64,000 bases of DNA, from NCBI GenBank assembly GCA_020439745.1, contig JAGQSC010000003.1, positions 248,001 to 312,000 of the forward strand, written 5' to 3'. The notes beneath the pieces were generated by a model. That model searched no databases. It was not told the origin of the DNA and worked only from the letters and a program-made list of their open reading frames with translations. Below are positions 1 through 64,000 of this stretch, piece by piece; the stretch's first letter is position 1; every line of letters begins with the position of its first letter. Source of the stretch: Acidobacteriota bacterium (lineage in GTDB: Bacteria; Acidobacteriota; Holophagae; Acanthopleuribacterales; Acanthopleuribacteraceae). The translations under genes and the position numbers were made by a program.

Positions 1-2281
1 GATTTTCCTTGATGAAATCGGAATTGGGTTCAATGTCCAAGAGCTCGCCGAACTTGGCTGGAACAGCATCGTATTCTCGATTGCTCAGGAGTTGATTGAT
101 CTCGGTTTTCAGGGTCCCCGATTTTTCGGCCACCAAGCGCTTACGCAGGTCAGAAAAGCGCTTGCTCACATCGTTATCGCCCGGAAGTGCTTTGCTCAGT
201 GCATCTAGCAGGCGAAGGGCCTCAACCTCTGAACCAGACTCTTGCAGCTGGTTGGCCCGAGTCACTTGACCTTGTTTGATCTCGGCTATGGCTTTCGTGG
301 CAATTTCATTGCCTGGATCAAGTTCTACGATACGCACATAGGTACCCAGGGCATCGTTCGTACCATCCATGAGCAACATGTCCTGGCGCTCAAAATCCAT
401 GGCCCGATTCACCAAAGACGCAACTTGCTCAGCGGTTTGTTTCTCTGATTTCTCAATCTGATCATTGAGCTGGCTGTATTGAGAACGCAACTTGCTGGGT
501 AGTCCGGCTTCGAGCGAGTGAAGCTGTGTTTTCGCGTCCGCCAAGTGGTTGTCCCGTACTTTGGCTCTTACCTCGTCTAGTGCTTTTGCAAACCGAGCAT
601 TGATCTGTCGATTGCGCCAAGAGAGCCCACCAAAGACCGCCGCCAACAAGACCACGACAACCGTGGCGTAGAGCCAGCGTCGGTCAGCGCGCCGAACCGT
701 GACGGTTCGTGCGGCCGGTGCGTAGTCAGCTGCTTCCAAGCTATCGGCCAAGCCTTCTCGAGCTCGGCGAACCTCTGGCATCGCCTCTACTTCCTCTTCG
801 AAGGCAAACGCGCCATCTTCAGATTCGAAGGCAAATCCACCCCCGTGATCCTGATGGGTTTCATCGGAAACCGTCGCAGCCTGATCAAGCTCGAAACTCT
901 TCGCAGAACTGTCAAAAGCGAAGTCAGCTGGAGGACCAGAACCCACTTCATTGGGGTTGGCTATCGTTTCGCTTTCCTCGAATGAGGTGGGTTGAAAACC
1001 GCCGATGTTGGCACCGAGATCGGTTCCCAAGTCTCCAAATGCCGTCTCCGATTCCAAACTGCCGAAGTCAAATCCGCCGCCCGGGCTTGGACTTGAGTCG
1101 GGTAGATCAAAGGAGGCTTGGGGTTGTGCAGGTTTGCTTTCGGCCAGTTCTTTGTCGAAGTCTTGTTCCCAGTCTGCCAGTCCGGAATCATCGCCAAAAG
1201 AAAAATCGGATGGAGTCGCCTGGGGTTCCGCGGGCATCTGGAACATATCGGGCGATATGTTTTCGTCTCGCACCGTGGCAGCACCCATCATGTCAGCATC
1301 TGGTTCCTTGGGCAAATCAAAACTCATATCCATATCGGCGCCACCGATATTGAACGCCGAACCAGATGCATCCGAATCCATTACCATGGGCGATGAGCCA
1401 TCCATCCCGGCGATTTCACCAAAACCCTTGACGAAATCGTCCTGGAACAATTCCGACCGTCGCATGTTCTCTACTTTTTCCAGTTCCTTGTAGAACTCAA
1501 GAGCCGTTTGGAAACGGTCTTCTGGACGTTTTGACAAGGCTTTCATCACAGCGTCAGACACACCTTGCGGCAATGCGGGAACGGCGATTCTAGGATCGTC
1601 CACCATGTCTTGAGAATGCGACATCTCCAACTCAAAGATCGAATTGGCACTAAAAGGCGGTTTGCCGGTGATCATTTCAAACAGAATCCCACCCAATGCA
1701 TAGATGTTGGTGCGAATATCCGTTGATTCGGGGTAGTTAAAGCGTTCCGGTGGAAAGTAGCGAGCATATGCCACGCGTTCTTTGTCGTTCAGACGTCGTT
1801 CCAGTTCCCGCTGCAAAATGGCGCCAAACCCCATGATCTTGGCGTCGCCATCGGGAGTGATCAGAATACTCTGGGGCGAGACGAGCACATGCACGAATCC
1901 TTCGTTATGGGCATAGCCGAATCCGCGTAAGATATCTTTGAAAATGCGAATCACGCCGTCCAACGCCAGCTTGCCGCCTTGACTGGCCAGCATACTTGCC
2001 AATGTCTGGCCCTCTTCGTCCTCGCGCACCAAATAGTACTTTCCCTCGACTTCAAGCAGATTAGAGGGTGACACGATATTAGGGTGTTCCATCTTTATGA
2101 GCTGGACAATATCGGCCATGAGCCGTTGCTTGAACTCAGGATTGGCGGTTAATTCCCCTTTGATCGCCTCCAGCACAAATCGGACACCAGTTTGCACATG
2201 CTGCGTGCGGTATGTGCTGCTAACAGCGTTCTCGCCAAGCACTTCGAGGACCTTGTATTGGTCAATGGTCGCGCCAATCAT
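1..2281 (-). CDS. Membrane-anchored pseudokinase of the Ser/Thr kinase fold, truncated by the window edge
   Basis: Reads leftward from an ATG at 2281 and runs off the window; 760 codons are visible. Residues about 8-265 follow the bacterial PknB-type kinase fold: YKVLEVLG at the start, EHPNIV before beta-4, and a helix-F region (TNIYALGGILFEMITGKPPF). Every catalytic position is replaced: the glycine loop is degenerate (LGENAVSSTY), the beta-3 lysine is Glu38, the HRDLKPxN loop reads HVLVSPQS (131-138) and the DFG motif reads GFG (151-153). An acidic, Phe/Gly/Asp-rich linker follows (about 300-520), then one membrane span near 532-555 (LYATVVVVLLAAVFGG) and an exported helical region with TPR-like spacing. 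By family knowledge it should not phosphorylate; a scaffold or sensor role is inference. An AAGGA ribosome site lies upstream of the start. Confidence 0.8.
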   Translation of the reverse strand, partial: MIGATIDQYKVLEVLGENAVSSTYRTQHVQTGVRFVLEAIKGELTANPEFKQRLMADIVQLIKMEHPNIVSPSNLLEVEGKYYLVREDEEGQTLASMLASQGGKLALDGVIRIFKDILRGFGYAHNEGFVHVLVSPQSILITPDGDAKIMGFGAILQRELERRLNDKERVAYARYFPPERFNYPESTDIRTNIYALGGILFEMITGKPPFSANSIFELEMSHSQDMVDDPRIAVPALPQGVSDAVMKALSKRPEDRFQTALEFYKELEKVENMRRSELFQDDFVKGFGEIAGMDGSSPMVMDSDASGSAFNIGGADMDMSFDLPKEPDADMMGAATVRDENISPDMFQMPAEPQATPSDFSFGDDSGLADWEQDFDKELAESKPAQPQASFDLPDSSPSPGGGFDFGSLESETAFGDLGTDLGANIGGFQPTSFEESETIANPNEVGSGPPADFAFDSSAKSFELDQAATVSDETHQDHGGGFAFESEDGAFAFEEEVEAMPEVRRAREGLADSLEAADYAPAARTVTVRRADRRWLYATVVVVLLAAVFGGLSWRNRQINARFAKALDEVRAKVRDNHLADAKTQLHSLEAGLPSKLRSQYSQLNDQIEKSEKQTAEQVASLVNRAMDFERQDMLLMDGTNDALGTYVRIVELDPGNEIATKAIAEIKQGQVTRANQLQESGSEVEALRLLDALSKALPGDNDVSKRFSDLRKRLVAEKSGTLKTEINQLLSNREYDAVPAKFGELLDIEPNSDFIKEN

Positions 2282-2382
2282 AAAACACCAATCCTTATGG
2301 AATTGCAATTGGCATCATTCTATCAGACGGCCGGGCCCATCACCACGCAAAACGGACCGCTAACCCCCTGAGTCGGCGGGGT

Positions 2383-2820
2383 CTAAAAGGAAGCACGCAC
2401 CTTGGCTTGGACGAGTTCTTCGTCTTTCTTTGCGGCCTTGCGATAGGCGCGAATGGACACTTGCTTGCGTTCCTTGGGAATGGCTGACCGATACTTACGC
2501 GACTGAATAAAGGCATAGGCACCGGCTTCTGCGGTCACCTTGAAACGGTCAAACTCAGGTCCAAACACATATGAAATGCTGTGCAGATTGAAATGGTGTA
2601 CTCCTTCATCCAGGCCCGACACGATTAACACGCGATTACGAGATTTGTAATCTATCGGGACACGTTTCCCATCCACCGTTAGTTCAAACACATACCGGAT
2701 GGGTTGCGAGAACTCCAGCACAAAGGTATTGCCAGGGATTTCAGCCTGCTCCCAATGAGTACGTTTGAAACAACCTGTTGTAAAGAGCAGTGCCGCCATA
2801 GGCATGAACAGCCACTTCAT
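2383..2820 (-). CDS. Probable small lipoprotein of unknown function
   Basis: A 145-residue protein. The N-terminus has the shape of a lipoprotein signal ([17 protein letters not shown]), with Cys17 as the likely lipidated residue, although the residue at -3 of the lipobox is not the usual Leu. The rest is beta-rich with a basic, helical C-terminal third (many Lys and Arg). I do not recognise the family. The ATG overlaps the stop of the epimerase gene in an ATGA junction, so it is the last gene of the VWA-crcB-folD-mce operon and probably translationally coupled. About 100 bases then separate it from the pseudokinase gene. Confidence 0.7.
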   Translation of the reverse strand: MKWLFMPMAALLFTTGCFKRTHWEQAEIPGNTFVLEFSQPIRYVFELTVDGKRVPIDYKSRNRVLIVSGLDEGVHHFNLHSISYVFGPEFDRFKVTAEAGAYAFIQSRKYRSAIPKERKQVSIRAYRKAAKKDEELVQAKVRASF

Positions 2821-3218
2821 CGTGCTTTCTCCTTGAGTTCAAGCAATACGCCAAAGGTGGATTTCGGATGAACAAATGCCACGCGACAACCTCCAGCACC
2901 CAAAACCGGTTGCTTATTGATCAACGTCACGCCGGCTTCGCGATACCGAGTAAGAGCCTCATCAATATCGTCCACTTCGACACAGATATGGTGAATGCCG
3001 GGGCCGCGCTTGGCCAAGAACTTGGCGATTGGAGAGTCCTCTCCCAACGGCTCCAACAATTCGATATGTGACTCACCCACTTCAAAAAACGATACATTGA
3101 CACCCTGCTCGGTTACCGCTTCGTTCCCGCAGTAGGCGAAACCCATATCGCGGTAGACACGTCCTGCTTCCTCTAATGAAGCAACAGCGATTCCCAAATG
3201 GTCTATTTTGTTGATCAT
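2817..3218 (-). CDS. mce: Methylmalonyl-CoA epimerase
   Basis: A 133-residue single VOC/glyoxalase-fold protein interconverting (R)- and (S)-methylmalonyl-CoA in propionyl-CoA/succinyl-CoA metabolism. The sequence begins KIDHLGIAV with the metal-binding His7, continues with [14 protein letters not shown] and [15 protein letters not shown], and ends [16 protein letters not shown], which carries the final Glu ligand region. Length and motif order match the family closely. It overlaps folD by 4 bases (ATGA) upstream and the lipoprotein gene by 4 bases downstream, so the three are probably translated in a coupled way. No mutase gene is in the window. Confidence 0.92.
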
Positions 3219-4120
3219 CGTTGTAACTCCGTGGCTGTAACCGTATTGAGCATGAGTTGCGCGATCGTCAGTTTGCCCACGCCACCCGGAACCGGTGTTA
3301 CCAATTCCGCCACATCCAATGCCGATCGATAGTTTACATCGCCCACTAAGGCGCGGCCGGTCGCGCGAAAACGGTCCAAACGCTTACCGTCCAAGAGCTT
3401 TTCGGCCAATGCAGGGTCCTTAATCTCATTGATACCTACATCCACAACCCATGAACCAGGCTTTAACCAACCGCCGTCCACAAGTCCGGGCCTACCCACA
3501 GCAACTATCACGATGTCGGCTTCCCGGCAAACGGCCTGGTGATCCACGGTTCGACTATGGCTGACCGTCACCGTGCAGTTGGCGTGAAGTAACAAATGGG
3601 CCATGGGTTTACCGACAATAGCCGAACGCCCAATTACCAACGCACGTCGTCCCGAAAGGTCTGTCACCGTTTGTTTGAGTAACGCCATCACGCCCATGGG
3701 TGTACAGGGAAACAAACCTGGTTGACCCAACGCCAGCCGCCCCACATTAATCGGATGAAATCCATCAACGTCTTTGTCGGGGTCAATGGCACGGATCACG
3801 GCGTCACAGTCGATATGCTTGGGCAACGGCATTTGAACCAGAATCCCGTGAACCGAGGCGTCACGATTCAATCGCATGACTTCGGACAACAATGCATCCG
3901 CTGCGACATCAGCTGGCAACGCGATTTTGGTGGATCGTATACCTAGCTCCTCGCAAGCCGCCACTTTATGGCGTACATACACGTGGCTGGCTGGATCGTC
4001 GCCTACCAGCACGACGACCAAATGAGGATCGATAGATGCTGCTTTCAGCTTCATGACCCCTGCTTTGGCCTGTTCAAGAATGTGTTCAGCGGTCGATTTG
4101 GTCGACCATCTCGTGCCCAT
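3215..4120 (-). CDS. folD: Bifunctional methylenetetrahydrofolate dehydrogenase/cyclohydrolase FolD
   Basis: A 301-residue cytosolic enzyme converting 5,10-methylene-THF to 10-formyl-THF in two steps with NADP. Visible motifs: SHVYVRHK with the catalytic Tyr/Lys region, [10 protein letters not shown], the dinucleotide-binding segment [17 protein letters not shown], and the C-terminal [13 protein letters not shown]. The open frame extends to 4273, but the extra 51 residues overlap crcB and do not resemble FolD. The ATG at 4120, preceded by a G-rich site (AGGGGGCGGAA), gives the usual family length. It overlaps mce at its 3' end by 4 bases. Confidence 0.93.
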
Positions 4121-4163
4121 TTCCGCCCCCTGGGACAAAAAATCCCCGTATCTTATCACAGCG

Positions 4164-4556
4164 CTAGGTCGCACTAAGACGGACAGCCAAATAGGTCCCC
4201 AGCCCGACACCAAACAGTCCCAAAACAACCTGGCCCACAGCATTGAGGCAAGCCAGTGTCCATGCCCCTTCACGCATCAAAACCCAGGTTTCGAAACCAA
4301 AGCTGGAGAAAGTGGTAAAGCCGCCCAAGATGCCCACTATCAGAAACGTTCTCGAGTGGTCACTCAATTCATGAGTGGGGAGCCCAGCACACAGTCCAAT
4401 CAGGGCACATCCCAAGAAATTGATGACAAATGTACCGATTGGGAATTGATCAACCCCGGAAATCCGATGAATCCAACCACCCGCCAGATAGCGAGAAACA
4501 GCACCGATCGCACCACCGAGCGCGACCCACAAGATTTTTTGGATCACTCTGACCAC
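4164..4556 (-). CDS. crcB: Fluoride exporter CrcB/FluC
   Basis: A 130-residue four-helix membrane protein of the Fluc family; two antiparallel copies form a fluoride channel. Diagnostic segments are [14 protein letters not shown] near the N-terminus, [14 protein letters not shown] and [15 protein letters not shown], the last containing the TTFSSF pore motif. It starts at a GTG at 4556, inside the end of the VWA gene (13-base overlap); a second GTG a few codons on is also possible. I see no clear fluoride riboswitch; the gene sits inside an operon, 43 bases upstream of folD. Confidence 0.93.
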
Positions 4557-5551
4557 CTGGGTTGAAACAGTTTTCCCTGACTGGAAATCACCTCATCGAC
4601 TTCGGGTTCCAACGCAAATGCAAGTTGACCTTCCAGGTGTGATTGGAGTTGCTGCCACGCTTGAATGCCCTCCAGTACGAAGCCTCCAGACCGTCGCGAC
4701 AACTGGGACAACTGACGGTTATCCAGTGGGTCTGTTTTCAGCCATATCAAGGCACATCCAGTCGATTTCAAGTAAGACCCCAATTCTGTCGCTGATAAAG
4801 CGCTACCATCGTCGGCCCCATCAGAAACCAACACCATGACTCGACGTGGTGATGGGCCCAGCAACAACAAAGATGCGGCCATACTGTCGCGCACCACACT
4901 CTTCCCACGAGAAGCGAAGACGGAAGCCACCTGTTCAGGCGATTGAACCTGAGACCAGTCCACCACCCTGGGTGTTTCATCAAAAACGACCCATTGCAGG
5001 TTCACCGATTGGTGACGGGCATAGGTCAACAGTCGGCTAATGATCGCAGTCATTTCGTTTTTGAATGGGGCCATAGACCCACTGATGTCCACGAGCAAGA
5101 TTATCTCAGCCGGGTACTTCGCGATGTCCAACGCACGTACCCCAGCTTGAGGCATCACGATCACAGATTCTCGATCGGGGAACGGGAATACCAAGCGAGC
5201 AGTGACTTCCTGGACCACATCCACCGCCAGCGCTGGGAAATAGGCTTCGGTGCGCAACGTCCTATCGCCAGATCGGGCGATAGCTAACAGGCGATGCTCG
5301 GCCTGGGGATCCCACTGGATGCGAAAACTATAAGGAGGTTTGCTTCGGGCCGCACGTAACTGGCCATCGACACTCAGTTCTACACGTGGCGATTGAAGTT
5401 CATCCACAGTCACAACCACTAGTTGATCGCGGTCTAATGCATCCCCGGGCAAGGGCGATACGATGGCAATGGATTGTCCGATAGACCATGTCCCAAAAAA
5501 CAAAAAGGCCCCGTTCAACAGGGCCTTTTTTTTGATCAAGTTCGACGCCAA
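4544..5551 (-). CDS. Secreted von Willebrand factor A domain protein
   Basis: Up to 335 residues. A signal-peptide-like N-terminus (Lys run, then ALLNGAFLFFGTW) precedes a short Ig-like region and a VWA domain whose metal site is visible as DISGSM, with the downstream VLVSDGADDGS strand. It resembles the VWFA-related proteins common in Acidobacteriota. The start is unusual: the longest frame begins at a TTG (5551) right after the rplS stop, and its first 20 or so codons are the DNA of the rplS terminator hairpin (5502-5530). No later ATG precedes the mature domain, so either the terminator is part of the gene or an alternative start lies just beyond it. First gene of the crcB-folD-mce operon. 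Confidence 0.8.
   Translation of the reverse strand: MASNLIKKKALLNGAFLFFGTWSIGQSIAIVSPLPGDALDRDQLVVVTVDELQSPRVELSVDGQLRAARSKPPYSFRIQWDPQAEHRLLAIARSGDRTLRTEAYFPALAVDVVQEVTARLVFPFPDRESVIVMPQAGVRALDIAKYPAEIILLVDISGSMAPFKNEMTAIISRLLTYARHQSVNLQWVVFDETPRVVDWSQVQSPEQVASVFASRGKSVVRDSMAASLLLLGPSPRRVMVLVSDGADDGSALSATELGSYLKSTGCALIWLKTDPLDNRQLSQLSRRSGGFVLEGIQAWQQLQSHLEGQLAFALEPEVDEVISSQGKLFQPRWSE
5494..5530 (-). terminator. Intrinsic terminator of the ffh-rplS operon
   Basis: A perfect 10-bp inverted repeat (5502-5511 and 5521-5530, AAAAAGGCCC/GGGCCTTTTT) with a 9-nt loop, followed on the minus strand by a further T-rich run (TTTTTGTTTTTT). It lies 22 bases beyond the rplS stop codon. Because the arms are A/T-ended, it could also work on the opposite strand. 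It overlaps the apparent 5' end of the VWA gene. Confidence 0.85.
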
Positions 5552-5552
5552 A

Positions 5553-5903
5553 TCAGACGTTCATCTTCTCGCGGATACGAGCAGATTTTCCAATCCGGTC
5601 GCGCAGATAGTAAAGTTTTGCACGGCGTACGCGACCACGACGCACAATTTCCACGTGGTCAATGGACGGCGAATAAAGTGGCAGAATACGTTCCACACCA
5701 AATCCACCCGCACTGATCTTGCGAACCACAAACGTAGAACGGTTCATTTTCAGGTTGATGGCAATCACGACACCCTGAAATACCTGGATACGTTCCTTGG
5801 CGCCTTCAATAATTTTCAAGTGAACCCGAACCGTGTCGCCGGGGCGAAATTCAGGCTTCTTTATGTCTACCAAACTCTTTTCGAGTTCATACAGATTCTG
5901 CAT
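5553..5903 (-). CDS. rplS: 50S ribosomal protein L19
   Basis: A 116-residue ribosomal protein at the 30S-50S interface. [20 protein letters not shown] and [12 protein letters not shown] are the conserved L19 core, followed by [11 protein letters not shown] and [23 protein letters not shown]. The frame is open to 6020, but the ATG at 5903, with GGGAGT 9 bases upstream, gives the normal length; the longer version overlaps the methyltransferase gene. Last gene of the ffh operon, followed by a strong terminator. Confidence 0.97.
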
Positions 5904-5905
5904 GT

Positions 5906-6448
5906 CTAAGTACTCCCATGTGTGGATGCGCCCATCAAGCGGTCGATGAGGATGGCGGCCGCGCACCTTACCGAGAGGTGATTGTACCCATCGCGACCTA
6001 CGATAGGGGGCAAGACCCAATCACATCGGCTCATTTGTTCCGGACTCAAGCCCCAACTCGTACCGAATTGGATCAAGACCGGTCGGCCCAAGGGGGCTAT
6101 TGTACCCCAAAAGCCTTCAAAATCAATGCTTTTTTCGGGATAACTACGGGCGCTGGTGCCCACTACCACCGGATCCGCACCGTATTGGCGCCTCAACTTC
6201 TCAAGGACCTCATCAAAAGTCCGATGGACTTCTAACAACGAAAGTGCTTCACGACGATCGGGGTTGTAGTTAGAACCGGGGCCCTTTTGCCAGTATTCTG
6301 CCAAATCAGCGGTTATTTCGTGTTGGGCATCGATGGCGGTGACACAGTGAAAGCCCTCAAGGCCATAGGTGCGCGCTAACCGACAGAAATCGTGTAGATC
6401 CACCTGCGTGACACTGGCGTGGATGCGCTGTTCGTTGCGACCCAACAC
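5906..6448 (-). CDS. TrmD-linked SPOUT-like RNA methyltransferase family protein
   Basis: A 180-residue protein resembling the SAM-dependent RNA methyltransferase family (Pfam Methyltrn_RNA_4, the domain fused to or next to TrmD in Thermotoga, Aquifex and deltaproteobacteria). Visible: [39 protein letters not shown], and the SAM-pocket segment [20 protein letters not shown] with [19 protein letters not shown]. The GTG at 6448 drops the first beta strand expected in the family ([13 protein letters not shown]). That strand is encoded upstream in frame, but the only candidate starts there are a CTG (6481) and an ATT (6475); the ATT has a GAGG site at good spacing. The true start is therefore uncertain. 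Confidence 0.85.
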
Positions 6449-6477
6449 CAGATCATGCCTGAGGGCGAGGTGAATGT

Positions 6478-7194
6478 TCAGGAGTCCTCACCGAGCCAGC
6501 GCAGAGATTCTTGATCTAATTCCGATTGTTGCAACAGATCCGGTCTCAATCGCTGGGTACGCTGAATGGATTGGCGCTTGCGCCATTGTCTAATGTTTTC
6601 ATGATGCCCACTGAGCAGAACATCCGGCACGCGCATGCCATCCAATTCTTCGGGGCGTGTGTAGTGCGGGTAGTCAAGAAGACCGTTGTAATAGCTATCC
6701 TGCGCCACACTTTCGTGTTTACCAACCGCGCCTGGAATCATGCGGACAATCGCATCGATAAAGACAGAAGTCGCCAGTTCGCCACCCGTAATCACGAAAT
6801 CTCCAAGTGAATACTCTAGATCGACCCAAGCATCGATCACTCGTTGGTCCAACCCTTCGTAACGGGAGGCAATGAAGATCAAGTGCTCTTCTTGCGCCAG
6901 TAGACGGGCTGCTTCTTGGTCAAATCGCGGAGCCGCAGGCGATGGGTGAATCACCCTGGACTCTTTTCGCCACACGCTTTTCAACGCGCGAATCACTGGC
7001 TCCGGCTTGAATACCATACCAGCGCCACCACCATAAGGGATATCGTCCACGCTATGGTGTTTATCCGTGGTGAAATCGCGAATGTCGAGTTGGCGAATTT
7101 CAAGCAATCCCTTATCACAGGCTTTGCCAACGATACTCTGGCCCAGGCTGGCAGACACAATATCTGGAAAAATGGACAGGCAATCGATAATCAT
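6478..7194 (-). CDS. trmD: tRNA (guanine-N1)-methyltransferase TrmD
   Basis: A 238-residue trefoil-knot enzyme making m1G37 in tRNAs that read CNN/CGG codons, preventing frameshifting. Motifs: DDIPYGGGAGMVFKPEP, the knot region YEGLDQRVIDAWVDLEYSLG followed by DFVITGGELA, and the C-terminal YYNGLLDYPHYTRPEELDG with VPDVLLSGHH. The length is typical. The ATG at 7194 overlaps the rimM stop in an ATGA junction, and its own stop overlaps the likely 5' end of the next methyltransferase. Confidence 0.97.
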   Translation of the reverse strand: MIIDCLSIFPDIVSASLGQSIVGKACDKGLLEIRQLDIRDFTTDKHHSVDDIPYGGGAGMVFKPEPVIRALKSVWRKESRVIHPSPAAPRFDQEAARLLAQEEHLIFIASRYEGLDQRVIDAWVDLEYSLGDFVITGGELATSVFIDAIVRMIPGAVGKHESVAQDSYYNGLLDYPHYTRPEELDGMRVPDVLLSGHHENIRQWRKRQSIQRTQRLRPDLLQQSELDQESLRWLGEDS

Positions 7195-7715
7195 CCGTCC
7201 ACATCCATCAGCCCTTCAGGCAATCGCACGCGCAGCTTCTGCTGATCGCGGTCGATCTGATACACAATGGCGTGGACAAAAGGTACCATGTAGGTTGCGG
7301 TTCCACGGTTTACCTGCAGCAATGTCTGACCAGGCAAGTCCAACACACTGCCCACCTGTCCGACCTCCCCCATTTGATCATCAACCAGAGCCATGCCTAC
7401 CAATTCGGAGTTGTAAATAAACTCATCGTCAGATGCCGCTAGCGCATCTGAGTCGTGCACAAATAAAGGCGTACCCCGAAGGCGCGTCACCTGATCTCGG
7501 TTCTGAACCTCTGCCGCGCGAAAAATGGCGGTCTCGCGGAAGCGCCGCTTCTTTTCAAGGTTCCAAGGACGCATTTCTCCATCAACCTGGGCAAAAACCA
7601 CAGGTTGACGAAGCAGCCAATCTAACAGGTCCGTTTCACAATAGAGAACGAATGAGCCATCCACACCATGGGGCTTGAGCACATAGCCCACGCGGCGATA
7701 ACCATCCGGCGTCAT
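7191..7715 (-). CDS. rimM: 16S rRNA processing factor RimM
   Basis: A 174-residue two-domain protein needed for maturation of the 30S head, binding S19. YRRVGYVLKPHGVDGSFVLY opens the N-terminal beta-barrel. A PRC-barrel domain follows, with DEFIYNSELVGMALVD, and the C-terminus contains TYMVPFVHAIVYQID. It begins 6 bases after khpA and overlaps trmD by 4 bases, the classical rpsP-khpA-rimM-trmD-rplS order. Confidence 0.94.
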   Translation of the reverse strand: MTPDGYRRVGYVLKPHGVDGSFVLYCETDLLDWLLRQPVVFAQVDGEMRPWNLEKKRRFRETAIFRAAEVQNRDQVTRLRGTPLFVHDSDALAASDDEFIYNSELVGMALVDDQMGEVGQVGSVLDLPGQTLLQVNRGTATYMVPFVHAIVYQIDRDQQKLRVRLPEGLMDVDG

Positions 7716-7721
7716 GGCCCA

Positions 7722-7985
7722 CTAATGGGACGCCTCTTGAGGGGCATCCATCACTTCAACCACGTGGCGCAGTTTTTCCTTGTGGCCGGCAAATTGGATC
7801 AGTCCATTGAGTGCCTGAATCACTTTGCCACGCTTGCCTTTGACTCGGCCAATATCTGAAGGATTGACCGATACGTCGTAAACCACCGTCATCTGCCCAC
7901 GGCGAACCGCTACTTGCACCTCATCTGGGTGATTCACGATTGCCTTGAGATACCGGACCAGCCATTCCTGAACGGTCTGATCCAT
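7722..7985 (-). CDS. khpA: KH-domain RNA-binding protein KhpA
   Basis: An 87-residue single type-II KH domain with the GxxG loop (GRVKGKRGKVIQAL). The family (KhpA/YlqC) binds RNA, often with KhpB/Jag, and affects envelope growth and small-RNA use in other bacteria. The frame is open to 8063, but the upstream part overlaps rpsP; the ATG at 7985 (MDQTVQEWLVRYLKAIV) matches the family N-terminus. It lies between rpsP and rimM, the usual location. Confidence 0.92.
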   Translation of the reverse strand: MDQTVQEWLVRYLKAIVNHPDEVQVAVRRGQMTVVYDVSVNPSDIGRVKGKRGKVIQALNGLIQFAGHKEKLRHVVEVMDAPQEASH

Positions 7986-7990
7986 GGTGG

Positions 7991-8233
7991 TCAGGCGCCG
8001 ATGCCGTGTTTCTTGAACAGGTTCTTGACCGTGGCAGAAGGGCGAGCACCTTTGGCCAACCAATATTCAGCGCGTTCCTTGTCGATGCGCGTGTCTTTGC
8101 TTTCGGTCACCGGATGATAAAAACCGATTTCCTCAACAAATGCGCCACGGGGCACACGATCGTTTTCTGATACCACAATGCGATAGTACGGGCGGTGCTT
8201 GGCACCGATACGCTTCAGTCGAATGGCGAGCAT
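7991..8233 (-). CDS. rpsP: 30S ribosomal protein S16
   Basis: An 80-residue ribosomal protein with the standard opening [20 protein letters not shown], then [11 protein letters not shown] and the conserved [19 protein letters not shown]. An AGGTAGGA ribosome site precedes the ATG, and the gene starts 8 bases after ffh. Confidence 0.97.
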
Positions 8234-8241
8234 GTAAAATC

Positions 8242-9816
8242 CTACCTTTTTCTTCGTCCTTGTTTTCGTTTTGCTTTTTGCTTCTTGCGATCTTTCTTCG
8301 GGCGTGCCTTTCGGTTTCCGTCCGCTGATGCGGTTGGACCAGCCATACCCAGTTCCCTCATCGCCTCGGGCGTTAACTTACCGTCGTTTTGCTGCAAAAG
8401 CTCCATCAATCGAGCTTCGTCCACGCCTTCTGGCAGCTTGGGACTGTTGCCGGGAAACATGCTCTTTGCGAAGTCGCCAAGACCTGCGCGGCCAAACAGC
8501 TGGCGCAGTTTACCAAGTTTCCCAGGCTTTGTCATCAAACTCATCATCTGCTTCATTTGCATGAACTGCTTGAGCATCTGGTTGATTTCTTCAACGCTGC
8601 GACCAGATCCCTTCGCAATACGTTGTTTGCGCTTGGAGGTCAGAATCGCGTGATTGTCCCGCTCATCAGGGGTCATAGACGAGATCATGGCCCGCATCCA
8701 CTTGAGCTGGCTCGTTTCTTTGTTGACGTCTATTTTCTGTTTGACCTTCGACATCCCGGGCATCATGCCCATCAAACTGTTGAGGTCACCCAACTTCCCG
8801 ATCTGTTCGAGACTCTTCGAGAAATCGTCCAACGTAAATTGATTCTTCAGCATTTTCTGCTGGAGTTTGAGGGCTTCTTCCTGGTCGACCTTCTCTTGAA
8901 CCCGTTCCACCAAGGAGAGCACGTCGCCCATACCGAGAATGCGGGATGCCATGCGGTCTGGGAAGAACCGCTCAAACTGATCCAGCTTCTCCCCGGTACC
9001 GACAAACTTGATCGGGCATCCCGTTACTGACTTAACGGAAAGTGCGGCGCCCCCGCGCGCATCGCCATCCATCTTGGTCAAAACAAGACCCGTTAACGCA
9101 AGTGACTCATGAAATGCGCCAGCCGATTGAACCGCGTCTTGACCCGTCATGGCGTCTGCCACAAACAGGATCTCTTTCGGTGAAACGAGCGCTTTGAGCT
9201 CTTTCAGCTCGTTCATCAAGGCGTCATCGATGTGCAGGCGGCCCGCGGTGTCGATGATCAAAGTATCGCGTCCAGTATTTCGGGCTTCCTTGAGCGCCTG
9301 CTTCACAATCAAAACAGGGCTGTTTATTCCTTTGGCATCAAAGACGGGGACGCCGACCTGACTGCCTACCGTCTCTAACTGAAGGATCGCCGCGGGTCGA
9401 TATACGTCACAGGGCACTAATAGTGGGTGCCTACCTTCGGCGGCCAAGATTCGGGCCAATTTGCCGCAACTGGTCGTCTTACCCGCGCCCTGCAAACCCA
9501 CCATCATAATCACGTGAGGCGGGTTGCCGCTGAAGTTCAGCTCCTGGAACTCGCCACCCAACATGTCAACCAGTTGGTCGTTGACAATCTTTACCAGTTG
9601 TTGTGCCGCGTTGAGGCCCTTGGTGATCTCCTGACCCACAGCAGCTTCTTTGACGCGGGCTATGAAATCTTTAACAACCTTGAAGTTGACATCCGCTTCG
9701 AGTAGCGCGATGCGTATTTCTTTCAGCGCGTCCTGAATGTTGTCTTCAGAGATCTTGCCTTTGCCGGTGATCGACCGAAACGCATCTTGAATTTTCTGCG
9801 AAAGCGCATCAAACAT
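8242..9816 (-). CDS. ffh: Signal recognition particle protein Ffh (SRP54 homologue)
   Basis: A 524-residue GTPase that binds 4.5S RNA and signal sequences and docks with FtsY at the membrane. The NG domain shows the P-loop [28 protein letters not shown] and [14 protein letters not shown]. The methionine-rich M domain contains [20 protein letters not shown]. The protein is longer than the usual 450 or so residues because it ends in a Lys/Arg-rich tail (about the last 25 residues, with [18 protein letters not shown]). First gene of the operon, with a near-consensus promoter upstream. Confidence 0.97.
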
Positions 9817-9861
9817 AACTAGCCAAATCCAGTTGAAATACCGCGACGGCGGCAGCCGGCA

Positions 9862-9890
9862 AGTCTACCTTAAGGCTAAAGGTGTGTCAA
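9862..9890 (-). promoter_or_regulatory. Sigma70-type promoter of the ffh-rplS operon
   Basis: On the minus strand, TTGACA (9885-9890) and TAGACT (9862-9867) are separated by 17 bases and placed about 45 bases upstream of the ffh ATG. The -35 is a perfect consensus. It abuts the queF stop codon, so the two operons are tightly packed in the same direction. Confidence 0.75.
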
Positions 9891-9898
9891 GAAACCCT

Positions 9899-10687
9899 TT
9901 ATTGGCGCCAGGTGGGATAAAAATCATAAGTTTTACTGGCACCCATCCATCGGACAGGTGTGATGTCGATGCCCCCTCGTCGCAGAAAATGGCACGCCAC
10001 CGTCAATGACTGGGGTTTTAGCACCGCCGTCAAATCAGTGGCAATTCGATCACAGCATGATTCATGAAATTCACCCAAATCTCGATAGCTGAGCAGATAG
10101 GAAAGCAGCGACATTTCAGTAAGTCCCAGGTCACCTTGCCAGTGCATCCAAACCGAGGCCCAATCGGGTTGACCCGTAACCGGGCATCTAGACCCAAATA
10201 GATGCGTGTGGAAACAATGGGTTCCCGCCTCATGCGACACTGCTAATTGCCGATGGTCTGGGTTCCCATGGACCGCAGCCACACAATGGTCCAGCGGGGA
10301 ACCTGTCAGGTGGCGTCGCTCCCAATCTTCATGGCTCGGGGTCCAGGTCGCGGACACATCCATGCCCACACATGCTCGCACCGCACAAGACACGCATTGG
10401 AGATACGCATCCAGGTCCACAAAGACTTGCTGCTGGAGGTGGTTGAGAAAGAGCTTGAGACTCTTGGACTCGACAATGGCAGGACTCTCCGCCGAATAGA
10501 TGATTCGCAGCAAGCCCGAACAAGCACCGCCGTGGGTGAGCAAGAACCCCGCTTCATATGCGTTCCAAATATCCAAACCCGGTAATGCCGGACCGGGGCC
10601 CTGTCTGTAAGCCGTTCGAGGAACGCCGTCCAGGTCGTGTTCATCGGTGGCGCGACCCAGTTTCAGTTTGAGTCCATCCATACTCAA
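9899..10687 (-). CDS. queF: NADPH-dependent 7-cyano-7-deazaguanine reductase QueF (long form)
   Basis: A 262-residue enzyme reducing preQ0 to preQ1 in queuosine synthesis. As in the long (E. coli-like) form, the first half carries the QueF motif (ESKSLKLFL), while the second carries the catalytic Cys in SRCPVTGQPDWASVW and the conserved SYRDLGEFHESCCDRI. The C-terminus has HFLRRGGIDITPVRW. Its start overlaps the rhomboid stop by 4 bases. No preQ1 riboswitch was seen, as expected for an internal operon gene. Confidence 0.93.
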   Translation of the reverse strand: MSMDGLKLKLGRATDEHDLDGVPRTAYRQGPGPALPGLDIWNAYEAGFLLTHGGACSGLLRIIYSAESPAIVESKSLKLFLNHLQQQVFVDLDAYLQCVSCAVRACVGMDVSATWTPSHEDWERRHLTGSPLDHCVAAVHGNPDHRQLAVSHEAGTHCFHTHLFGSRCPVTGQPDWASVWMHWQGDLGLTEMSLLSYLLSYRDLGEFHESCCDRIATDLTAVLKPQSLTVACHFLRRGGIDITPVRWMGASKTYDFYPTWRQ

Positions 10688-11613
10688 GGGGCCAACACCG
10701 TGAGGGGAATAATGCGGTAGAGGGCGAATGCCAAAATGGCAAACATGCCCAGCACAATCACTGTCTCAACGCGTTTGGCCATTTTGGAAGACTGCATGTC
10801 GTAAAGGCCGTAGCCCATGGCCATGCCTGCAAACATGCCACCCAAGTGACACAAGTTATCAACGGCCAAACCCAAAAACGTGACCGCAATCATGATGACA
10901 TTGCCGTAGATCATGTAGCGCTTCCAGCGCTCGGCCGATGTAAAGTCGCCTTCCCTTCGTGCAAAACCCCACAGCGCTCCCAGGAACCCAAACAGCGCGC
11001 CCGAAAAGCCAACAGTGGCATGGGGCCAAAATAGGGCCCCCAATCCCGTACTCGCTGCGGCTCCCGCCACGCCAGTCACAAACGCAATCAACCAGAACCG
11101 CCGTAGACCAAACAGTTGAAGTACCATGGGCCCTAACATGGCCAATGCGGATAAATTAAAGAGAATGTGAATCAGGTTGCCATGAAGAAACATGTAACTC
11201 AATAGCCGCCAACCCTCTCCGCGGGCAAACACCGAGAATGGGTCCGAGGAGCCCATGTTATGGAGGACCTCACCGTTGGGCGAAAAATAAGCGGCAAACA
11301 CATCGCCCAGCCTCGGGTTTTCAGAAGACTGACTGCTGACGATGGCGCCCAATGCGAAGAAGAACACGCATAACATGAACACGGCAACTACGGATTCGGT
11401 CATGGGTAGCACGTCTGCATCTTCCCCCCGGTCGGCCCGAACCGCCACATGAGCAATTGCCGCGTCGCAGTACTCACATTGCTTGGCCGAAGCCTCTACA
11501 AAACGGCCACATCCAGGACACATCTTCAGATGATCGGCGTATTTCTCTTTGCGGCCCAATATTTGACGCATTGAAGCTATCAGCTTTTCCAAGAACCGTT
11601 GCCATGAGCCCAT
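10684..11613 (-). CDS. Rhomboid-family intramembrane serine protease with N-terminal zinc ribbon
   Basis: A 309-residue membrane protein. Residues about 31-53 form a four-cysteine ribbon (CPGC...CEYC). The membrane domain shows rhomboid hallmarks: HGNLIHILFNLSALAMLGP, the catalytic serine in VGFSGALFGFLGALWG, and the catalytic histidine in NLCHLGGMFAGMAMGYG. Six or seven membrane segments are expected. The family cleaves substrates within the membrane; the cytosolic ribbon may recruit a substrate or partner, which is inference. It starts 2 bases after the squalene/phytoene synthase gene and overlaps queF, so the three are co-transcribed. Confidence 0.9.
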   Translation of the reverse strand: MGSWQRFLEKLIASMRQILGRKEKYADHLKMCPGCGRFVEASAKQCEYCDAAIAHVAVRADRGEDADVLPMTESVVAVFMLCVFFFALGAIVSSQSSENPRLGDVFAAYFSPNGEVLHNMGSSDPFSVFARGEGWRLLSYMFLHGNLIHILFNLSALAMLGPMVLQLFGLRRFWLIAFVTGVAGAAASTGLGALFWPHATVGFSGALFGFLGALWGFARREGDFTSAERWKRYMIYGNVIMIAVTFLGLAVDNLCHLGGMFAGMAMGYGLYDMQSSKMAKRVETVIVLGMFAILAFALYRIIPLTVLAP

Positions 11614-11615
11614 GA

Positions 11616-12671
11616 TTACCTCACACCGCTAGATTGGACCGGCAGCCCCCGCTCAATCAGTCTTGATAGTCTTTGAAAATCACGTTCCAGGAAACGATTG
11701 GACCAAAACATCAGTGAAGAACGTCCCACGATGGTGGCCACTTGTTTGCGGCTGATCTTGGGGCTCAATCCGCGTTTGTGCTCAAATCCCGGCTGCGCCA
11801 ATAATGCCAATGTTTCCATGGCCATCCACAAAGGCCAGATACAAAAAAGCCTGATACTACGCCACCGCCTGGGAATGGCCAACACGTACTGCAATGCATC
11901 TTTCAAGTGACCATGGGCCTTCTGGATCATAGGCGGTACAAGCGTGGTTGCCAGGTTCTCAGGGGCTAGCGTCCGCAGCGACTCGGTCGTAATGCCAACC
12001 TGTTGCATCATGGTCGTGGGTACGTAGCACCATCCACGCGACAAATCGATAGGAACATCTTTCGTGATATTGGTTAATTGGAGACCCAACCCAAAGGACA
12101 CGGCGTGCTGCTTCAAGACTTCCATCCGAGTCTCGGAAATCTTGCCATGAGCCAGAAATAAGGCCGTTAGTAATTCGCCAACCGTACCGGCCACGTAATA
12201 ACAGTAGCGATCGAGATCTTCCTCGTCCCGCAAGTATTCGGTTCGTCCCAAATGGGGCCGCTCCTGGTATTGCGCCATGCCGCGGGCCATCGTCGCGATA
12301 GACGGTACCACCGCTTCAGTCATGGGACTCGGTAACGCTTTAAAACATGAGGCAACGTCATTGGAATGAGCGACCAGGTCTAGTTCGTTTGCTTCCCCAT
12401 CGAGTTCCGTCAGAGTATTTACCCACCGTGACAACTCTTCGCCACACATTTCACTTTCGATCCATTCCGCAAATGCTCTGAGTGCGATCTGTTTTCGCGC
12501 CAATGGAAATGCAGGTGCATCCTCTACCGTGTCAATGATACGACACCACAAATAAGACAGCAGGACGGATCGATACATGTCGCCACGCAATGCCTTGATG
12601 TTCAATGCAAAGGTTCTACTTACCAAGGGCAATACTGTCTCGCAGTAGTGCCAAGCTTGCGAATTCAACAC
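11616..12671 (-). CDS. Squalene/phytoene synthase family protein
   Basis: About 351 residues of the all-helical trans-isoprenyl condensing fold, joining two prenyl diphosphates head to head. Both Asp-rich motifs are present: LWCRIIDTVEDAP, and LTNITKDVPIDLSRGWCYVP in the second site. SRTFALNI is the usual opening. The frame is open to 12782, but a strong ribosome site (AGAGGAGG) sits just before a GTG at 12671 and a TTG at 12668, which give the family N-terminus. Squalene versus phytoene synthesis cannot be settled from sequence; the DTVED form and lack of other carotenoid genes nearby slightly favour squalene. Confidence 0.85.
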   Translation of the reverse strand: MLNSQAWHYCETVLPLVSRTFALNIKALRGDMYRSVLLSYLWCRIIDTVEDAPAFPLARKQIALRAFAEWIESEMCGEELSRWVNTLTELDGEANELDLVAHSNDVASCFKALPSPMTEAVVPSIATMARGMAQYQERPHLGRTEYLRDEEDLDRYCYYVAGTVGELLTALFLAHGKISETRMEVLKQHAVSFGLGLQLTNITKDVPIDLSRGWCYVPTTMMQQVGITTESLRTLAPENLATTLVPPMIQKAHGHLKDALQYVLAIPRRWRSIRLFCIWPLWMAMETLALLAQPGFEHKRGLSPKISRKQVATIVGRSSLMFWSNRFLERDFQRLSRLIERGLPVQSSGVR

Positions 12672-12748
12672 GGGCCTCCTCTTGGGGCATTTTAACCCAT
12701 TGGGCAGATGTCGATCCGATATTCCCAGGTGCCCCTGCGCACCTTCAC

Positions 12749-12757
12749 TGTTAGAAT
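12749..12757 (+). promoter_or_regulatory. Extended -10 element (TGTTAGAAT) for the DUF420 gene
   Basis: TG-T-TAGAAT lies 24 bases upstream of the DUF420 start, leaving a leader of about 16 bases with a GGAGG-like site (ACGGAGGC). No convincing -35 was seen, as is usual for extended -10 promoters. It is one of several sites of the form TGnTAnnnT in this window. Confidence 0.5.
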
Positions 12758-12780
12758 GACCGTTCCTTAACGGAGGCATC

Positions 12781-13245
12781 ATGACTGCAAAACTGTGGTT
12801 CTGGCTTTATGCATGGGTCGTAACTGTGAATATTCTCGGTGCGGCCATATACGGTGTCCGGCAGGCTCAAAAAGGTGATCTGATGGCCCACCGACGTTGG
12901 ATGAACGCCAGCTGCTGGCTTGTGGTCCTATTTGTCGTGTCATATGTGTTCAAGGTGGTTTTCTTGGGGAAAGAGGACTTGAGCACATGGAAAGCAAGCT
13001 ACGTGGTGGTGCTGCGCATTCATGAGCTGTTCATTGGCGTCATGTTGTTAGCAGGCGGTTTGGGCCGCTGGTTAGCTCATCGATTTCGCGACAGTCTCAC
13101 CGCAACGCAGGTGAACGCCGCTATGGCTATCCTTCGCCGGCGTCACACGATTCTTGGTAAGGTCACGCTTGTGGCTGCATCAGCAGCCCTGATCACCGCC
13201 AGCATCCTGATTTTCGGCATGCTTGAAAGAGCACATATCGTTTGA
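12781..13245 (+). CDS. DUF420 membrane protein
   Basis: A 154-residue protein with four predicted membrane helices. The conserved histidines of the DUF420 family are visible: HRRWMNASCWLVVLFVVSYV, RIHELFIGVMLLAGG and RRRHTILGKVTL. Family members are often found near cytochrome oxidase genes and one relative is an oxidase assembly factor, but no oxidase gene is in this window, so the role is open. ATG with a good ribosome site. The stop codon abuts the stop of the convergent barrel gene in a TGATCA palindrome. Confidence 0.85.
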   Translation: MTAKLWFWLYAWVVTVNILGAAIYGVRQAQKGDLMAHRRWMNASCWLVVLFVVSYVFKVVFLGKEDLSTWKASYVVVLRIHELFIGVMLLAGGLGRWLAHRFRDSLTATQVNAAMAILRRRHTILGKVTLVAASAALITASILIFGMLERAHIV

Positions 13246-13875
13246 TCAGTAGCGGTATGACACGCCAATCGTCACAAAATCGATTTCCATGTTCCCCGCT
13301 TCGCTGCTCATAACGGAGCCCGTAACGCCAAACCCACCAGAAATGTCGAAGGTCAGGCCCAACTCCCATTCAGTCTCAACATTCTGGTCATTCCGTCGAT
13401 AGAGTTTCTTGTCGAATGGTACGTAACCTGTTTCGTCCGCAGGGGGGCTCAGGTCATATAACGAGAACTCTTCGCGCCAATATGCTGCGCTAAAGCGGCC
13501 AAACACGTCTAGCTTCTCAAAGAACCGCCAGCGCAAGACACCACCTGCTTGAACCGAATTCATCTCACCCACAATTTTGTAGGGGTGATCTTCGGCGGTC
13601 ACCAGTGTCGCGCCCTGTCCCAAATGAGACACACCCACGTCAACGCCAAAAAAATCTTTGACCCACAATGTATCTGATAGCCTTATGCCCTCACGATCGG
13701 TTTCGCTCACGTACGTGGCCGTATCCGCGTCAAAAAAGTCCTGCACAAGGACCCGGTACCGCAGTGGATCAGCGGTGACGTCCATATCCAAGTACTGTAG
13801 ACGCACTTGGTTCTTTCCTTCTTGAGCCATCAAAGCCACGCAAAAAAGTGCAGGCATCATTAATCGCAATTTCAT
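13246..13875 (-). CDS. Predicted outer-membrane beta-barrel protein
   Basis: About 209 residues. A signal peptide (MKLRLMMPALFCVALMAQ) is followed by alternating strands and turns typical of an 8-stranded barrel, ending GVSYRY with the terminal aromatic expected for BAM-assembled proteins. I chose the ATG at 13875, with AGGA seven bases upstream, over the GTG at 13881. Ligand and function are unknown. Transcribed convergently with the DUF420 gene; stop codons touch. Confidence 0.75.
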   Translation of the reverse strand: MKLRLMMPALFCVALMAQEGKNQVRLQYLDMDVTADPLRYRVLVQDFFDADTATYVSETDREGIRLSDTLWVKDFFGVDVGVSHLGQGATLVTAEDHPYKIVGEMNSVQAGGVLRWRFFEKLDVFGRFSAAYWREEFSLYDLSPPADETGYVPFDKKLYRRNDQNVETEWELGLTFDISGGFGVTGSVMSSEAGNMEIDFVTIGVSYRY

Positions 13876-13934
13876 AGTCACTTCCTATCACGGTCTCATT
13901 ATGACGTCTGACCCCACCACTTGGTCGATGAAAA

Positions 13935-14294
13935 TCACGGGCTTTCAGGCTCCAACACCAACATCTTCGCCTGTTTTCGGGTCTTGTTCCCATAAAACTG
14001 CTCGATGAGATAACAGTTCTGAAAGGGGATCATCAGTGTTTGTGTGTCGCGAAAACGCTTACGCGTATTTTCTAGGTGCGGGTTCACAACAACGCCCTCC
14101 TCGTAGTCGAAGTCCATATCTTTGATGGACACGAAATAGGGGTGGGAGAGATCCAGAGACGAGGCAACCAATTCGTAGTCGACGTTCTTGATGTGAAAAT
14201 GGACCTTATACACGCCACGCCCCTTCAAACAAAGCACGTATTGTAGCAGACCCGAGGACACACGCCAGCTACCATCCTTAGGGATGTCAATCAT
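13935..14294 (-). CDS. Hypothetical protein, 119 residues
   Basis: No family is recognised. The protein is soluble-looking, with no signal peptide or membrane span, and mixes beta strands (VYKVHFHIKNVDYELVASSL) with a basic C-terminal part. The ATG at 14294 has no ribosome site and is only 30 bases from the divergent nitroreductase start, so its true start may be further in (for example at a GTG) or the mRNA may be leaderless. Codon use looks normal for the window. Moderate confidence that it is real. Confidence 0.5.
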   Translation of the reverse strand: MIDIPKDGSWRVSSGLLQYVLCLKGRGVYKVHFHIKNVDYELVASSLDLSHPYFVSIKDMDFDYEEGVVVNPHLENTRKRFRDTQTLMIPFQNCYLIEQFYGNKTRKQAKMLVLEPESP

Positions 14295-14324
14295 TGAGAG
14301 GAGAGAGATCCAAGATGTGGTTTA

Positions 14325-14909
14325 ATGTCGCCAACCATGGACCTGATCTCCCTTATTCACTCTCGGCGCTCACTTCCAGCATCTATGATGGATGGGAGGC
14401 CCATATCACAAAATCATCTCTCGTCGATTCTGGAGTCGGCCATACACGCACCCAGCCACCGATTGTCTGAACCTTGGCGTTTTGTCGCCCATTTACACAA
14501 TGAACGTTTAGTTTTGGCAGAAGCCATGGCACAGGCATACCGATCCATGTTGGGTACCAGTGCCCGCCAGGAAAAGGTCGACCGCATCTATGACAAAGCA
14601 GGCAAGTGTGGCGCAATGATCGCCATAGTGCTGTCACCGCCATCGCCACCATGTAACCCCATTGAAGAAGAGTTACTGGCATTAGGTGCCGCCGTTCAGA
14701 ACCTACACTTGGCAGCACACAGTCTTGGCATCGGAGGCTATTGGACGACCCCGGGTTATACCGATCACCCTCACATGCGAGCCGTGCTTGAACTTCAGTC
14801 ACAAGAACAATGTCACGGCATTTTTTACCTGGGTTATCCAGCCAAAGCGTGGCCTTCACCGAGAAAAGTCAATAAAAACAAGATTGCCGTCAAAGGAGTA
14901 TCACCGTGA
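14325..14909 (+). CDS. Nitroreductase family protein
   Basis: A 194-residue FMN-dependent oxidoreductase of the nitroreductase fold. Opening LISLIHSRRSLPASMMDGRP and APSHRLSEPWRFVAHL fit the FMN-binding Arg/Ser region. ELLALGAAVQNLHLAAHSLG followed by IGGYWTT is the typical core helix, and IFYLGYPA the final strand. Substrate unknown. The start is uncertain (ATG at 14325 or 14337); neither has a good ribosome site. It overlaps cysQ by 4 bases (GTGA), so the two are probably co-translated. Confidence 0.85.
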   Translation: MSPTMDLISLIHSRRSLPASMMDGRPISQNHLSSILESAIHAPSHRLSEPWRFVAHLHNERLVLAEAMAQAYRSMLGTSARQEKVDRIYDKAGKCGAMIAIVLSPPSPPCNPIEEELLALGAAVQNLHLAAHSLGIGGYWTTPGYTDHPHMRAVLELQSQEQCHGIFYLGYPAKAWPSPRKVNKNKIAVKGVSP

Positions 14910-15724
14910 ACGTCTCACTGGACCAACTCGTTCAATTGGCCAAGGATGCCGGGGCCAAAACGCTTTCCTTTTTCGGGACCGACCTTACCGTGCGATACAA
15001 AAGCGACCAATCACCCTTAACGCAGGCTGATTTGGCCTCCCACGCGCTGATTCAAGCAGCGCTCGAAGACTGGACCCCAGACATACCTGTGATCTCCGAA
15101 GAAAGCGCACTACCCGACTATGCCATACGTCAAACCATGGACCGTTTTTGGATCATTGATCCTCTGGATGGAACCAAGGAATTCGTCAAGGCGATACCTG
15201 AATACACAGTGAACATTGCCTTAATTGAAAAGGCGAAACCGGTCATGGGCGTGGTTGGAATTCCCGCCACCGGAACGGTTTATGGGGCTCAAAAAGGCAG
15301 GGGCTCGTTTCGCTGGGAAAGCGATGGCTCGAAGAATGAACTGGCACCGCTCAAAGCCAAAAAACAAACGCCCCACCAATTTGTGACCAGCCGCTCGCAT
15401 TTGGGTGCAAACGAGTTAATGTTGATTGAGCAACTTCAGGCACCTGAACCCATTCGCGCGGGAAGTGCCGTCAAGTTCTGTCTGGTTGCCGAAGGCAAGG
15501 CAGATGCGTACATCCGCCATTTACCGATCATGGAATGGGACACAGCCGCGGGCGACCTGATTCTGAGGGAAGTCGGCGGTTGCGCCAAGGACTGGAACGG
15601 TGTCGATCTCGGCTACAACAAACCCGACGTCCGGCATGCAGGGCTTATGGCTACGGCCAATAAAGCAATGGCGGACAACCTCATGGCGCTCCTGGACCGT
15701 TTGGCGATTAAAGCCCCGTTCTGA
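14906..15724 (+). CDS. cysQ: 3'(2'),5'-bisphosphate nucleotidase CysQ
   Basis: A 272-residue Mg-dependent phosphatase of the inositol monophosphatase superfamily that removes PAP formed in sulfate assimilation. Motifs: VISEESALPDY, DPLDGTKEFVKAIPEYTVNI and MEWDTAAGDLILREVGG. GTG start with AGGAG eight bases upstream. The combination GTKEFVK (rather than GTTNF) is what separates it from the SuhB-type gene at 28903. Its last 17 bases overlap the end of the convergent exported TPR gene. Confidence 0.88.
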   Translation: MNVSLDQLVQLAKDAGAKTLSFFGTDLTVRYKSDQSPLTQADLASHALIQAALEDWTPDIPVISEESALPDYAIRQTMDRFWIIDPLDGTKEFVKAIPEYTVNIALIEKAKPVMGVVGIPATGTVYGAQKGRGSFRWESDGSKNELAPLKAKKQTPHQFVTSRSHLGANELMLIEQLQAPEPIRAGSAVKFCLVAEGKADAYIRHLPIMEWDTAAGDLILREVGGCAKDWNGVDLGYNKPDVRHAGLMATANKAMADNLMALLDRLAIKAPF

Positions 15725-18551
15725 CGGCTATGTGGGGCACGGGATCCAGATCGGCCACACCCTCAAAAACACCCGTCGTCAGCATGACAGCATGTGGACC
15801 GATCGACTGCAGTAACTCCAAATCGTCCAACCAAAGTGGCCAGCCACGCAGCTCCGGCTCCACCAGCACCAAACTGCTGAGGTCGCGGTTCAATTCAATG
15901 AGATCAAGCAAACGGAATCGATCAATACCTGCACTCACACTTAACCCGCTGACCCCGCGCACCAGTCGAGTCACAAACACCAATCGTTGGTAGTTACCCA
16001 CCTGTCGCCTGACAAGGCTACCACTGAGTCCCGGCGACGCATACCAGTCCAGCCCCTGTCGAGGTAATGTTTGCACAAACGCATTGACAGCACCTTGGCT
16101 GCTTTCACTGAACACCGCGGTCGTGTCGCTGGGTCCCACCGATTGAACAAAGGACTGCAACGAATAAATCCATCGCAATGACTCTGGACTCAATACCCTC
16201 GCGGACATCTCAGCAACAAAATCGGGATCGCGATAGGCGGGCGACAACGCCACCCACAGTTCGCCATGATAATCCCACACAGGGCCAATTCTGCTTTCAA
16301 GGAACGCCAACTTCTCGGTCGGATTCAAAGCCATAAAGTTCTGCTTAGGACCTAACCCAATGGTGAACTGCTGTCGACTGGATACGATCACCACGCCCAG
16401 CATGCGTTCACCTTCCACAAAGGAAAGAGCACGACCGTGCAGACCCACCTGTTCCTGAATTTCCGCAACCGACGGAATAATGGGTTCTTTGAAGATGGGT
16501 AATGTCTTCGCCCACAACTGGTGCCATAGCTCCAAAGTTTGGTTGTAGCGCCGCGGCGGAAGTGCACTGCCAGCCTGTTCTGCAAAGTTTTGCAACATGC
16601 CAGCCATGTCCTCGCCAATTTGTGCTAATTGGTTAGAAATGATTGGGTTGCTGGTCAACACGCGCTGACGATACGCCCGCAAACGCATTTGATTAAAGTG
16701 ATCTGTTTCTGAGTAATAAATTACCTGAGATACGACGTCTTCAGATGAAATCCGCGAAAGAATAGCATCCAGAGACTCGGCTGCAGGTCGCGGGCGTAAT
16801 TCGTGGTCGGACATTTCAAGCAGGGGCAGTGATGCTGGGTCTGACACGACCTGGGATGCGGCAATCCGGTACCATTCGGCTTGAGCCGCGTTGCGCTCTC
16901 CTTGATAAGCCCTAGCCAGAGCCAAAAGGATCTTCGCTTCAAGCAACGCAAAGGGAACTTCTTGAACCTGCTGTTGCGCATCGAGAAGTTCGTCCAAAGC
17001 GGATCCAAAACGGCCTGAGTTTAATTGATTCAGACCTCTCAGATATTGGGCGTAGATGGTTTTGTAGGCCGTGTCCAAAGACTTACTGTTCAGTGCTTCC
17101 GCCAAGCCATCCACTCTTCCGGCCAGAAGTCGTTTTTCCATCGCCTCCAGTTTCATTCCGGCATGGAGCCCATCACCATCCGCCCTCACAACTGGTTCAG
17201 TCTTTTCGTCCTGATTAATGCGTTCGATGCGCTTTTGAATATCCACCTTGGAAGGTGAGGATTGAGTGACAAAATCAACCTTGCGCCGTTCTTCAGTGGG
17301 CTCTTGTGTAAGTGTGGTCGCTTCACCCACAGCAACATCGGGTTCTGTAAGTGGCTCAGCTTCAGTCATGACTGATGCATCTGGTTGATCTTGCGGGGGT
17401 GTGTCTGAAACCATTGCCAATGTTTCAGATTCCGACGTTGCGATGGGCGACTCTTCAGTGACAGGTTGGTCTGCCTCGGATTCAACGGGCTCCTGCTCAA
17501 TGAAAATCTCATCACTTTCCGGTATAGATTCCGACTCACCTTCGATCTGAGCAACGGCTACTTCTTCATCTAAATCTACCGATTCAATGACAGGCTCTTC
17601 GTCGACTATGGCAGGCTCATTTGCCCTCACGTCTCCGTCCACACCCACTTCTACGAGGTCCATCCCCGTCTGGTCCCATTGCGTGTCATCCATTTCTTTT
17701 GGAAGAGAGGGTGACACCAAAGGAAAGACAGAGCGAGCCAAAAGCTCCTGGCGTTCTAGTGCCAACTTTTGCGCCCGTTCCCCTTCGCCCAGGGCTTCAA
17801 GTAGATCGACAAGTACGAGGTTGTAATGGAGGCGAAGGTCACTGCGCACGCCGACAAGTGGCTGACTGACAAATTCATTTAGTGTATTGGCACAGGACCT
17901 CAGGTCTCCGCGGTTCAACGCTGAGCGCGCCTGCAGGAGTCGATAAACGTAAAGTGCATCCATCTGATCGGTCTTCAATTCGGGCAACGAAAACGCGCGA
18001 CCTCCACGCAAAAGATACAAGGCATTGAATGGGAAACGCTCTCCGGAACCCGCAGGAAAGTCTATGCCCTCATCCAGGCGTTTAACGGCTTCATACCAAT
18101 CGCGTTCACCTTTGCTTAGCAGCAACTGATGATTTCCGCCCATACGGGCGAGGTAATAAATGGGGTAGTAGCGAAAACCGTAATCATCTTCATAGTACTC
18201 ATTGATAAACAGCGTCGCCCATTGAGCGAATTCAGTGGGGTTGTTTTCGTGCGCTGCCAAAGCAGCCAAAAGATAAAGCGACACCCCACGCGAAAACCGG
18301 TTTCGATAAAGTCGTTTCTTAAAAAACGCCTGCTTTGGCGCCACCTGGTCCTGCTGAATCGCGATATCAGCCAAATAATGTCCTACTCGCGGTATCTGTC
18401 CATCCTCACCTTCATAGGTGAGAAGGTAGCCTTCGGCGTCAAACAACTGCCCTTTTGAAAAGGCGACCATCGCATTATGGAGCGGGTCATCTTGTGCCAA
18501 CAGATGAAATCCATTGATTAAAAGCAACCCAAGCGTAAACAGACGCATCAT
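15708..18551 (-). CDS. Large exported TPR-like protein, C-terminal domain faintly CHAT-like
   Basis: About 947 residues. A signal peptide (MMRLFTLGLLLINGFHLLAQ) starts at 18551 or 18548; the frame is open to 18638 but the extra part overlaps purC. Residues about 25-270 are helical repeats; about 280-460 is an acidic Glu/Ser/Pro-rich linker; about 480-620 is another helical repeat block. The last 280 residues are mixed alpha/beta, starting with a strand pattern (RALSFVEGERMLGVVIVSS) like the opening of CHAT peptidases, but I see no His/Cys pair. Function unknown; a periplasmic or surface scaffold is inference. Its 3' end overlaps cysQ by 17 bases. Confidence 0.75.
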   Translation of the reverse strand: MMRLFTLGLLLINGFHLLAQDDPLHNAMVAFSKGQLFDAEGYLLTYEGEDGQIPRVGHYLADIAIQQDQVAPKQAFFKKRLYRNRFSRGVSLYLLAALAAHENNPTEFAQWATLFINEYYEDDYGFRYYPIYYLARMGGNHQLLLSKGERDWYEAVKRLDEGIDFPAGSGERFPFNALYLLRGGRAFSLPELKTDQMDALYVYRLLQARSALNRGDLRSCANTLNEFVSQPLVGVRSDLRLHYNLVLVDLLEALGEGERAQKLALERQELLARSVFPLVSPSLPKEMDDTQWDQTGMDLVEVGVDGDVRANEPAIVDEEPVIESVDLDEEVAVAQIEGESESIPESDEIFIEQEPVESEADQPVTEESPIATSESETLAMVSDTPPQDQPDASVMTEAEPLTEPDVAVGEATTLTQEPTEERRKVDFVTQSSPSKVDIQKRIERINQDEKTEPVVRADGDGLHAGMKLEAMEKRLLAGRVDGLAEALNSKSLDTAYKTIYAQYLRGLNQLNSGRFGSALDELLDAQQQVQEVPFALLEAKILLALARAYQGERNAAQAEWYRIAASQVVSDPASLPLLEMSDHELRPRPAAESLDAILSRISSEDVVSQVIYYSETDHFNQMRLRAYRQRVLTSNPIISNQLAQIGEDMAGMLQNFAEQAGSALPPRRYNQTLELWHQLWAKTLPIFKEPIIPSVAEIQEQVGLHGRALSFVEGERMLGVVIVSSRQQFTIGLGPKQNFMALNPTEKLAFLESRIGPVWDYHGELWVALSPAYRDPDFVAEMSARVLSPESLRWIYSLQSFVQSVGPSDTTAVFSESSQGAVNAFVQTLPRQGLDWYASPGLSGSLVRRQVGNYQRLVFVTRLVRGVSGLSVSAGIDRFRLLDLIELNRDLSSLVLVEPELRGWPLWLDDLELLQSIGPHAVMLTTGVFEGVADLDPVPHIAVRTGL

Positions 18552-18573
18552 AACCCCGCAACTAAATCGCGCT

Positions 18574-18582
18574 ATTGTAGCA
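18574..18582 (-). promoter_or_regulatory. Extended -10 element (TGCTACAAT) for the exported TPR gene
   Basis: On the minus strand TG-C-TACAAT sits 23 bases before the proposed ATG at 18551, inside the short gap after purC. It predicts a start of transcription near 18567 and supports the shortened start of the downstream gene. Confidence 0.5.
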
Positions 18583-18598
18583 AGTTTCAGAAGACGTG

Positions 18599-19492
18599 CT
18601 ACAGCTTTACGGAGCCATCGGTGAGCAAGTCGAGGCATTCCCGATACCGTTTGGCGGTACCTTGGATGATGGTCTCTGGAAGATTAGGCGCAGGTGGGTT
18701 CTTGTCCCAATCCAAACTCTCTAAATAATCGCGAACGTATTGCTTGTCAAAGCTAGGCGGGCTGATGCCCTCTTGATACTCGCTTAACGGCCAATAACGG
18801 CTCGAATCGGGTGTTAACACTTCATCCGCGAGCACGATCTCACCATCCAATAACCCAAACTCGAACTTGGTATCTGCAATGATGACGCCTCGCTCCCATG
18901 CATGTTGGTAGGCTCGGCTGTAGAGATCCAAGCTGATATCCTTCAATCGACGCGACAGGTCTTGACCTACAATACGTTCCATTTCAGAGAAAGGTATGTT
19001 GATGTCGTGTCCGTCCGTGGCCTTAGTTGCCGGGGTGAAAATGGGCTCGGGTAAACGCGACGCCATGGTGAGTCCCTCGGGCAGTTTGATACCGCACACG
19101 CGGCCATCGCGTTTGTATTCCTTGTAACCACTACCCACCAGAAAACCCCGCACCACGCATTCAACGGGGAACATCTTCAACTTGGTCACGATCATGGATC
19201 GCCCTTCAAGCTGTTCGCGGAACGGCTGAGCCGATTCGGGCAGTCGAGTCAGGTCCATACTAATCAAGTGGTTGGGAGGATGTGCCCCAAAGAGGTCAAA
19301 CCAAAACGCCGTGAGCTGAGTGAGAATGCGGCCCTTATCGGGAATGCCTTGTGGCAATACGCAGTCAAACGACGAAATGCGATCCGTGGCCACAAATAAA
19401 TAGGCGTCTCCCAGGTCAAAAATCTCGCGGACCTTGCCACTGGCTACCTTGGAAAGACCTGGCATTTCAAGTGAGGTCAGCACGGTCTGCAT
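18599..19492 (-). CDS. purC: Phosphoribosylaminoimidazole-succinocarboxamide synthase PurC
   Basis: A 297-residue ATP-dependent ligase adding aspartate to CAIR in purine synthesis. GKVREIFDLGDAYLFVATDR is the typical N-terminal signature. CVVRGFLVGSGYKEYKRDG and IADTKFEFGLLDGEIVLADE carry the active-site Arg and Asp/Glu residues, followed by LTPDSSRYWP. The length is of the long (about 300-residue) PurC class, not the 240-residue E. coli class. It follows tRNA-Phe in the same direction. Confidence 0.96.
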   Translation of the reverse strand: MQTVLTSLEMPGLSKVASGKVREIFDLGDAYLFVATDRISSFDCVLPQGIPDKGRILTQLTAFWFDLFGAHPPNHLISMDLTRLPESAQPFREQLEGRSMIVTKLKMFPVECVVRGFLVGSGYKEYKRDGRVCGIKLPEGLTMASRLPEPIFTPATKATDGHDINIPFSEMERIVGQDLSRRLKDISLDLYSRAYQHAWERGVIIADTKFEFGLLDGEIVLADEVLTPDSSRYWPLSEYQEGISPPSFDKQYVRDYLESLDWDKNPPAPNLPETIIQGTAKRYRECLDLLTDGSVKL

Positions 19493-19524
19493 GGATAGTT
19501 GCCCCCTTGAACACCCAAAAAAAA

Positions 19525-19600
19525 TGGTGGCCAGTGACGGAATCGAACCGCCGACACGAGGATTTTCAATCCTCTGCTCTACCGACTGAGCTAACTGGCC
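19525..19600 (-). tRNA. tRNA-Phe (GAA anticodon), CCA encoded
   Basis: The minus strand folds as a 76-base cloverleaf: acceptor GGCCAGT pairs with ACTGGCC, the D arm is GCTCAGTCGGTAGAGC, the anticodon stem GAGGA/TCCTC encloses TTGAAAA (anticodon GAA), and the T arm GGCGGTTCGATTCCGTC has the invariant TTCGATTC. Discriminator A is followed by an encoded CCA and then at once by eight T residues, which may act in 3' end formation. Confidence 0.97.
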
Positions 19601-19610
19601 ACGAATCGTG

Positions 19611-19640
19611 AGCCTAGCAAAAGACGAATTGCATCGTCAA
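19611..19640 (-). promoter_or_regulatory. Promoter of tRNA-Phe
   Basis: TTGACG (19635-19640) and TAGGCT (19611-19616) with an 18-base spacer on the minus strand; the -10 is preceded by TGC, making it also an extended -10. The predicted start lies a few bases before the mature tRNA 5' end at 19600. The promoter lies in the gap after the recA stop. Confidence 0.65.
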
Positions 19641-19647
19641 GCTTTTC

Positions 19648-20679
19648 CTAGGCTTCCTCTTCCCCATCAGTATCTGATCCCACTTGCGGCGTGACCTTGG
19701 CCCGAATCTTGGCTTCTATTTCGGCTGCGAGATCGGGATTCTCGCGCAGGAAACGCGCGACATTATCTCGGCCTTGGCCCAACTTGGTGTCGCCATAGGC
19801 GTACCAAGAACCACTCTTGTCGACCACACTTAGTTGGTTACCCAAGTCGATCAATTCACCTTCACGCGAAATACCAGCGCCATAGATAATATCGAATTCT
19901 GCCTGAGCAAAAGGAGGCGCAATCTTGTTCTTGACCACCTTCACCCGCGTACGGTTGCCAATGGCCTCATCACCACTCTTGAGCGTTGAAATTCGGCGGA
20001 TATCCATGCGTACCGAGGCATAGAATTTGAGAGCGTTACCGCCTGTTGTCGTCTCCGGATTACCAAACATCACACCGATCTTCATGCGAATCTGATTAAT
20101 GAAGATCAGGCAGCACTTGGAACGCGACACCACCGCCGTCAATTTCCGCAATGCTTGCGACATCAGCCGTGCCTGCAAGCCCATGTGGCTATCGCCCATC
20201 TCACCTTCCAGCTCGGCCCTTGGCACCAACGCCGCCACTGAATCGACGACAATCAAGTCCACAGCACCAGACCGAACCAGCACTTCAGCGATTTCCAATG
20301 CCTGTTCACCCGAGTCAGGTTGGCTGATCAGAAGGTCTTTTACGTTGACACCCAGTTTCTGGGCGTATTCGGGATCCAACGCGTGTTCCGCATCGATAAA
20401 TGCGGCCGTGCCCCCTCGCTTTTGAGCTTCGGCCACGATGTGCAAGGTAAGCGTGGTCTTGCCCGAAGATTCCGGCCCGAATATTTCGACGATACGCCCA
20501 TAAGGTACGCCGCCTGATCCCAGGGCCGAATCCAAGGCAATGGAACCCGTCGGAATGACCGGTATTCTCGGTACCTCACGATCGCCCAGTTTCTGAATGG
20601 ATCCCTTGCCAAACTGCTTCTCGATCTGGCTCATGGCCAGCTCCAAAGCGCGTTGACGTTGTGCGTTATCTTGACTCAT
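19648..20679 (-). CDS. recA: Recombinase RecA
   Basis: A 343-residue ATP-dependent strand-exchange protein and SOS co-protease. Walker A is [38 protein letters not shown] and [20 protein letters not shown] follow, then the L1/L2 loops ([39 protein letters not shown]). AGGGGGAA precedes the ATG. The acidic C-terminal tail (DTDGEEEA) is typical. A palindrome just upstream may be a LexA operator. Confidence 0.98.
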
Positions 20680-20697
20680 AGTTCCCCCTCATAAAGT

Positions 20698-20711
20698 GTT
20701 CAATGGAGAAC
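20698..20711 (-). promoter_or_regulatory. Palindrome upstream of recA, candidate SOS operator
   Basis: GTTC-AATGGA-GAAC, a perfect 4+4 inverted repeat centred 25 bases upstream of the recA ATG, in the only 61-base gap available for a promoter. LexA sites differ between phyla and usually contain GAAC/GTTC half-sites, so position and composition fit, but arm length is short and the arrangement is opposite to the GAAC-N4-GTTC of Bacillus. Confidence 0.35.
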
Positions 20712-20740
20712 TCATAACCTAGCGCAACGTCAGCGACAAA

Positions 20741-23700
20741 TCAAACCAAAGCTTCGATGTGTGAATCCGTATCGCGGTAGCCCGGCTTCTCGCCTTGTAT
20801 CTCGCGGAAAAGGTCCAGCGCGTCCTCAATTTCGCCAAGACCCTCGCAGACCAAAGCCAGCTCATATTTGATGGCTAGCTTCTCGCCACCTTTGACCAAT
20901 GAGCTATCCAACGCCGCTCGGTAATGGGAGACCGCCTCTTCGGATCGACCCAATTCCACAAGACATGCCCCAATCATGGCCGTACATTCCATGAACCGTT
21001 TCTTATCCCCCTGAGCCTTGCGAAACTCAGAAATACTCTCTTCCAACAAGCCCATTTCCTTGTAGGCAATGCCCAGGTCATAGTGCGTTTCAAAGTCGTC
21101 TTCGTCGATCTGTTCAGCCACACCTTTCTTAAACTCTTCGAACAACTCCTCAACGCTCTGGATTTCCTCGGGTTGTGCATTATCGGTGACTTCAGAGGAC
21201 TCTTCGAACAGTTCCTCTTTGAGTTCGGCAGCCAAGTCGAAGAACCCTCCGCCGTCCAGCAACCCGTCCGGCTCGCTCTTGGCCACAGGCGTCGGCGCAG
21301 GAGTTGGGGCAACCTGTTCCGTGACTTTCATGCGCTCAATGGTTTCTCTCCGCTCAATCAGTTCAGGCACTTCACCGAACTTTCTAACAGCCTCTTCAAC
21401 CAGGTTTACGGCGTCGTCGTAAGCCTCCATGGACAGGAAGAAATCGATTTCCTCGAGCTCGTTTTCCAGTCCAGCCAAGTCTTGTGTGGTTGGCGCCTCA
21501 ACCTGGACCTCCGCCACATCCACTTCTTCCAGGTCCGTTGTGGCTGGAACGGGTGGCGCTTCCAATTCCACCTCGGGTGCTTCGAAAGGCTCATCAATAG
21601 AATCGCCAAAATCCATTTCAGAAACGGGCTCATCAAGCGCGACATCGTCCTCATCCAGTTCACCATCAACCAGGACTATGTTCTCTTCATCGTCGCTTCG
21701 ATCGTGATTGAGCTCGATTTCCGCCACATCGGGCTCTTCTACGTCACCGTCGAGAATGTCCAGGTCACCCAGCTCCTCCGAAAGTAAGTGGCCCAAATCT
21801 ACAGAGACTTTGACGTCCGCATCTTCTTCCTGTTCTGGTCCCAAGCCAAACTCGGCCCTGAAATCGGCGGCCAGGTCCTCTTCAGACTCCTCCAGCGAAA
21901 CCGCGCCAAGATCGTCTTCAAGGTCACCGCTCAACTCATCGATATCACCAAAGTCAACATCAGCCTCCAGCTCACCTTCTTCGTCTTCCAGTGAGGGAAG
22001 CGCAAACGAGGATTCGTCGGCTTCGTCCAACATCTCCGTTTCGTCCACATGCTCAAAGAACTGCATGCTGTCATCGTTGGCATCGACGTGGATTTCCTGT
22101 CCGAGCATGTCTTGGCCTTCTTGCTCTGAGACCGAGAAGTCGAAACCGAGATCGTCTTCGCCATCATTCATTTTCAATGACCAGGAGCCCTCATCCTCGC
22201 GTTCGTCGTCCATGGCACCAAAATCCACGACATCTTCAGGAGCCACATCTCGAAACACGAGATCTCCACTCGTTGTACTGACCGCTTCACCCGAAAGCTC
22301 AATGTCAAACCCGTGCTGTGAACCATCTTCCAGATGATGATCCATTTCCTCGCTTCTGAGCGACTCCAATTTGCCGCGATAAAGCCTTGCTACACCAGGT
22401 TTGTAGCGTTCAGCTTCATCGAGAAACTCTTCAGCTTCACCCAAACGGCGCGATTCCATGCAAATACTGGCGAGGTTTGTCAGGCAAGCGACAGCTTTAT
22501 CTACCTCGCCTCGTTCGCCATAAAGTTGTTTCAATCGAACATTCGCCTCGAAGTTGCGGGGGTCGAGATCGATGATGGCGATCAGGTGCGTCAACGCCTG
22601 ATCCATAATGCCGTACTTGATGAACACATCCGCTTCAGTGAGATGGTTCTGGATTTGGGTCTCAGGATCATTGGGTTCCAGACTCGCGTTTTCCGGCGAC
22701 TCCAATGAGAAAATCTCCGCCTCAGACTCTTCGCCCACCGGTAGCGATGCAGAAGCACTCAATGACGCTGACAACTCGGCCACAGCATCCGAACTCAGGC
22801 CCAAAGCATCCTCTGCAGTCAAGCCGGACAAACTGTCCATCTTGGCACGCCACTCCAGGTTATCGGGATCCAACTCCAAGAGCTTGCCAATGTATTTCTG
22901 AGCATTCTCTTGCTCGTTTTTGGCCATCGCATGGTTGATCAGCTTCTCGTAGGTAAGGATGGCGTTTGAGGTCTGATTGGATTTTCGATAAATCTCAACC
23001 AATTTCAGGAGTGAGGGCGCATGGGTTTCATCAGCATACAGAATGGTGCGGTAAAGGCGCGTAGCCTCTTCGGGCTCGTTACGGCTCATCAGCGAATCAC
23101 ACACGGGATCCAAGGCGCCAAACGCCTCGTCCAGTTCACCGTTTTCAATCAACATCTTTGCCACATCTTCTAGCGGCTGAATATAGTCCTTCGAGATGTG
23201 AACGGCCCGCAGGAAACAGGTCTTTGCATGAGTCAATTGGTTCTTGCCCAAATAGGCTTCACCCAAAGTCACAACGGCCTCAAGGTCATGAGGTGCCGAT
23301 TCACAAATGTCTGTGAGCATCATGATGCCCTCATCCACTTTGCCCTCGGAAATGGAGGCTTTGGCCAATAGAATCTGGATCTTTACGTTGTCAGGGGCGA
23401 ATTTTGTCGCTTGACTGAGGATCTTGCGCGCTTCATTGACCATATTCTTTTCGATCAAATCCCGGCCCATGGACAAGAAATGGCTGGAAGCCTCGTCCGC
23501 TTTCCCTTCGCGGATCAGGATCTCGGTCAACTTGATCCTTACATCGATATTGTTGGGTTCGATCTCCACGAGTTTGTGATAGACATCCAACGCACGACCG
23601 GGCAAATTGTTGTCCGTGTAAAACTCCGCCATGCGTTTGAGTTCGCCTTTGGCCTCACTTTGGTGTCCCTGTTGAAGATACAGTTCCACCAACTTCTCGC

Positions 23701-23983
23701 GCGCATCCATGTAACTGTCGTCGAGCCGATTAATCTTCTTGTAAACGGCAATCGCTTTGGGATAAAAACCACTGCGATGATAGCTTTGGGCCACCTTCTC
23801 GAAATAACTAATAGCGCTCTTTTTGTTGTTGGTCAGCGCATAAAGATCGCCAACCTTGTTGAGCAGGTTCGTATCGCTGGGGGTCATCTTAACGACATTC
23901 AGGAGTTCGTTAAGCGCCTTTTCGTATTTCTGCTGGGAGATGTATTTATCAGCAGCAGCAAGGATTTTGTTTTTCTTGGTCAT
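20741..23983 (-). CDS. Large cytosolic TPR scaffold protein with long acidic linker
   Basis: About 1080 residues. Residues 1-390 are consecutive TPRs (for example YEKALNELLNVVKMTPSDTN and GRALDVYHKLVEIEPNNIDV), about 440-560 a second TPR block, about 560-930 a very acidic Asp/Glu-rich linker with few helices, and about 950-1080 a C-terminal TPR block (ETHYDLGIAYKEMGLLEESI). There is no signal peptide or catalytic motif. I chose the ATG at 23983 (MTKKNKILAAADKYISQQKY); the frame is open to a GTG at 24073, and neither has a good ribosome site. TPR scaffolds with this layout occur in myxobacteria and relatives, where some serve polar motility; that link is only suggestive. Confidence 0.8.
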   Translation of the reverse strand: MTKKNKILAAADKYISQQKYEKALNELLNVVKMTPSDTNLLNKVGDLYALTNNKKSAISYFEKVAQSYHRSGFYPKAIAVYKKINRLDDSYMDAREKLVELYLQQGHQSEAKGELKRMAEFYTDNNLPGRALDVYHKLVEIEPNNIDVRIKLTEILIREGKADEASSHFLSMGRDLIEKNMVNEARKILSQATKFAPDNVKIQILLAKASISEGKVDEGIMMLTDICESAPHDLEAVVTLGEAYLGKNQLTHAKTCFLRAVHISKDYIQPLEDVAKMLIENGELDEAFGALDPVCDSLMSRNEPEEATRLYRTILYADETHAPSLLKLVEIYRKSNQTSNAILTYEKLINHAMAKNEQENAQKYIGKLLELDPDNLEWRAKMDSLSGLTAEDALGLSSDAVAELSASLSASASLPVGEESEAEIFSLESPENASLEPNDPETQIQNHLTEADVFIKYGIMDQALTHLIAIIDLDPRNFEANVRLKQLYGERGEVDKAVACLTNLASICMESRRLGEAEEFLDEAERYKPGVARLYRGKLESLRSEEMDHHLEDGSQHGFDIELSGEAVSTTSGDLVFRDVAPEDVVDFGAMDDEREDEGSWSLKMNDGEDDLGFDFSVSEQEGQDMLGQEIHVDANDDSMQFFEHVDETEMLDEADESSFALPSLEDEEGELEADVDFGDIDELSGDLEDDLGAVSLEESEEDLAADFRAEFGLGPEQEEDADVKVSVDLGHLLSEELGDLDILDGDVEEPDVAEIELNHDRSDDEENIVLVDGELDEDDVALDEPVSEMDFGDSIDEPFEAPEVELEAPPVPATTDLEEVDVAEVQVEAPTTQDLAGLENELEEIDFFLSMEAYDDAVNLVEEAVRKFGEVPELIERRETIERMKVTEQVAPTPAPTPVAKSEPDGLLDGGGFFDLAAELKEELFEESSEVTDNAQPEEIQSVEELFEEFKKGVAEQIDEDDFETHYDLGIAYKEMGLLEESISEFRKAQGDKKRFMECTAMIGACLVELGRSEEAVSHYRAALDSSLVKGGEKLAIKYELALVCEGLGEIEDALDLFREIQGEKPGYRDTDSHIEALV

Positions 23984-24312
23984 GGGACCGGAATAGTTCC
24001 CCGCGAATTCCTGGCCTGCAGATGAGGCTATTGTTGATTTTTTCCCTTTGAGGGAGCCTTCAAAACGTAACACGAAGAAGCAGAGGCGTCAATGAATGTT
24101 CGGGTAACTCACCGGGCGCAATTTTCCCCACAAAGACGCTTGCAATTGAAGTGAAATACATGTATGTTTCGAGGGTCTGTGTGACTGGTTTGCTCCCGAA
24201 AGTCCGGACCCAGTTCAACAAAACTATCGATAGAACTTGGTTTTTTAGGTCCGCCAGTACTGGAGCTGAAGAAGAGAAGAACAAACACGACAGAGTGAAG
24301 GGTCAGATTGCC
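23984..24312 (+). other. Divergent intergenic region between TPR scaffold and fusA (329 bases)
   Basis: No gene is supported here. It carries the fusA promoter (24140-24168) and a fusA leader of about 140 bases. Frames extending both neighbours upstream exist (to 24073 leftward, from 24151 rightward) but lack family similarity: the EF-G extension has no counterpart in EF-G. No clear terminator or riboswitch fold was recognised by eye. Confidence 0.6.
24140..24168 (+). promoter_or_regulatory. Candidate promoter of fusA
   Basis: TTGCAA (24140-24145) and TATGTT (24163-24168) with a 17-base spacer. It would give a leader of roughly 135-140 bases before the EF-G ATG at 24313, long enough for post-transcriptional control. 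Confidence 0.45.
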
Positions 24313-26400
24313 ATGAGTGAAGCAGGTAAAACGAGAAATATAGGGATTTCCGCGCACATTGATAGTGGAAAGACAACTTTGACCGAGCGCGTTTTGTACT
24401 ACGCCGGCAAAATTCATAAGATTGAGGAGGTTCGCGGCGGCGGTTCAGGCGCCACCATGGACCACATGGAGCTCGAGAAAGAGCGCGGTATCACCATCAC
24501 CTCGGCTGCCACCTCTGTTTATTGGGCCGATCAAAAGATCAACATCATTGACACACCGGGCCACGTGGATTTCACCGTTGAGGTGGAACGTTCACTGCGC
24601 GTTTTGGACGGAGCCATCCTGGTGCTTTGTTCCGTGGGTGGTGTTCAATCCCAGTCGATAACCGTGGACCGCCAAATGAAGCGCTACAAGGTACCCCGCC
24701 TCGTATTCATTAATAAAATGGACCGCACGGGTGCTGATTACCAAAAAGGTATGCGCGAATTACGTGAAAAACTGAATTTGAATCCTGTGGCGATGCAGAT
24801 CCCCATTGGCGCCGAAGACAAGTTTGAAGGTGTGATCGATTTGATCACCATGAAGGCCTATTACTTCGACGGTGATCGCGGCGAGACCGTCCGCGAAGAG
24901 GCGATTCCCGCTGGCCTTGAAGCCGAAGCTCAAAAGCGACGCGAGCAAATGCTCGAAGGCTTGGCCGATTTTGACGATAGCCTTATGGAAATGGTTCTGG
25001 AAGGAGAAGAACCTTCTGAAGACCTGATTCACCAAGCCGTCAAAGCAGGCGTGAACTCACTGGAGATGGTACCCGTCTTCATGGGTTCGGCTTTCAAAAA
25101 CAAGGGTGTGCAGAAGTTGCTGGACGCCATCATCCGCTACCTACCCTCCCCAGAAGAAGCACTCAACTTGAGCGCTACCGATCTGGACACAGGTGGCAAA
25201 GTTGAGCTTTTGCCCAAAGACGATATGCCCTTGTGCTGCATGGCGTTCAAGATCACCGACGAACAGTTTGGTCAGCTCACCTACACGCGCATCTACCAAG
25301 GGACCCTGAAAAAAGGCGAGTCCATTGTCAACACTCGAACCGGTAAGAAAGTACGTGTCGGGCGGCTGGTACGCATGCACGCCAATGACCGCGAGAACAT
25401 CGACACAGCCGGTGCAGGTGACATCATCGCCATGATCGGTGTGGACTGTGCCTCCGGTGACACGTTCTGCGACGAAGCCATCAACTACGCTTGCGAGTCG
25501 ATCTTCGTGCCCGAACCTGTTATTTCATTGGCCGTCATCCCCAAAGACAACGATTCCAGCACCAGAATGTCCAAAGCACTCAACCGCTTCATGAAAGAGG
25601 ATCCCACCTTCCGCGTGCGCATTGACGAGGAATCTGGTGAGACTCAGATTTCGGGCATGGGCGAGCTTCACTTGGAAGTTTATGTGGAACGCATGAAGCG
25701 CGAGTACAAAGCTGAAGTTGATGTGGGCGCACCCCAAGTCAACTACCGCGAGACGATTCAGGTGCCCGCTGCCTATGACTACACCCACAAGAAACAAACG
25801 GGTGGTTCGGGTCAATTCGGCCAGGTGGTGGGTTCCATCTTCCCATTGGGCGAAGAAGATGAAGGTAACTTCAAATTCGTCAACAACATCAAAGGCGGTT
25901 CCATCCCCACGGAATTCATTTCTGCTTGCGAAAAGGGTTTCAACGACGTCATGGACGAAGGTCCCTTGGCCGGTTACCCCATGGTTCGCATCGGCGTAAA
26001 CCTTGACGATGGTAAGTCTCACGAAGTGGACTCATCGGAGAATGCGTTCCGTACTGCGGCTCGCTTCGCCATGAAACAAGCCATTTCCAAAGCCAAGCCT
26101 GCCATCCTTGAACCCATCATGAAAGTGGACGTTGAAACCCCAGGCGAATACCAGGGCAGCGCGGTCGGATCCATATCTTCGCGGCGCGGCATCATCAACG
26201 GAATCGACTCACAGGCTGATGGTACGTGTATCATCATCGCGTCTGTTCCACTCTCCGAAATGTTTGGCTACTCTACTGAATTGCGCAGCTTAACAGCTGG
26301 CAAAGCAACCTTCACGATGGAATTCGAGAAGTACGAAGCCGCTCCGAGCAGCGTTCAGGAAAAAGTCATTGCCGACAGAGCCGCAAGCCGCAACAAATAA
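24313..26400 (+). CDS. fusA: Elongation factor G, spd/mitochondrial EFG1-like type
   Basis: A 695-residue translational GTPase driving ribosomal translocation. The P-loop is [20 protein letters not shown], switch II is [16 protein letters not shown], and NKMD and domain IV ([18 protein letters not shown]) are intact. Two features depart from the usual bacterial [12 protein letters not shown] instead of AGKTTTTER, and an insertion with [11 protein letters not shown] after [14 protein letters not shown]. Both resemble mitochondrial EFG1 and the spd EF-G1 of spirochaetes, planctomycetes and deltaproteobacteria. The gene stands alone, not in an rpsL-rpsG-fusA-tuf operon, which fits. The start is set by the family N-terminus ([12 protein letters not shown]); the frame is open 54 codons further. 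Confidence 0.95.
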
Positions 26401-26433
26401 CCATATTTGTCCATTCATTGATTAAGATGGTTT

Positions 26434-26465
26434 GGGCTGTCCACGGACAGCCCTTTCTTTTTTTC
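26434..26465 (+). terminator. Intrinsic terminator of fusA
   Basis: GGGCTGT-CCACGG-ACAGCCC (26434-26453) followed by TTTCTTTTTTTTC, 33 bases after the fusA stop. It ends 13 bases before the next start codon, so the cobalamin adenosyltransferase gene is likely expressed by read-through or a weak local promoter. Confidence 0.85.
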
Positions 26466-26477
26466 TGGGAGTCCCTT

Positions 26478-27083
26478 ATGTCACACGAGTTCCGCGATCC
26501 CAAACTGGCCATCAATAAGGTCTATACCCGGCAAGGCGATGCGGGAGAGACACGTCTCGTGGGTGGACAGACCATTCACAAATCGCACATACGCCTGGAA
26601 ACCTATGGGACTGTGGACGAACTGAACGGTCATGTGGGTCTGGCTATCGAATTTGCGTGCAGTGAATTGGCCGAGCCTCATAAATCCCAACTGTCCACGT
26701 TGTTGCGCCGAATTCAACACGAGCTATTCAATCTAGGGTCGGTCTTGGCCACGCTTCCCGAAGATGTGGGTCCGCAACAGCCAAAAGTCACCACCTACGA
26801 CATTGAACGTTTAGAGCGCGAGATGGATGAGATGGGTGCTGCGCTCCCCCCACTTCGCTCTTTCGTTTTGCCCGGAGGTACCACTACCGGCGCTCAACTT
26901 CACGTCTGCCGAACCGTTTGCCGCCGAGCCGAACGACAGCTTGCTGCGTGGTCGCAACAAGACGATCCTCATGCGCTTGGCTACCTCAATCGGCTGAGTG
27001 ATGCCTTCTTCGTCTGGAGCCGATGGGTCACGCACACGTCGGGTCAACCAGAGGTGTTGTGGGATCCCAACGCGACTAGGTAG
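26478..27083 (+). CDS. PduO-type corrinoid adenosyltransferase
   Basis: A 201-residue enzyme transferring adenosyl from ATP to cob(I)alamin. The ATP-binding N-terminus is KVYTRQGDAGETRLVGG, followed by TYGTVDELNGHVGLAI, LPGGTTTGAQLHVCRTVCRR and the final LNRLSDAFFVWSRW, all characteristic of the trimeric ATR family. The start is the ATG at 26478, with GGAG seven bases upstream; the frame is open to 26418 across the fusA terminator. A B12 role fits the methylmalonyl-CoA epimerase elsewhere in the window, since the mutase needs adenosylcobalamin. Confidence 0.93.
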   Translation: MSHEFRDPKLAINKVYTRQGDAGETRLVGGQTIHKSHIRLETYGTVDELNGHVGLAIEFACSELAEPHKSQLSTLLRRIQHELFNLGSVLATLPEDVGPQQPKVTTYDIERLEREMDEMGAALPPLRSFVLPGGTTTGAQLHVCRTVCRRAERQLAAWSQQDDPHALGYLNRLSDAFFVWSRWVTHTSGQPEVLWDPNATR

Positions 27084-27596
27084 TCATCTGCGAATGGGTG
27101 GAACGCCCCAAGTCATGGCCCGAAGCAATACAGCTGTTACCGCTACATGTGATCCAAATACCAACCACCAAATAAGCCAGGCAAGGTGTGCTTGCTCCTG
27201 ATGCCACATACCCAGCGCCACCTGCAACATCAATTGCAGACCCGTGAGCAACCCTGCCAGTGGAAGCCACCATACCCGGAATCGCGTCCAGACGCCCGTT
27301 GCTACTGCAAGGCAAAGCCAAAAATCCAGCATCATCGTTATCGACTTAATCAACCAAAGTAGCCATTCGAAGTGGGTCGTCATAACGACCCAACTAAAAG
27401 CCAAACCCAGTCCACATATGATGAAACTACGGAAAGTAGACAGTCGTCCGGCCCATCTGTTTATCAATGGCAATCGCACGCTCACCAAGATGGCAGCTAT
27501 GCCGAATCGGGCCCATATGTCGTCTAACGGCAAGAGGGCCCAATAGCTGACGGTCGCAAGACATGAGACGGATAGGCACCAGATCCATATAACCAC
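27084..27596 (-). CDS. Polytopic membrane protein, faintly CtaA/COX15-like
   Basis: About 170 residues, nearly all hydrophobic, with four to six predicted helices. The segment LMLQVALGMWHQEQ followed by GSHVAVTAVLL has the LQ-x-x-LG and helix-His pattern of heme A synthase (CtaA) halves, but the similarity is weak and I would not assign it. The frame is open to 27743; I prefer a GTG at 27596 that shares its first base with the upstream stop (TAGTG), because it begins directly with a membrane helix. Stop codon abuts that of the adenosyltransferase gene. Confidence 0.65.
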   Translation of the reverse strand: MVIWIWCLSVSCLATVSYWALLPLDDIWARFGIAAILVSVRLPLINRWAGRLSTFRSFIICGLGLAFSWVVMTTHFEWLLWLIKSITMMLDFWLCLAVATGVWTRFRVWWLPLAGLLTGLQLMLQVALGMWHQEQAHLAWLIWWLVFGSHVAVTAVLLRAMTWGVPPIRR

Positions 27597-28906
27597 TACA
27601 GCAGAAACCCCTGTCTGATCCACGTTTGCAGCCGGATTTGGTCTTTCTGCTGGAGATCCATTTTCCTTTGCAGTCCAACCTGCACAGGAACCGATATCGG
27701 TGAAGGGTCGGAAAAGCTGGAACTGATGCTTTGAATGGGCCACGTAGTGACCACCTCGCTTACACCTTCACTTGCAGCCATTCGAAGCGCATGCCATGAA
27801 CCTTCCACGTCCTGCATAAGTAGGAAAGCCTTGGGCTCAGCTCGATGCCATTCAATCGAATAGGTCCATTGATGACGGCTTTGGCTACGTAACCTGACCA
27901 CGGCCAATTCCGGGTCCACGCCACCATTCACAAAGCCAAGTACTTCGAGCCATTGACGTGCCGATTGCAGGTGTAATCTCCCTGACAAAGCACTCAGTCG
28001 CCATGATCTGATATGCTCCGCATTTATCATGTTTAGCACGGCACCGAACTGAGACACGCGCGTGGGCCGCTTGCCTCGGAAGTATTCGGCACAGCGTTTT
28101 TTGAAGCTGTTTTCTGATTCGAAGAACCAAGCGGTAAATGCATCGAGTTCACTGTCGTTGCAAGTGATTCCATAATCTGTCATGAGCGCCTCAACCAAAG
28201 CGCGTTGCACCGAGCCGTCCACCCACACAAGGCATCCCCGCGACTGATAGTCACCCGTTCGCACCACCACTCGAGACCTAAGCCAAGGCAGTCCCCTACT
28301 TTCGAAAGGTGCGAGGAGGCGAACCACATTTTGTGACGGGCCATCAAACGCGAGGGCGACACATGTCACATCATCTTCGCGAAAAACCGGTCCATCTTGG
28401 TTCATGGTGGTGTCAATCGGGGCTGATGGTGGCTGGGCAAAGCGAATTACAAACGAGGCAAAGGGAAACACCCTACCATCTCCGGCGGTGGGCGCCACAA
28501 TTCGTGGAAAAAAGGATGACAACCAAGGGCGAGATTGAAAACGGCCTAGTTCATAGTGAATATTGTATCGAAATGTAGCGATGTGACCTGAATACAGAGG
28601 CTTGGGAAGATCCAGTCGAAACAATTGGTTAGGCTGAACCTCTTGCCAAGGAGCGGGCACTTGATCCATGGAGGCCCCATCACAAGTCACGGGTTGTCTC
28701 AATTCACAACCGAACTCCTCAGCATCCATACGTAAGAAAAGGTAATCAATTGGCAATCCGGCCGCGTCCTGGTAAGTCCACCTCACCGTCACATCCAGAT
28801 CCATCACGCCCCTCATAGGGTCTTGATTCACGAGTACTTCATAATGCAAAAGACGCTGGGTTCTGGGCGACTCACACACGATTGACCACAGGCACAGCCA
28901 GATCAC
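27596..28906 (-). CDS. Exported protein of unknown function, N-terminal part like an M1-peptidase beta domain
   Basis: A 436-residue protein with a short signal-like start (MIWLCLWSIVC). LLHYEVLVNQDPMRGVMDLD and the following strands (PIDYLFLRMD) resemble the non-catalytic N-terminal beta domain of M1 aminopeptidases, but no HExxH zinc motif is present, so peptidase activity is unlikely. The C-terminal half is unrecognised. GTG start overlaps the stop of the phosphatase gene (GTGA), and the stop overlaps the next membrane-protein gene (TAGTG): three tightly coupled genes. Confidence 0.7.
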   Translation of the reverse strand: MIWLCLWSIVCESPRTQRLLHYEVLVNQDPMRGVMDLDVTVRWTYQDAAGLPIDYLFLRMDAEEFGCELRQPVTCDGASMDQVPAPWQEVQPNQLFRLDLPKPLYSGHIATFRYNIHYELGRFQSRPWLSSFFPRIVAPTAGDGRVFPFASFVIRFAQPPSAPIDTTMNQDGPVFREDDVTCVALAFDGPSQNVVRLLAPFESRGLPWLRSRVVVRTGDYQSRGCLVWVDGSVQRALVEALMTDYGITCNDSELDAFTAWFFESENSFKKRCAEYFRGKRPTRVSQFGAVLNMINAEHIRSWRLSALSGRLHLQSARQWLEVLGFVNGGVDPELAVVRLRSQSRHQWTYSIEWHRAEPKAFLLMQDVEGSWHALRMAASEGVSEVVTTWPIQSISSSFSDPSPISVPVQVGLQRKMDLQQKDQIRLQTWIRQGFLL

Positions 28907-29676
28907 GTCAACACCTGCTCAACAAAAGAGGCAAGCACATTGGGGTGAGCGGCTAGTACCTGCCCATCGTACAGATCAAAAGAGGTGCCATTCAATCGCG
29001 TGACCTGCGCACCCGCCTCGGCTGCGATCAGCCAGCCCGCTGCCATGTCCCAAGGCTTCAAACCATCTTCCCAGTAAATGTCCAAACGACCGGCAGCCAC
29101 ATAGGCCAGGTCAAGTGAGGCGGCCCCAAGGCGACGAAAACCACGGCAATGCATTAGCGCCTTTTTGACGCGCTCTAGCAAATGATCGAGCCGCTCACGG
29201 CGATCGTAGGGAAATCCCGACACACATAAACATTCGGCAAGTGAGAAGCGTAGTTTGGTCCCAATCGGTTGTCGATTGCAACGAGCCCCAAAACCCAAAT
29301 GCGCTTCAAAGAGCTCATCCTTCATGGGGTCAAAGACCCAACCAGAAACGATCTTGTGTTCATGCTGCAATCCTACCGAAACCGCAAAATGCGGCATGCC
29401 ATGAGCAAAATTGGTCGTGCCATCAAGTGGATCCACCACCCACGTATAAGCTGAAGAACCGCGCCGCGCACCGCTCTCTTCGGCGATCACGCTATCTTCA
29501 GGAAAATGGTTTGAAATGCGACCCATGATCAAGCGCTCTGCAGCCAAGTCCGCCGATGTCACCAAATCAATCGCCGACTTTTGTCTGATTTCCACAGACC
29601 CCTGAAAATGACGTTTCAGCAAGTCGCCCGCAGCGCGGACCATTCGTTCACCTTCAATGATCCGCTGGTCTAACAA
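28903..29676 (-). CDS. suhB: Inositol monophosphatase family protein (SuhB-like)
   Basis: A Mg-dependent phosphatase of about 257 residues. Motifs: VIAEESGARR, VVDPLDGTTNFAHGMPHFAV and KPWDMAAGWLIAAEAGAQV give the three metal-binding sites of inositol-1-phosphatase/SuhB. The frame is open to an ATG at 29706, but a TTG at 29676 has a strong GGGGGA site 9 bases upstream, matches the family N-terminus better (LDQRIIEGERMVRAAGDLL), and lies downstream of an extended -10 (29705-29713) that overlaps the ATG. Natural substrate uncertain. Divergent from nnr. Confidence 0.85.
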   Translation of the reverse strand: MLDQRIIEGERMVRAAGDLLKRHFQGSVEIRQKSAIDLVTSADLAAERLIMGRISNHFPEDSVIAEESGARRGSSAYTWVVDPLDGTTNFAHGMPHFAVSVGLQHEHKIVSGWVFDPMKDELFEAHLGFGARCNRQPIGTKLRFSLAECLCVSGFPYDRRERLDHLLERVKKALMHCRGFRRLGAASLDLAYVAAGRLDIYWEDGLKPWDMAAGWLIAAEAGAQVTRLNGTSFDLYDGQVLAAHPNVLASFVEQVLT

Positions 29677-29704
29677 TCGACTTGTCCCCCATAAAAAAGT
29701 GGTC

Positions 29705-29713
29705 ATGATAGCA
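29705..29713 (-). promoter_or_regulatory. Extended -10 element (TGCTATCAT) for the SuhB-like gene
   Basis: TG-C-TATCAT on the minus strand overlaps the ATG of the longest frame. Transcription would begin near 29697, which supports the TTG start at 29676 with its GGGGGA ribosome site. Confidence 0.45.
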
Positions 29714-29733
29714 TGGCATAGTCGGGAGGATTC

Positions 29734-31164
29734 GTGAAAGCAGTGGTCACCTCACAAGCCATGGCCCGAGCCGATCACCATACCATTCACCGGTTAGGTA
29801 TCCCTGGATCCGACCTGATGGAGCGAGCTGCCACAGCGTGCACCGATGTCCTGGCCCAACAGCTCAAACCAAACGATAAGGTCACCGTTTGCTGTGGACC
29901 CGGCAACAATGGCGGAGACGGTTTCGCTATAGCAAGGCAGCTTCATGAACAAAGTGTGGCCGTAAGCGTTATTAGTGTAGCCGCTGCGGATCGGATCAGG
30001 GGTGATGCTGCCAAACACTACCAAAGGCTGCTGCAATGCGGTTGTCCAGTCCAGCATATAAGCAGGGATTTCGAGCTAAGTTCCGATACCACCTGGATCG
30101 TGGACGCCTTGTTGGGGACCGGTTTGACATCGGCAGTACGCGAACCTTACGACTCAATCATCGCAGCGATCAACCAACATCCAGCCAGGGTGCTGGCGGT
30201 GGATCTCCCGTCGGGCTTGTGTGGGGACGATGGGGTCGTACGCGGATTATGCGTCCATGCAGATATCACCGTCACCTTTGAAGCCATGAAGTTCGCGCAC
30301 GTGATCACACCGGCAAGTCTCTTATGTGGTCAGGTGCACCTGTGCCCAATAGGAATCAGGTTTGATGAGACCCCGACCACGTACGCCGTATCGGCAAGTG
30401 ACTATCATCGTGCACCTAGAGCGGTCGACGGTCATAAGGGCAGTTTCGGAACGCTCGGAGTTTTGGGAGGGTTTGCGGGACTTGAGGGTGCGGCATCCTT
30501 GACTGCTCTAGCAGCGCTGCGATTTGGCGCAGGCAAGGTCCGCATACTCTGTGACCAACCGCAAAGTGCCAGATTCTCTCAACCATCAGTGATGACAGGT
30601 CACGTTCAAGACCTAGGTGATTACAGCGCCCTTGTGTTCGGGCCGGGACTCTCGCGCACACAACGGGCGCAAGAACTCACTGAAAAATTGGATCTGCCCG
30701 ACATTCCTGTGGTTTGGGACGCGGACGCCCTGTTCTTTCTAAATAGCAGAACCCGAAGCCTTGGCAGGGTTGCTGTGATCACGCCACATCCCGGTGAAGC
30801 AGCACACTTATTGGGTTGTAGCACCGCCGAAGTCCAGGCCGATCGGCTTTCAGCGTTACGAGATCTGCGAGATAGGTTCCCCCACTCCTTCGTGGTGCTT
30901 AAGGGATATCGGACCCTGGTTGCAACCCCGCATGGAGATACCTATGTCAACTTAACCGGTAATTCAGCTCTGGCAACCGCCGGAAGCGGGGATGTCTTGG
31001 CGGGCATGATTGGGGCGATGTTGGCGCAATCGGAATCACCCGATGATGCTGTATTGATGAGCATCATTCGGCATGGCATGGCTGCGGATCATTGGGTCAC
31101 CGCCCATCCCGACCACGCCATGATCGCCGAAGACATCATGAGCGATTTGACCCGTTTCACTTGA
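29734..31164 (+). CDS. nnr: Bifunctional NAD(P)H-hydrate repair enzyme Nnr
   Basis: A 476-residue fusion of NAD(P)HX epimerase (about 1-210) and ADP/ATP-dependent NAD(P)HX dehydratase (about 220-476), repairing hydrated NADH and NADPH. The epimerase part has VCCGPGNNGGDGFAIARQLH and VDALLGTGL; the dehydratase part has VFGPGLSR, VITPHPGEAAHLLGC and ALATAGSGDVLAGMIGAML. GTG start with GGGAGGA. Its start is 57 bases from that of the divergent phosphatase gene. Confidence 0.95.
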   Translation: MKAVVTSQAMARADHHTIHRLGIPGSDLMERAATACTDVLAQQLKPNDKVTVCCGPGNNGGDGFAIARQLHEQSVAVSVISVAAADRIRGDAAKHYQRLLQCGCPVQHISRDFELSSDTTWIVDALLGTGLTSAVREPYDSIIAAINQHPARVLAVDLPSGLCGDDGVVRGLCVHADITVTFEAMKFAHVITPASLLCGQVHLCPIGIRFDETPTTYAVSASDYHRAPRAVDGHKGSFGTLGVLGGFAGLEGAASLTALAALRFGAGKVRILCDQPQSARFSQPSVMTGHVQDLGDYSALVFGPGLSRTQRAQELTEKLDLPDIPVVWDADALFFLNSRTRSLGRVAVITPHPGEAAHLLGCSTAEVQADRLSALRDLRDRFPHSFVVLKGYRTLVATPHGDTYVNLTGNSALATAGSGDVLAGMIGAMLAQSESPDDAVLMSIIRHGMAADHWVTAHPDHAMIAEDIMSDLTRFT

Positions 31165-31169
31165 AGCAC

Positions 31170-31200
31170 TTGCATCCCTTTGGTCGTTTGGCCGTATAAT
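31170..31200 (+). promoter_or_regulatory. Promoter of the tsaE-two-component operon
   Basis: A consensus -10 TATAAT (31195-31200) with TTGCAT (31170-31175) 19 bases upstream. The predicted leader is only about 26 bases and contains a hairpin (31207-31225). Confidence 0.6.
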
Positions 31201-31206
31201 GATGAC

Positions 31207-31225
31207 GCTGCCTGAATCGGGCAGC
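31207..31225 (+). other. Leader hairpin just before tsaE
   Basis: GCTGCC-TGAATCG-GGCAGC, a 6-bp stem with 7-base loop, ends 7 bases before the tsaE ATG, exactly where a ribosome binding site would be expected. No Shine-Dalgarno sequence is visible. It may limit translation or mark a different start; by-eye evidence only. Confidence 0.4.
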
Positions 31226-31232
31226 TGGCATC

Positions 31233-31685
31233 ATGAATCCAGTTATTGAATCAACACTCATCAACACCATCAGCCATTCTCCAGACGAAACCGATGCATT
31301 CGCGGCGAAATTGGTCTCTCGAATTAAGGGAAAAGCACTTGTTTTGTTGCGTGGTGGACTCGGAAGTGGCAAGACGTCTTTTGTACGAGGCATGTGCAAA
31401 GCACTAGGAATGAGAGAGTTGTGGGAGGTTGATTCGCCGACGTTTACCATTGTCAACCATTACCCAGGCATGACGCATCTTGACTTATATCGCATGCATG
31501 ACGATATGGAAAAAGAGGGCCTGAATGTGGACGAGATTTTGGCCTCTGATGACATAGTCGCAGTGGAGTGGCCTGAAAAAATGGGTTCAATCTATTATGA
31601 CGGTCCTATCTATCTGGTTGAGATTGAGGCCGTTGCAAATCATGAAAACCAACGTGTCATCAAAATTTCGGAGCACTGGCTATGA
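31233..31685 (+). CDS. tsaE: tRNA threonylcarbamoyladenosine biosynthesis ATPase TsaE
   Basis: A 150-residue P-loop ATPase that works with TsaB/TsaD to make t6A37. LLRGGLGSGKTSFVRGMCKA is Walker A; VDSPTFTIVNHYPG and THLDLYRMHDDME follow, and VAVEWPEKMG is the family's final signature. Its stop overlaps the histidine kinase start (ATGA), an unusual pairing with a two-component system rather than tsaB or rimI. Confidence 0.93.
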   Translation: MNPVIESTLINTISHSPDETDAFAAKLVSRIKGKALVLLRGGLGSGKTSFVRGMCKALGMRELWEVDSPTFTIVNHYPGMTHLDLYRMHDDMEKEGLNVDEILASDDIVAVEWPEKMGSIYYDGPIYLVEIEAVANHENQRVIKISEHWL

Positions 31686-32989
31686 CTTCGACCAGCCAGA
31701 AACCGCTGGTGTTGTACATCGATGGCAACGATTTTAACCAGCGATTGGTACGCAAGATTCTGGAACCTGAAGGATTTCTTGTGGAATCGGCAGGCGATGG
31801 GTTGCAGGGCATTAAGAAGGCGATCGATTTAGTTCCGGACCTCATGCTTCTGGAACTCAATCTGCCCTATGTCGATGGCTTGGGCGTGACCATGAAAGTA
31901 AAGTCCATGCCCAGCCTGGAACACATTCCAGTTGTGGCACTTACATCCAAGCGTGCTCGCGACGATCAGGAACGTGCACTAGCATCTGGATGTGATGGCA
32001 TCGTTGAAAAACCCATCGATGTCCATCGGTTTGCCGGTCGCATCAAAGAGCTTCTAGAGGGCCGTCGTGAGGGCCATCGAGCGATCAACAAGACTCAAAT
32101 GCTCCGCGACTTCAGCGCTTCGCTCGTAGATCAGTTACGGGAAAAGGTGGAGCAGTTGGAACAGGCGAACCGCGAACTCGCTGGTCGCAAAGCCGAAATC
32201 AAAGATGCCTATGAGCGCAGTCAAAAAGCTAACCTAGACTTGAAACGCATTAATAAACTGAAAGAGAACATCATAGCCATCACATCCCACGAATTGCGAA
32301 CCCCCCTGTCATTGGCAGTCGGTTATCTGGATGTGCTTAATAGAGGCATGGTAGGCACGGTTAACGAGGAGCAGCAGGAACTGCTGCGCGTTTCTTTGGA
32401 AGGTTTAGGACGTATCTCGAGCCTGATTGACCGAATTGGCGACCTCTCTCGCATTGAGAAAAAGAAGATCCCCTACGAATTCAAAGTGGTCGATCTCAAT
32501 CAAGTGTTTCACCGAGCCTACTCCGGCTACAAGATTTTCCTTCAACTGCGGGCTATCGACTTCCAACTTGAACTGTCCAAAGAACCGCTCTGGGTGCGAT
32601 GCGATGAGAACATGCTGGAACAGGTATTCGCGAATTTGCTGAAGAACGCCCTGTGCTACACACGTGATGGCGGGAAACTGACGGCCAAATCCTGGATTGA
32701 TAGCGGTCGCATACATTTTTCACTTCAAGACACTGGCATCGGCATGAGTGCCGAGGATCTGGATCAAATATTCGAAGATTTCTACCAGGTTCATGACCAC
32801 ACCTACCATAAGACAGGCACGTTCGAGTTCATGACCAGAGGCATAGGCGTGGGACTTACCTTCTGCAAAGGCATTCTCGAAGAGATGGGCGGTACAATTT
32901 GGGCCTCCAGCGATGGGCTGGACAAGGGCAGTACGTTCACCCTATATTTGCCACAAGTTGAGCAAAATGAATCTGTTGCAACAGCTTAA
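31682..32989 (+). CDS. Histidine kinase with N-terminal receiver-like domain (phosphoacceptor Asp replaced by Glu)
   Basis: A 435-residue soluble protein. Residues 8-125 have the receiver fold, but the acidic pair is reduced (LYIDGNDFN) and the phosphorylated Asp is Glu58 (LMLLELNLPYVDG); the Thr (VALTSKR) and Lys (VEKP) remain. A coiled coil about 140-195 leads to a HisKA helix with His203 (AITSHELRTPLSLAVGYL) and an intact HATPase domain (NLLKNALCYT, DTGIGMS, GVGLTFCKGILEEMGG). So the kinase core looks active while the receiver looks locked. It overlaps the following response regulator by 23 bases. Confidence 0.92.
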   Translation: MTSTSQKPLVLYIDGNDFNQRLVRKILEPEGFLVESAGDGLQGIKKAIDLVPDLMLLELNLPYVDGLGVTMKVKSMPSLEHIPVVALTSKRARDDQERALASGCDGIVEKPIDVHRFAGRIKELLEGRREGHRAINKTQMLRDFSASLVDQLREKVEQLEQANRELAGRKAEIKDAYERSQKANLDLKRINKLKENIIAITSHELRTPLSLAVGYLDVLNRGMVGTVNEEQQELLRVSLEGLGRISSLIDRIGDLSRIEKKKIPYEFKVVDLNQVFHRAYSGYKIFLQLRAIDFQLELSKEPLWVRCDENMLEQVFANLLKNALCYTRDGGKLTAKSWIDSGRIHFSLQDTGIGMSAEDLDQIFEDFYQVHDHTYHKTGTFEFMTRGIGVGLTFCKGILEEMGGTIWASSDGLDKGSTFTLYLPQVEQNESVATA

Positions 32990-33752
32990 AAACGCAGCGC
33001 GCATCTACCTGGACCAGGCTTACTCAACCAGCGTACCTGATCGGGTTTCGGCTCAATTCGAAGAGCTGAGTCAACTCGATCCAGAGACTGATCCCAGACA
33101 ATGGCCTGTACTGGAACATGAAAACAACATCTGGGCTTGGCGCTTGGGAAACCCAGCCTATCCGCATATGAAACTCGTTTTTAAGGACCTCAATGGTGGC
33201 ACCTGCTTTCTGGTCGATGCCCATGACACCCACTTCACACTACCCACTCATGTACCGGGTTCCGAGAAGTTAATTGCCGTTCGCGAGGCCAATGCCGCCA
33301 TTAAGAACCGAGTTGAGGCAGCTTGGTCCGCTGCGGGCCTGCCCGTGTTCTGCTACCTGAAACCGGTCGTCAAAAAGATGAACGGTCAGTTTCAAGGAGC
33401 TCGAGTTCTGGCCATTGACGACGAATCCAAAATCCTCGATCTGCTGGGAATCATTCTCCAGAACCTGGGATGCACGTTCGACCGCGCTGAAAGTGTCTCC
33501 CGTGCTCGGGAACTGATCGATGCCCATCCCGATCACGACCTCATTCTGTGCGACATCATGATGCCTGTGGAGTCCGGCTACGACTTTGTCGCTTGGTACC
33601 ATGACCGCGATCAGGACACACCCATCTATTACGTGACCGGATTGGGTGAAGAGCATATCAATCGCAAGGGCGTGGTGGATGTCATCCAGAAACCGTTTTC
33701 TGTGAAGGACATCGTGAACCTGTTGGAACATCATTGTTCGCAACAATTGTAA
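32967..33752 (+). CDS. Response regulator with novel N-terminal domain and C-terminal receiver
   Basis: A 261-residue protein. Residues about 1-145 form an unrecognised domain (IWAWRLGNPAYPHMKLVF in the middle). Residues about 150-261 are a complete receiver: acidic pair in LAIDDESKIL, phosphoacceptor Asp196 (LILCDIMMP), Thr in YYVTGLG and Lys in IQKPFSVKD. No DNA-binding output domain, so it probably signals by protein contact through the N-terminal domain. The ATG at 32967 overlaps the kinase gene and is the likely partner; the frame is open 18 codons further up. Confidence 0.88.
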   Translation: MNLLQQLKNAARIYLDQAYSTSVPDRVSAQFEELSQLDPETDPRQWPVLEHENNIWAWRLGNPAYPHMKLVFKDLNGGTCFLVDAHDTHFTLPTHVPGSEKLIAVREANAAIKNRVEAAWSAAGLPVFCYLKPVVKKMNGQFQGARVLAIDDESKILDLLGIILQNLGCTFDRAESVSRARELIDAHPDHDLILCDIMMPVESGYDFVAWYHDRDQDTPIYYVTGLGEEHINRKGVVDVIQKPFSVKDIVNLLEHHCSQQL

Positions 33753-33768
33753 AATCATTGTAAACAGA

Positions 33769-33800
33769 ATGGGATGCGATAACTCCCATCGTGGTTTTTC
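33769..33800 (+). terminator. Possible weak terminator after the response regulator gene
   Basis: ATGGGA (33769-33774) and TCCCAT (33784-33789) form a 6-bp stem with a 9-base loop; CGTGGTTTTTC follows. The T-run is separated by five bases, so termination may be partial. Confidence 0.4.
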
Positions 33801-33850
33801 CGTTGTAATGATCAGGAGTATCTGTACCGATACGAGGAGTGAGGTGTGAT

Positions 33851-34900
33851 ATGCGCCTGGTAACCCTGTTCTTGATCACCACGGGTGTACTGGCTCAGCC
33901 AACATTGATGAGCGAAGAGGAGTTTCTTTACCTCAACGACGACATGAAAGCGTTTCTTGCGGAACACGTGTCGTCCTATCACGCGAGCAGTCAACGCCTG
34001 CATGCCCTGGTCTTCTCGATTTTTGGCAAAGACGGTTTGGGCCTCACCTATGGCAACCAGACCACGAAGACACCCATAGAGACCTACGAAACTCGCAACG
34101 GCAACTGCATGTCTTTCACGACCATGTTCGTAGCCATGGCAAGACACGTGGGCATACGGGCCTATTTTCAGGAAGTGGAAGACTTCCCCACCTGGGATAA
34201 ACGTGGAGAGGTAGTTATCAACAACAAGCACATGAATGCTGTGGTTATGGTGGACGGCCGCGTCATGGAAGTGGATTTTCTGCCTTACCAAAACAAGCGG
34301 CGAAGATATGCTCGCAGAATCAGCGACACCAAAGCTATGGCCCACTATTACAACAACAAAGGGGCTGAAGCTTTTGCGGCGGGAGATCGAGAAACGGCGC
34401 GCGTCAATTTCGAGTTTGCCTTGAAACTGGATGGCGAATTCGCGCGGGCATGGTCCAACATGGGTGTATTGCAACGTCATGAAGGCGCACTTCAGCAGGC
34501 CGAAACCTGTTACCTCAATGCCATCGAATACAACCGCTTTGAATACACGGCCATGTCTAACCTTGCCTACCTGTACCAGGCAACAGGTCGTGAGGAATTA
34601 GCCAAAAAATACGCATCCAAAGTGGAGCGCTACCGTAATCGAAACCCCTTCTACCATTTCGACATCGCCCATGAGGCCCACCTTGCCGGTAACCTGGAAG
34701 AAGCGATTCACTCGTATAAACGCGCCATTAATCTAAGGCCCAAGGAATCGGATTTCTACCATGCCATTGCTCAGGTCTACTACGAGCTGGGCGACAGCAA
34801 ACAAGTGGAAAAGAACCTGAAACTGGCTGAACGATTTGCCCTTACCCCTGACGAGAAACTCCGTTACAGCAGCAAACTGGATTTCTTGGCGGCCAAGTGA
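33851..34900 (+). CDS. Exported transglutaminase-like/TPR protein
   Basis: A 349-residue protein with signal peptide (MRLVTLFLITTGVLAQ). Residues about 35-165 are transglutaminase-like with the Cys-His-Asp triad visible in NGNCMSFTTMFVAMARHVGI, NNKHMNAVVMVDG and MEVDFLPY. Residues about 165-349 are TPRs (FARAWSNMGVLQRHEGALQQ; EEAIHSYKRAINLRPKESDF). This layout is known in uncharacterised secreted proteins; peptidase or structural roles are both possible. I chose the ATG at 33851 over a GTG four codons upstream because it begins the signal peptide. Confidence 0.85.
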   Translation: MRLVTLFLITTGVLAQPTLMSEEEFLYLNDDMKAFLAEHVSSYHASSQRLHALVFSIFGKDGLGLTYGNQTTKTPIETYETRNGNCMSFTTMFVAMARHVGIRAYFQEVEDFPTWDKRGEVVINNKHMNAVVMVDGRVMEVDFLPYQNKRRRYARRISDTKAMAHYYNNKGAEAFAAGDRETARVNFEFALKLDGEFARAWSNMGVLQRHEGALQQAETCYLNAIEYNRFEYTAMSNLAYLYQATGREELAKKYASKVERYRNRNPFYHFDIAHEAHLAGNLEEAIHSYKRAINLRPKESDFYHAIAQVYYELGDSKQVEKNLKLAERFALTPDEKLRYSSKLDFLAAK

Positions 34901-34913
34901 TGCGTACCTAAAA

Positions 34914-36011
34914 TTAATCCCCATTCCGGTGATGCGTGGCCTGCTTTTGAATCGCAGCGTTGCATTCGTTAAATGCGGAAACGAAATTAAGTACGTCTAT
35001 TTCCTGGTTGCCTACACTGCATCGGCTTCGCCAAAGTAAAAAGAGCCCCCAACACTCTTGCTCCGTAAAAATAATTTCACCATCAGCAGCCGCCAGCCTG
35101 GCGGGGCGAACCAGCGTTTCACAATTCACCTGTTGTTTGTTGAATCCAAATGTTTGCACCGTAAATGCAAGATCGGCCAATCCGACGCCAACTACATCGA
35201 GAGGCTCTTCAACGATCAAGGACTCTGTCAGGCTCAAGGCGATGACCATGCCGTTACCCAGGTTAGAGATTCCAACACCTTCAACGATCCGTGCTGGGTG
35301 CGGTGACTCCTTCATCGCGTAAACATCTCCTCCTGGGTCATCCATAAACTGCCACGCGGTGCCCTGCCACCGGTACAGCCCCAAGAAGTTGCTGCCATAG
35401 GCGGTCAAGCCGGCACCTTCCAAGCTGCTACCCAAGACTGTCGCGGCCGTGAACTCCATAGACTGACCTGTAGGGTGATCGTAAATGGGCGTTTGTGTCA
35501 GTCCATCATCCACTTGGTAGATGTCGCCCAAGACACCGATCACGGCGATCTGACCGCTGGGCATTTCCTGCAGCTCAAGCACGGACCCAGTCTCTGCCAC
35601 AAGTCCCAAGCAACCCATCCCAGACCGATCACAACGACCGATGATCGGAAACTGACTGTTCGGTATGCCATACCAAATTCGCGTCGACGTCAACAAGATA
35701 GGGGTGTAGGGCGTGCCAGGAAGATCCCGTACCACTGTCCAATTGAGTCCATCCCAGCGCAGAATGACGCCATCGCCCGATGCCACTGCATCATTTGGCG
35801 CTAGTCCATGGACATCATACAGATCGTTGGCAGTGGGACTGAGCACGGGATTCCAGTTGGTACCGTCGAAGTGTAGGATGGTGCCTCCTGTACCCACAAT
35901 CACACCAAAATCACCGGACTCATCCATCCAAATGCCCGTGTAATCTTCAACGCCCGCGTACGCCAAAGCATTGAACGACAGTCCCCAAATCACAAACACC
36001 GATTTCACCAT
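34914..36011 (-). CDS. Secreted beta-propeller-like protein
   Basis: A 365-residue protein with a signal peptide (MVKSVFVIWGLSFNALAYAG) starting at 36011, behind a strong GGGAGAG site; the frame is open to 36128. About five beta repeats follow, with the pattern of gG-x-Il-x-fDG-x-nW (GTGGTILHFDGTNWNPVLSP; SGDGVILRWDGLNWTVV), as in BNR/Kelch-like propellers. The last 90 residues have six Cys and no repeat. No catalytic residues visible. Divergent from the wHTH-TPR regulator; adjacent to the 3' end of the transglutaminase-like gene. Confidence 0.75.
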   Translation of the reverse strand: MVKSVFVIWGLSFNALAYAGVEDYTGIWMDESGDFGVIVGTGGTILHFDGTNWNPVLSPTANDLYDVHGLAPNDAVASGDGVILRWDGLNWTVVRDLPGTPYTPILLTSTRIWYGIPNSQFPIIGRCDRSGMGCLGLVAETGSVLELQEMPSGQIAVIGVLGDIYQVDDGLTQTPIYDHPTGQSMEFTAATVLGSSLEGAGLTAYGSNFLGLYRWQGTAWQFMDDPGGDVYAMKESPHPARIVEGVGISNLGNGMVIALSLTESLIVEEPLDVVGVGLADLAFTVQTFGFNKQQVNCETLVRPARLAAADGEIIFTEQECWGLFLLWRSRCSVGNQEIDVLNFVSAFNECNAAIQKQATHHRNGD

Positions 36012-36323
36012 GGCTCTCTCCCATAATTTCCAGTGGTTATTCGAATCTGAATTCAGCATGGGGTCTCCAAAAGAAATAGGCTGCTGACTCCTTCTGACCT
36101 TTTTTGTCCAACACACAAATGTTTGCAAAAAAAAGCGTTACACCACCGAGCTTCCTACTGACTGGCGACAAAATCAGCTCACTTTTGGGGTTGGATGTCG
36201 CCTTAGCAGACTGGAACCAACACCACTTAACCGGGCAGTAGCCTCACTTGCCGCTTTGGTTCAGCTCGGTTAAAGTGAATCTTCGTGCCAATGTAGCTCC
36301 AGGTAAGGTCGCACTGCACCCTA
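36012..36323 (+). promoter_or_regulatory. Divergent regulatory region (312 bases) with inverted repeat
   Basis: No gene is supported. It separates the secreted propeller gene from the ToxR/CadC-like regulator. The arms CACTTAACCG (36224-36233) and CGGTTAAAGTG (36267-36277) are inverted copies, with one extra T, 33 bases apart, ending 46 bases before the regulator start. This is a candidate operator for the adjacent winged-helix protein. The far left contains only the non-coding upstream extension of the propeller frame. Confidence 0.4.
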
Positions 36324-39194
36324 ATGACAGTTTTTCAATTCCATGACTTCCAATTTGATGACCAAATCAACCAGCTCAAGCGGGGCGATCAGGAGATCAA
36401 ACTTCAACCGAAAGTCGCACAATTGCTCGCCCATTTCCTGAACAATCAGGGAGACATTCTCAGCAAGGATGATGTGCTCCGCGCGGTTTGGTCTGAGACC
36501 GCAGTCACCGATCACGTGCTTTTCCAGAGCCTCAAAAAGCTGAGAGCGATCCTCAAACAGGACAAGGATGATCTGTTCATCAAGACCTATCCAGGCCAAG
36601 GTTACCAATGGGTATGTGTCACAAACGAACAGGTGCCACCAACACGGAGGCCTATGCTTTCAATCGTCTTCGTGGCCGCAATCGTGCTCACGCTTGGCCT
36701 CCTATTCATCTTCACAAAAAACGAGTCCGGTCCGCGATCAGCCATAGCTGTGTCTGATTTCAGAGCGCTAAACACAGACATTGCCCACGACTGGTACGGG
36801 ACAGCGATCGCCGAGATCCTAAGAGCGGATCTTACGTCGCGACCCGCCCTCCGACTTATCTCCGGTGAGTCCACTGCTAGGGCCACGCGTGAACTCAAAC
36901 TCAGCGACTCCGATTCTCATGCACCGGAGACCATGAACGCCATACGCCGGTACTTGGGCACAGACTACTGGGTTGACGGGTCTTATCTCCTGGAAGGTGA
37001 TCAGTTGCACCTGAACCTCGTCTTCCAGGAAACAGAGCACGGTTCCGTGGTATTCACCCTATCGCAAACAGGTCAAGCGAACGACATGTTGACGCTTGTG
37101 CGTGACATTGCCAACACCGTCGCGCAAAAAATAGGGAAAGCCGAATTGCCTGATTCCAAACCCGTTTTGGTAACCGAGTTGCTTGGAGCCAACCCAGAAG
37201 CGGCCAAATCGTACATGCTGGGTTTGCGCAGCTTAAGGACCCAATCATTTGGGGAGGCGGTATCCCACTTGGAAGCAGCCTTGGCGGCGGACCCGGATTC
37301 ACCCCTTATTCTCTCTCGATTGGCACAAGCGTGGTCGTGCCTCGGCTACATCGGCAAGGCACAAATGTACGCTGAGCAAGCTCAGATTCATCAGGAACAG
37401 CTAACCCCAACTGAGAGACTCATGGTTCAAGCCACGCTGGACAAGACCCACCATCGGTGGTTGGCAGCCGCCAACAGCTACCAAGCCCTTTTCACTTTGT
37501 TTCCAGACGAGCCCGATTATGGTCTGATGCTTGCCGATGCCCTGATCGAAGGTGGAGACCCGGCACGCGCTACCGAAGTGTTGGATCTTCTTTCTTCAAG
37601 CAAGAAGTTTCCGATCGAACCTCGAATCACGTTACTGCGGGCAAAGATCGCCCAACTACAAGCGATCTCCGAACAACTGGTTCGGTATGCCGAAGACGCT
37701 GTTGAAAAAGCACATCAGCAAGGCAGCTTGAGTGTTGAGGCGGAATCATGGCTCTTGGTCTCAGAAGGAAAAAGAAAGCTAGGCCACCTTGAAGATTCCT
37801 TTTCTGCAGCCGACAAAGCAATGGGCCTTTTCCAGGAACTCGACGATCGAAATGGGGTCGCGGAAGCCCTGATACAATTAGGCAACACACATATGCAAAA
37901 GGGCGCTTTGGATCGGGCTGAATCCAACTATCTGAAGGCTTTTCACCTCAAATCAGCCATCAGCCAACAACTGGGACTGGGCTCTGCACTCAATAACCTC
38001 GGCGCCATCGCCTATCGCCGAAACCGCAAGGATCAGGCACATCAATACTTCAGCCAAGCCAAACAAGCGTTCGATACAGTGGGCGATATTAAGCGGGCCG
38101 CTAACACGCTCATTAATATGGGTATTATCCAAGTCTCATTCGGCAACTTTGACACAGCCTTTGAACATTATCAAAATGCCGATGTCCTGTACCGCAGCAT
38201 TGGCAATATCGATGGTCAATATCGGGTTGTCCATAGTCTGGCGACACTGTTTCACCGAAAGGGAGATCCACAATCGGCGCTTAGCCAATTGAAGCGAGCC
38301 GTTGCCATCGTGCGAGAGAACCAGCTTAACGCCGAGTTGCCCCGTGCATTGATGAACTACGGCATGACCCAACGTCAATTAGTGGATATTGCGGGCGCAC
38401 AGAACAGTCTGCGAGAAGCTGTAGACATCGCGGTTTCACAAGACCAGACAGGCATGGCTGGCCAGACTCAATTCAAGTTGGGATCACTTTTTCTGCAGAT
38501 GGGTGACTTAGAGCAGGCCAAAAAACTCTTCACCAAGGCCGCGGCTGCCTATCGAGAGATCGATGAGCCTGGGAACGCCAGAAAATGCCAGGTGGCAGGC
38601 TATTTGGCCAGTTGGGAGTCTGGCGACTTTCAGTACTCAGAATGGGAGGCATTCGTTCAAGAAATTGATCATAATCAGGATCCCGATGTTTTGTTGATGA
38701 TGGCGCGTGTTGAACAAGAAGAAGGTCGTTCCGAGGCCGCGGTCGCCCTCATGCGGGCCGCCCTGGAACGTGTTCTGACCACAGGGGATGTTCATCAGGA
38801 GATCGTGGTACGCAGACAGTTGGTGGAAGCACTGATCAGTGCCAACAACATCCCATCAGCGGCCCAAGAATTTGAAACGGCTTCAAGGGTCCTTGAAGAG
38901 GCGAACTTTCCCTTTGAAGAACTCCTGTACCAGATCACGAAGGCCAGGCTGCAACAACGCCAACAGCGCTACATCCCCAACAACTTGGATTCACTTTGCC
39001 GTCAGCTCGAAGCAAAGGGGTTGTTCCTGATCGAGTTGGAGGCTCAGATATTAAGAGCGAGGATAGCCCGAGACCAGAACAAATTTGAATTGTGTGAATC
39101 TGCCAGTACCCGTGCGGCGGCGCTCTGTCGCGAACATCACGTGATGCGTCAAAGCGACCACATTACGGCATGCGAAGTGCACTTGCAGCAATAA
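36324..39194 (+). CDS. ToxR/CadC-like transmembrane regulator with large TPR domain
   Basis: A 956-residue protein. Residues 1-100 are an OmpR-type winged helix (KLQPKVAQLLAHFLNNQGDI; VTDHVLFQSLKKLRAIL; TYPGQGYQW). One membrane span lies at about 110-130 (MLSIVFVAAIVLTLGLLFIF). Residues about 140-270 look like the TolB/FlgO-type beta-alpha domain found after such spans (IAVSDFRALNTDIAHDWYG). The rest is about 15 TPRs. The family binds DNA from the membrane and senses on the outer face. ATG at 36324; long enough to cover a big periplasmic platform. Likely controls neighbours, including the divergent secreted propeller; that is inference. Confidence 0.88.
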   Translation: MTVFQFHDFQFDDQINQLKRGDQEIKLQPKVAQLLAHFLNNQGDILSKDDVLRAVWSETAVTDHVLFQSLKKLRAILKQDKDDLFIKTYPGQGYQWVCVTNEQVPPTRRPMLSIVFVAAIVLTLGLLFIFTKNESGPRSAIAVSDFRALNTDIAHDWYGTAIAEILRADLTSRPALRLISGESTARATRELKLSDSDSHAPETMNAIRRYLGTDYWVDGSYLLEGDQLHLNLVFQETEHGSVVFTLSQTGQANDMLTLVRDIANTVAQKIGKAELPDSKPVLVTELLGANPEAAKSYMLGLRSLRTQSFGEAVSHLEAALAADPDSPLILSRLAQAWSCLGYIGKAQMYAEQAQIHQEQLTPTERLMVQATLDKTHHRWLAAANSYQALFTLFPDEPDYGLMLADALIEGGDPARATEVLDLLSSSKKFPIEPRITLLRAKIAQLQAISEQLVRYAEDAVEKAHQQGSLSVEAESWLLVSEGKRKLGHLEDSFSAADKAMGLFQELDDRNGVAEALIQLGNTHMQKGALDRAESNYLKAFHLKSAISQQLGLGSALNNLGAIAYRRNRKDQAHQYFSQAKQAFDTVGDIKRAANTLINMGIIQVSFGNFDTAFEHYQNADVLYRSIGNIDGQYRVVHSLATLFHRKGDPQSALSQLKRAVAIVRENQLNAELPRALMNYGMTQRQLVDIAGAQNSLREAVDIAVSQDQTGMAGQTQFKLGSLFLQMGDLEQAKKLFTKAAAAYREIDEPGNARKCQVAGYLASWESGDFQYSEWEAFVQEIDHNQDPDVLLMMARVEQEEGRSEAAVALMRAALERVLTTGDVHQEIVVRRQLVEALISANNIPSAAQEFETASRVLEEANFPFEELLYQITKARLQQRQQRYIPNNLDSLCRQLEAKGLFLIELEAQILRARIARDQNKFELCESASTRAAALCREHHVMRQSDHITACEVHLQQ

Positions 39195-39392
39195 GCTTCT
39201 GTCCGGTGCTGATCCGCAAAGACAAGAATGAAGCGCGCTTGTATTTTGCAGGCTTGGAAATGCTGGAACATGTTCACCGCTTCTCGTTGACCAAGTAGCC
39301 TTCGAAATGTCCAACCCTCGATTCGTGATCGAGATCACCCAACCTTATGGATCCGTTAACTGTCGGCATGATGTAACAGCAAAGGAGTAACC

Positions 39393-41645
39393 ATGCCATC
39401 CATCATCACAATCGCCTTTTGTTGCCAACTGGCTGCGCAATCAGACCCCACGACGTTTTGGTTGCCACACATTGCCACATCCTCAGAATGGGAGACATTC
39501 CTGATCATCGACAATCTAGGTGACAGCGAAGCATCGGCATTCATTGACCTCTATGGGCCGGCTCCCAGCCAGCTTGAACGGACCGTTGCCCCACACAGCC
39601 AGATCGCCGAACCTCTTGTTGGGGCTGAATGCGGCCAAGCACGCACCGTCTCAGATTCTTTGGTTTTTCGACTCACTTATCGCAGCGTATCTGAAGGAGG
39701 GCTGGCAGAATTTACGCTCAAGTCGCACGCGTCGTCGATCGCGCATTTCCTGTTCTCAGACCAAGTTGCCCGTGAATGGTCAGGAATCGCCATCATGAAC
39801 ACCCATGTCTTGGACGCAGATGTTCTGTTAATCGCGCGAAACCGGGTAGGTGCTGTTCTCGCATTTACTACCCGCACACTCCCAGCCCTATCTCGTGATG
39901 TGCTCAATCTGGCGCAAGCCTTTCCGCAAACTGATACCCAACTCATCACCCGAATCGAAGCACAAAGCACAGTGCCGTTGAGCGGGATCGCACTTTCGGG
40001 CCTAAGCGGGAATCGAATCCTGCTTTTCACACCGGCTACAGATATTTTGGAAGGTGACAGCTACGCCCTTCCCCACTTCGCAACCGACAGTTCTACTTGG
40101 AAAACCACGTTCACGGTTGACAACACCACGTCCCAGACCGCGGCTATTGATCTCTTGTTGTTTGGCGATACAGCCACATCACACAGTTTCGAGATTCCCG
40201 CGGAATCTCAATGGGACATCGATCCCTTTGAATTCAACCCAGACAGCATAGCTGGCACGGTATTCACAGAACACGATGGACTTGTATTCAGACTGCGATA
40301 CGTGAATCATCAACAAGGGGGGGCGGCCGAATTCTTACTGCAAGCCAACTCGTCGTTGCAGACCGCATTATGTCTACCCAACTACGCTTCAGACGACCTC
40401 AATTGGCACGGTGTGGCGCTTTACAATCCGCAGAGCCTTACAGCCCATGTGACCACTCAAGAGTTTCATCAAGGGCAGCTGGTTTCCCAATCCGAATTGC
40501 AGATACCGCCATTCGAACGTACCGTTGGTGACCTATCCACGCTGTTTGGACAAGCTGACATTGAACACATACTGCTGTATTCCGATCAGCCTCTGACAGG
40601 CATTAATTTGTCCGGAAACAACCTGGAGCAGCTGCTATTTGCCAACTCGATTGCCAATACACCACGCGACCACGGCACAGAAGTCGACGGCATCTACTTC
40701 CCGGGTGACACCCAGGCCTGGCAACGGCGTGAACCCAGCGATCTGGGTTGGGATGTCGACCTGCTCAATCAGGCTCTTGAGCTGGCCGGTACCAACCGTT
40801 CTTCGGCTGTCACCATTTCACAGCATGGCTACCTGCTGGCTGAACGCACCTGGGCCCCCAACGGCACCAACCGGTCTGGCCAATCCAGCATTGGGTTGCC
40901 CATGGAGGATGTTGCCTCCGTGCAAAAAAGCATCTGCTCACTACTGGCGACCATCGCTCGAGACCGCGGTTTGCTAGACATCGAAAAGCCCGTTCAAGCC
41001 TATCTGGGGTCAGGCTGGTCTCAGTCGCCGTCTTCAGAGCCAGACATCCTGGTTCGTCACGTTCTTTCCATGACCTCTGGACTCAATGAATCCTTTGGAT
41101 TTCGCAGCCCTCCGGGAACCCGTTGGCAATACAACACGCCAGTGTACTCGATCATGCACGACATTTTGGAGGCAGCAACCGGACTCACCCTGGAACATCT
41201 CACCCGGGAATGGCTGACCCAACCATTGCACATGCACGAAACCTACTGGAATGCCCGAGCAGAAGGCAGTTCCAACGATACCGGTCTAGTGACACATGTT
41301 CGCGACATGACACGTGTGGGCATTTGCATGCTTGCCAGAGGTGCATGGCGCGGTCAGGAGCTCATCCAAAACAAGCAACTATTGGCTGAGTCCGTCTCTC
41401 CCTCACAAGACTTAAATCTTGAGTATGGTTATCTCTGGTGGTTGAACCAAACAGGCACGCTTATCACGACCGCACCACGCGATCTGATCGCGGCCCAAGG
41501 CGCCAATGGCCGACGGATCTATATCGTGCCCAGCATGGGATTGGTCATTGCCAGAACGGGATCGAACCCAAGCAATAACTTCTACCGAAACTTCTGGGAC
41601 ATGATCATGCAAGCGGCACCCGAATCTCAGAAAAGTTCGCACTGA
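39393..41645 (+). CDS. Exported serine hydrolase (beta-lactamase/esterase fold) with four N-terminal surface repeats
   Basis: A 750-residue protein with a short signal peptide (MPSIITIAFCCQLAAQ). Residues about 20-425 are four beta-rich repeats of about 100 residues beginning WLPHIATSSEWETFLIIDN and YALPHFATDSSTWKTTFTVD. Residues about 440-740 are a class C-like hydrolase: SVQK (in VASVQKSICSLL), the tyrosine in WQYNTPVYSIMHDI, and a final strand region QGANGRRIYIVPSMGLVIAR. The fold includes esterases, amidases and 6-aminohexanoate hydrolases, so the substrate is open. AAAGGAG ribosome site. The repeats recur in the next protein. Confidence 0.85.
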   Translation: MPSIITIAFCCQLAAQSDPTTFWLPHIATSSEWETFLIIDNLGDSEASAFIDLYGPAPSQLERTVAPHSQIAEPLVGAECGQARTVSDSLVFRLTYRSVSEGGLAEFTLKSHASSIAHFLFSDQVAREWSGIAIMNTHVLDADVLLIARNRVGAVLAFTTRTLPALSRDVLNLAQAFPQTDTQLITRIEAQSTVPLSGIALSGLSGNRILLFTPATDILEGDSYALPHFATDSSTWKTTFTVDNTTSQTAAIDLLLFGDTATSHSFEIPAESQWDIDPFEFNPDSIAGTVFTEHDGLVFRLRYVNHQQGGAAEFLLQANSSLQTALCLPNYASDDLNWHGVALYNPQSLTAHVTTQEFHQGQLVSQSELQIPPFERTVGDLSTLFGQADIEHILLYSDQPLTGINLSGNNLEQLLFANSIANTPRDHGTEVDGIYFPGDTQAWQRREPSDLGWDVDLLNQALELAGTNRSSAVTISQHGYLLAERTWAPNGTNRSGQSSIGLPMEDVASVQKSICSLLATIARDRGLLDIEKPVQAYLGSGWSQSPSSEPDILVRHVLSMTSGLNESFGFRSPPGTRWQYNTPVYSIMHDILEAATGLTLEHLTREWLTQPLHMHETYWNARAEGSSNDTGLVTHVRDMTRVGICMLARGAWRGQELIQNKQLLAESVSPSQDLNLEYGYLWWLNQTGTLITTAPRDLIAAQGANGRRIYIVPSMGLVIARTGSNPSNNFYRNFWDMIMQAAPESQKSSH

Positions 41646-41676
41646 TCAAGTGCCAACGTGACTAAAGCCACACTTC

Positions 41677-41692
41677 GCAAGCTTGTGCTTGC
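41677..41692 (+). other. Small hairpin after the serine hydrolase gene
   Basis: GCAAGC-TTGT-GCTTGC, a 6-bp stem with tetraloop, lies 32 bases after the hydrolase stop and 47 bases before the next start. There is no T-run, so it may stabilise mRNA or be part of a processing site rather than terminate. Confidence 0.3.
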
Positions 41693-41738
41693 ATGAACGT
41701 CCGCAGGCACACATGTTGACCTTAGAAGGAGTCCATCC

Positions 41739-44700
41739 ATGCATTTGTTGGCCATATGTTTGTGCCTGATTTTTCCGGCTGTCACGGTCCTGGCACAGCC
41801 CAATAATCCTCCGGAGACCACCATTGTCGATCCGGATTCTGGAGAGGTGTTTGATATGGGCCGCAGCGCCAGGATGAGAGCAGAAGGTTACGACCCGGAC
41901 GGCGATGCCATCTCGTTTTACTGGAATATCACGTTCCCTGATGGCACCCTATTTGACGCTCAAGGTGAAGAGTTCCAGTTGACACTGGATCAGGTGGGCA
42001 CCTACATCGCCATTTGTACCGCCAAGGATGAACATGGCCTCTTCGATCCGTCTCCAGCGGCGGTCTCCTTCGAAGTACAAAGCGATCGCAATCCCGTACC
42101 TCCTGAAACAACCATTACTCGTCCTGAAGGCGACGTCGAAATATTTTCCGGCGATGTCGTGGAGTTCCGCGCTGAAGGCGAGGACGCAAATGGCGACAGA
42201 ACCGATATTCTTTGGGAAGCCAATTCCAGAGCAGGTACTGGATCGCGTTCCGCGTCCGGCGAACGGATCGTGTTTGACTTTAGCGAGCCGGGCATTTATG
42301 ACGTCACCGCGACTGCCATAGACAGTACGGGCCAGGAAGATCCCACACCAGATGGTCGCGTGGTAACCGTGGTTGCACGCGACATGATCGACACAGTGAT
42401 TACCACGCCTCCCGACGGGGCAACCGTCTTGGTGGGACAACCCGTGGTTTTTCAGGCCGACAGCAATCTTTCAGATGCCACATTCCACTGGGAGTTGGTG
42501 CAATCTGGTGCCAATCCCAACCCCGACGAGTTTGAGGGAGATACCGTTAGTTTTGTGTTTGATGCACCCGGAGTGTATGAGGTGATCTGTGCGGCTAGAA
42601 CAGACTCACAACGCGATGACACACCCGCTCAGGTTACTGTAAATGCCGTCAATCTGGGCGCACTTATCTCCTCGCCCACGCCGCGCCAAGTGGAGCAATC
42701 GGTAGGCGAGACCATCCTATTTCAGGCCGAAGTCTTCAGTCCGACACCCCCGACGTACGCATGGTTCATCGAAGGTAAACCAGGCATTTTGAGTACGGAA
42801 CTTTCGCTAACTCTGCCACTGGAAGTTGCAGAGACGTTTACGGTAATCTTTGAGGCACAGGCAGGCGGCCTGTCAGCTCGCGATTATCGAGTGGTTCGCG
42901 CACGCGACAATGACCGATTTGGCATTGAGATCATTAAGCCGGAACCCCACGAAACCTTGGCTGTGGGTGAGTTGTTGACGCTAGAAGCGAACTTGGTGGG
43001 CACCACCGTCAGTACCGTTAAAACCACTTGGACGTTTAATGGCCGCACCTATCAAGGGCTGCAGATACCCAACCTGACGATTCAAGAACCGGGCGATTAC
43101 CTGGCCGTTGTCACTGGAGAGAATCGCCAGACCGGATTCGTGGCCGAAGACACACTGCTCGTCAAAGTATTGGACCCGGAAACCGATTTGGTCGCAGAGA
43201 TCTTGCGACCACTGACCAACTTGACCCTGGTACCGGGAGACATCCTGAATGCCGAGGCGCAAATTCGCAATGCCCGAAAGAATATCCAAACCCACGGAGC
43301 TTGGATCCTGATTGACTTGGCTACTGAGGAAATCATTGCCAGCGCGGCCCGCTTGAACTTGGGAAATTATCAGGTGCCCATGGTTGAAGGCGATTATCTG
43401 ATGCGATTTATCGCGCGGGATGACGCCGGCCGGGAAGCCTCCGACGAGCGACGTATCCGCGTCCGCGAAACACGGGTCGAGGATTTCGGCAACAACAACA
43501 GTTTCGCGAATGCGGCGTTGATCGAGGCCGGCCGATTTCGAAACATCAATCTCAATCGCGAGCATTTCTTCAAACTGGATGCCAGCCGATTGCGACAACG
43601 CATGGAAGTCACCCTTGATACCAATGGCCCGGTCACCATGGATGTATATCTGCAAATTGCCTCTGGATTCGATCTGCTGCGCAGTGTGACACTCAATGGC
43701 AAGAAATCATTTCAACTGGTAGGTCTAGGCGTCGGAAGCTATATTTTGCGCATCCGTCCGCTGGAAACCAAACGGGATTTGGACTTTGGCCTGGGTGTCA
43801 GTGTGCTATTGCCCAGTCTGTTCTTTCCCGAAATTGCTGAGAACACCCAATTCGGTTCGGAGATAGGACTCATAAATCCCAGCCTTCTGGCCATTGATTG
43901 CCAGCTCATTGCCCTAAATGCAGCGGGTAACATCATTGCCCAGACGACTCGAACCCTAGGCCCGAAATCTCGGATTCATGCCCCTCTTGACCAGTGGTTC
44001 CCAGAGTCAGCCGGCATCGATTGGGTCCGCGTGGATGCCAGTGGGCGCTTGGTAGGCTACACGCTCGTCAAGAGTCATGATGGCGAAGAGTCCTACGCCA
44101 TCCACGCCAATGAACATCTCAGTCGCGAACTTCAAGTACCGCACATGGCCCAGAACACCGAACAATGGTATTCGCGCGCCAGTATCATCAACGGATCAGC
44201 CGACGCGTCTCAAGTCACCCTGGAATCCGACACGTTTAGTCAACCACTGGATTTGTCTCCTAGCTTCAGTCGACAAACCATTGAGTTTGACGGCATGGGG
44301 GAATGGGGACGCTTGCTTGAGGACAACAACCAACTCCGCATCGCTGCGGCCGAGGTCTTTGGGAAACTGGACGGAAATCGACAGGTTGCGGGACTCGTGC
44401 TTCCCGAGACCGACCGCGAAAATCCCAACTTCTTTTACGTGAGCAAGAACATCTACTTCACCCACATCGCGCGGGATACCAACCAGTTCTGGACCGGTCT
44501 GGCTTTTGTCAACCTATCGGACACAACACAAACCGCGAGGCTCGTGATGTATGGCGATGGCGGCACATTCCTAGGTCAGCTGGACATGATGTTGTCAGGT
44601 CATGAAAAGAAGGTGAGTTTGGCTGAATCGATGATTGGAGCTGTCGTGGATCCATCTCAAGTGGCTTGGGTGGCACTCCAAGCAGATCAGGACGTAGTCG

Positions 44701-45074
44701 GCTATACGCTGTTTGGTACGCACGATAATCTCCGCCTGGCTGGCATCGAGTCGGGCGTCGCCTTGCTGCCTTCATTGTGCATGCCTTACCTGAACAATAA
44801 GGGTTCAGAATGGTTTGGGATTTCAGTGGTCAATGTGCTGGATGAACAGACCACTGTGACCTTCGATCTGTACAACGACGTAGGTTCCGTGATCGCGCAG
44901 GTCTCACGAACCCTGGCCGCCCACGAGAAACTGGCCATCACAGCAACCGAACTGTTCGGAACGCTTCCGCCCGCATCCGCATGGATTGAATGCCGATCGG
45001 ATCGGTGGATAACGGGTTTTGAACTGATCGGCGATACGGCAGGACGGTGGATGGCCGCAGTCAAAGCTCTTTGA
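41739..45074 (+). CDS. Large exported multi-domain protein: PKD/Ig-like repeats plus four surface repeats
   Basis: An 1111-residue protein with signal peptide (MHLLAICLCLIFPAVTVLAQ). Residues about 22-570 contain five or six PKD/Ig-like domains (PPETTIVDPDSGEVFDMG; AEGYDPDGDAISFYWNI; GIYDVTATAIDS). Residues about 575-680 resemble a pre-peptidase C-terminal-like domain (LNREHFFKLDASRLRQRMEV). Residues about 685-1111 are four repeats of the same type as in the neighbouring hydrolase (THIARDTNQFWTGLAFVNLS; MPYLNNKGSEWFGISVVNVL). No enzyme domain or anchoring motif is seen. It likely acts at the surface or outside the cell, perhaps with the upstream hydrolase. Confidence 0.85.
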   Translation: MHLLAICLCLIFPAVTVLAQPNNPPETTIVDPDSGEVFDMGRSARMRAEGYDPDGDAISFYWNITFPDGTLFDAQGEEFQLTLDQVGTYIAICTAKDEHGLFDPSPAAVSFEVQSDRNPVPPETTITRPEGDVEIFSGDVVEFRAEGEDANGDRTDILWEANSRAGTGSRSASGERIVFDFSEPGIYDVTATAIDSTGQEDPTPDGRVVTVVARDMIDTVITTPPDGATVLVGQPVVFQADSNLSDATFHWELVQSGANPNPDEFEGDTVSFVFDAPGVYEVICAARTDSQRDDTPAQVTVNAVNLGALISSPTPRQVEQSVGETILFQAEVFSPTPPTYAWFIEGKPGILSTELSLTLPLEVAETFTVIFEAQAGGLSARDYRVVRARDNDRFGIEIIKPEPHETLAVGELLTLEANLVGTTVSTVKTTWTFNGRTYQGLQIPNLTIQEPGDYLAVVTGENRQTGFVAEDTLLVKVLDPETDLVAEILRPLTNLTLVPGDILNAEAQIRNARKNIQTHGAWILIDLATEEIIASAARLNLGNYQVPMVEGDYLMRFIARDDAGREASDERRIRVRETRVEDFGNNNSFANAALIEAGRFRNINLNREHFFKLDASRLRQRMEVTLDTNGPVTMDVYLQIASGFDLLRSVTLNGKKSFQLVGLGVGSYILRIRPLETKRDLDFGLGVSVLLPSLFFPEIAENTQFGSEIGLINPSLLAIDCQLIALNAAGNIIAQTTRTLGPKSRIHAPLDQWFPESAGIDWVRVDASGRLVGYTLVKSHDGEESYAIHANEHLSRELQVPHMAQNTEQWYSRASIINGSADASQVTLESDTFSQPLDLSPSFSRQTIEFDGMGEWGRLLEDNNQLRIAAAEVFGKLDGNRQVAGLVLPETDRENPNFFYVSKNIYFTHIARDTNQFWTGLAFVNLSDTTQTARLVMYGDGGTFLGQLDMMLSGHEKKVSLAESMIGAVVDPSQVAWVALQADQDVVGYTLFGTHDNLRLAGIESGVALLPSLCMPYLNNKGSEWFGISVVNVLDEQTTVTFDLYNDVGSVIAQVSRTLAAHEKLAITATELFGTLPPASAWIECRSDRWITGFELIGDTAGRWMAAVKAL

Positions 45075-45095
45075 ATCCGCAGGCAAGTCGGCTTA

Positions 45096-45104
45096 TGCTA
45101 TTGT
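45096..45104 (+). promoter_or_regulatory. Extended -10 element (TGCTATTGT) for the propeller gene
   Basis: TG-C-TATTGT lies about 35 bases before the proposed start at 45139, in the 64-base gap after the PKD gene. It is the same class as the element before the kinase gene at 46187. Confidence 0.4.
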
Positions 45105-45138
45105 CGCCATAACAAGATGACTGGTGCAGGGGGAGCTG

Positions 45139-46152
45139 ATGATTCTTTTTTGCTGTCTGGCATGGCAGTGGGAAATCCGTGATGCAGACCTGTTCGATCC
45201 CATATCAACACGACAAATAGCGGTTTCTTCGGAAGGAGCCATATACATAGCTCACTATTTCGACAAGACTGTCTTAATGTACGACGCCAAAGGTATACGG
45301 CTCGGAAACTTTGGTCGGGAGGGTTCCGGCCCGGGAGAGTTTCAATCACTATCCAAAATCAAATGTATCGAAGACACCATTTTTACAGTTGATTCTAATC
45401 AACGTCGTGTCACTAAGTGGACTCTTGATGGCCAATTTATTCATGCAGTCAAGTCGCCAATACCTTACAACCGACCGGAACCGGTGCGTAATGGCCATGT
45501 GCTGGATGTCTTTGATCAAGAGCGGAATGAGCGGAGACTCGTCTTAACTGATTCCGAAATGAATGAGTTGGCGATAATTGCCATGTGGTCTGTGTCAATT
45601 ATCGGCATGAAAGACAATGCTTATCATTTCAACCCTGTAAACAACATGGGTAGCTTCTTCACAACACCAGACGGCAGACAGGTGATCTATGCGCCACCTG
45701 ACCGACTCGAAATCCATTGCTTTGATGTCGGCACAAAGCAGGACAAGGTTATCTATTCAGAAACGGTTGCGCTGATCCCGTTTGACGAGGTGTGGGGCCA
45801 AGAACAGCTTCAAGCATTTAAGAAACAGATAACCTCATTTGCAGTCAAACCACGGTTTCCTGATTATTTCCCACCCTATTCAGCAATTAGTTTTGCGGGT
45901 ACTGGTCATATATATGTTGGATACTGGAGTGCCATCAAAGATCCATCCAGTGGCAAGTTTCTGGGGCTTGATGGGACCCTCACCCAAATCAAGGCAGACA
46001 TCTACAAAACCTGGATGGTCCTTTGGAGCGACGACCAACGAGCCATCGTCCAATATACGGATAACGACGAGCTCGTTCTCGCCAATATCGACAGGAAAGA
46101 AATCGCTTCGTTCCAGGCCGAACACACCCTCAAATTCGACGACGAAAAGTAA
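45139..46152 (+). CDS. Six-bladed beta-propeller protein, probably exported
   Basis: About 337 residues. The start at 45139 follows AGGGGGAG and a short hydrophobic stretch (MILFCCLAWQW). Blade motifs such as IAVSSEGAIYIAHYFDKTVL and GNFGREGSGPGEFQSLSKI are typical of NHL/6-bladed propeller proteins. Function unknown; the codon and base use is somewhat more A/T-rich than its neighbours, so it may be a newer arrival. It lies between the PKD protein and the Ser/Thr kinase gene in the same direction. Confidence 0.75.
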   Translation: MILFCCLAWQWEIRDADLFDPISTRQIAVSSEGAIYIAHYFDKTVLMYDAKGIRLGNFGREGSGPGEFQSLSKIKCIEDTIFTVDSNQRRVTKWTLDGQFIHAVKSPIPYNRPEPVRNGHVLDVFDQERNERRLVLTDSEMNELAIIAMWSVSIIGMKDNAYHFNPVNNMGSFFTTPDGRQVIYAPPDRLEIHCFDVGTKQDKVIYSETVALIPFDEVWGQEQLQAFKKQITSFAVKPRFPDYFPPYSAISFAGTGHIYVGYWSAIKDPSSGKFLGLDGTLTQIKADIYKTWMVLWSDDQRAIVQYTDNDELVLANIDRKEIASFQAEHTLKFDDEK

Positions 46153-46186
46153 CACGCAGCATGACCCACTATCTAGCAAACGCCTA

Positions 46187-46195
46187 TGCTAGGAT
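46187..46195 (+). promoter_or_regulatory. Extended -10 element (TGCTAGGAT) for the Ser/Thr kinase gene
   Basis: TG-C-TAGGAT, 26 bases before the kinase ATG at 46222. The predicted leader is short (about 20 bases). Confidence 0.45.
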
Positions 46196-46221
46196 GAGTC
46201 CACTTTCTTGAGTGTGGCACT

Positions 46222-49200
46222 ATGGATTTCGTGGGCTCCAGAGTCGGCAACATAGATATTGTCGAGAAAATTGGGTCTGGCGGCATGGGCGATGTCTACC
46301 TGGGCATGGATCGCACCCTGGAACGCAAAGTAGCAGTAAAAATGGTACGTGGCGTTCGCGGAAGTGGGGTAGATCGACAGACCGTTAAATCGCTGATTGT
46401 CAACGAAGCCAAGATCCTCTCTCAGCTAGAACATCCCTACATCTGTAGAATCTACGAGTTCGTGGAACACGACACCTGTGATTTCCTGGTAATGGAACTC
46501 ATCCAAGGCACCGATTTGGCCAAATGGCTCGAAAGTGGGCCGTCAGATCGAGAGAAACTACAAGTAGCCGCACAAATTGCCGAAGTCTTAGTGGTGACGC
46601 ACCAACACAACATCGTCCATCGCGACCTGAAACCTCAGAACGTGATGGTGGATGCACAAGGTCACATCAAGGTGTTGGATTTTGGCATTTCCATGGCACT
46701 CCAAGTCGCCGCCAAGTCTGAAACCTCAGTTGCCGCAGACGTGACAGACACTTTTGAAGTCCGTGCCATCACAGGCGGCATCCTCACCCGTTACGGGGTT
46801 GTCGTAGGCACACCCATGTACATGAGCCCGGAACAGGCGAAGGGTGAAGAGATTACAGCTGCTAGTGACATGTATTCATTTGGACTTGTGCTTCAGTGGC
46901 TGTTCACGGAGTCTGACCCCTACGAGTTCGAGACGTTGGGCGACCTAGTTGATCAAGTCATTGAGGGGCATACGCGACCGCTCATCGGTTTGGACCCCGA
47001 CCTGACCAAACTCTGCAAACGACTGATGAACATGACGCCCGAAGTGCGGCCCACAGCACAGGACACACTGGACCAAATTCGATGGATTCAGCAAAAGCCG
47101 AAACGCCGCATGCGAGCGGCTGTAGCTGCCGCATTTGCAGTCCTGCTGCTGGCGGGAACGACCGCTTCTACCGTAGGGTTTTACAGGGCTCGAGAAGCCG
47201 AGAAGGCCGCCATCGAGTCGCGCAACCAGGCTCGCGAAGTCAATCGATTCTTGGAGAAAATGCTTGCTTCTCCCAACCCATCAGAGCAAGGTATTGATGT
47301 CAAAGTTGTAGAAGTACTAGACGATGCAGCTTCACAGGCTGAACGCACACTTGACAACAGTCCCATTGTCCTTGCAGCCATTCGCCATACCCTGGCCAAA
47401 ACCTATGCATCCTTGAGTCTTTACCAACCATCGACAGAACTCATTCAAAAGGCGATCGAAGCGCGAACGGCTCTTTTGGGCGCGGATCATGACGACACGT
47501 TGCTTTCAACTTTGATACTCGCTGAGATATGCACTTATCAGGGTGATTACGTCCAAGCCAAGGCGCTCACGCAGAGTGTGCTGGACGCCTACCAGGTGCG
47601 AAAAGAACCAGAACACGAAAACAACCTGAAGGCGCAGCACCTCTATGGTTGGATACTCCTAAGTGAGGGCAAGTTCCCCGAGGCAGAACCCGCCATACGA
47701 CTGGCATGGAAAGAGCGGACACGCATTTTGGGGGCCGAACATGAAGAGACGCTGCAATCACAAAGTGCCCACGCATCCGCGCTACTACAATTAGGGAAAT
47801 ACAAGGATGCTGAAGAGGCCATTCGGTCCTATCTGGACTTGGCTCGAACGACATTGGGGACAGAGCACCCGCTTAACTTAATAGCCGAAATGAATCTGTC
47901 GTCGAGCATGATGTACCAAGGTCGCTATCCCGAAGCGTTGGAAACCTTGACACCCCTTATTCCGCGGCTGGAACGTGTGTTTGGTCCCAACCACCAAAAC
48001 ACTCTGAATGCCGTCTTGAACCTGGGTGCTAACTATTTTTATGCAAATCGAGATCAAGAGGCACTGGATCTTTACGAACCGCTCTTGGCTCGAATGACCG
48101 AAGCTCTTGGCACGCAACACCCCTCAACACAATTGGTTCTGCAAAACATTGCGGCCGTACAAATTAGGCTGGGTAACAGCGCAGAAGGCGAAGCCACCAC
48201 CCGCAAACTCATCGAGATCCAAGAAAACACACTGGGCCCTGCCCACCAAACCACCATCCTTACAAAAACCAACTTGGGCAGTGCGTTGCGCCAACAGAAG
48301 AAGTTCCTAGAAGCCGAAAAGGAGTTGTTGGCCACAATCGCTTTGGCTGACGCGCAATTGGGGCCTGACAATCCAACCACGCTCATCGCATGTGAGATGT
48401 TGGCTCATACCTACAACGATCAAAAAAAGTACCCATTGGCACTACCTCTGTTCGAACGAATCACCAAGGGTCGTGTGCAATCACTAGGGCCAACCCACCA
48501 AGACACCATGTCTTCCGCAAGCATGGTGGGCAGAACCCTTATGAATTTGGGTAACTACCAAGAGGCATACGATGCGTTATTGGCTGCGTGGAATCAATGG
48601 AAGGGTGTTTTGGGTGCATCCCACACCTATGCGTTGATGACCCTTGCTGATCTTGCCCAAACGGCACGGCAATTAGGTCATGATCAAACCCTCCCTCTTT
48701 ACCAGGCCCTGGTAGAAGCGCGCACCCAGCAATTGGGTCGCGGGCATGCTGACACACTGAGTGCCATGAACACCATGGCCGACATACTCCTTCAGAAAAA
48801 GGAGCCCATGGCCTTGGAAGTGCTCCGCGATATCAGTGAAACCACCGATCAGAAACACGGCCCGAATCAAGAAGCAAGCCTGACGGCCATTTACCGGCTT
48901 GCCATGGCGCAACGTGAGTTGGAACCTAATGCCGCACCAGACACTTTTCGCGACATTCTCAAGCGCTACAAAGCGAGAGACATCGCCGACATGCGTATGG
49001 TTCAGGCCTATAACGACTTGGCCTACACCTTGATTGAGACTAGCAACCCAACAAACTGGCAGGAAGCGGAATCACATGCGCAAGCTGCATTGGATGTGCT
49101 CGATCATCTGAAGACAGATCCACTCCACAAATTGGCAACAGCACACGTCATGGACACCATGGCCTTTTCACTCGAAAAACAGGGCCGCAACCAGGAAGCC

Positions 49201-49284
49201 ATTGAGTACTACCTAAATGCCGCCAAATTGGGCCATGAAACCGCCCAAGCCGCAGCCGACCGATTAAAGGCGCAACAAGAGTAG
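46222..49284 (+). CDS. Transmembrane Ser/Thr protein kinase with C-terminal TPR domain
   Basis: A 1020-residue protein. Residues about 10-285 are a complete PknB-type kinase: IGSGGMGDVYLG glycine loop, VAVKMV lysine, IVHRDLKPQNVMV catalytic loop, VLDFGIS, and GTPMYMSPEQAKGE. One membrane span lies at about 298-318 (AAVAAAFAVLLLAGTTASTV). Residues about 380-1010 are TPRs of the kinesin-light-chain-like type (ALLGADHDDTLLSTLILAEI; RTILGAEHEETLQSQSAHAS). All catalytic residues are present, in contrast to the pseudokinase at the left end. Substrates unknown. It converges on the ATPase operon. Confidence 0.92.
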   Translation: MDFVGSRVGNIDIVEKIGSGGMGDVYLGMDRTLERKVAVKMVRGVRGSGVDRQTVKSLIVNEAKILSQLEHPYICRIYEFVEHDTCDFLVMELIQGTDLAKWLESGPSDREKLQVAAQIAEVLVVTHQHNIVHRDLKPQNVMVDAQGHIKVLDFGISMALQVAAKSETSVAADVTDTFEVRAITGGILTRYGVVVGTPMYMSPEQAKGEEITAASDMYSFGLVLQWLFTESDPYEFETLGDLVDQVIEGHTRPLIGLDPDLTKLCKRLMNMTPEVRPTAQDTLDQIRWIQQKPKRRMRAAVAAAFAVLLLAGTTASTVGFYRAREAEKAAIESRNQAREVNRFLEKMLASPNPSEQGIDVKVVEVLDDAASQAERTLDNSPIVLAAIRHTLAKTYASLSLYQPSTELIQKAIEARTALLGADHDDTLLSTLILAEICTYQGDYVQAKALTQSVLDAYQVRKEPEHENNLKAQHLYGWILLSEGKFPEAEPAIRLAWKERTRILGAEHEETLQSQSAHASALLQLGKYKDAEEAIRSYLDLARTTLGTEHPLNLIAEMNLSSSMMYQGRYPEALETLTPLIPRLERVFGPNHQNTLNAVLNLGANYFYANRDQEALDLYEPLLARMTEALGTQHPSTQLVLQNIAAVQIRLGNSAEGEATTRKLIEIQENTLGPAHQTTILTKTNLGSALRQQKKFLEAEKELLATIALADAQLGPDNPTTLIACEMLAHTYNDQKKYPLALPLFERITKGRVQSLGPTHQDTMSSASMVGRTLMNLGNYQEAYDALLAAWNQWKGVLGASHTYALMTLADLAQTARQLGHDQTLPLYQALVEARTQQLGRGHADTLSAMNTMADILLQKKEPMALEVLRDISETTDQKHGPNQEASLTAIYRLAMAQRELEPNAAPDTFRDILKRYKARDIADMRMVQAYNDLAYTLIETSNPTNWQEAESHAQAALDVLDHLKTDPLHKLATAHVMDTMAFSLEKQGRNQEAIEYYLNAAKLGHETAQAAADRLKAQQE

Positions 49285-49321
49285 TGTTCAGCATGCTTCC
49301 GAACCAGCAATTCGACCTTTT

Positions 49322-49340
49322 ACAGGACTAGCCTGTTTTT
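49322..49340 (+). terminator. Intrinsic terminator after the kinase gene
   Basis: ACAGG-ACTAG-CCTGT followed by TTTT on the plus strand. The loop contains the stop codon (TAG on the minus strand) of the convergent ATPase gene, so the terminator overlaps that gene's 3' end. A 5-bp stem makes it moderate. Confidence 0.5.
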
Positions 49341-52300
49341 CCTTTCCCTTGCAAGATGGTCGTGGCATAATCCGATGCCGTTTTTAACGCATCGAATACG
49401 GCTAACCATTTCAGGCCATTCATATCCGCCTTCTCCACGCTTACCGACAAGCTCAATGCGTGACCTCCATCAGAGACACTCTGGGCTTTGAAACTGATGG
49501 GGTAGATCTTGCGGTTCAGGGCTCTCAATCGTTTGATTAAGTCGTCCTGCTCATCGTCGGCCAACTGGCCCAAATCCACCGAGAAATGGAGCTGGGTGCC
49601 ACGTGCATTCAATGCGACCAGCGGGCCCTGCCCTTGTCTCAACTCGAAGAGGGAGCCACCAAGTTTCTGAACCGTAAACCCGTGCTTCTCCAAAAACCCA
49701 CTAGGCAACCCCGTTTCCCGATCCATACGCAGGACTTCCTTCTCTTCAGGAGCCAGGGAACGCAACACATCCAGTAACTGGCGCCACTGAGTATCCGACC
49801 ATTGTGATTCAACCGTTTCGGGAAAAACCGGCCCTTCCTTCAATTTTCTAACACCTTGTCGGAGCGCCTTCCCGATTCGGGTGACGCCTTCATTGAGTAG
49901 TGCCATTTGTGCCATGACCTGAGCTGCAGGGTCGTCACTCCCGGAACTGCGCAGAAACACATTACGGGAGAATGTCTGTTTGATGTCCGCCCAACGCCTT
50001 TTTCTTGCGTCATCCATCCAGCCAAGTAACTCGTACAGTTTCAACAAGTTAGCTTCGGTGCCGCTTGCCAAGGTCTGCGCCTCATTTTCATAGTGATCCG
50101 CAAGGATCTGATCCAGCTCCCCCTCATTGGTTATGGCCATGATCTTTTCAGCTATCTTGTTCATGTTGCGGTAGGAGCCTTGAAGTTTGAAGGGCGGCTC
50201 ACTGCGATAGTCGTCAGACTGGGCCGCACTCTCCATGTATGCCTGGTTTACCTTTAACAGCCGGTCCCGCACGAATAGCAGTTTACTCACAACGGCGTGT
50301 ACCTCATCCACATATACCGCGGGGTAGTCTCCTTCCACCTTGGCTGCATCATAGGTGGCACCTTGTGCCACATCGATGAAGTGATGTAGATCCTTCGGGT
50401 GGCTGCGCGCAATTCGAGCTAAGACCTTATTCGAAGTCATGCAGTTCTCCAGGTAGCTGCGTGAAAAGGCTTCCTGTCTTCCCCCGATCACTTCACCCAG
50501 ATTGTAAGTATCCGCCCGGTTGGCGAGCATGTCCGGTACCTGGAAGCGCGACCCGCTTTCTGTGTAGGGGTTACCTGCCATCACCACACACACTTTTCTG
50601 CCGCGCAAGTCGTAGGAAACCGGCTCGCCCTTCCAAACACCTTCCATGCGCCGCTGCGCATCGCACAGGGCGATAAATTTCTGCAGAAACTCGGGGTGAC
50701 AATGTTGGATATCGTCCACATAAATCATCACGTTATCGCCTAATCGCAATGCGAGATTGAGTTTACCTAGCTCTTCGCGGGCTGAGGCGTGAGGTGCCTC
50801 AGCGGGATCTAACGATGTAACGGCGTGTCCAATCGAGGGCCCATTAATTTTCACGAACACCAAGCCCAACCGATGTGCCGTATATTCCATGAGAGTTGTC
50901 TTCCCATATCCAGGGGGTGACACCAACAGCAAGAGACCCATGAGATCTGTGCGCTTCTCGTCGCCAGCAGCACCGATCTGTTTGGCGAGATTGTCACCGA
51001 TCAGCGGTAGGTAGACCTGGTCAATGAGTTGGTTTCGCACAAATGACGTGAGGACTCGTGGCTTAAAACGATCCAGTTTCAACAGGTTGCCATAGTCTTC
51101 AGCGATGCGTTTCTTGAGAGAAATAAACTCATCGTACATAGGCCTTAAGGTTGAACGGTGTCTTTCCAACTCATTCACTAAATTGCGATAGGATACTTCC
51201 AGGCAACCGTCAGCTATGGTCGAATGGCTACCAAGCAAACCAGATAGGCGTACCATTTCATCACTTTCGCATGCAGTCCAAACTTGGTCGCCGCACAACA
51301 CCATAGACGCAATTTCAGGTACCCATTCACCCTGAACTTGGTATTTGTCTAGCCACGACATCACCAACTCCCACTGAGCTTGATACATATCACCCAAAGA
51401 CCAAACACTTTGATTGAATGTCTCGGTGAGGCCGTCGACCCGCAAGGATTCCGCGAACCTATTACATAGGTCCAATGAATCCTTTGCCACAAGGTGCATG
51501 CCGTCGATCAACAGACCATGGGCCAAAAACATCGCAGCACCGGAAACCCCGTTGAGGAAGGAAGCATAAGGCGCCAACGTTTCTCGACATACGTCCACAA
51601 GATGTGAAGGTGGATTCTGCTTATCCACGGCTCGAAAAGCTGCGGCACATATGGTCAACTTGTCCCTCTGCGTGTCGTCTAGCATCCGATACCAAACGGT
51701 ACGTACCAATCCGCGGGTATGTGGCTCATGCACTAACGTTTGAAGATGCGTACCCATGCGCGCAAGCTCTTCGGCGATTTGTACCGCATCTCGATCATGG
51801 ACGCCCTTGATATAACCGTCCAACACGACCTTGGGGAATTCATCATTGACCCGGGATGCCCAATCACCCTTGGCATGCGTGTTCATCACATGGTGGGCAA
51901 GCACACAACCTGCATACAAACTTGGGGTTTCACATGCTACATCCCAATCCCAAACCGGTCTGTAAGGTTCCAGATCTTCTTTATTAACAGGCTCTAAGAA
52001 TTGGGTTCCAGAGATTTGGACACCCCAACGATCACGCACCCGCACCAAACTCAACTCAAGGCTGGACGACTGGACTTGGAACTGGTGGCGACCCAAACGA
52101 ATGGTGTTGGCAGCCGCAAAAAGATCTAATCTGTCTCGTAACTGGCGCAAGGCCTCTTCGCGCAAACTTTGAAAACGACTGAGCAGCTCTTCGGCCCGAA
52201 CTTCATCGCCCAACCCTCTCAGTCGTTCCACGTTGGCGCGCACTTTTTCTACCATCAAGTCCGCAGCCAGGAAGCTGTTCATTTCCTCTTGTGTGTTACA

Positions 52301-54625
52301 TGCGGACAATCGGCGACTAATACCGTCCAGTATTCGTTCGGATGCTTGCACCAGGTTTTGAGCCTGTTTCTGCCGTTTCTCAGAGAGAGAGAATCTTCGT
52401 TGGTCGAAGGCCGACACCAACTCTTCACGGCGTTCAGCCAACACGAGTAGGAACGACTCGCTATCAGCAAATCGCGTTTCCATTTCTTCCAAGTGCAGCA
52501 TCAGCCTACCAAGGTTGGCATCACATAACTCAGGTGTTTCTGCTCGCTCGAGCATGTGGGTCATATTCTGCTGAAACAGCGTCATTTGGGCAGTGAACGC
52601 AGCTTGATTTTCACGCTCTGAAAACGACTGAATCCGTTGTTGAAGCTTCGACTGAAAACGATTGAGTTCTTGAAAAAGCAAGGTCAACTTTTCCACAATG
52701 GCACTGACTTGAGTGGCATCGTCAGCTTGCAGCCGATTTAATACATCGAGCAATAATTCAAGCTTCTCTGTCAGATGATGGGATTGCTGTTTGAGCACCC
52801 TCGCTTGAGCCCCTTTTTCCAATTCCGACAAGGCTTGATTGAGTTCATCCAACTCGAGATGAAAGGATGCAAGTGCGTGATCGGTCATCAGGAAATCAAT
52901 GAGGTGACCCGTCCCGATTAAGGCAGACTCGGTCACTCGTCTCGACAACTCATCAAGAGATGACACGTCCATGTAGGGTTTTTCGCGCATACCCTCAATA
53001 TTGCCTTTCACATGGCGAAGGGACTCCAAGAACGAAAGATGCTCGTCCAGATGTTCTTTGGTCACTGCCACTCGGCTCACCAGCTTTTCGGCGTCTTTTC
53101 TGACTTGATCTAAACCCTTCTGAGCATCCCTCTGGTAGTCCAAGACCTTTTGATACACGTCAATGGCTTGCTGAGCGGTTTCTCTGAGCGACTTAAGTGG
53201 TTTGTGCAGCGAGAGATCGGTTTGAGGAACCCAATGGAATCCCTCTAGAATCTCATCCACCATTTTCACCAGGTCGCGAAAATAGCTTTCGTGCAAACGA
53301 AAGTCGCGAACGATCTGAATGATTCGATGCCCTTCGGCAAGGAATCGTACGATATCGCGATTCCCCACTTTGGCCACAACAGGATTGACGTTTGAAGCGG
53401 GTTTTGGAGGATGCTTACTGAACGGTGTCTGCCAGACTTGTATCGCGTGGTGCTTTTGAGGTTCGTCATCGGCACGAAAGAACAGCAGTTGCCCGTCGTC
53501 AAAGAGTGAATAGCCATGACATTGAATGGGAGCGCCCATTTCACCTGTAATCGTGTTGTACATCATCAACACGTACAGCGATGTTTGCGGTTGAAAGAAC
53601 ACATAAAAGTAGTCTTCCCCATTCGGAGAGGGAATCCGCCTTTCGAAAAGAATGCCCCGAACGTGGTTTTCAAAATGCCGGACTTCGCCTGAAACCGAAT
53701 AGGTGCCACTGGCATGGACCAATCCGGCATCACCGGGAAGCACCAAGCAACAATCACCAATGCCGTCTGCTCGGGCTACTGTTTTCAGCTTGTCGTTAAA
53801 GACAAAGAAACGAAAATCCTTTTCCTGAAAGGGTCGAATTTTGAGCAGGATCAGATGCTCCAGAATTGCATAGAAAATTTCTGCGTCATCAAGAGACTGT
53901 TCCTTATGCGTGACAGGCTCTGCATAAATCCCTTCTCCACTTTCCGTATTGTCTTCAATTTTGATGGTCAGATCGCCGTCCACCGTCTCAACAAAGACCC
54001 GGTCATCAATCGATACATGGGGATGCGGCCCTTTGCTGTGTGAGTCTCTAGTCGTTTTGGTCCACTGAAAATCGAATTGGGACGGATATGCGAATTCGTG
54101 ATCACTACGGTTATCCACGTAACTCAAGGAACCATCTTCAATGACCCATTTAAAGGTCTTGATGTCACTGGTGTTCTGCCCAACCTGAAAGATCATGAAC
54201 AAATAGGGCCCGATTATTGAGAATTTGGCAAAACGCGTGTGTCGGTAGTATTTGTACAGGCTTTTGAAGTCGTCTAGAAAGCGATCATCAACAATCAGGT
54301 CCAAACTGTCTGGAACCATGGTTTCGCCATTCCAGTGGTGGATGCTGAACACATCCTCCAACAGAACCTCTGTTTTGAGACCGAAGCGGACATTGAATCC
54401 AAAAATAAATCGATGTCCAACCGACACCATGTCCATGGGCACACAGTTGTGTTCGGAAATGATGTGTTCTGTGGTGACTAGTTCGGTTGGCGTGCTGCCA
54501 AACGCTTCCCTGCGACGCTCATCCAAATGACCCAGAGCTTGCCGCAACTGAGCAGTATGACCATTGAGTCTATTCTGCAATGCCTCAAAGGTAGACTGAT
54601 CCCAACTCGCAGTTTTCTCTTGCAT
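49328..54625 (-). CDS. Giant DUF3686-type AAA ATPase
   Basis: A 1765-residue protein matching the layout of the DUF3686 proteins often labelled 'DNA repair ATPase'. Residues about 30-440 are beta-rich and propeller-like; about 470-830 is a long coiled-coil region; about 840-1200 is helical; about 1200-1480 is an AAA module with Walker A (SPPGYGKTT, Lys1242), Walker B (MIYVDDIQHCH, Asp1304/1305) and a sensor-1 Asn (VVMAGNPY). The tail ends with a mixed domain. No nuclease or DNA-binding motif is seen, so the DNA-repair label is doubtful. GGAGAGGGG precedes the ATG. Last gene of the flotillin operon; a hairpin sits in the 48-base gap before it. Confidence 0.85.
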   Translation of the reverse strand: MQEKTASWDQSTFEALQNRLNGHTAQLRQALGHLDERRREAFGSTPTELVTTEHIISEHNCVPMDMVSVGHRFIFGFNVRFGLKTEVLLEDVFSIHHWNGETMVPDSLDLIVDDRFLDDFKSLYKYYRHTRFAKFSIIGPYLFMIFQVGQNTSDIKTFKWVIEDGSLSYVDNRSDHEFAYPSQFDFQWTKTTRDSHSKGPHPHVSIDDRVFVETVDGDLTIKIEDNTESGEGIYAEPVTHKEQSLDDAEIFYAILEHLILLKIRPFQEKDFRFFVFNDKLKTVARADGIGDCCLVLPGDAGLVHASGTYSVSGEVRHFENHVRGILFERRIPSPNGEDYFYVFFQPQTSLYVLMMYNTITGEMGAPIQCHGYSLFDDGQLLFFRADDEPQKHHAIQVWQTPFSKHPPKPASNVNPVVAKVGNRDIVRFLAEGHRIIQIVRDFRLHESYFRDLVKMVDEILEGFHWVPQTDLSLHKPLKSLRETAQQAIDVYQKVLDYQRDAQKGLDQVRKDAEKLVSRVAVTKEHLDEHLSFLESLRHVKGNIEGMREKPYMDVSSLDELSRRVTESALIGTGHLIDFLMTDHALASFHLELDELNQALSELEKGAQARVLKQQSHHLTEKLELLLDVLNRLQADDATQVSAIVEKLTLLFQELNRFQSKLQQRIQSFSERENQAAFTAQMTLFQQNMTHMLERAETPELCDANLGRLMLHLEEMETRFADSESFLLVLAERREELVSAFDQRRFSLSEKRQKQAQNLVQASERILDGISRRLSACNTQEEMNSFLAADLMVEKVRANVERLRGLGDEVRAEELLSRFQSLREEALRQLRDRLDLFAAANTIRLGRHQFQVQSSSLELSLVRVRDRWGVQISGTQFLEPVNKEDLEPYRPVWDWDVACETPSLYAGCVLAHHVMNTHAKGDWASRVNDEFPKVVLDGYIKGVHDRDAVQIAEELARMGTHLQTLVHEPHTRGLVRTVWYRMLDDTQRDKLTICAAAFRAVDKQNPPSHLVDVCRETLAPYASFLNGVSGAAMFLAHGLLIDGMHLVAKDSLDLCNRFAESLRVDGLTETFNQSVWSLGDMYQAQWELVMSWLDKYQVQGEWVPEIASMVLCGDQVWTACESDEMVRLSGLLGSHSTIADGCLEVSYRNLVNELERHRSTLRPMYDEFISLKKRIAEDYGNLLKLDRFKPRVLTSFVRNQLIDQVYLPLIGDNLAKQIGAAGDEKRTDLMGLLLLVSPPGYGKTTLMEYTAHRLGLVFVKINGPSIGHAVTSLDPAEAPHASAREELGKLNLALRLGDNVMIYVDDIQHCHPEFLQKFIALCDAQRRMEGVWKGEPVSYDLRGRKVCVVMAGNPYTESGSRFQVPDMLANRADTYNLGEVIGGRQEAFSRSYLENCMTSNKVLARIARSHPKDLHHFIDVAQGATYDAAKVEGDYPAVYVDEVHAVVSKLLFVRDRLLKVNQAYMESAAQSDDYRSEPPFKLQGSYRNMNKIAEKIMAITNEGELDQILADHYENEAQTLASGTEANLLKLYELLGWMDDARKRRWADIKQTFSRNVFLRSSGSDDPAAQVMAQMALLNEGVTRIGKALRQGVRKLKEGPVFPETVESQWSDTQWRQLLDVLRSLAPEEKEVLRMDRETGLPSGFLEKHGFTVQKLGGSLFELRQGQGPLVALNARGTQLHFSVDLGQLADDEQDDLIKRLRALNRKIYPISFKAQSVSDGGHALSLSVSVEKADMNGLKWLAVFDALKTASDYATTILQGKGKTG

Positions 54626-54639
54626 ATCCCCTCTCCTGT

Positions 54640-54665
54640 GGGGTGAGGCGATTTGACCTCACCCC
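54640..54665 (-). other. Intercistronic hairpin between flotillin and ATPase genes
   Basis: GGGGTGAGG (54640-54648) and CCTCACCCC (54657-54665), a perfect 9-bp stem with an 8-base loop, in the 48 bases separating the two genes. On the minus strand it is followed by the ATPase ribosome site (AGGAGAGGGG), not a T-run, so it is not a terminator. It could stabilise the upstream message or adjust ATPase translation. Confidence 0.6.
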
Positions 54666-54673
54666 GATCGCAG

Positions 54674-56644
54674 TCATTGAATCCAGTTGGAAAGCGGCTG
54701 GTCTCCGATTTTATGGGCCTCCACAAGCGCCTGAAGTTTTGACAGTTCACCTTTCATCTGCTCGCTTGGCGCTGATTCCGCAAGGCGCCACAACAATTTG
54801 GCCATGGAAAGGTCGCGCACGTCGCTGGCATTGACACCAAAGCGGTTTAACACATCCTTGATGCTTTGGCCGATACCGTCACCGCGCAGCAAGCCATCCT
54901 TCACTTCGGAAAGCACACTGGAATTCTGCACCAAACGATCCAAGTAGCGGCCTTGGGATATGCCAGAAACAATCTTGTCGAAGAAAGCTGTTTCACCACC
55001 AACGATTTCAATATTCGCATGCCGCAAAGCTTCGGATAGTACTTTCGCCTGTGCATCGGCAATATCCCTCTGAACCTGGATTTGGGCCAAGTCTATGTCG
55101 CGCTCCTTCTGCAACCGAAGCTTGAATTCCTCGTGATCTTTGCCTATGCCATCCAACAACTTCATGCTCTCGGCTTTTTGCCGAATACCCGTTGCTTCAG
55201 CAGTTGCTTTCCGTTCGATTACGGTAGCCTCTGCGGTACCTTCCTGAGTGATAGCACTGGCACGTGCTTCCATCACACGAACCTCACTCATCCCCAACGT
55301 AGCCTCTTCCGTGGCTCGCGCATCGGCCAGAGTCTTCATGGCCTCAGCCTTTTTGGTAGCAGCGCTATGAGCGGCTTCAGCTTCAATCAACGTTTTTGCG
55401 GCTTCCAGTTCACTTGCTTGCTTGGCAGCATCTGCAGCTTTGACCTGACGAACCAATGCTTCCTGGGCCTCCATTTCGGCTCGCGTGACTTGAACGTTCT
55501 TCACACGATCAGCCTCGGCCTGGGCTTGTACATCCTTGATTCGTTCCTGCTCTTCGACAACGGCTTTTTCCACGACTATGCGTTCGCGAATGAGTTCTTG
55601 GATGTTCTTTCGCTCCTGCTCAATAGCCCGATCCTTTTCAAACTCGGCCAAGGCAACGATCCGTTCGCGTTCGTTCACTTCCAAGAGTCGGTCTTTTTCG
55701 ACCCGTTCCTGCTCCACAGCTTGTGTGCGTTGTTTGCTCTTTTCGGCAACGATCACCTGTCGCTGACGGTTCTCATCTGCCACCTGCAGTTCTTCATCAG
55801 TTTGGATTCGAGCCCGCTCTGCCTTTAACCGTTCTTCGTGAACGATTTTCTGCGCTTCGGCTTGTTCTCGCGCCTGAACTGCGTCTATTTCACGTTTTTG
55901 TTTGGCTTCTGTTTCGGCCAATTGCCTGTTCAAAGCAAGGATGGCTTCACGCGCCTCAACGTCCTGTTTGGTTATCGTCATCTCGCGGTCGCGGTCGATC
56001 TGGTTCGAGAGCACCTTTTGTTGCGCCGTGATTTGTGTAATTTTCTTGATACCTTCAGAATCCAGAATATTGTCAGGATTCATGAACTCCAATGGTGTTT
56101 GCTCGAGATAGTCAATGGCACAGTCGTCCAACACAAAACCATTCAGGTCCGTCCCGATTATCTGCAAAATCTCATTCTTAAAGCGCTCCCGCGCTTCGTA
56201 TAGCTCGACAAAATCGAACTGCTTCCCCACAGTCTTCAGTGCTTCTGAAAACTTGGCATCGAACAAATCCACCAATGCCTGCTGCTTGGAGGCACGTTCG
56301 CATCCCAGACTCTGTGCCACTTTCAGCGCATCCTCGGCCGTTTTGTTCACCCGCACGAAGAATGCCACCTTAATATCGGCCCGCATGTTGTCTTTACATA
56401 CCAACCCCTCTTTGCCTGTACGGTGAATCTCCACGCGCTTCACACTCAAATCCAGCACTTCAGCACGGTGAATGACCGGAAATACAAAAGTGCCTGAGAA
56501 CGCTACTTTTGCGCCACCCATCCCATTTCGAATCAAGGCCTTACCCTGATCCACCTTCACATAACACTTCACCATCATGGCCAGGATCCCCAGACCCATA
56601 ACCACCAGAATACCGATCACAGTTAACAACATGGCTTCTGGCAT
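54674..56644 (-). CDS. Flotillin family protein (YqiK-like)
   Basis: A 656-residue protein. One N-terminal membrane span (MLLTVIGILVVMGLGILAMM) is followed by an SPFH/band-7 domain (about 28-200; VKVDQGKALIRNGMGGAKVA). A very long, charged coiled coil of about 210-510 is rich in Glu/Ala/Gln repeats, then a globular C-terminus. Domain order and length match E. coli YqiK rather than the shorter FloT. Flotillins organise membrane microdomains. It begins 11 bases after the NfeD-like gene and is followed by the ATPase. Confidence 0.92.
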   Translation of the reverse strand: MPEAMLLTVIGILVVMGLGILAMMVKCYVKVDQGKALIRNGMGGAKVAFSGTFVFPVIHRAEVLDLSVKRVEIHRTGKEGLVCKDNMRADIKVAFFVRVNKTAEDALKVAQSLGCERASKQQALVDLFDAKFSEALKTVGKQFDFVELYEARERFKNEILQIIGTDLNGFVLDDCAIDYLEQTPLEFMNPDNILDSEGIKKITQITAQQKVLSNQIDRDREMTITKQDVEAREAILALNRQLAETEAKQKREIDAVQAREQAEAQKIVHEERLKAERARIQTDEELQVADENRQRQVIVAEKSKQRTQAVEQERVEKDRLLEVNERERIVALAEFEKDRAIEQERKNIQELIRERIVVEKAVVEEQERIKDVQAQAEADRVKNVQVTRAEMEAQEALVRQVKAADAAKQASELEAAKTLIEAEAAHSAATKKAEAMKTLADARATEEATLGMSEVRVMEARASAITQEGTAEATVIERKATAEATGIRQKAESMKLLDGIGKDHEEFKLRLQKERDIDLAQIQVQRDIADAQAKVLSEALRHANIEIVGGETAFFDKIVSGISQGRYLDRLVQNSSVLSEVKDGLLRGDGIGQSIKDVLNRFGVNASDVRDLSMAKLLWRLAESAPSEQMKGELSKLQALVEAHKIGDQPLSNWIQ

Positions 56645-56655
56645 GTTTCCCTCCT

Positions 56656-57306
56656 CTATTGTCTTTCCGGTTCTACAATGTAGGCGTGAGGTCCATCCTT
56701 GGCCACCACACGCACACGATCACCTTTTTCCACCCTTACGCCCGGCTGCGTGCGGATGTTAATGCGAACGAAAGCACCTTTCGCTTCTGTTTCTGCCTGA
56801 CCCAACCTATGGTCGTCGGCTGCGGCCAAAACCGTGCACGAAAGTCCCAATACATTCTTCAACTGTTGTTCTTCGGCACTCATCCTGTGGAAGATGGCGC
56901 GTAGAGGATACAAGCACAGTCTGCTCAATACAAAGCTGAGTATCATAGCGGCCAGCATCACCAGCGCCGCCATTTTCCAACTGTCGGTGTGAAGCAGGTA
57001 GTTGCCCATGACTGTGAGAATCCACATCCACAGTACAAACATGCTTGCAATGACGGTCAAGGGTACCTGGCCTAAGAAGAGAAACCCTGCCAAGTTCGTC
57101 GCGAAACCACCGCTTTCCAATTCGCTATCCATGTCGCCGTCAAGATCGGCATCCAGATCTGCGTCCATGTCAGGTCCTTCGATGTCCAAAACGTCCAGGT
57201 CCAAAACGCCCAACATTACCGTGATCCAATACAACAAAATCAGCCCCAAAAGGAGCGTGAGCACAAAGTTGTACGGATGGATGGAGAACTGCAGCAGTTC
57301 CAACAT
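56656..57306 (-). CDS. NfeD/YqiJ-like membrane protein with OB-fold
   Basis: About 216 residues. The start at 57306 has AGGGGAG seven bases upstream; the frame is open to 57354. A first helix (FVLTLLLGLILLYWITVMLG) leads to a strongly acidic loop (LDIEGPDMDADLDADLDGDM), then two more helices and an OB-fold beta-barrel tail (GAFVRINIRTQPGVRVEKGD, RVRVVAKDG). NfeD-type proteins pair with flotillin/stomatin proteins, as E. coli YqiJ does with YqiK. The Asp-rich loop is probably on the outside and could bind divalent cations; that is inference. Confidence 0.88.
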   Translation of the reverse strand: MLELLQFSIHPYNFVLTLLLGLILLYWITVMLGVLDLDVLDIEGPDMDADLDADLDGDMDSELESGGFATNLAGFLFLGQVPLTVIASMFVLWMWILTVMGNYLLHTDSWKMAALVMLAAMILSFVLSRLCLYPLRAIFHRMSAEEQQLKNVLGLSCTVLAAADDHRLGQAETEAKGAFVRINIRTQPGVRVEKGDRVRVVAKDGPHAYIVEPERQ

Positions 57307-57490
57307 TGGAATCTCCCCTCTGATGGTTACCAGGTCACCGGAACATGCCCACATGTGTACAGTTTTCGCAACCTGTGTTTGTTAGAAAACTATGGACCTA
57401 GGTTACAAGTACGGTGCTCAAAATGCCAACCGTTTTTTCCTCTGATAGTTCATTTCCCCCCCTTGAAAACTTGCAACTTTATGAAGTTGT

Positions 57491-58048
57491 CTACGTGCGA
57501 TCTGGATGCATTGTTTCAAGGGCATCATCGCTTGAAGGTTGCTCGCGCCACTTGCGTTCCAGTCGATGAGCGGCTTCCACCGCAGATACCAGCGCGTCCG
57601 TGGCTTGGTGTTCAGGGCGTCCATCCATTTGGAAATATCGAGGTGCATTCACAGCCACCAATTCCAGAGCCTCAACCACTTGGTCCATACTGGCTAACAA
57701 CTCGTCCCGTTGTTTCCGATTCAAGTTCACGCGATCTTGTACCCTTTCAGATTCGCTTTGAATATCAGTTGCCCGGTGAAGTTCTTTGGCCCGCTCTAGC
57801 AGACGTTGCCCCTCTTCGAAGGCTTGCCTAGCTTTCAACAACCAGTCGCGTGCGAGATCTCCATCTCTCTGACTGAGCGTAGATTTGGCCTGGTCAAATG
57901 CTCGACTCAACATGACGGCACGGCGTTCACCGGGCTCCCAAACTTGAGTTTCGTTGGTGCTTTTCGATCTGCCTCGACGCAAAACCCACCACGTCATGCC
58001 TCCCAAAGCAACGGCGTATAATGCACCGATACCCAGCCATTCAAGCAT
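57491..58048 (-). CDS. Membrane-anchored coiled-coil protein of the flotillin operon
   Basis: About 185 residues. I chose the ATG at 58048 because the six upstream codons of the longest frame are the ribosome site itself (GGAGAAGGA). A single helix (LEWLGIGALYAVALGGMTWW) is followed by a basic patch and a long helical region of heptad type (AFEEGQRLLERAKELHRATD). No recognised domain. It is the first gene of the set with NfeD-like, flotillin and DUF3686 ATPase genes, although 184 bases separate it from the second, so it may be transcribed separately. A partner or adaptor role is inference. Confidence 0.75.
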   Translation of the reverse strand: MLEWLGIGALYAVALGGMTWWVLRRGRSKSTNETQVWEPGERRAVMLSRAFDQAKSTLSQRDGDLARDWLLKARQAFEEGQRLLERAKELHRATDIQSESERVQDRVNLNRKQRDELLASMDQVVEALELVAVNAPRYFQMDGRPEHQATDALVSAVEAAHRLERKWREQPSSDDALETMHPDRT

Positions 58049-58317
58049 GTGATCGTCCTTCTCCATTCACTGCACCCAACTCACAATCAGAGACTCCAAC
58101 ATTCGCAAACTTGACGATGGGACCAGCTACCAAACAGTTATGCAATAAAAGACACATACCATTCACAGAGCCCACCTCTCCTTTCATTCGAACATAACAC
58201 GGATTAAGCCACACGGCATCGTTAACGCCCATCCAGAGCCGAAGGAAAGGAGCCACCGCCATTTCGCAACTTGCGTGACCTACTCGGCCGGGTTAGGTTA
58301 GGGGTCTGGAAAGCACC

Positions 58318-59313
58318 TTGAAATACATACCTCAAATAGATACATATCGTGCCATCGCGGTGCTGGGACCCATACTCGCGCACACCGTCCTGGTCCATGA
58401 CATCGAATACCTATCTTGGAACATGATGACCCCTTGGCTGGTGAAATACGGTGATGCCGGGGTCATTCTTTTCTTTGTCATTTCTGGGTTCCTGATCTCG
58501 GGTATTCTCATGGATACGCCCGATATCAAACGCTTCTACATCAGGCGATTCCTGCGCATTCTCCCTATCTACTACCTCCTGGTTATCATCCTCCGTCCAG
58601 GTGCAAAGGACTTTTGGTGGGTGGTCACCTATACGCACAACTGGATTACGTTCATTCCAGAACACAATATCTCTCATTTCTGGTCGTTGTGTGTGGAGGA
58701 ACAGTTTTACTTGATTTGGCCTTGGCTGGTTGTCTACACGCCCAATGCAAAACGCGTGTGGCTGTTTACCATAACCATCGCAACATCGCTCATGTACAAG
58801 GCAACCTTGGTCTATTTGGATCACAAGGCCCTGGCCATTTACGGCACCCTGGGGTGCATGGACCAATTGTCGTTGGGTGCGCTCACGGCATGGATGCTGC
58901 GCAACACGTCTCGGGACACCTACGCGCGTTACTTGAAGACGGTGTTGTTGCTGGGCGCAATACCATTTATTTTCATCGGTTCTGCGAATCTCGTGTTGTG
59001 GAAATTTGTGATTGCGCTTATTTGTGTCCCCTTAGTTGGGTCCAGTGTGTTCCCGTACCCACCCAAACTTCAAGCGATATTCCGGTGGGCACCGCTGCAA
59101 TATGCTGGCCGCATCAGCTATGGACTCTATCTCTATCATCTGCCAGTTTGGCATGCCCTTCCTTGGATGAGTTATCGGCACACCTATGGATACTGGGTCT
59201 GCTGGTTGGCTTACCTAGTGGCTACATTCGCCGTCGCATCCCTTTCGTGGTACGCCTTCGAACGGCCAATTAACAACCTAAAACGCTTCTTTCCCTACCG
59301 TCCGGCACCCTAA
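58318..59313 (+). CDS. Acyltransferase 3 family membrane protein (OafA-like)
   Basis: A 331-residue protein with about ten membrane helices. IDTYRAIAVLGPILAHTVLV contains the Arg/His start motif of the family (usually RGxAxxxVxxxH). GDAGVILFFVISGFLISGIL and FWSLCVEEQFYLIWPWLVV are also signature segments. Members acetylate or acylate sugars of lipopolysaccharide, peptidoglycan or secreted polysaccharides. TTG start; an ATG is absent near the N-terminus. Divergent from the coiled-coil gene (269-base gap). Confidence 0.9.
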   Translation: MKYIPQIDTYRAIAVLGPILAHTVLVHDIEYLSWNMMTPWLVKYGDAGVILFFVISGFLISGILMDTPDIKRFYIRRFLRILPIYYLLVIILRPGAKDFWWVVTYTHNWITFIPEHNISHFWSLCVEEQFYLIWPWLVVYTPNAKRVWLFTITIATSLMYKATLVYLDHKALAIYGTLGCMDQLSLGALTAWMLRNTSRDTYARYLKTVLLLGAIPFIFIGSANLVLWKFVIALICVPLVGSSVFPYPPKLQAIFRWAPLQYAGRISYGLYLYHLPVWHALPWMSYRHTYGYWVCWLAYLVATFAVASLSWYAFERPINNLKRFFPYRPAP

Positions 59314-59322
59314 ATAGGGCAA

Positions 59323-59331
59323 TGCTAAACT
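59323..59331 (+). promoter_or_regulatory. Extended -10 element (TGCTAAACT) for the 59359 gene
   Basis: TG-C-TAAACT, 28 bases before the ATG, in the 45-base gap after the acyltransferase gene. Confidence 0.35.
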
Positions 59332-59358
59332 GTCGCAAACCAATCAGGAACCCTGCAC

Positions 59359-59862
59359 ATGGAATATCAAGTCGACTTTCGCCGTGGCCACAAGATAAGG
59401 ATAGGCACCAATCAACAGGAATTAGCCGTATTCGGCAAGGCCGGATTCTTCATCTACAACCTCAAAGGACAAGGTGAGTGGTCCGATTACCACATGAAGT
59501 TACCCGCACCTTGGACCCAATTCCGCTATCGCCTTTTCCATGGAGAAACCGAGCTCGCCAACGCAAAAAAACGCCGGCGTATGCATGTATTTGATCCCGA
59601 ACGTCCCTTTTCCAGGCACTCGCTGATTGAATTTGAATTGGAACTGGAACAAAGAACCTACCTGCTAACGCCCCAAGATCGCCACTACCTTCTTTTCCTA
59701 TTGATGGACCAAGATCGCGAAGTAGCCCGATTCACAACCCGACCCTTCGACCAACAAGACGCCTGGCAAGCTGCACTTACGACACCCGACCATTGGACGC
59801 CAGCCACCGCCGGGTTTATCGCTTGGCTGGCGAGCGAAGCGCGCAATGCCAATCGCAGCTGA
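59359..59862 (+). CDS. Hypothetical protein, 167 residues
   Basis: No family recognised and no signal or membrane segment. The protein starts MEYQVDFRRGHKIRIGTNQQ and is beta-rich, with many aromatic and basic residues (HMKLPAPWTQFRYRLFHGE) and a helical end. ATG with AGGAA upstream at a somewhat long distance. Codon use is normal and the reading frame is full, so it is probably a real cytosolic protein. Confidence 0.7.
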   Translation: MEYQVDFRRGHKIRIGTNQQELAVFGKAGFFIYNLKGQGEWSDYHMKLPAPWTQFRYRLFHGETELANAKKRRRMHVFDPERPFSRHSLIEFELELEQRTYLLTPQDRHYLLFLLMDQDREVARFTTRPFDQQDAWQAALTTPDHWTPATAGFIAWLASEARNANRS

Positions 59863-59943
59863 CTCCACCGTCGATCAACACATCACTTACACGTACCCCA
59901 AACCTTGTAGTTACGTCACAAACCAGCCATGATGGACCCCTTC

Positions 59944-59956
59944 ATGTGAGTCACAT
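59944..59956 (+). promoter_or_regulatory. Palindrome ATGTGA-G-TCACAT upstream of the Lys-rich protein gene
   Basis: A perfect 6+6 inverted repeat with one central base, 82 bases before the GTG at 60038. The half-sites resemble TGTGA/TCACA of CRP-FNR regulators but with a one-base instead of a six-base spacer, so a different regulator is more likely. Confidence 0.35.
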
Positions 59957-60037
59957 CACGAAACAAGCGAAGGATTTCAACCTCAAGCACCACCCGCTGG
60001 TCAGAAACACTAGATTGAAACAGATACGGAGGACTTC

Positions 60038-61039
60038 GTGAAACAAACCATACTGATTTCCATGCTTATTTTGTTGGTGGCGCCCGCGTGGGCCGACGAC
60101 GTCACCATGATTGCCAACGACGACGCGGCCGACGGACTAGATCTGGCCGCAGTAGGTCAGCTCATCCAGGAAGTGGATGACGCAGAGGCTTTGGAACACG
60201 CCCTGAACGATCCAGACCGAAGAATCAACAATCTGGACCTGGACTTGGATGGCCACGTGGATTACATCCGCGTTTTGACCGAATCCGATGGACCCACCCA
60301 CGTCATGATTCTTCAGGTTCCATTGGGTGATGATGAGTACCAGGACGTGGCCACCATTGAAGTGGAAAAGGACAATGACGACGTGGCCGTTCAGATCCAC
60401 GGCAACACCTACATCTACGGACCTGACTATTATGTCCATCCGGTCGATGTGGTCTGGACCACCGTCGGATTCGTCAATTGGCTGTATGGACCCTATTACC
60501 GACCCTGGCGTTCAACCGTGGTATTCGGTGTCTACCCGCATTGGTATCGACCCTGGCCAAGAGTCCATGTGAACGTGTACCACAACCATACGCGCGTCTA
60601 CACGCGCACTACCTTTCACGTCAACCACACCACCGTCGTACATCGGAATCACGTGGTCTATAAATCACCACGTGTCTCTGTCAACGTGAAGGCCCCAGTT
60701 CGCAACCCCGCCCCGGGCCAAGTAAAGGTCAAAGCGACCGCTCAATCGAGCAACGGTAGCCGCAAGACCGTGGTAGCAACTAAGGACGCCGACGGCAATA
60801 AGAAAGCAGTAGGTGTCAAGAAGAACACGGAAACAGGAACCAAAACCAAGGTAGGCGTCAAGAAAGATGCAGACGGCAATACCAAAGCGAAAGCCAAGCA
60901 GGTCAAGAAGACCGACACGGGCACCAAAACCACCAAGGTGAAAGCCTCCAAAAAGACTGACGCCAAAGGGACCACAAAAACGAAGAAAACAAAGAAAACC
61001 AAGAAGACCAAGAAGCCAAAAACAAAGGACAAGAACTAA
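60038..61039 (+). CDS. Secreted protein with EF-hand-like loop and Lys/Thr-rich tail
   Basis: A 333-residue protein with signal peptide (ILISMLILLVAPAWA). Residues about 70-82 read LDLDGHVDYIRV, a DxDxDGxVD calcium-binding-type loop known in uncharacterised secreted proteins. Residues about 130-210 are rich in Tyr, Trp, His and Pro (YGPYYRPWR, VYHNHTRVYTR). The last 110 residues are almost only Lys, Thr, Gly, Asp and Ala, with imperfect repeats of GVKK-DADGN and KKTKK. The tail is highly basic and probably disordered, suited to binding polyanions; inference. GTG start with ACGGAGGA. Confidence 0.85.
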   Translation: MKQTILISMLILLVAPAWADDVTMIANDDAADGLDLAAVGQLIQEVDDAEALEHALNDPDRRINNLDLDLDGHVDYIRVLTESDGPTHVMILQVPLGDDEYQDVATIEVEKDNDDVAVQIHGNTYIYGPDYYVHPVDVVWTTVGFVNWLYGPYYRPWRSTVVFGVYPHWYRPWPRVHVNVYHNHTRVYTRTTFHVNHTTVVHRNHVVYKSPRVSVNVKAPVRNPAPGQVKVKATAQSSNGSRKTVVATKDADGNKKAVGVKKNTETGTKTKVGVKKDADGNTKAKAKQVKKTDTGTKTTKVKASKKTDAKGTTKTKKTKKTKKTKKPKTKDKN

Positions 61040-61056
61040 TCTTTAACATCTGAGGA

Positions 61057-61113
61057 GCGCCCATCCTCGCACAAAAATATTGCCATTCACCAGGCAACTG
61101 CCAGGATGGGCGC
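61057..61113 (+). repeat. Nested inverted repeat between the Lys-rich gene and pirin
   Basis: GCGCCCATCCT (61057-61067) and AGGATGGGCGC (61103-61113) are perfect 11-base inverted copies, and inside the 35-base spacer TTGCC and GGCAA (about 61080-61098) form a second stem. The whole could fold into a two-tier structure. No T-run follows in the plus direction, so it is more an mRNA structure than a plain terminator. Confidence 0.6.
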
Positions 61114-61183
61114 ATCAACCAAATCTCTAAAGAACAGACCTAATCAGGTACACGATGTGTGGGGTTATCCCAAGGAGCGACTG

Positions 61184-62038
61184 ATGGCGATCCACCTCGA
61201 AGGCAAGATCAAGGACCTTGACGGCTTGCGCGTGAGTCGAATTCTGCCCCAGCGGGCTGCGCGTATGGTGGGCCCTTTCATCTTCCTGGACCATATGGGA
61301 CCCGCTGAATTCTTACCCGGCGAAGGTATTGATGTGTTGCCTCACCCCCACATTGGTCTCTCAACGCTCACTTATCTGTTTGAAGGGAGTCTGCTCCATC
61401 GAGATAGCCTTGGAAATCATGTAGAGATCCTGCCCGGTGAAGTGAACTGGATGACCGCAGGATGCGGGATCGTACATTCGGAACGCGAAACCATCGAAAT
61501 CAGGGCAAAACACCACCGCATTCAGGGCCTGCAGTGTTGGGTGGCATTGCCGGAGCAAGAGGCCGAGACCCAACCCAGTTTCACGCATCTCAAACGCGAG
61601 CAGCTACCACAAACGGTCAAAGATGGTGTGATTATGCGTTTGGTCGCTGGAGCCGCGTATGACATGACCTCACCCATCAACACGCACCCCCCTTTTTTCT
61701 TTGTCGATGTGATGGCTAAAGGCATGCGCACCGTTTTCCGACCCCAACCGCATCAAGCCTGCATGATCTACCTCCTTCGTGGCGCCATTCGTTTAGGTCA
61801 CCAGACTTTTCAGGGCAAACACGCGCTGTTGCTGGAGTCTGAAACGCATATCGCCACATTGGCCCATAGCCGAATGATCCTATTGGGTGGCGAAGTTTGG
61901 CCAAAGACACCCCTAATGGACTGGAACTTTGTTTCGTTCAGTCGCGAGCGTCTGGACCAAGCCAGAAAAGACTGGCAATCCAACCGATTTCCCGTGATTC
62001 AAGGAGACTCCGAAGAACGTGCATCGCTTCCAGAGTGA
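61184..62038 (+). CDS. Pirin family protein
   Basis: A 284-residue bicupin metalloprotein. HPHIGLSTLTYLFEG gives the first metal ligands (HxH), and WMTAGCGIVHSERE the later His/Glu ligands. The second cupin (FRPQPHQACMIYLLRGAI) lacks metal ligands, as usual. Some pirins act as quercetinases, others in redox or transcription control, so function is open. The ATG at 61184 has AGGAG eight bases upstream; the frame is open 26 codons further through the inverted repeat. Confidence 0.93.
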   Translation: MAIHLEGKIKDLDGLRVSRILPQRAARMVGPFIFLDHMGPAEFLPGEGIDVLPHPHIGLSTLTYLFEGSLLHRDSLGNHVEILPGEVNWMTAGCGIVHSERETIEIRAKHHRIQGLQCWVALPEQEAETQPSFTHLKREQLPQTVKDGVIMRLVAGAAYDMTSPINTHPPFFFVDVMAKGMRTVFRPQPHQACMIYLLRGAIRLGHQTFQGKHALLLESETHIATLAHSRMILLGGEVWPKTPLMDWNFVSFSRERLDQARKDWQSNRFPVIQGDSEERASLPE

Positions 62039-62041
62039 CTC

Positions 62042-63955
62042 TTAACCGCCCATTTCCTTTAGATATGACTTGGGTGGCGGGGTCCAGCCCCGTTCAGATC
62101 GGCTGTGTTGGTCCGCGCGATCGATTTGCATGGCATGAATCAATTCAGAGTCCATTTTCATGAACAATTGCTTATAGTGATCGCTGAACCCCGATATGTC
62201 ACCCTCCCCACGCCAGGTTTGGAACAGTTCTTCAAAATACGCATGTTCGGCCGATCTAAACTGTCTCTTTAACTGCTCCACGCGAAAGGGGTGGTAACCC
62301 AGCCGTGCAAGCACGTCACCGCCCATTTGAAGCGCGGAAAGATAGGTTTCGCTGATCACGTGATCGGCACCCGCATGGTTCAATTCGTACAAATGGCGTC
62401 GATCATAAGCTCTGGCCAGGATATACACGTGGGGATAGGTATGTTTCACGCGCTGGACCAACTCAACTGCACGTGCCTGATCGTCAATCGCTACCACCAG
62501 CGCATTGGCTTCCCTGATCCCTGCTGTCTCCAACAAGTCCATCCTGCTGGCATCCCCATAGTAGCTTTTCACGTTTACACTACGTAGGCGGTCCACCTGG
62601 AGCGCGCGGAAATCTAACACCACGGTCGTCACACCATTGGCAATCAAGAGCCGGTTGATGATTTGTCCAAAGCGACCAATTCCGGCAATGATCACGGTGC
62701 CTTGTTCATCGATCTCATCAGCCTCGGTTTCGTCATCTCTCCTTTGGTAACGCGGCTGAATCACGCGCTCAAACACAATGAACAGCAACGGCGTGAGGAA
62801 CATGGAAAGCGCGACCACCAAAGAGAGCTTCTGGGCGAGATCCACCGGAATCACGTGTTGGGCGACCGAAAAGCCCACCAACACAAAGCCAAATTCTCCT
62901 GCCTGGGCGAGACTCAAGGCAAACAACCAGCGATTACTGGCGTGCACATGAAACGCCGTGGAGAGCACCCACAGGATCGTCATTTTCACCAACATCAACG
63001 CCAAGGTCAGGCCGACGATCGACGGCCAATCCGCAGCCAAAACCCCGAATTGAATGCCCGCGCCCACCGTGATGAAAAACAACCCCAAAAGCAGCCCTTT
63101 GAACGGTTCAATATCGGCTTCCAGCTCATGGCGGAACTCGGAATTGGCCAACACGACACCCGCCAAGAAGGTACCCAAAGCGGGCGATAACCCGATCAGA
63201 CTCATAAGCGCCGCAATGCCGATCACGAGCATCAATGCCGCTGCGGTAAACACTTCGTGCAGTCCAGATTCGGCTACAAAGCGAAACAGCGGTCGGCTGA
63301 GATAATGACCTGCTGCGATCAGAGCGCCCACCGTAACCAAAACAACGAGTGCCGTTGCCCATGCCGGCAGATGAGCCACCAGGCTCAATTCATCGTGGTG
63401 TTGGGCCACGTCATTCACCAATTCAGCCGCCACTTGCAATTCTGGCAGGGCCAGCAGAGGAATAAGGGCCAGCACGGGAATGACCGCAATATCCTGTAGC
63501 AACAGGACGGAAAATGCCGCGCGCCCCCCTTCGGTTTTTGCTAATCCCTTCTCATTGAAGGTCTGCAGCACAATGGCTGTCGATGACAGGGAAAAAATGA
63601 CGCCCACAGTCAAAGCCTCGGACCACATCAAACCCAGAATCATCGCGATACTGGCAAGTACTGCAGTGGTGGCTGCCATCTGTAACCCGCCTAGTCCCAA
63701 CAAGCGGTGACGCATATCCCACAACATTCGGGGCTCCAATTCCAAGCCCACCAAGAACAACATCATGACCACACCAAACTCGGCGAAATGTTGAATGGTC
63801 GCTGTTTCCTGACCCACCCAGCCAGCGAGTGGACCAATCACGACGCCGGCAATCAGGTAACCAAGCACTGAACCCAACCCCAATCGTTTCGCCAGAGGAA
63901 CCATCAACACAGCCGCACACAAATAGATGAATGCTTGCACCAAGATCGACGTCAT
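62042..63955 (-). CDS. KefB/KefC-type monovalent cation:proton antiporter (CPA2) with TrkA-N domain
   Basis: A 637-residue membrane protein. Residues about 1-385 form the 12-13 helix CPA2 domain (GYLIAGVVIGPLAGWVGQ; HFAEFGVVMMLFLVGLELEP; LSSTAIVLQTFNEKGLAKTE). Residues about 400-520 are an RCK/TrkA-N nucleotide-binding domain (VIIAGIGRFGQIINRLLIA). Such proteins export K+ under electrophile stress under control of glutathione adducts and NADH. The ATG at 63955 has GGAGGAA upstream and overlaps an upstream frame's stop. It converges on the pirin gene with 3 bases between. Confidence 0.94.
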   Translation of the reverse strand: MTSILVQAFIYLCAAVLMVPLAKRLGLGSVLGYLIAGVVIGPLAGWVGQETATIQHFAEFGVVMMLFLVGLELEPRMLWDMRHRLLGLGGLQMAATTAVLASIAMILGLMWSEALTVGVIFSLSSTAIVLQTFNEKGLAKTEGGRAAFSVLLLQDIAVIPVLALIPLLALPELQVAAELVNDVAQHHDELSLVAHLPAWATALVVLVTVGALIAAGHYLSRPLFRFVAESGLHEVFTAAALMLVIGIAALMSLIGLSPALGTFLAGVVLANSEFRHELEADIEPFKGLLLGLFFITVGAGIQFGVLAADWPSIVGLTLALMLVKMTILWVLSTAFHVHASNRWLFALSLAQAGEFGFVLVGFSVAQHVIPVDLAQKLSLVVALSMFLTPLLFIVFERVIQPRYQRRDDETEADEIDEQGTVIIAGIGRFGQIINRLLIANGVTTVVLDFRALQVDRLRSVNVKSYYGDASRMDLLETAGIREANALVVAIDDQARAVELVQRVKHTYPHVYILARAYDRRHLYELNHAGADHVISETYLSALQMGGDVLARLGYHPFRVEQLKRQFRSAEHAYFEELFQTWRGEGDISGFSDHYKQLFMKMDSELIHAMQIDRADQHSRSERGWTPPPKSYLKEMGG

Positions 63956-64000
63956 ATGCGTTCCTCCATGTGTTGGGTCACCCACGCATTGATGGTGATG
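63952..64000 (-). CDS. Possible 3' end of an upstream gene (partial)
   Basis: Only the last 15 codons are visible; they end ITINAWVTQHMEERI and a stop that overlaps the antiporter ATG (ATGA). The overlap and the ribosome site embedded in the frame suggest a co-transcribed gene, perhaps a KefF/KefG-type accessory oxidoreductase as in other kef operons. The window is too short to tell. Confidence 0.35.
   Translation of the reverse strand, partial: ITINAWVTQHMEERI

What the first reader, a model, noticed from the sequence alone, without database searches (positions are those of the whole stretch)
49328..58048. Four-gene flotillin-NfeD-AAA ATPase-coiled-coil module: candidate membrane-domain machine
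Four same-strand genes encode a single-span coiled-coil protein, an NfeD/YqiJ-like protein with an Asp-rich loop, a YqiK-type flotillin with an extended coiled coil, and a 1765-residue DUF3686 ATPase with propeller-like, coiled-coil and AAA parts. E. coli has only the yqiJ-yqiK pair. The annotation 'DNA repair ATPase' for DUF3686 has no support in this sequence (no nuclease or DNA-binding motif), while coupling to flotillin argues for remodelling or quality control at membrane microdomains. The small first protein could be the adaptor between scaffold and ATPase.
Basis: partly seen in the sequence, partly recalled or inferred. Interest (0 to 1): 0.75.

Follow-up and report, generated by a model that had tools for sequence, protein, structure and literature searches.

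The report
Flotillin–NfeD operon with giant AAA+ ATPase
This is a bacterial gene set in which a flotillin membrane scaffold and its small membrane partner travel with a giant ATP-driven machine, almost certainly as one working unit; the core was already described from genome comparisons in 2024, while here it carries an extra small gene and an extra ATPase tail found only in its own genus.

Summary
The four genes are real. The core three (YqiJ/NfeD-type, YqiK-type flotillin, DUF3686-AAA+ ATPase) form one of the tightest gene linkages I could test. The flotillin lies directly upstream of the ATPase in 67 of 69 loci and in 16 of 16 from an independent draw. In 297 genomes of the window's phylum the flotillin and DUF3686 mark the same 11 genomes. 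It is not new in kind: Ravi et al. 2024 described the YqiJ / band-7-flotillin / propeller-coiled-coil-AAA+ operon, with or without CesT/Tir-PspA. Added here: DUF3686 models as a beta-propeller; the AAA+ domain is closest to NorQ/CbbQ (MoxR-type), with every catalytic residue I checked invariant in 82 homologues; nothing supports 'DNA repair'. The small fourth gene and a C-terminal domain of the ATPase occur only in the window's genus (2 genomes), so the small gene cannot be a general adaptor; it sits where PspA sits in Bacteroidota. Most likely role: a flotillin-NfeD platform that gathers membrane-proximal clients, and a hexameric ATPase that remodels or releases them. Coupling is shown; mechanism is inferred.

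The parts
57491..58048 (-). small protein, 185 aa: short N-terminal hydrophobic span, then a cytoplasmic (positive-inside) helical/coiled-coil region; restricted to the genus
   Evidence: no family hit; only homologue G297, about 50% identity, same place before YqiJ
56656..57306 (-). YqiJ-type NfeD protein, 216 aa: 3 TM, Asp-rich loop between TM1 and TM2, C-terminal NfeD/OB-like domain
54674..56644 (-). YqiK-type flotillin, 656 aa: N-terminal TM, SPFH region, long coiled coil, C-terminal extension
   Evidence: profile matches
49328..54625 (-). DUF3686-AAA+ ATPase, 1765 aa: beta-propeller (about 46-401), helical/coiled-coil region (415-834), small beta plus helical region (841-1110), NorQ/CbbQ-like AAA+ (about 1190-1536), genus-specific C-terminal alpha/beta domain
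53234..54547 (-). DUF3686 domain (P0001 residues 27-464), modelled as a beta-propeller
   Evidence: E 2e-164; WD40-type propellers, best Z 10.5
50018..51055 (-). AAA+ domain (P0001 about 1191-1536): Walker A SPPGYGKTT 1236-1244, Walker B with D1304/D1305, sensor-1 N1352, R1370, sensor-2 R1486
49331..49678 (-). C-terminal alpha/beta domain of the ATPase (P0001 about 1650-1765), only in the two genus members
   Evidence: low-confidence model

Best explanation
The locus is a flotillin-coupled AAA+ remodelling module. SHOWN: the YqiJ/NfeD protein, the YqiK-type flotillin and the propeller-coiled-coil-AAA+ ATPase are inherited and arranged as one unit across distant phyla, and the ATPase has an intact, invariant catalytic set in a NorQ/CbbQ (MoxR)-like AAA+ domain. 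INFERRED: flotillin and YqiJ assemble on the inner membrane with their bulk in the cytoplasm and collect clients (unfolded or mis-assembled membrane-proximal proteins, or membrane-bound polymers such as PspA where present). The ATPase docks through its propeller and coiled coil, forms a ring, and uses ATP to remodel, unfold or release those clients or the scaffold itself. It carries no recognised protease or nuclease domain, so it would act as a chaperone-like remodeller. In this genus a membrane-tethered helical protein sits in the slot that PspA fills elsewhere and may tune recruitment. That last step is speculative.
For: Gene order: flotillin directly upstream on the same strand in 67/69 loci with at least 4 kb upstream, YqiJ in 63/69. 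Independent draw from the phyla of two actinobacterial/gammaproteobacterial loci: 16/16 and 15/16. Co-occurrence: in 297 genomes of the window's phylum DUF3686 is in 11 and the strong flotillin match in the same 11; hypergeometric P about 4e-19 ignoring relatedness, 9 families. L052, lacking the flotillin next door, has it elsewhere in its genome. Fold: AAA+ best matches are ten NorQ/CbbQ chains, Z 15.4-17.3, then Clp at 14.9 or less; propeller Z up to 10.5. K1242, T1243, D1304, D1305, N1352, R1370, R1486 invariant in 82/82. Literature: FloA-NfeD holds unfolded clients (PMC11222466); HflKC, an SPFH complex, partners the AAA protease FtsH (PMC12048511); MoxR-type RavA acts with ViaA at the inner membrane (PMC9489729).
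Against: No contact between the products was shown or predicted. The MoxR-type relatives NorQ, CbbQ and RavA work with VWA proteins, and none is encoded in this module. The canonical catalytic Glu of Walker B is Asp in all 82, so hydrolysis should be measured, not assumed. E. coli yqiK deletion gave no growth phenotype, though E. coli lacks the ATPase. Client identity is unknown.
Confidence: 0.5

Rival explanations
1. Vps4-like disassembly machine: the ATPase takes apart membrane-bound PspA (ESCRT-III-fold) polymers, and flotillin-YqiJ only marks the site.
For: PspA, mostly with CesT/Tir_1 or DUF2170 before it, directly precedes YqiJ in 18/69 loci, and PspA in 2 of 16 of the second sample. Ravi et al. 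propose ESCRT-like roles. The window's genome has two PspA proteins elsewhere.
Against: 7 of 28 module-bearing genomes have no PspA match at all (completeness unknown). PspA is absent from most modules, flotillin from almost none. The AAA+ fold is nearer NorQ/CbbQ than Clp or p97.
Confidence: 0.18
2. Dedicated activator: like NorQ/CbbQ the ATPase twists open one membrane enzyme or transporter to insert a cofactor or metal, with flotillin-YqiJ as a dock; the Asp-rich YqiJ loop could hold cations.
For: Closest folds NorQ/CbbQ; Asp-rich loop in many YqiJ relatives; NorQD metal insertion (PMC13036017).
Against: No single enzyme gene was seen to recur next to the module; no VWA partner in the module; loop acidity varies.
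Confidence: 0.12
3. Only the three core genes form the module; the 185-aa gene is a separate genus-specific gene that happens to lie upstream.
For: Homologue only in G297; absent from the other family members and all other loci; 184-192 bp gap with little conserved sequence.
Against: Kept in place at about 50% identity in both genus members although genes on both outer sides of the module differ; no terminator or sigma-70-like promoter found in the gap.
Confidence: 0.4
4. DNA-repair ATPase, as Pfam's DUF3686 description says.
For: Pfam's family description only; weak local RuvB similarity around the P-loop.
Against: No nuclease or DNA-binding family at threshold; constant partner is a membrane scaffold; RuvB models far below their cut-offs (19 versus 282 bits).
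Confidence: 0.03

Closest known systems
PspA-associated band-7/flotillin, YqiJ/YuaF and propeller-coiled-coil AAA+ operon (Ravi et al. 2024, PMC11237479)
   Same: Same three core proteins; abbreviated PspA-free forms are described there as widely spread
   Different: No CesT/Tir-PspA pair here; a genus-specific TM/coiled-coil gene in the slot before YqiJ; genus-specific C-terminal domain on the ATPase. That main text does not name DUF3686 and does not mention MoxR.
E. coli yqiJ-yqiK / SPFH2-NfeD2 operons (Hinderhofer et al. 2009, PMC2636767)
   Same: YqiJ-type NfeD gene before a YqiK-type flotillin
   Different: No ATPase in the E. coli pair as described; DUF3686 absent from the control genomes, E. 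coli among them
S. aureus FloA-NfeD
   Same: Flotillin with NfeD partner; holds unfolded proteins at the membrane
   Different: Described as ATP-independent; no ATPase partner reported there
HflK/C-FtsH
   Same: SPFH assembly partnered with an AAA+ motor
   Different: [quoted passage not shown] FtsH is a membrane protease, this ATPase has no protease family hit
NorQ, CbbQ, RavA (MoxR-type AAA+)
   Same: Nearest AAA+ folds (NorQ/CbbQ); RavA also acts at the inner membrane
   Different: Those use VWA partners and lack the N-terminal propeller/coiled coil seen here (established knowledge)

Membership tests
YqiJ-flotillin-DUF3686 AAA+ operon (Ravi et al. 2024) | YqiJ/YuaF 3-TM gene, band-7-coiled-coil-flotillin gene and propeller-coiled-coil-AAA+ gene in one operon | tested here: met
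YqiJ-flotillin-DUF3686 AAA+ operon (Ravi et al. 2024) | CesT/Tir-PspA pair in the long form of the operon | tested here: not met
   No PspA in the window module; two PspA genes elsewhere in the genome. The abbreviated form does not require it.
MoxR/NorQ/CbbQ-type AAA+ | AAA+ core of that fold | tested here: met
   Top ten structure matches NorQ/CbbQ, Z 15.4-17.3; AAA_5 at its Pfam cut-off (22.5 vs 22 bits)
MoxR/NorQ/CbbQ-type AAA+ | VWA-domain partner encoded alongside | tested here: not met
   None of the four products has a VWA hit; the rest of the genome was not searched
Active AAA+ ATPase | Walker A, Walker B, sensor 1, arginine finger, sensor 2 | tested here: met
   Invariant in 82 homologues; Walker B reads DD, not DE; assignment of R1370 and R1486 by alignment is inferred
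YqiK-type flotillin (SPFH2) | SPFH/Band_7 domain with N-terminal TM and coiled coil | tested here: inconclusive
   No Pfam hit for the protein itself; two of seven close relatives hit Band_7
DNA-repair ATPase | DNA-binding or nuclease domain, or repair context | tested here: not met
CesT/Tir-like domain (ATPase C-terminus) | Profile match to CesT_Tir_1 relatives | tested here: inconclusive
   hhalign probability 0.5%, E 0.12, within the range of shuffled controls; resemblance only in order of secondary structure
Known anti-phage defence | PADLOC model match | tested here: inconclusive
   Only a weak match over the coiled-coil part, E 0.008

The most novel reading that the evidence does not exclude
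In this genus the CesT/Tir-PspA input of the long operon has been replaced: a membrane-tethered helical protein took PspA's slot and a CesT-like domain was fused to the ATPase's end, giving a self-contained flotillin-driven remodelling machine without PspA.
Probability: 0.1. Interest if true: 0.65.

Novelty: new variant of a known kind. Interest (0 to 1): 0.45.

Why it matters
What bacterial flotillins do is still debated. A near-obligate AAA+ partner found in the window's own phylum and in Bacteroidota, Planctomycetota, Verrucomicrobiota, Actinomycetota, Bacillota and Pseudomonadota genomes means many flotillins probably work with an ATP-driven motor rather than as passive scaffolds. It also shows that the public label 'DNA repair ATPase' on this family is misleading, and it gives a small set of genes in culturable, harmless hosts with which the idea can be tested directly.

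Tried and rejected
1) DNA repair: no domain support. 2) Defence system: no convincing PADLOC hit. 3) The ATPase's C-terminal domain as CesT/Tir or YbjN: suggested by the order of secondary structure in the model and by eye, but the profile comparison is no better than shuffled controls; left open. 4) The small protein as a PspA relative or a general adaptor: no PspA hit; genus-only. 5) Naive longest-ORF calling made 8 loci look flotillin-less because long antisense ORFs mask the coiled-coil gene; a six-frame profile search corrected this from 61/69 to 67/69. 6) PDB sequence search with the flotillin profile: no hit. 7) Vps4-like AAA+: Vps4 does not appear in the 50 rows; this does not exclude it.

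Full report
OBSERVATION. The window holds four minus-strand genes in the order small protein (58048-57491), YqiJ/NfeD (57306-56656), flotillin (56644-54674), ATPase (54625-49328), with gaps of 184, 11 and 48 bp. Pfam gives DUF3686 at 27-464 (E 2e-164), DUF7902 at 583-666 and AAA from 1232 on the ATPase, YqiJ_N on the NfeD protein, and nothing on the flotillin or the small protein. The flotillin is 46-49% identical to relatives of which two carry a Band_7 hit.

COUPLING. From a genome-contig scan (at least 548 relatives, best 80 kept) plus loci from the window's phylum and genus, 69 have at least 4 kb upstream of the ATPase. The flotillin is directly upstream on the same strand in 67, YqiJ in 63 and PspA in 18. 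Because the best 80 are biased towards the query, I drew genomes evenly from the phyla of two other loci (an Actinophytocola and a gammaproteobacterial MAG) and found DUF3686 in 8 of 198 and 8 of 299 genomes. All 16 newly fetched loci have the flotillin next door, 15 have YqiJ and 2 have PspA. In the window's family 6 of 7 genomes have DUF3686; three of four newly read loci show YqiJ-flotillin-ATPase, and in the fourth (L123) YqiJ is present and a long antisense ORF covers the flotillin position, which was not checked further.

CO-OCCURRENCE. In 297 genomes of the window's phylum DUF3686 occurs in 11. The flotillin profile at E<=1e-20 hits 12: the same 11 (best matches 844-1104 bits) and one distant relative at 155 bits. 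By chance this has P about 4e-19, ignoring relatedness; the 11 genomes span 9 families. One of the two loci without a neighbouring flotillin, L052, has it elsewhere in its genome. The linkage is patchy in distribution and nearly obligate, as for a machine inherited as a unit.

ANATOMY OF THE ATPASE. Two AlphaFold2 models with 57-58 homologues were made. Residues 46-401 match WD40-type beta-propellers (best Z 10.5, 214 residues, 5.0 A). Residues 415-834 are helical/coiled coil, 841-1110 a small beta part and helices. The AAA+ domain matches NorQ and CbbQ best (Z 17.3, 238 residues, 3.6 A; the top ten rows are all NorQ/CbbQ; ClpC follows at 14.9). It has strands between Walker B and sensor 1 (model 198-222) that fit the pre-sensor-1 hairpin of that clade (inference). 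K1242, T1243, D1304, D1305, N1352, R1370 and R1486 are invariant in 82 homologues; the second Walker-B acid is Asp where Glu is usual. After about residue 1590 the tails differ by lineage: short in Bacteroidota, long and variable in the window's phylum and in planctomycetes, an alpha/beta domain only in the window and G297.

THE SMALL GENE. A homologue exists only in G297, the other genus member (E 1e-46, about 50% identity), at the same place. Genes on both outer sides of the module differ between the two genomes, so its retention suggests a link, but with two genomes this is modest evidence. The other family members and the other loci have no such gene. In Bacteroidota the slot before YqiJ holds PspA, preceded by CesT_Tir_1. 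The window's genome has two PspA genes elsewhere, one beside genes that look like pspB/pspC and an NtrC-type regulator.

WHAT IS KNOWN. Ravi et al. [quoted passage not shown] The window's core is such an abbreviated operon. Full-text search for DUF3686 found no paper and none that joins 'DNA repair ATPase' with flotillin.

MECHANISM. Shown: linkage, co-occurrence, intact catalytic residues, fold classes. From the literature: FloA-NfeD holds unfolded proteins at the membrane without ATP (PMC11222466); SPFH complexes can partner AAA+ motors (HflKC-FtsH; PMC12048511, abstract); MoxR-type ATPases remodel dedicated targets and RavA-ViaA acts at the inner membrane (PMC13036017, PMC9489729, titles and abstracts). 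Inferred: flotillin-YqiJ gathers clients, and the ATPase, docked by propeller and coiled coil, remodels or releases them. PspA may be one client or partner, but 7 of 28 module-bearing genomes show no PspA, so it is not required.

VERDICT. A real and very tightly linked module; core already described; variant features (small gene, ATPase tail) confined to one genus.

Noticed in passing
L024:7806-10662 (own genome C10): PspA gene next to 74-, 100- and 152-aa ORFs that look like pspB/pspC and a divergent 339-aa ORF that looks like an NtrC-type regulator: apparently a classical psp locus in the same genome, apart from the flotillin module.
   Followed up: partly
L023:8315-11996 (own genome C63): A second PspA gene with, on the same strand, a 384-aa repeat-like protein and a 574-aa protein that looks like a Ser/Thr kinase; possible separate PspA system.
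   Followed up: no
window 55082-55828 (+): A 248-aa antisense ORF inside the flotillin gene; similar long antisense ORFs over the coiled coil hide flotillin from longest-ORF gene calling in several relatives.
   Followed up: yes
L144, L146 (G512) and L147, L148 (G566): Two actinobacterial genomes carry two copies of the YqiJ-flotillin-ATPase module each.
   Followed up: no
P0001 residue 1305 (window 50711-50713): The second Walker-B acid is Asp in all 82 homologues, where Glu is usual in AAA+ proteins.
   Followed up: partly
window 57111-57201: Asp-repeat loop (DMDADLDADLDGDMD) between TM1 and TM2 of YqiJ; relatives show VDVDVD-type repeats of varying length.
   Followed up: partly
window 46222-49284 (+): Large Ser/Thr protein kinase with about ten TPR_12-type repeats, facing the module; not kept next to it in the other genus member.
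   Followed up: no
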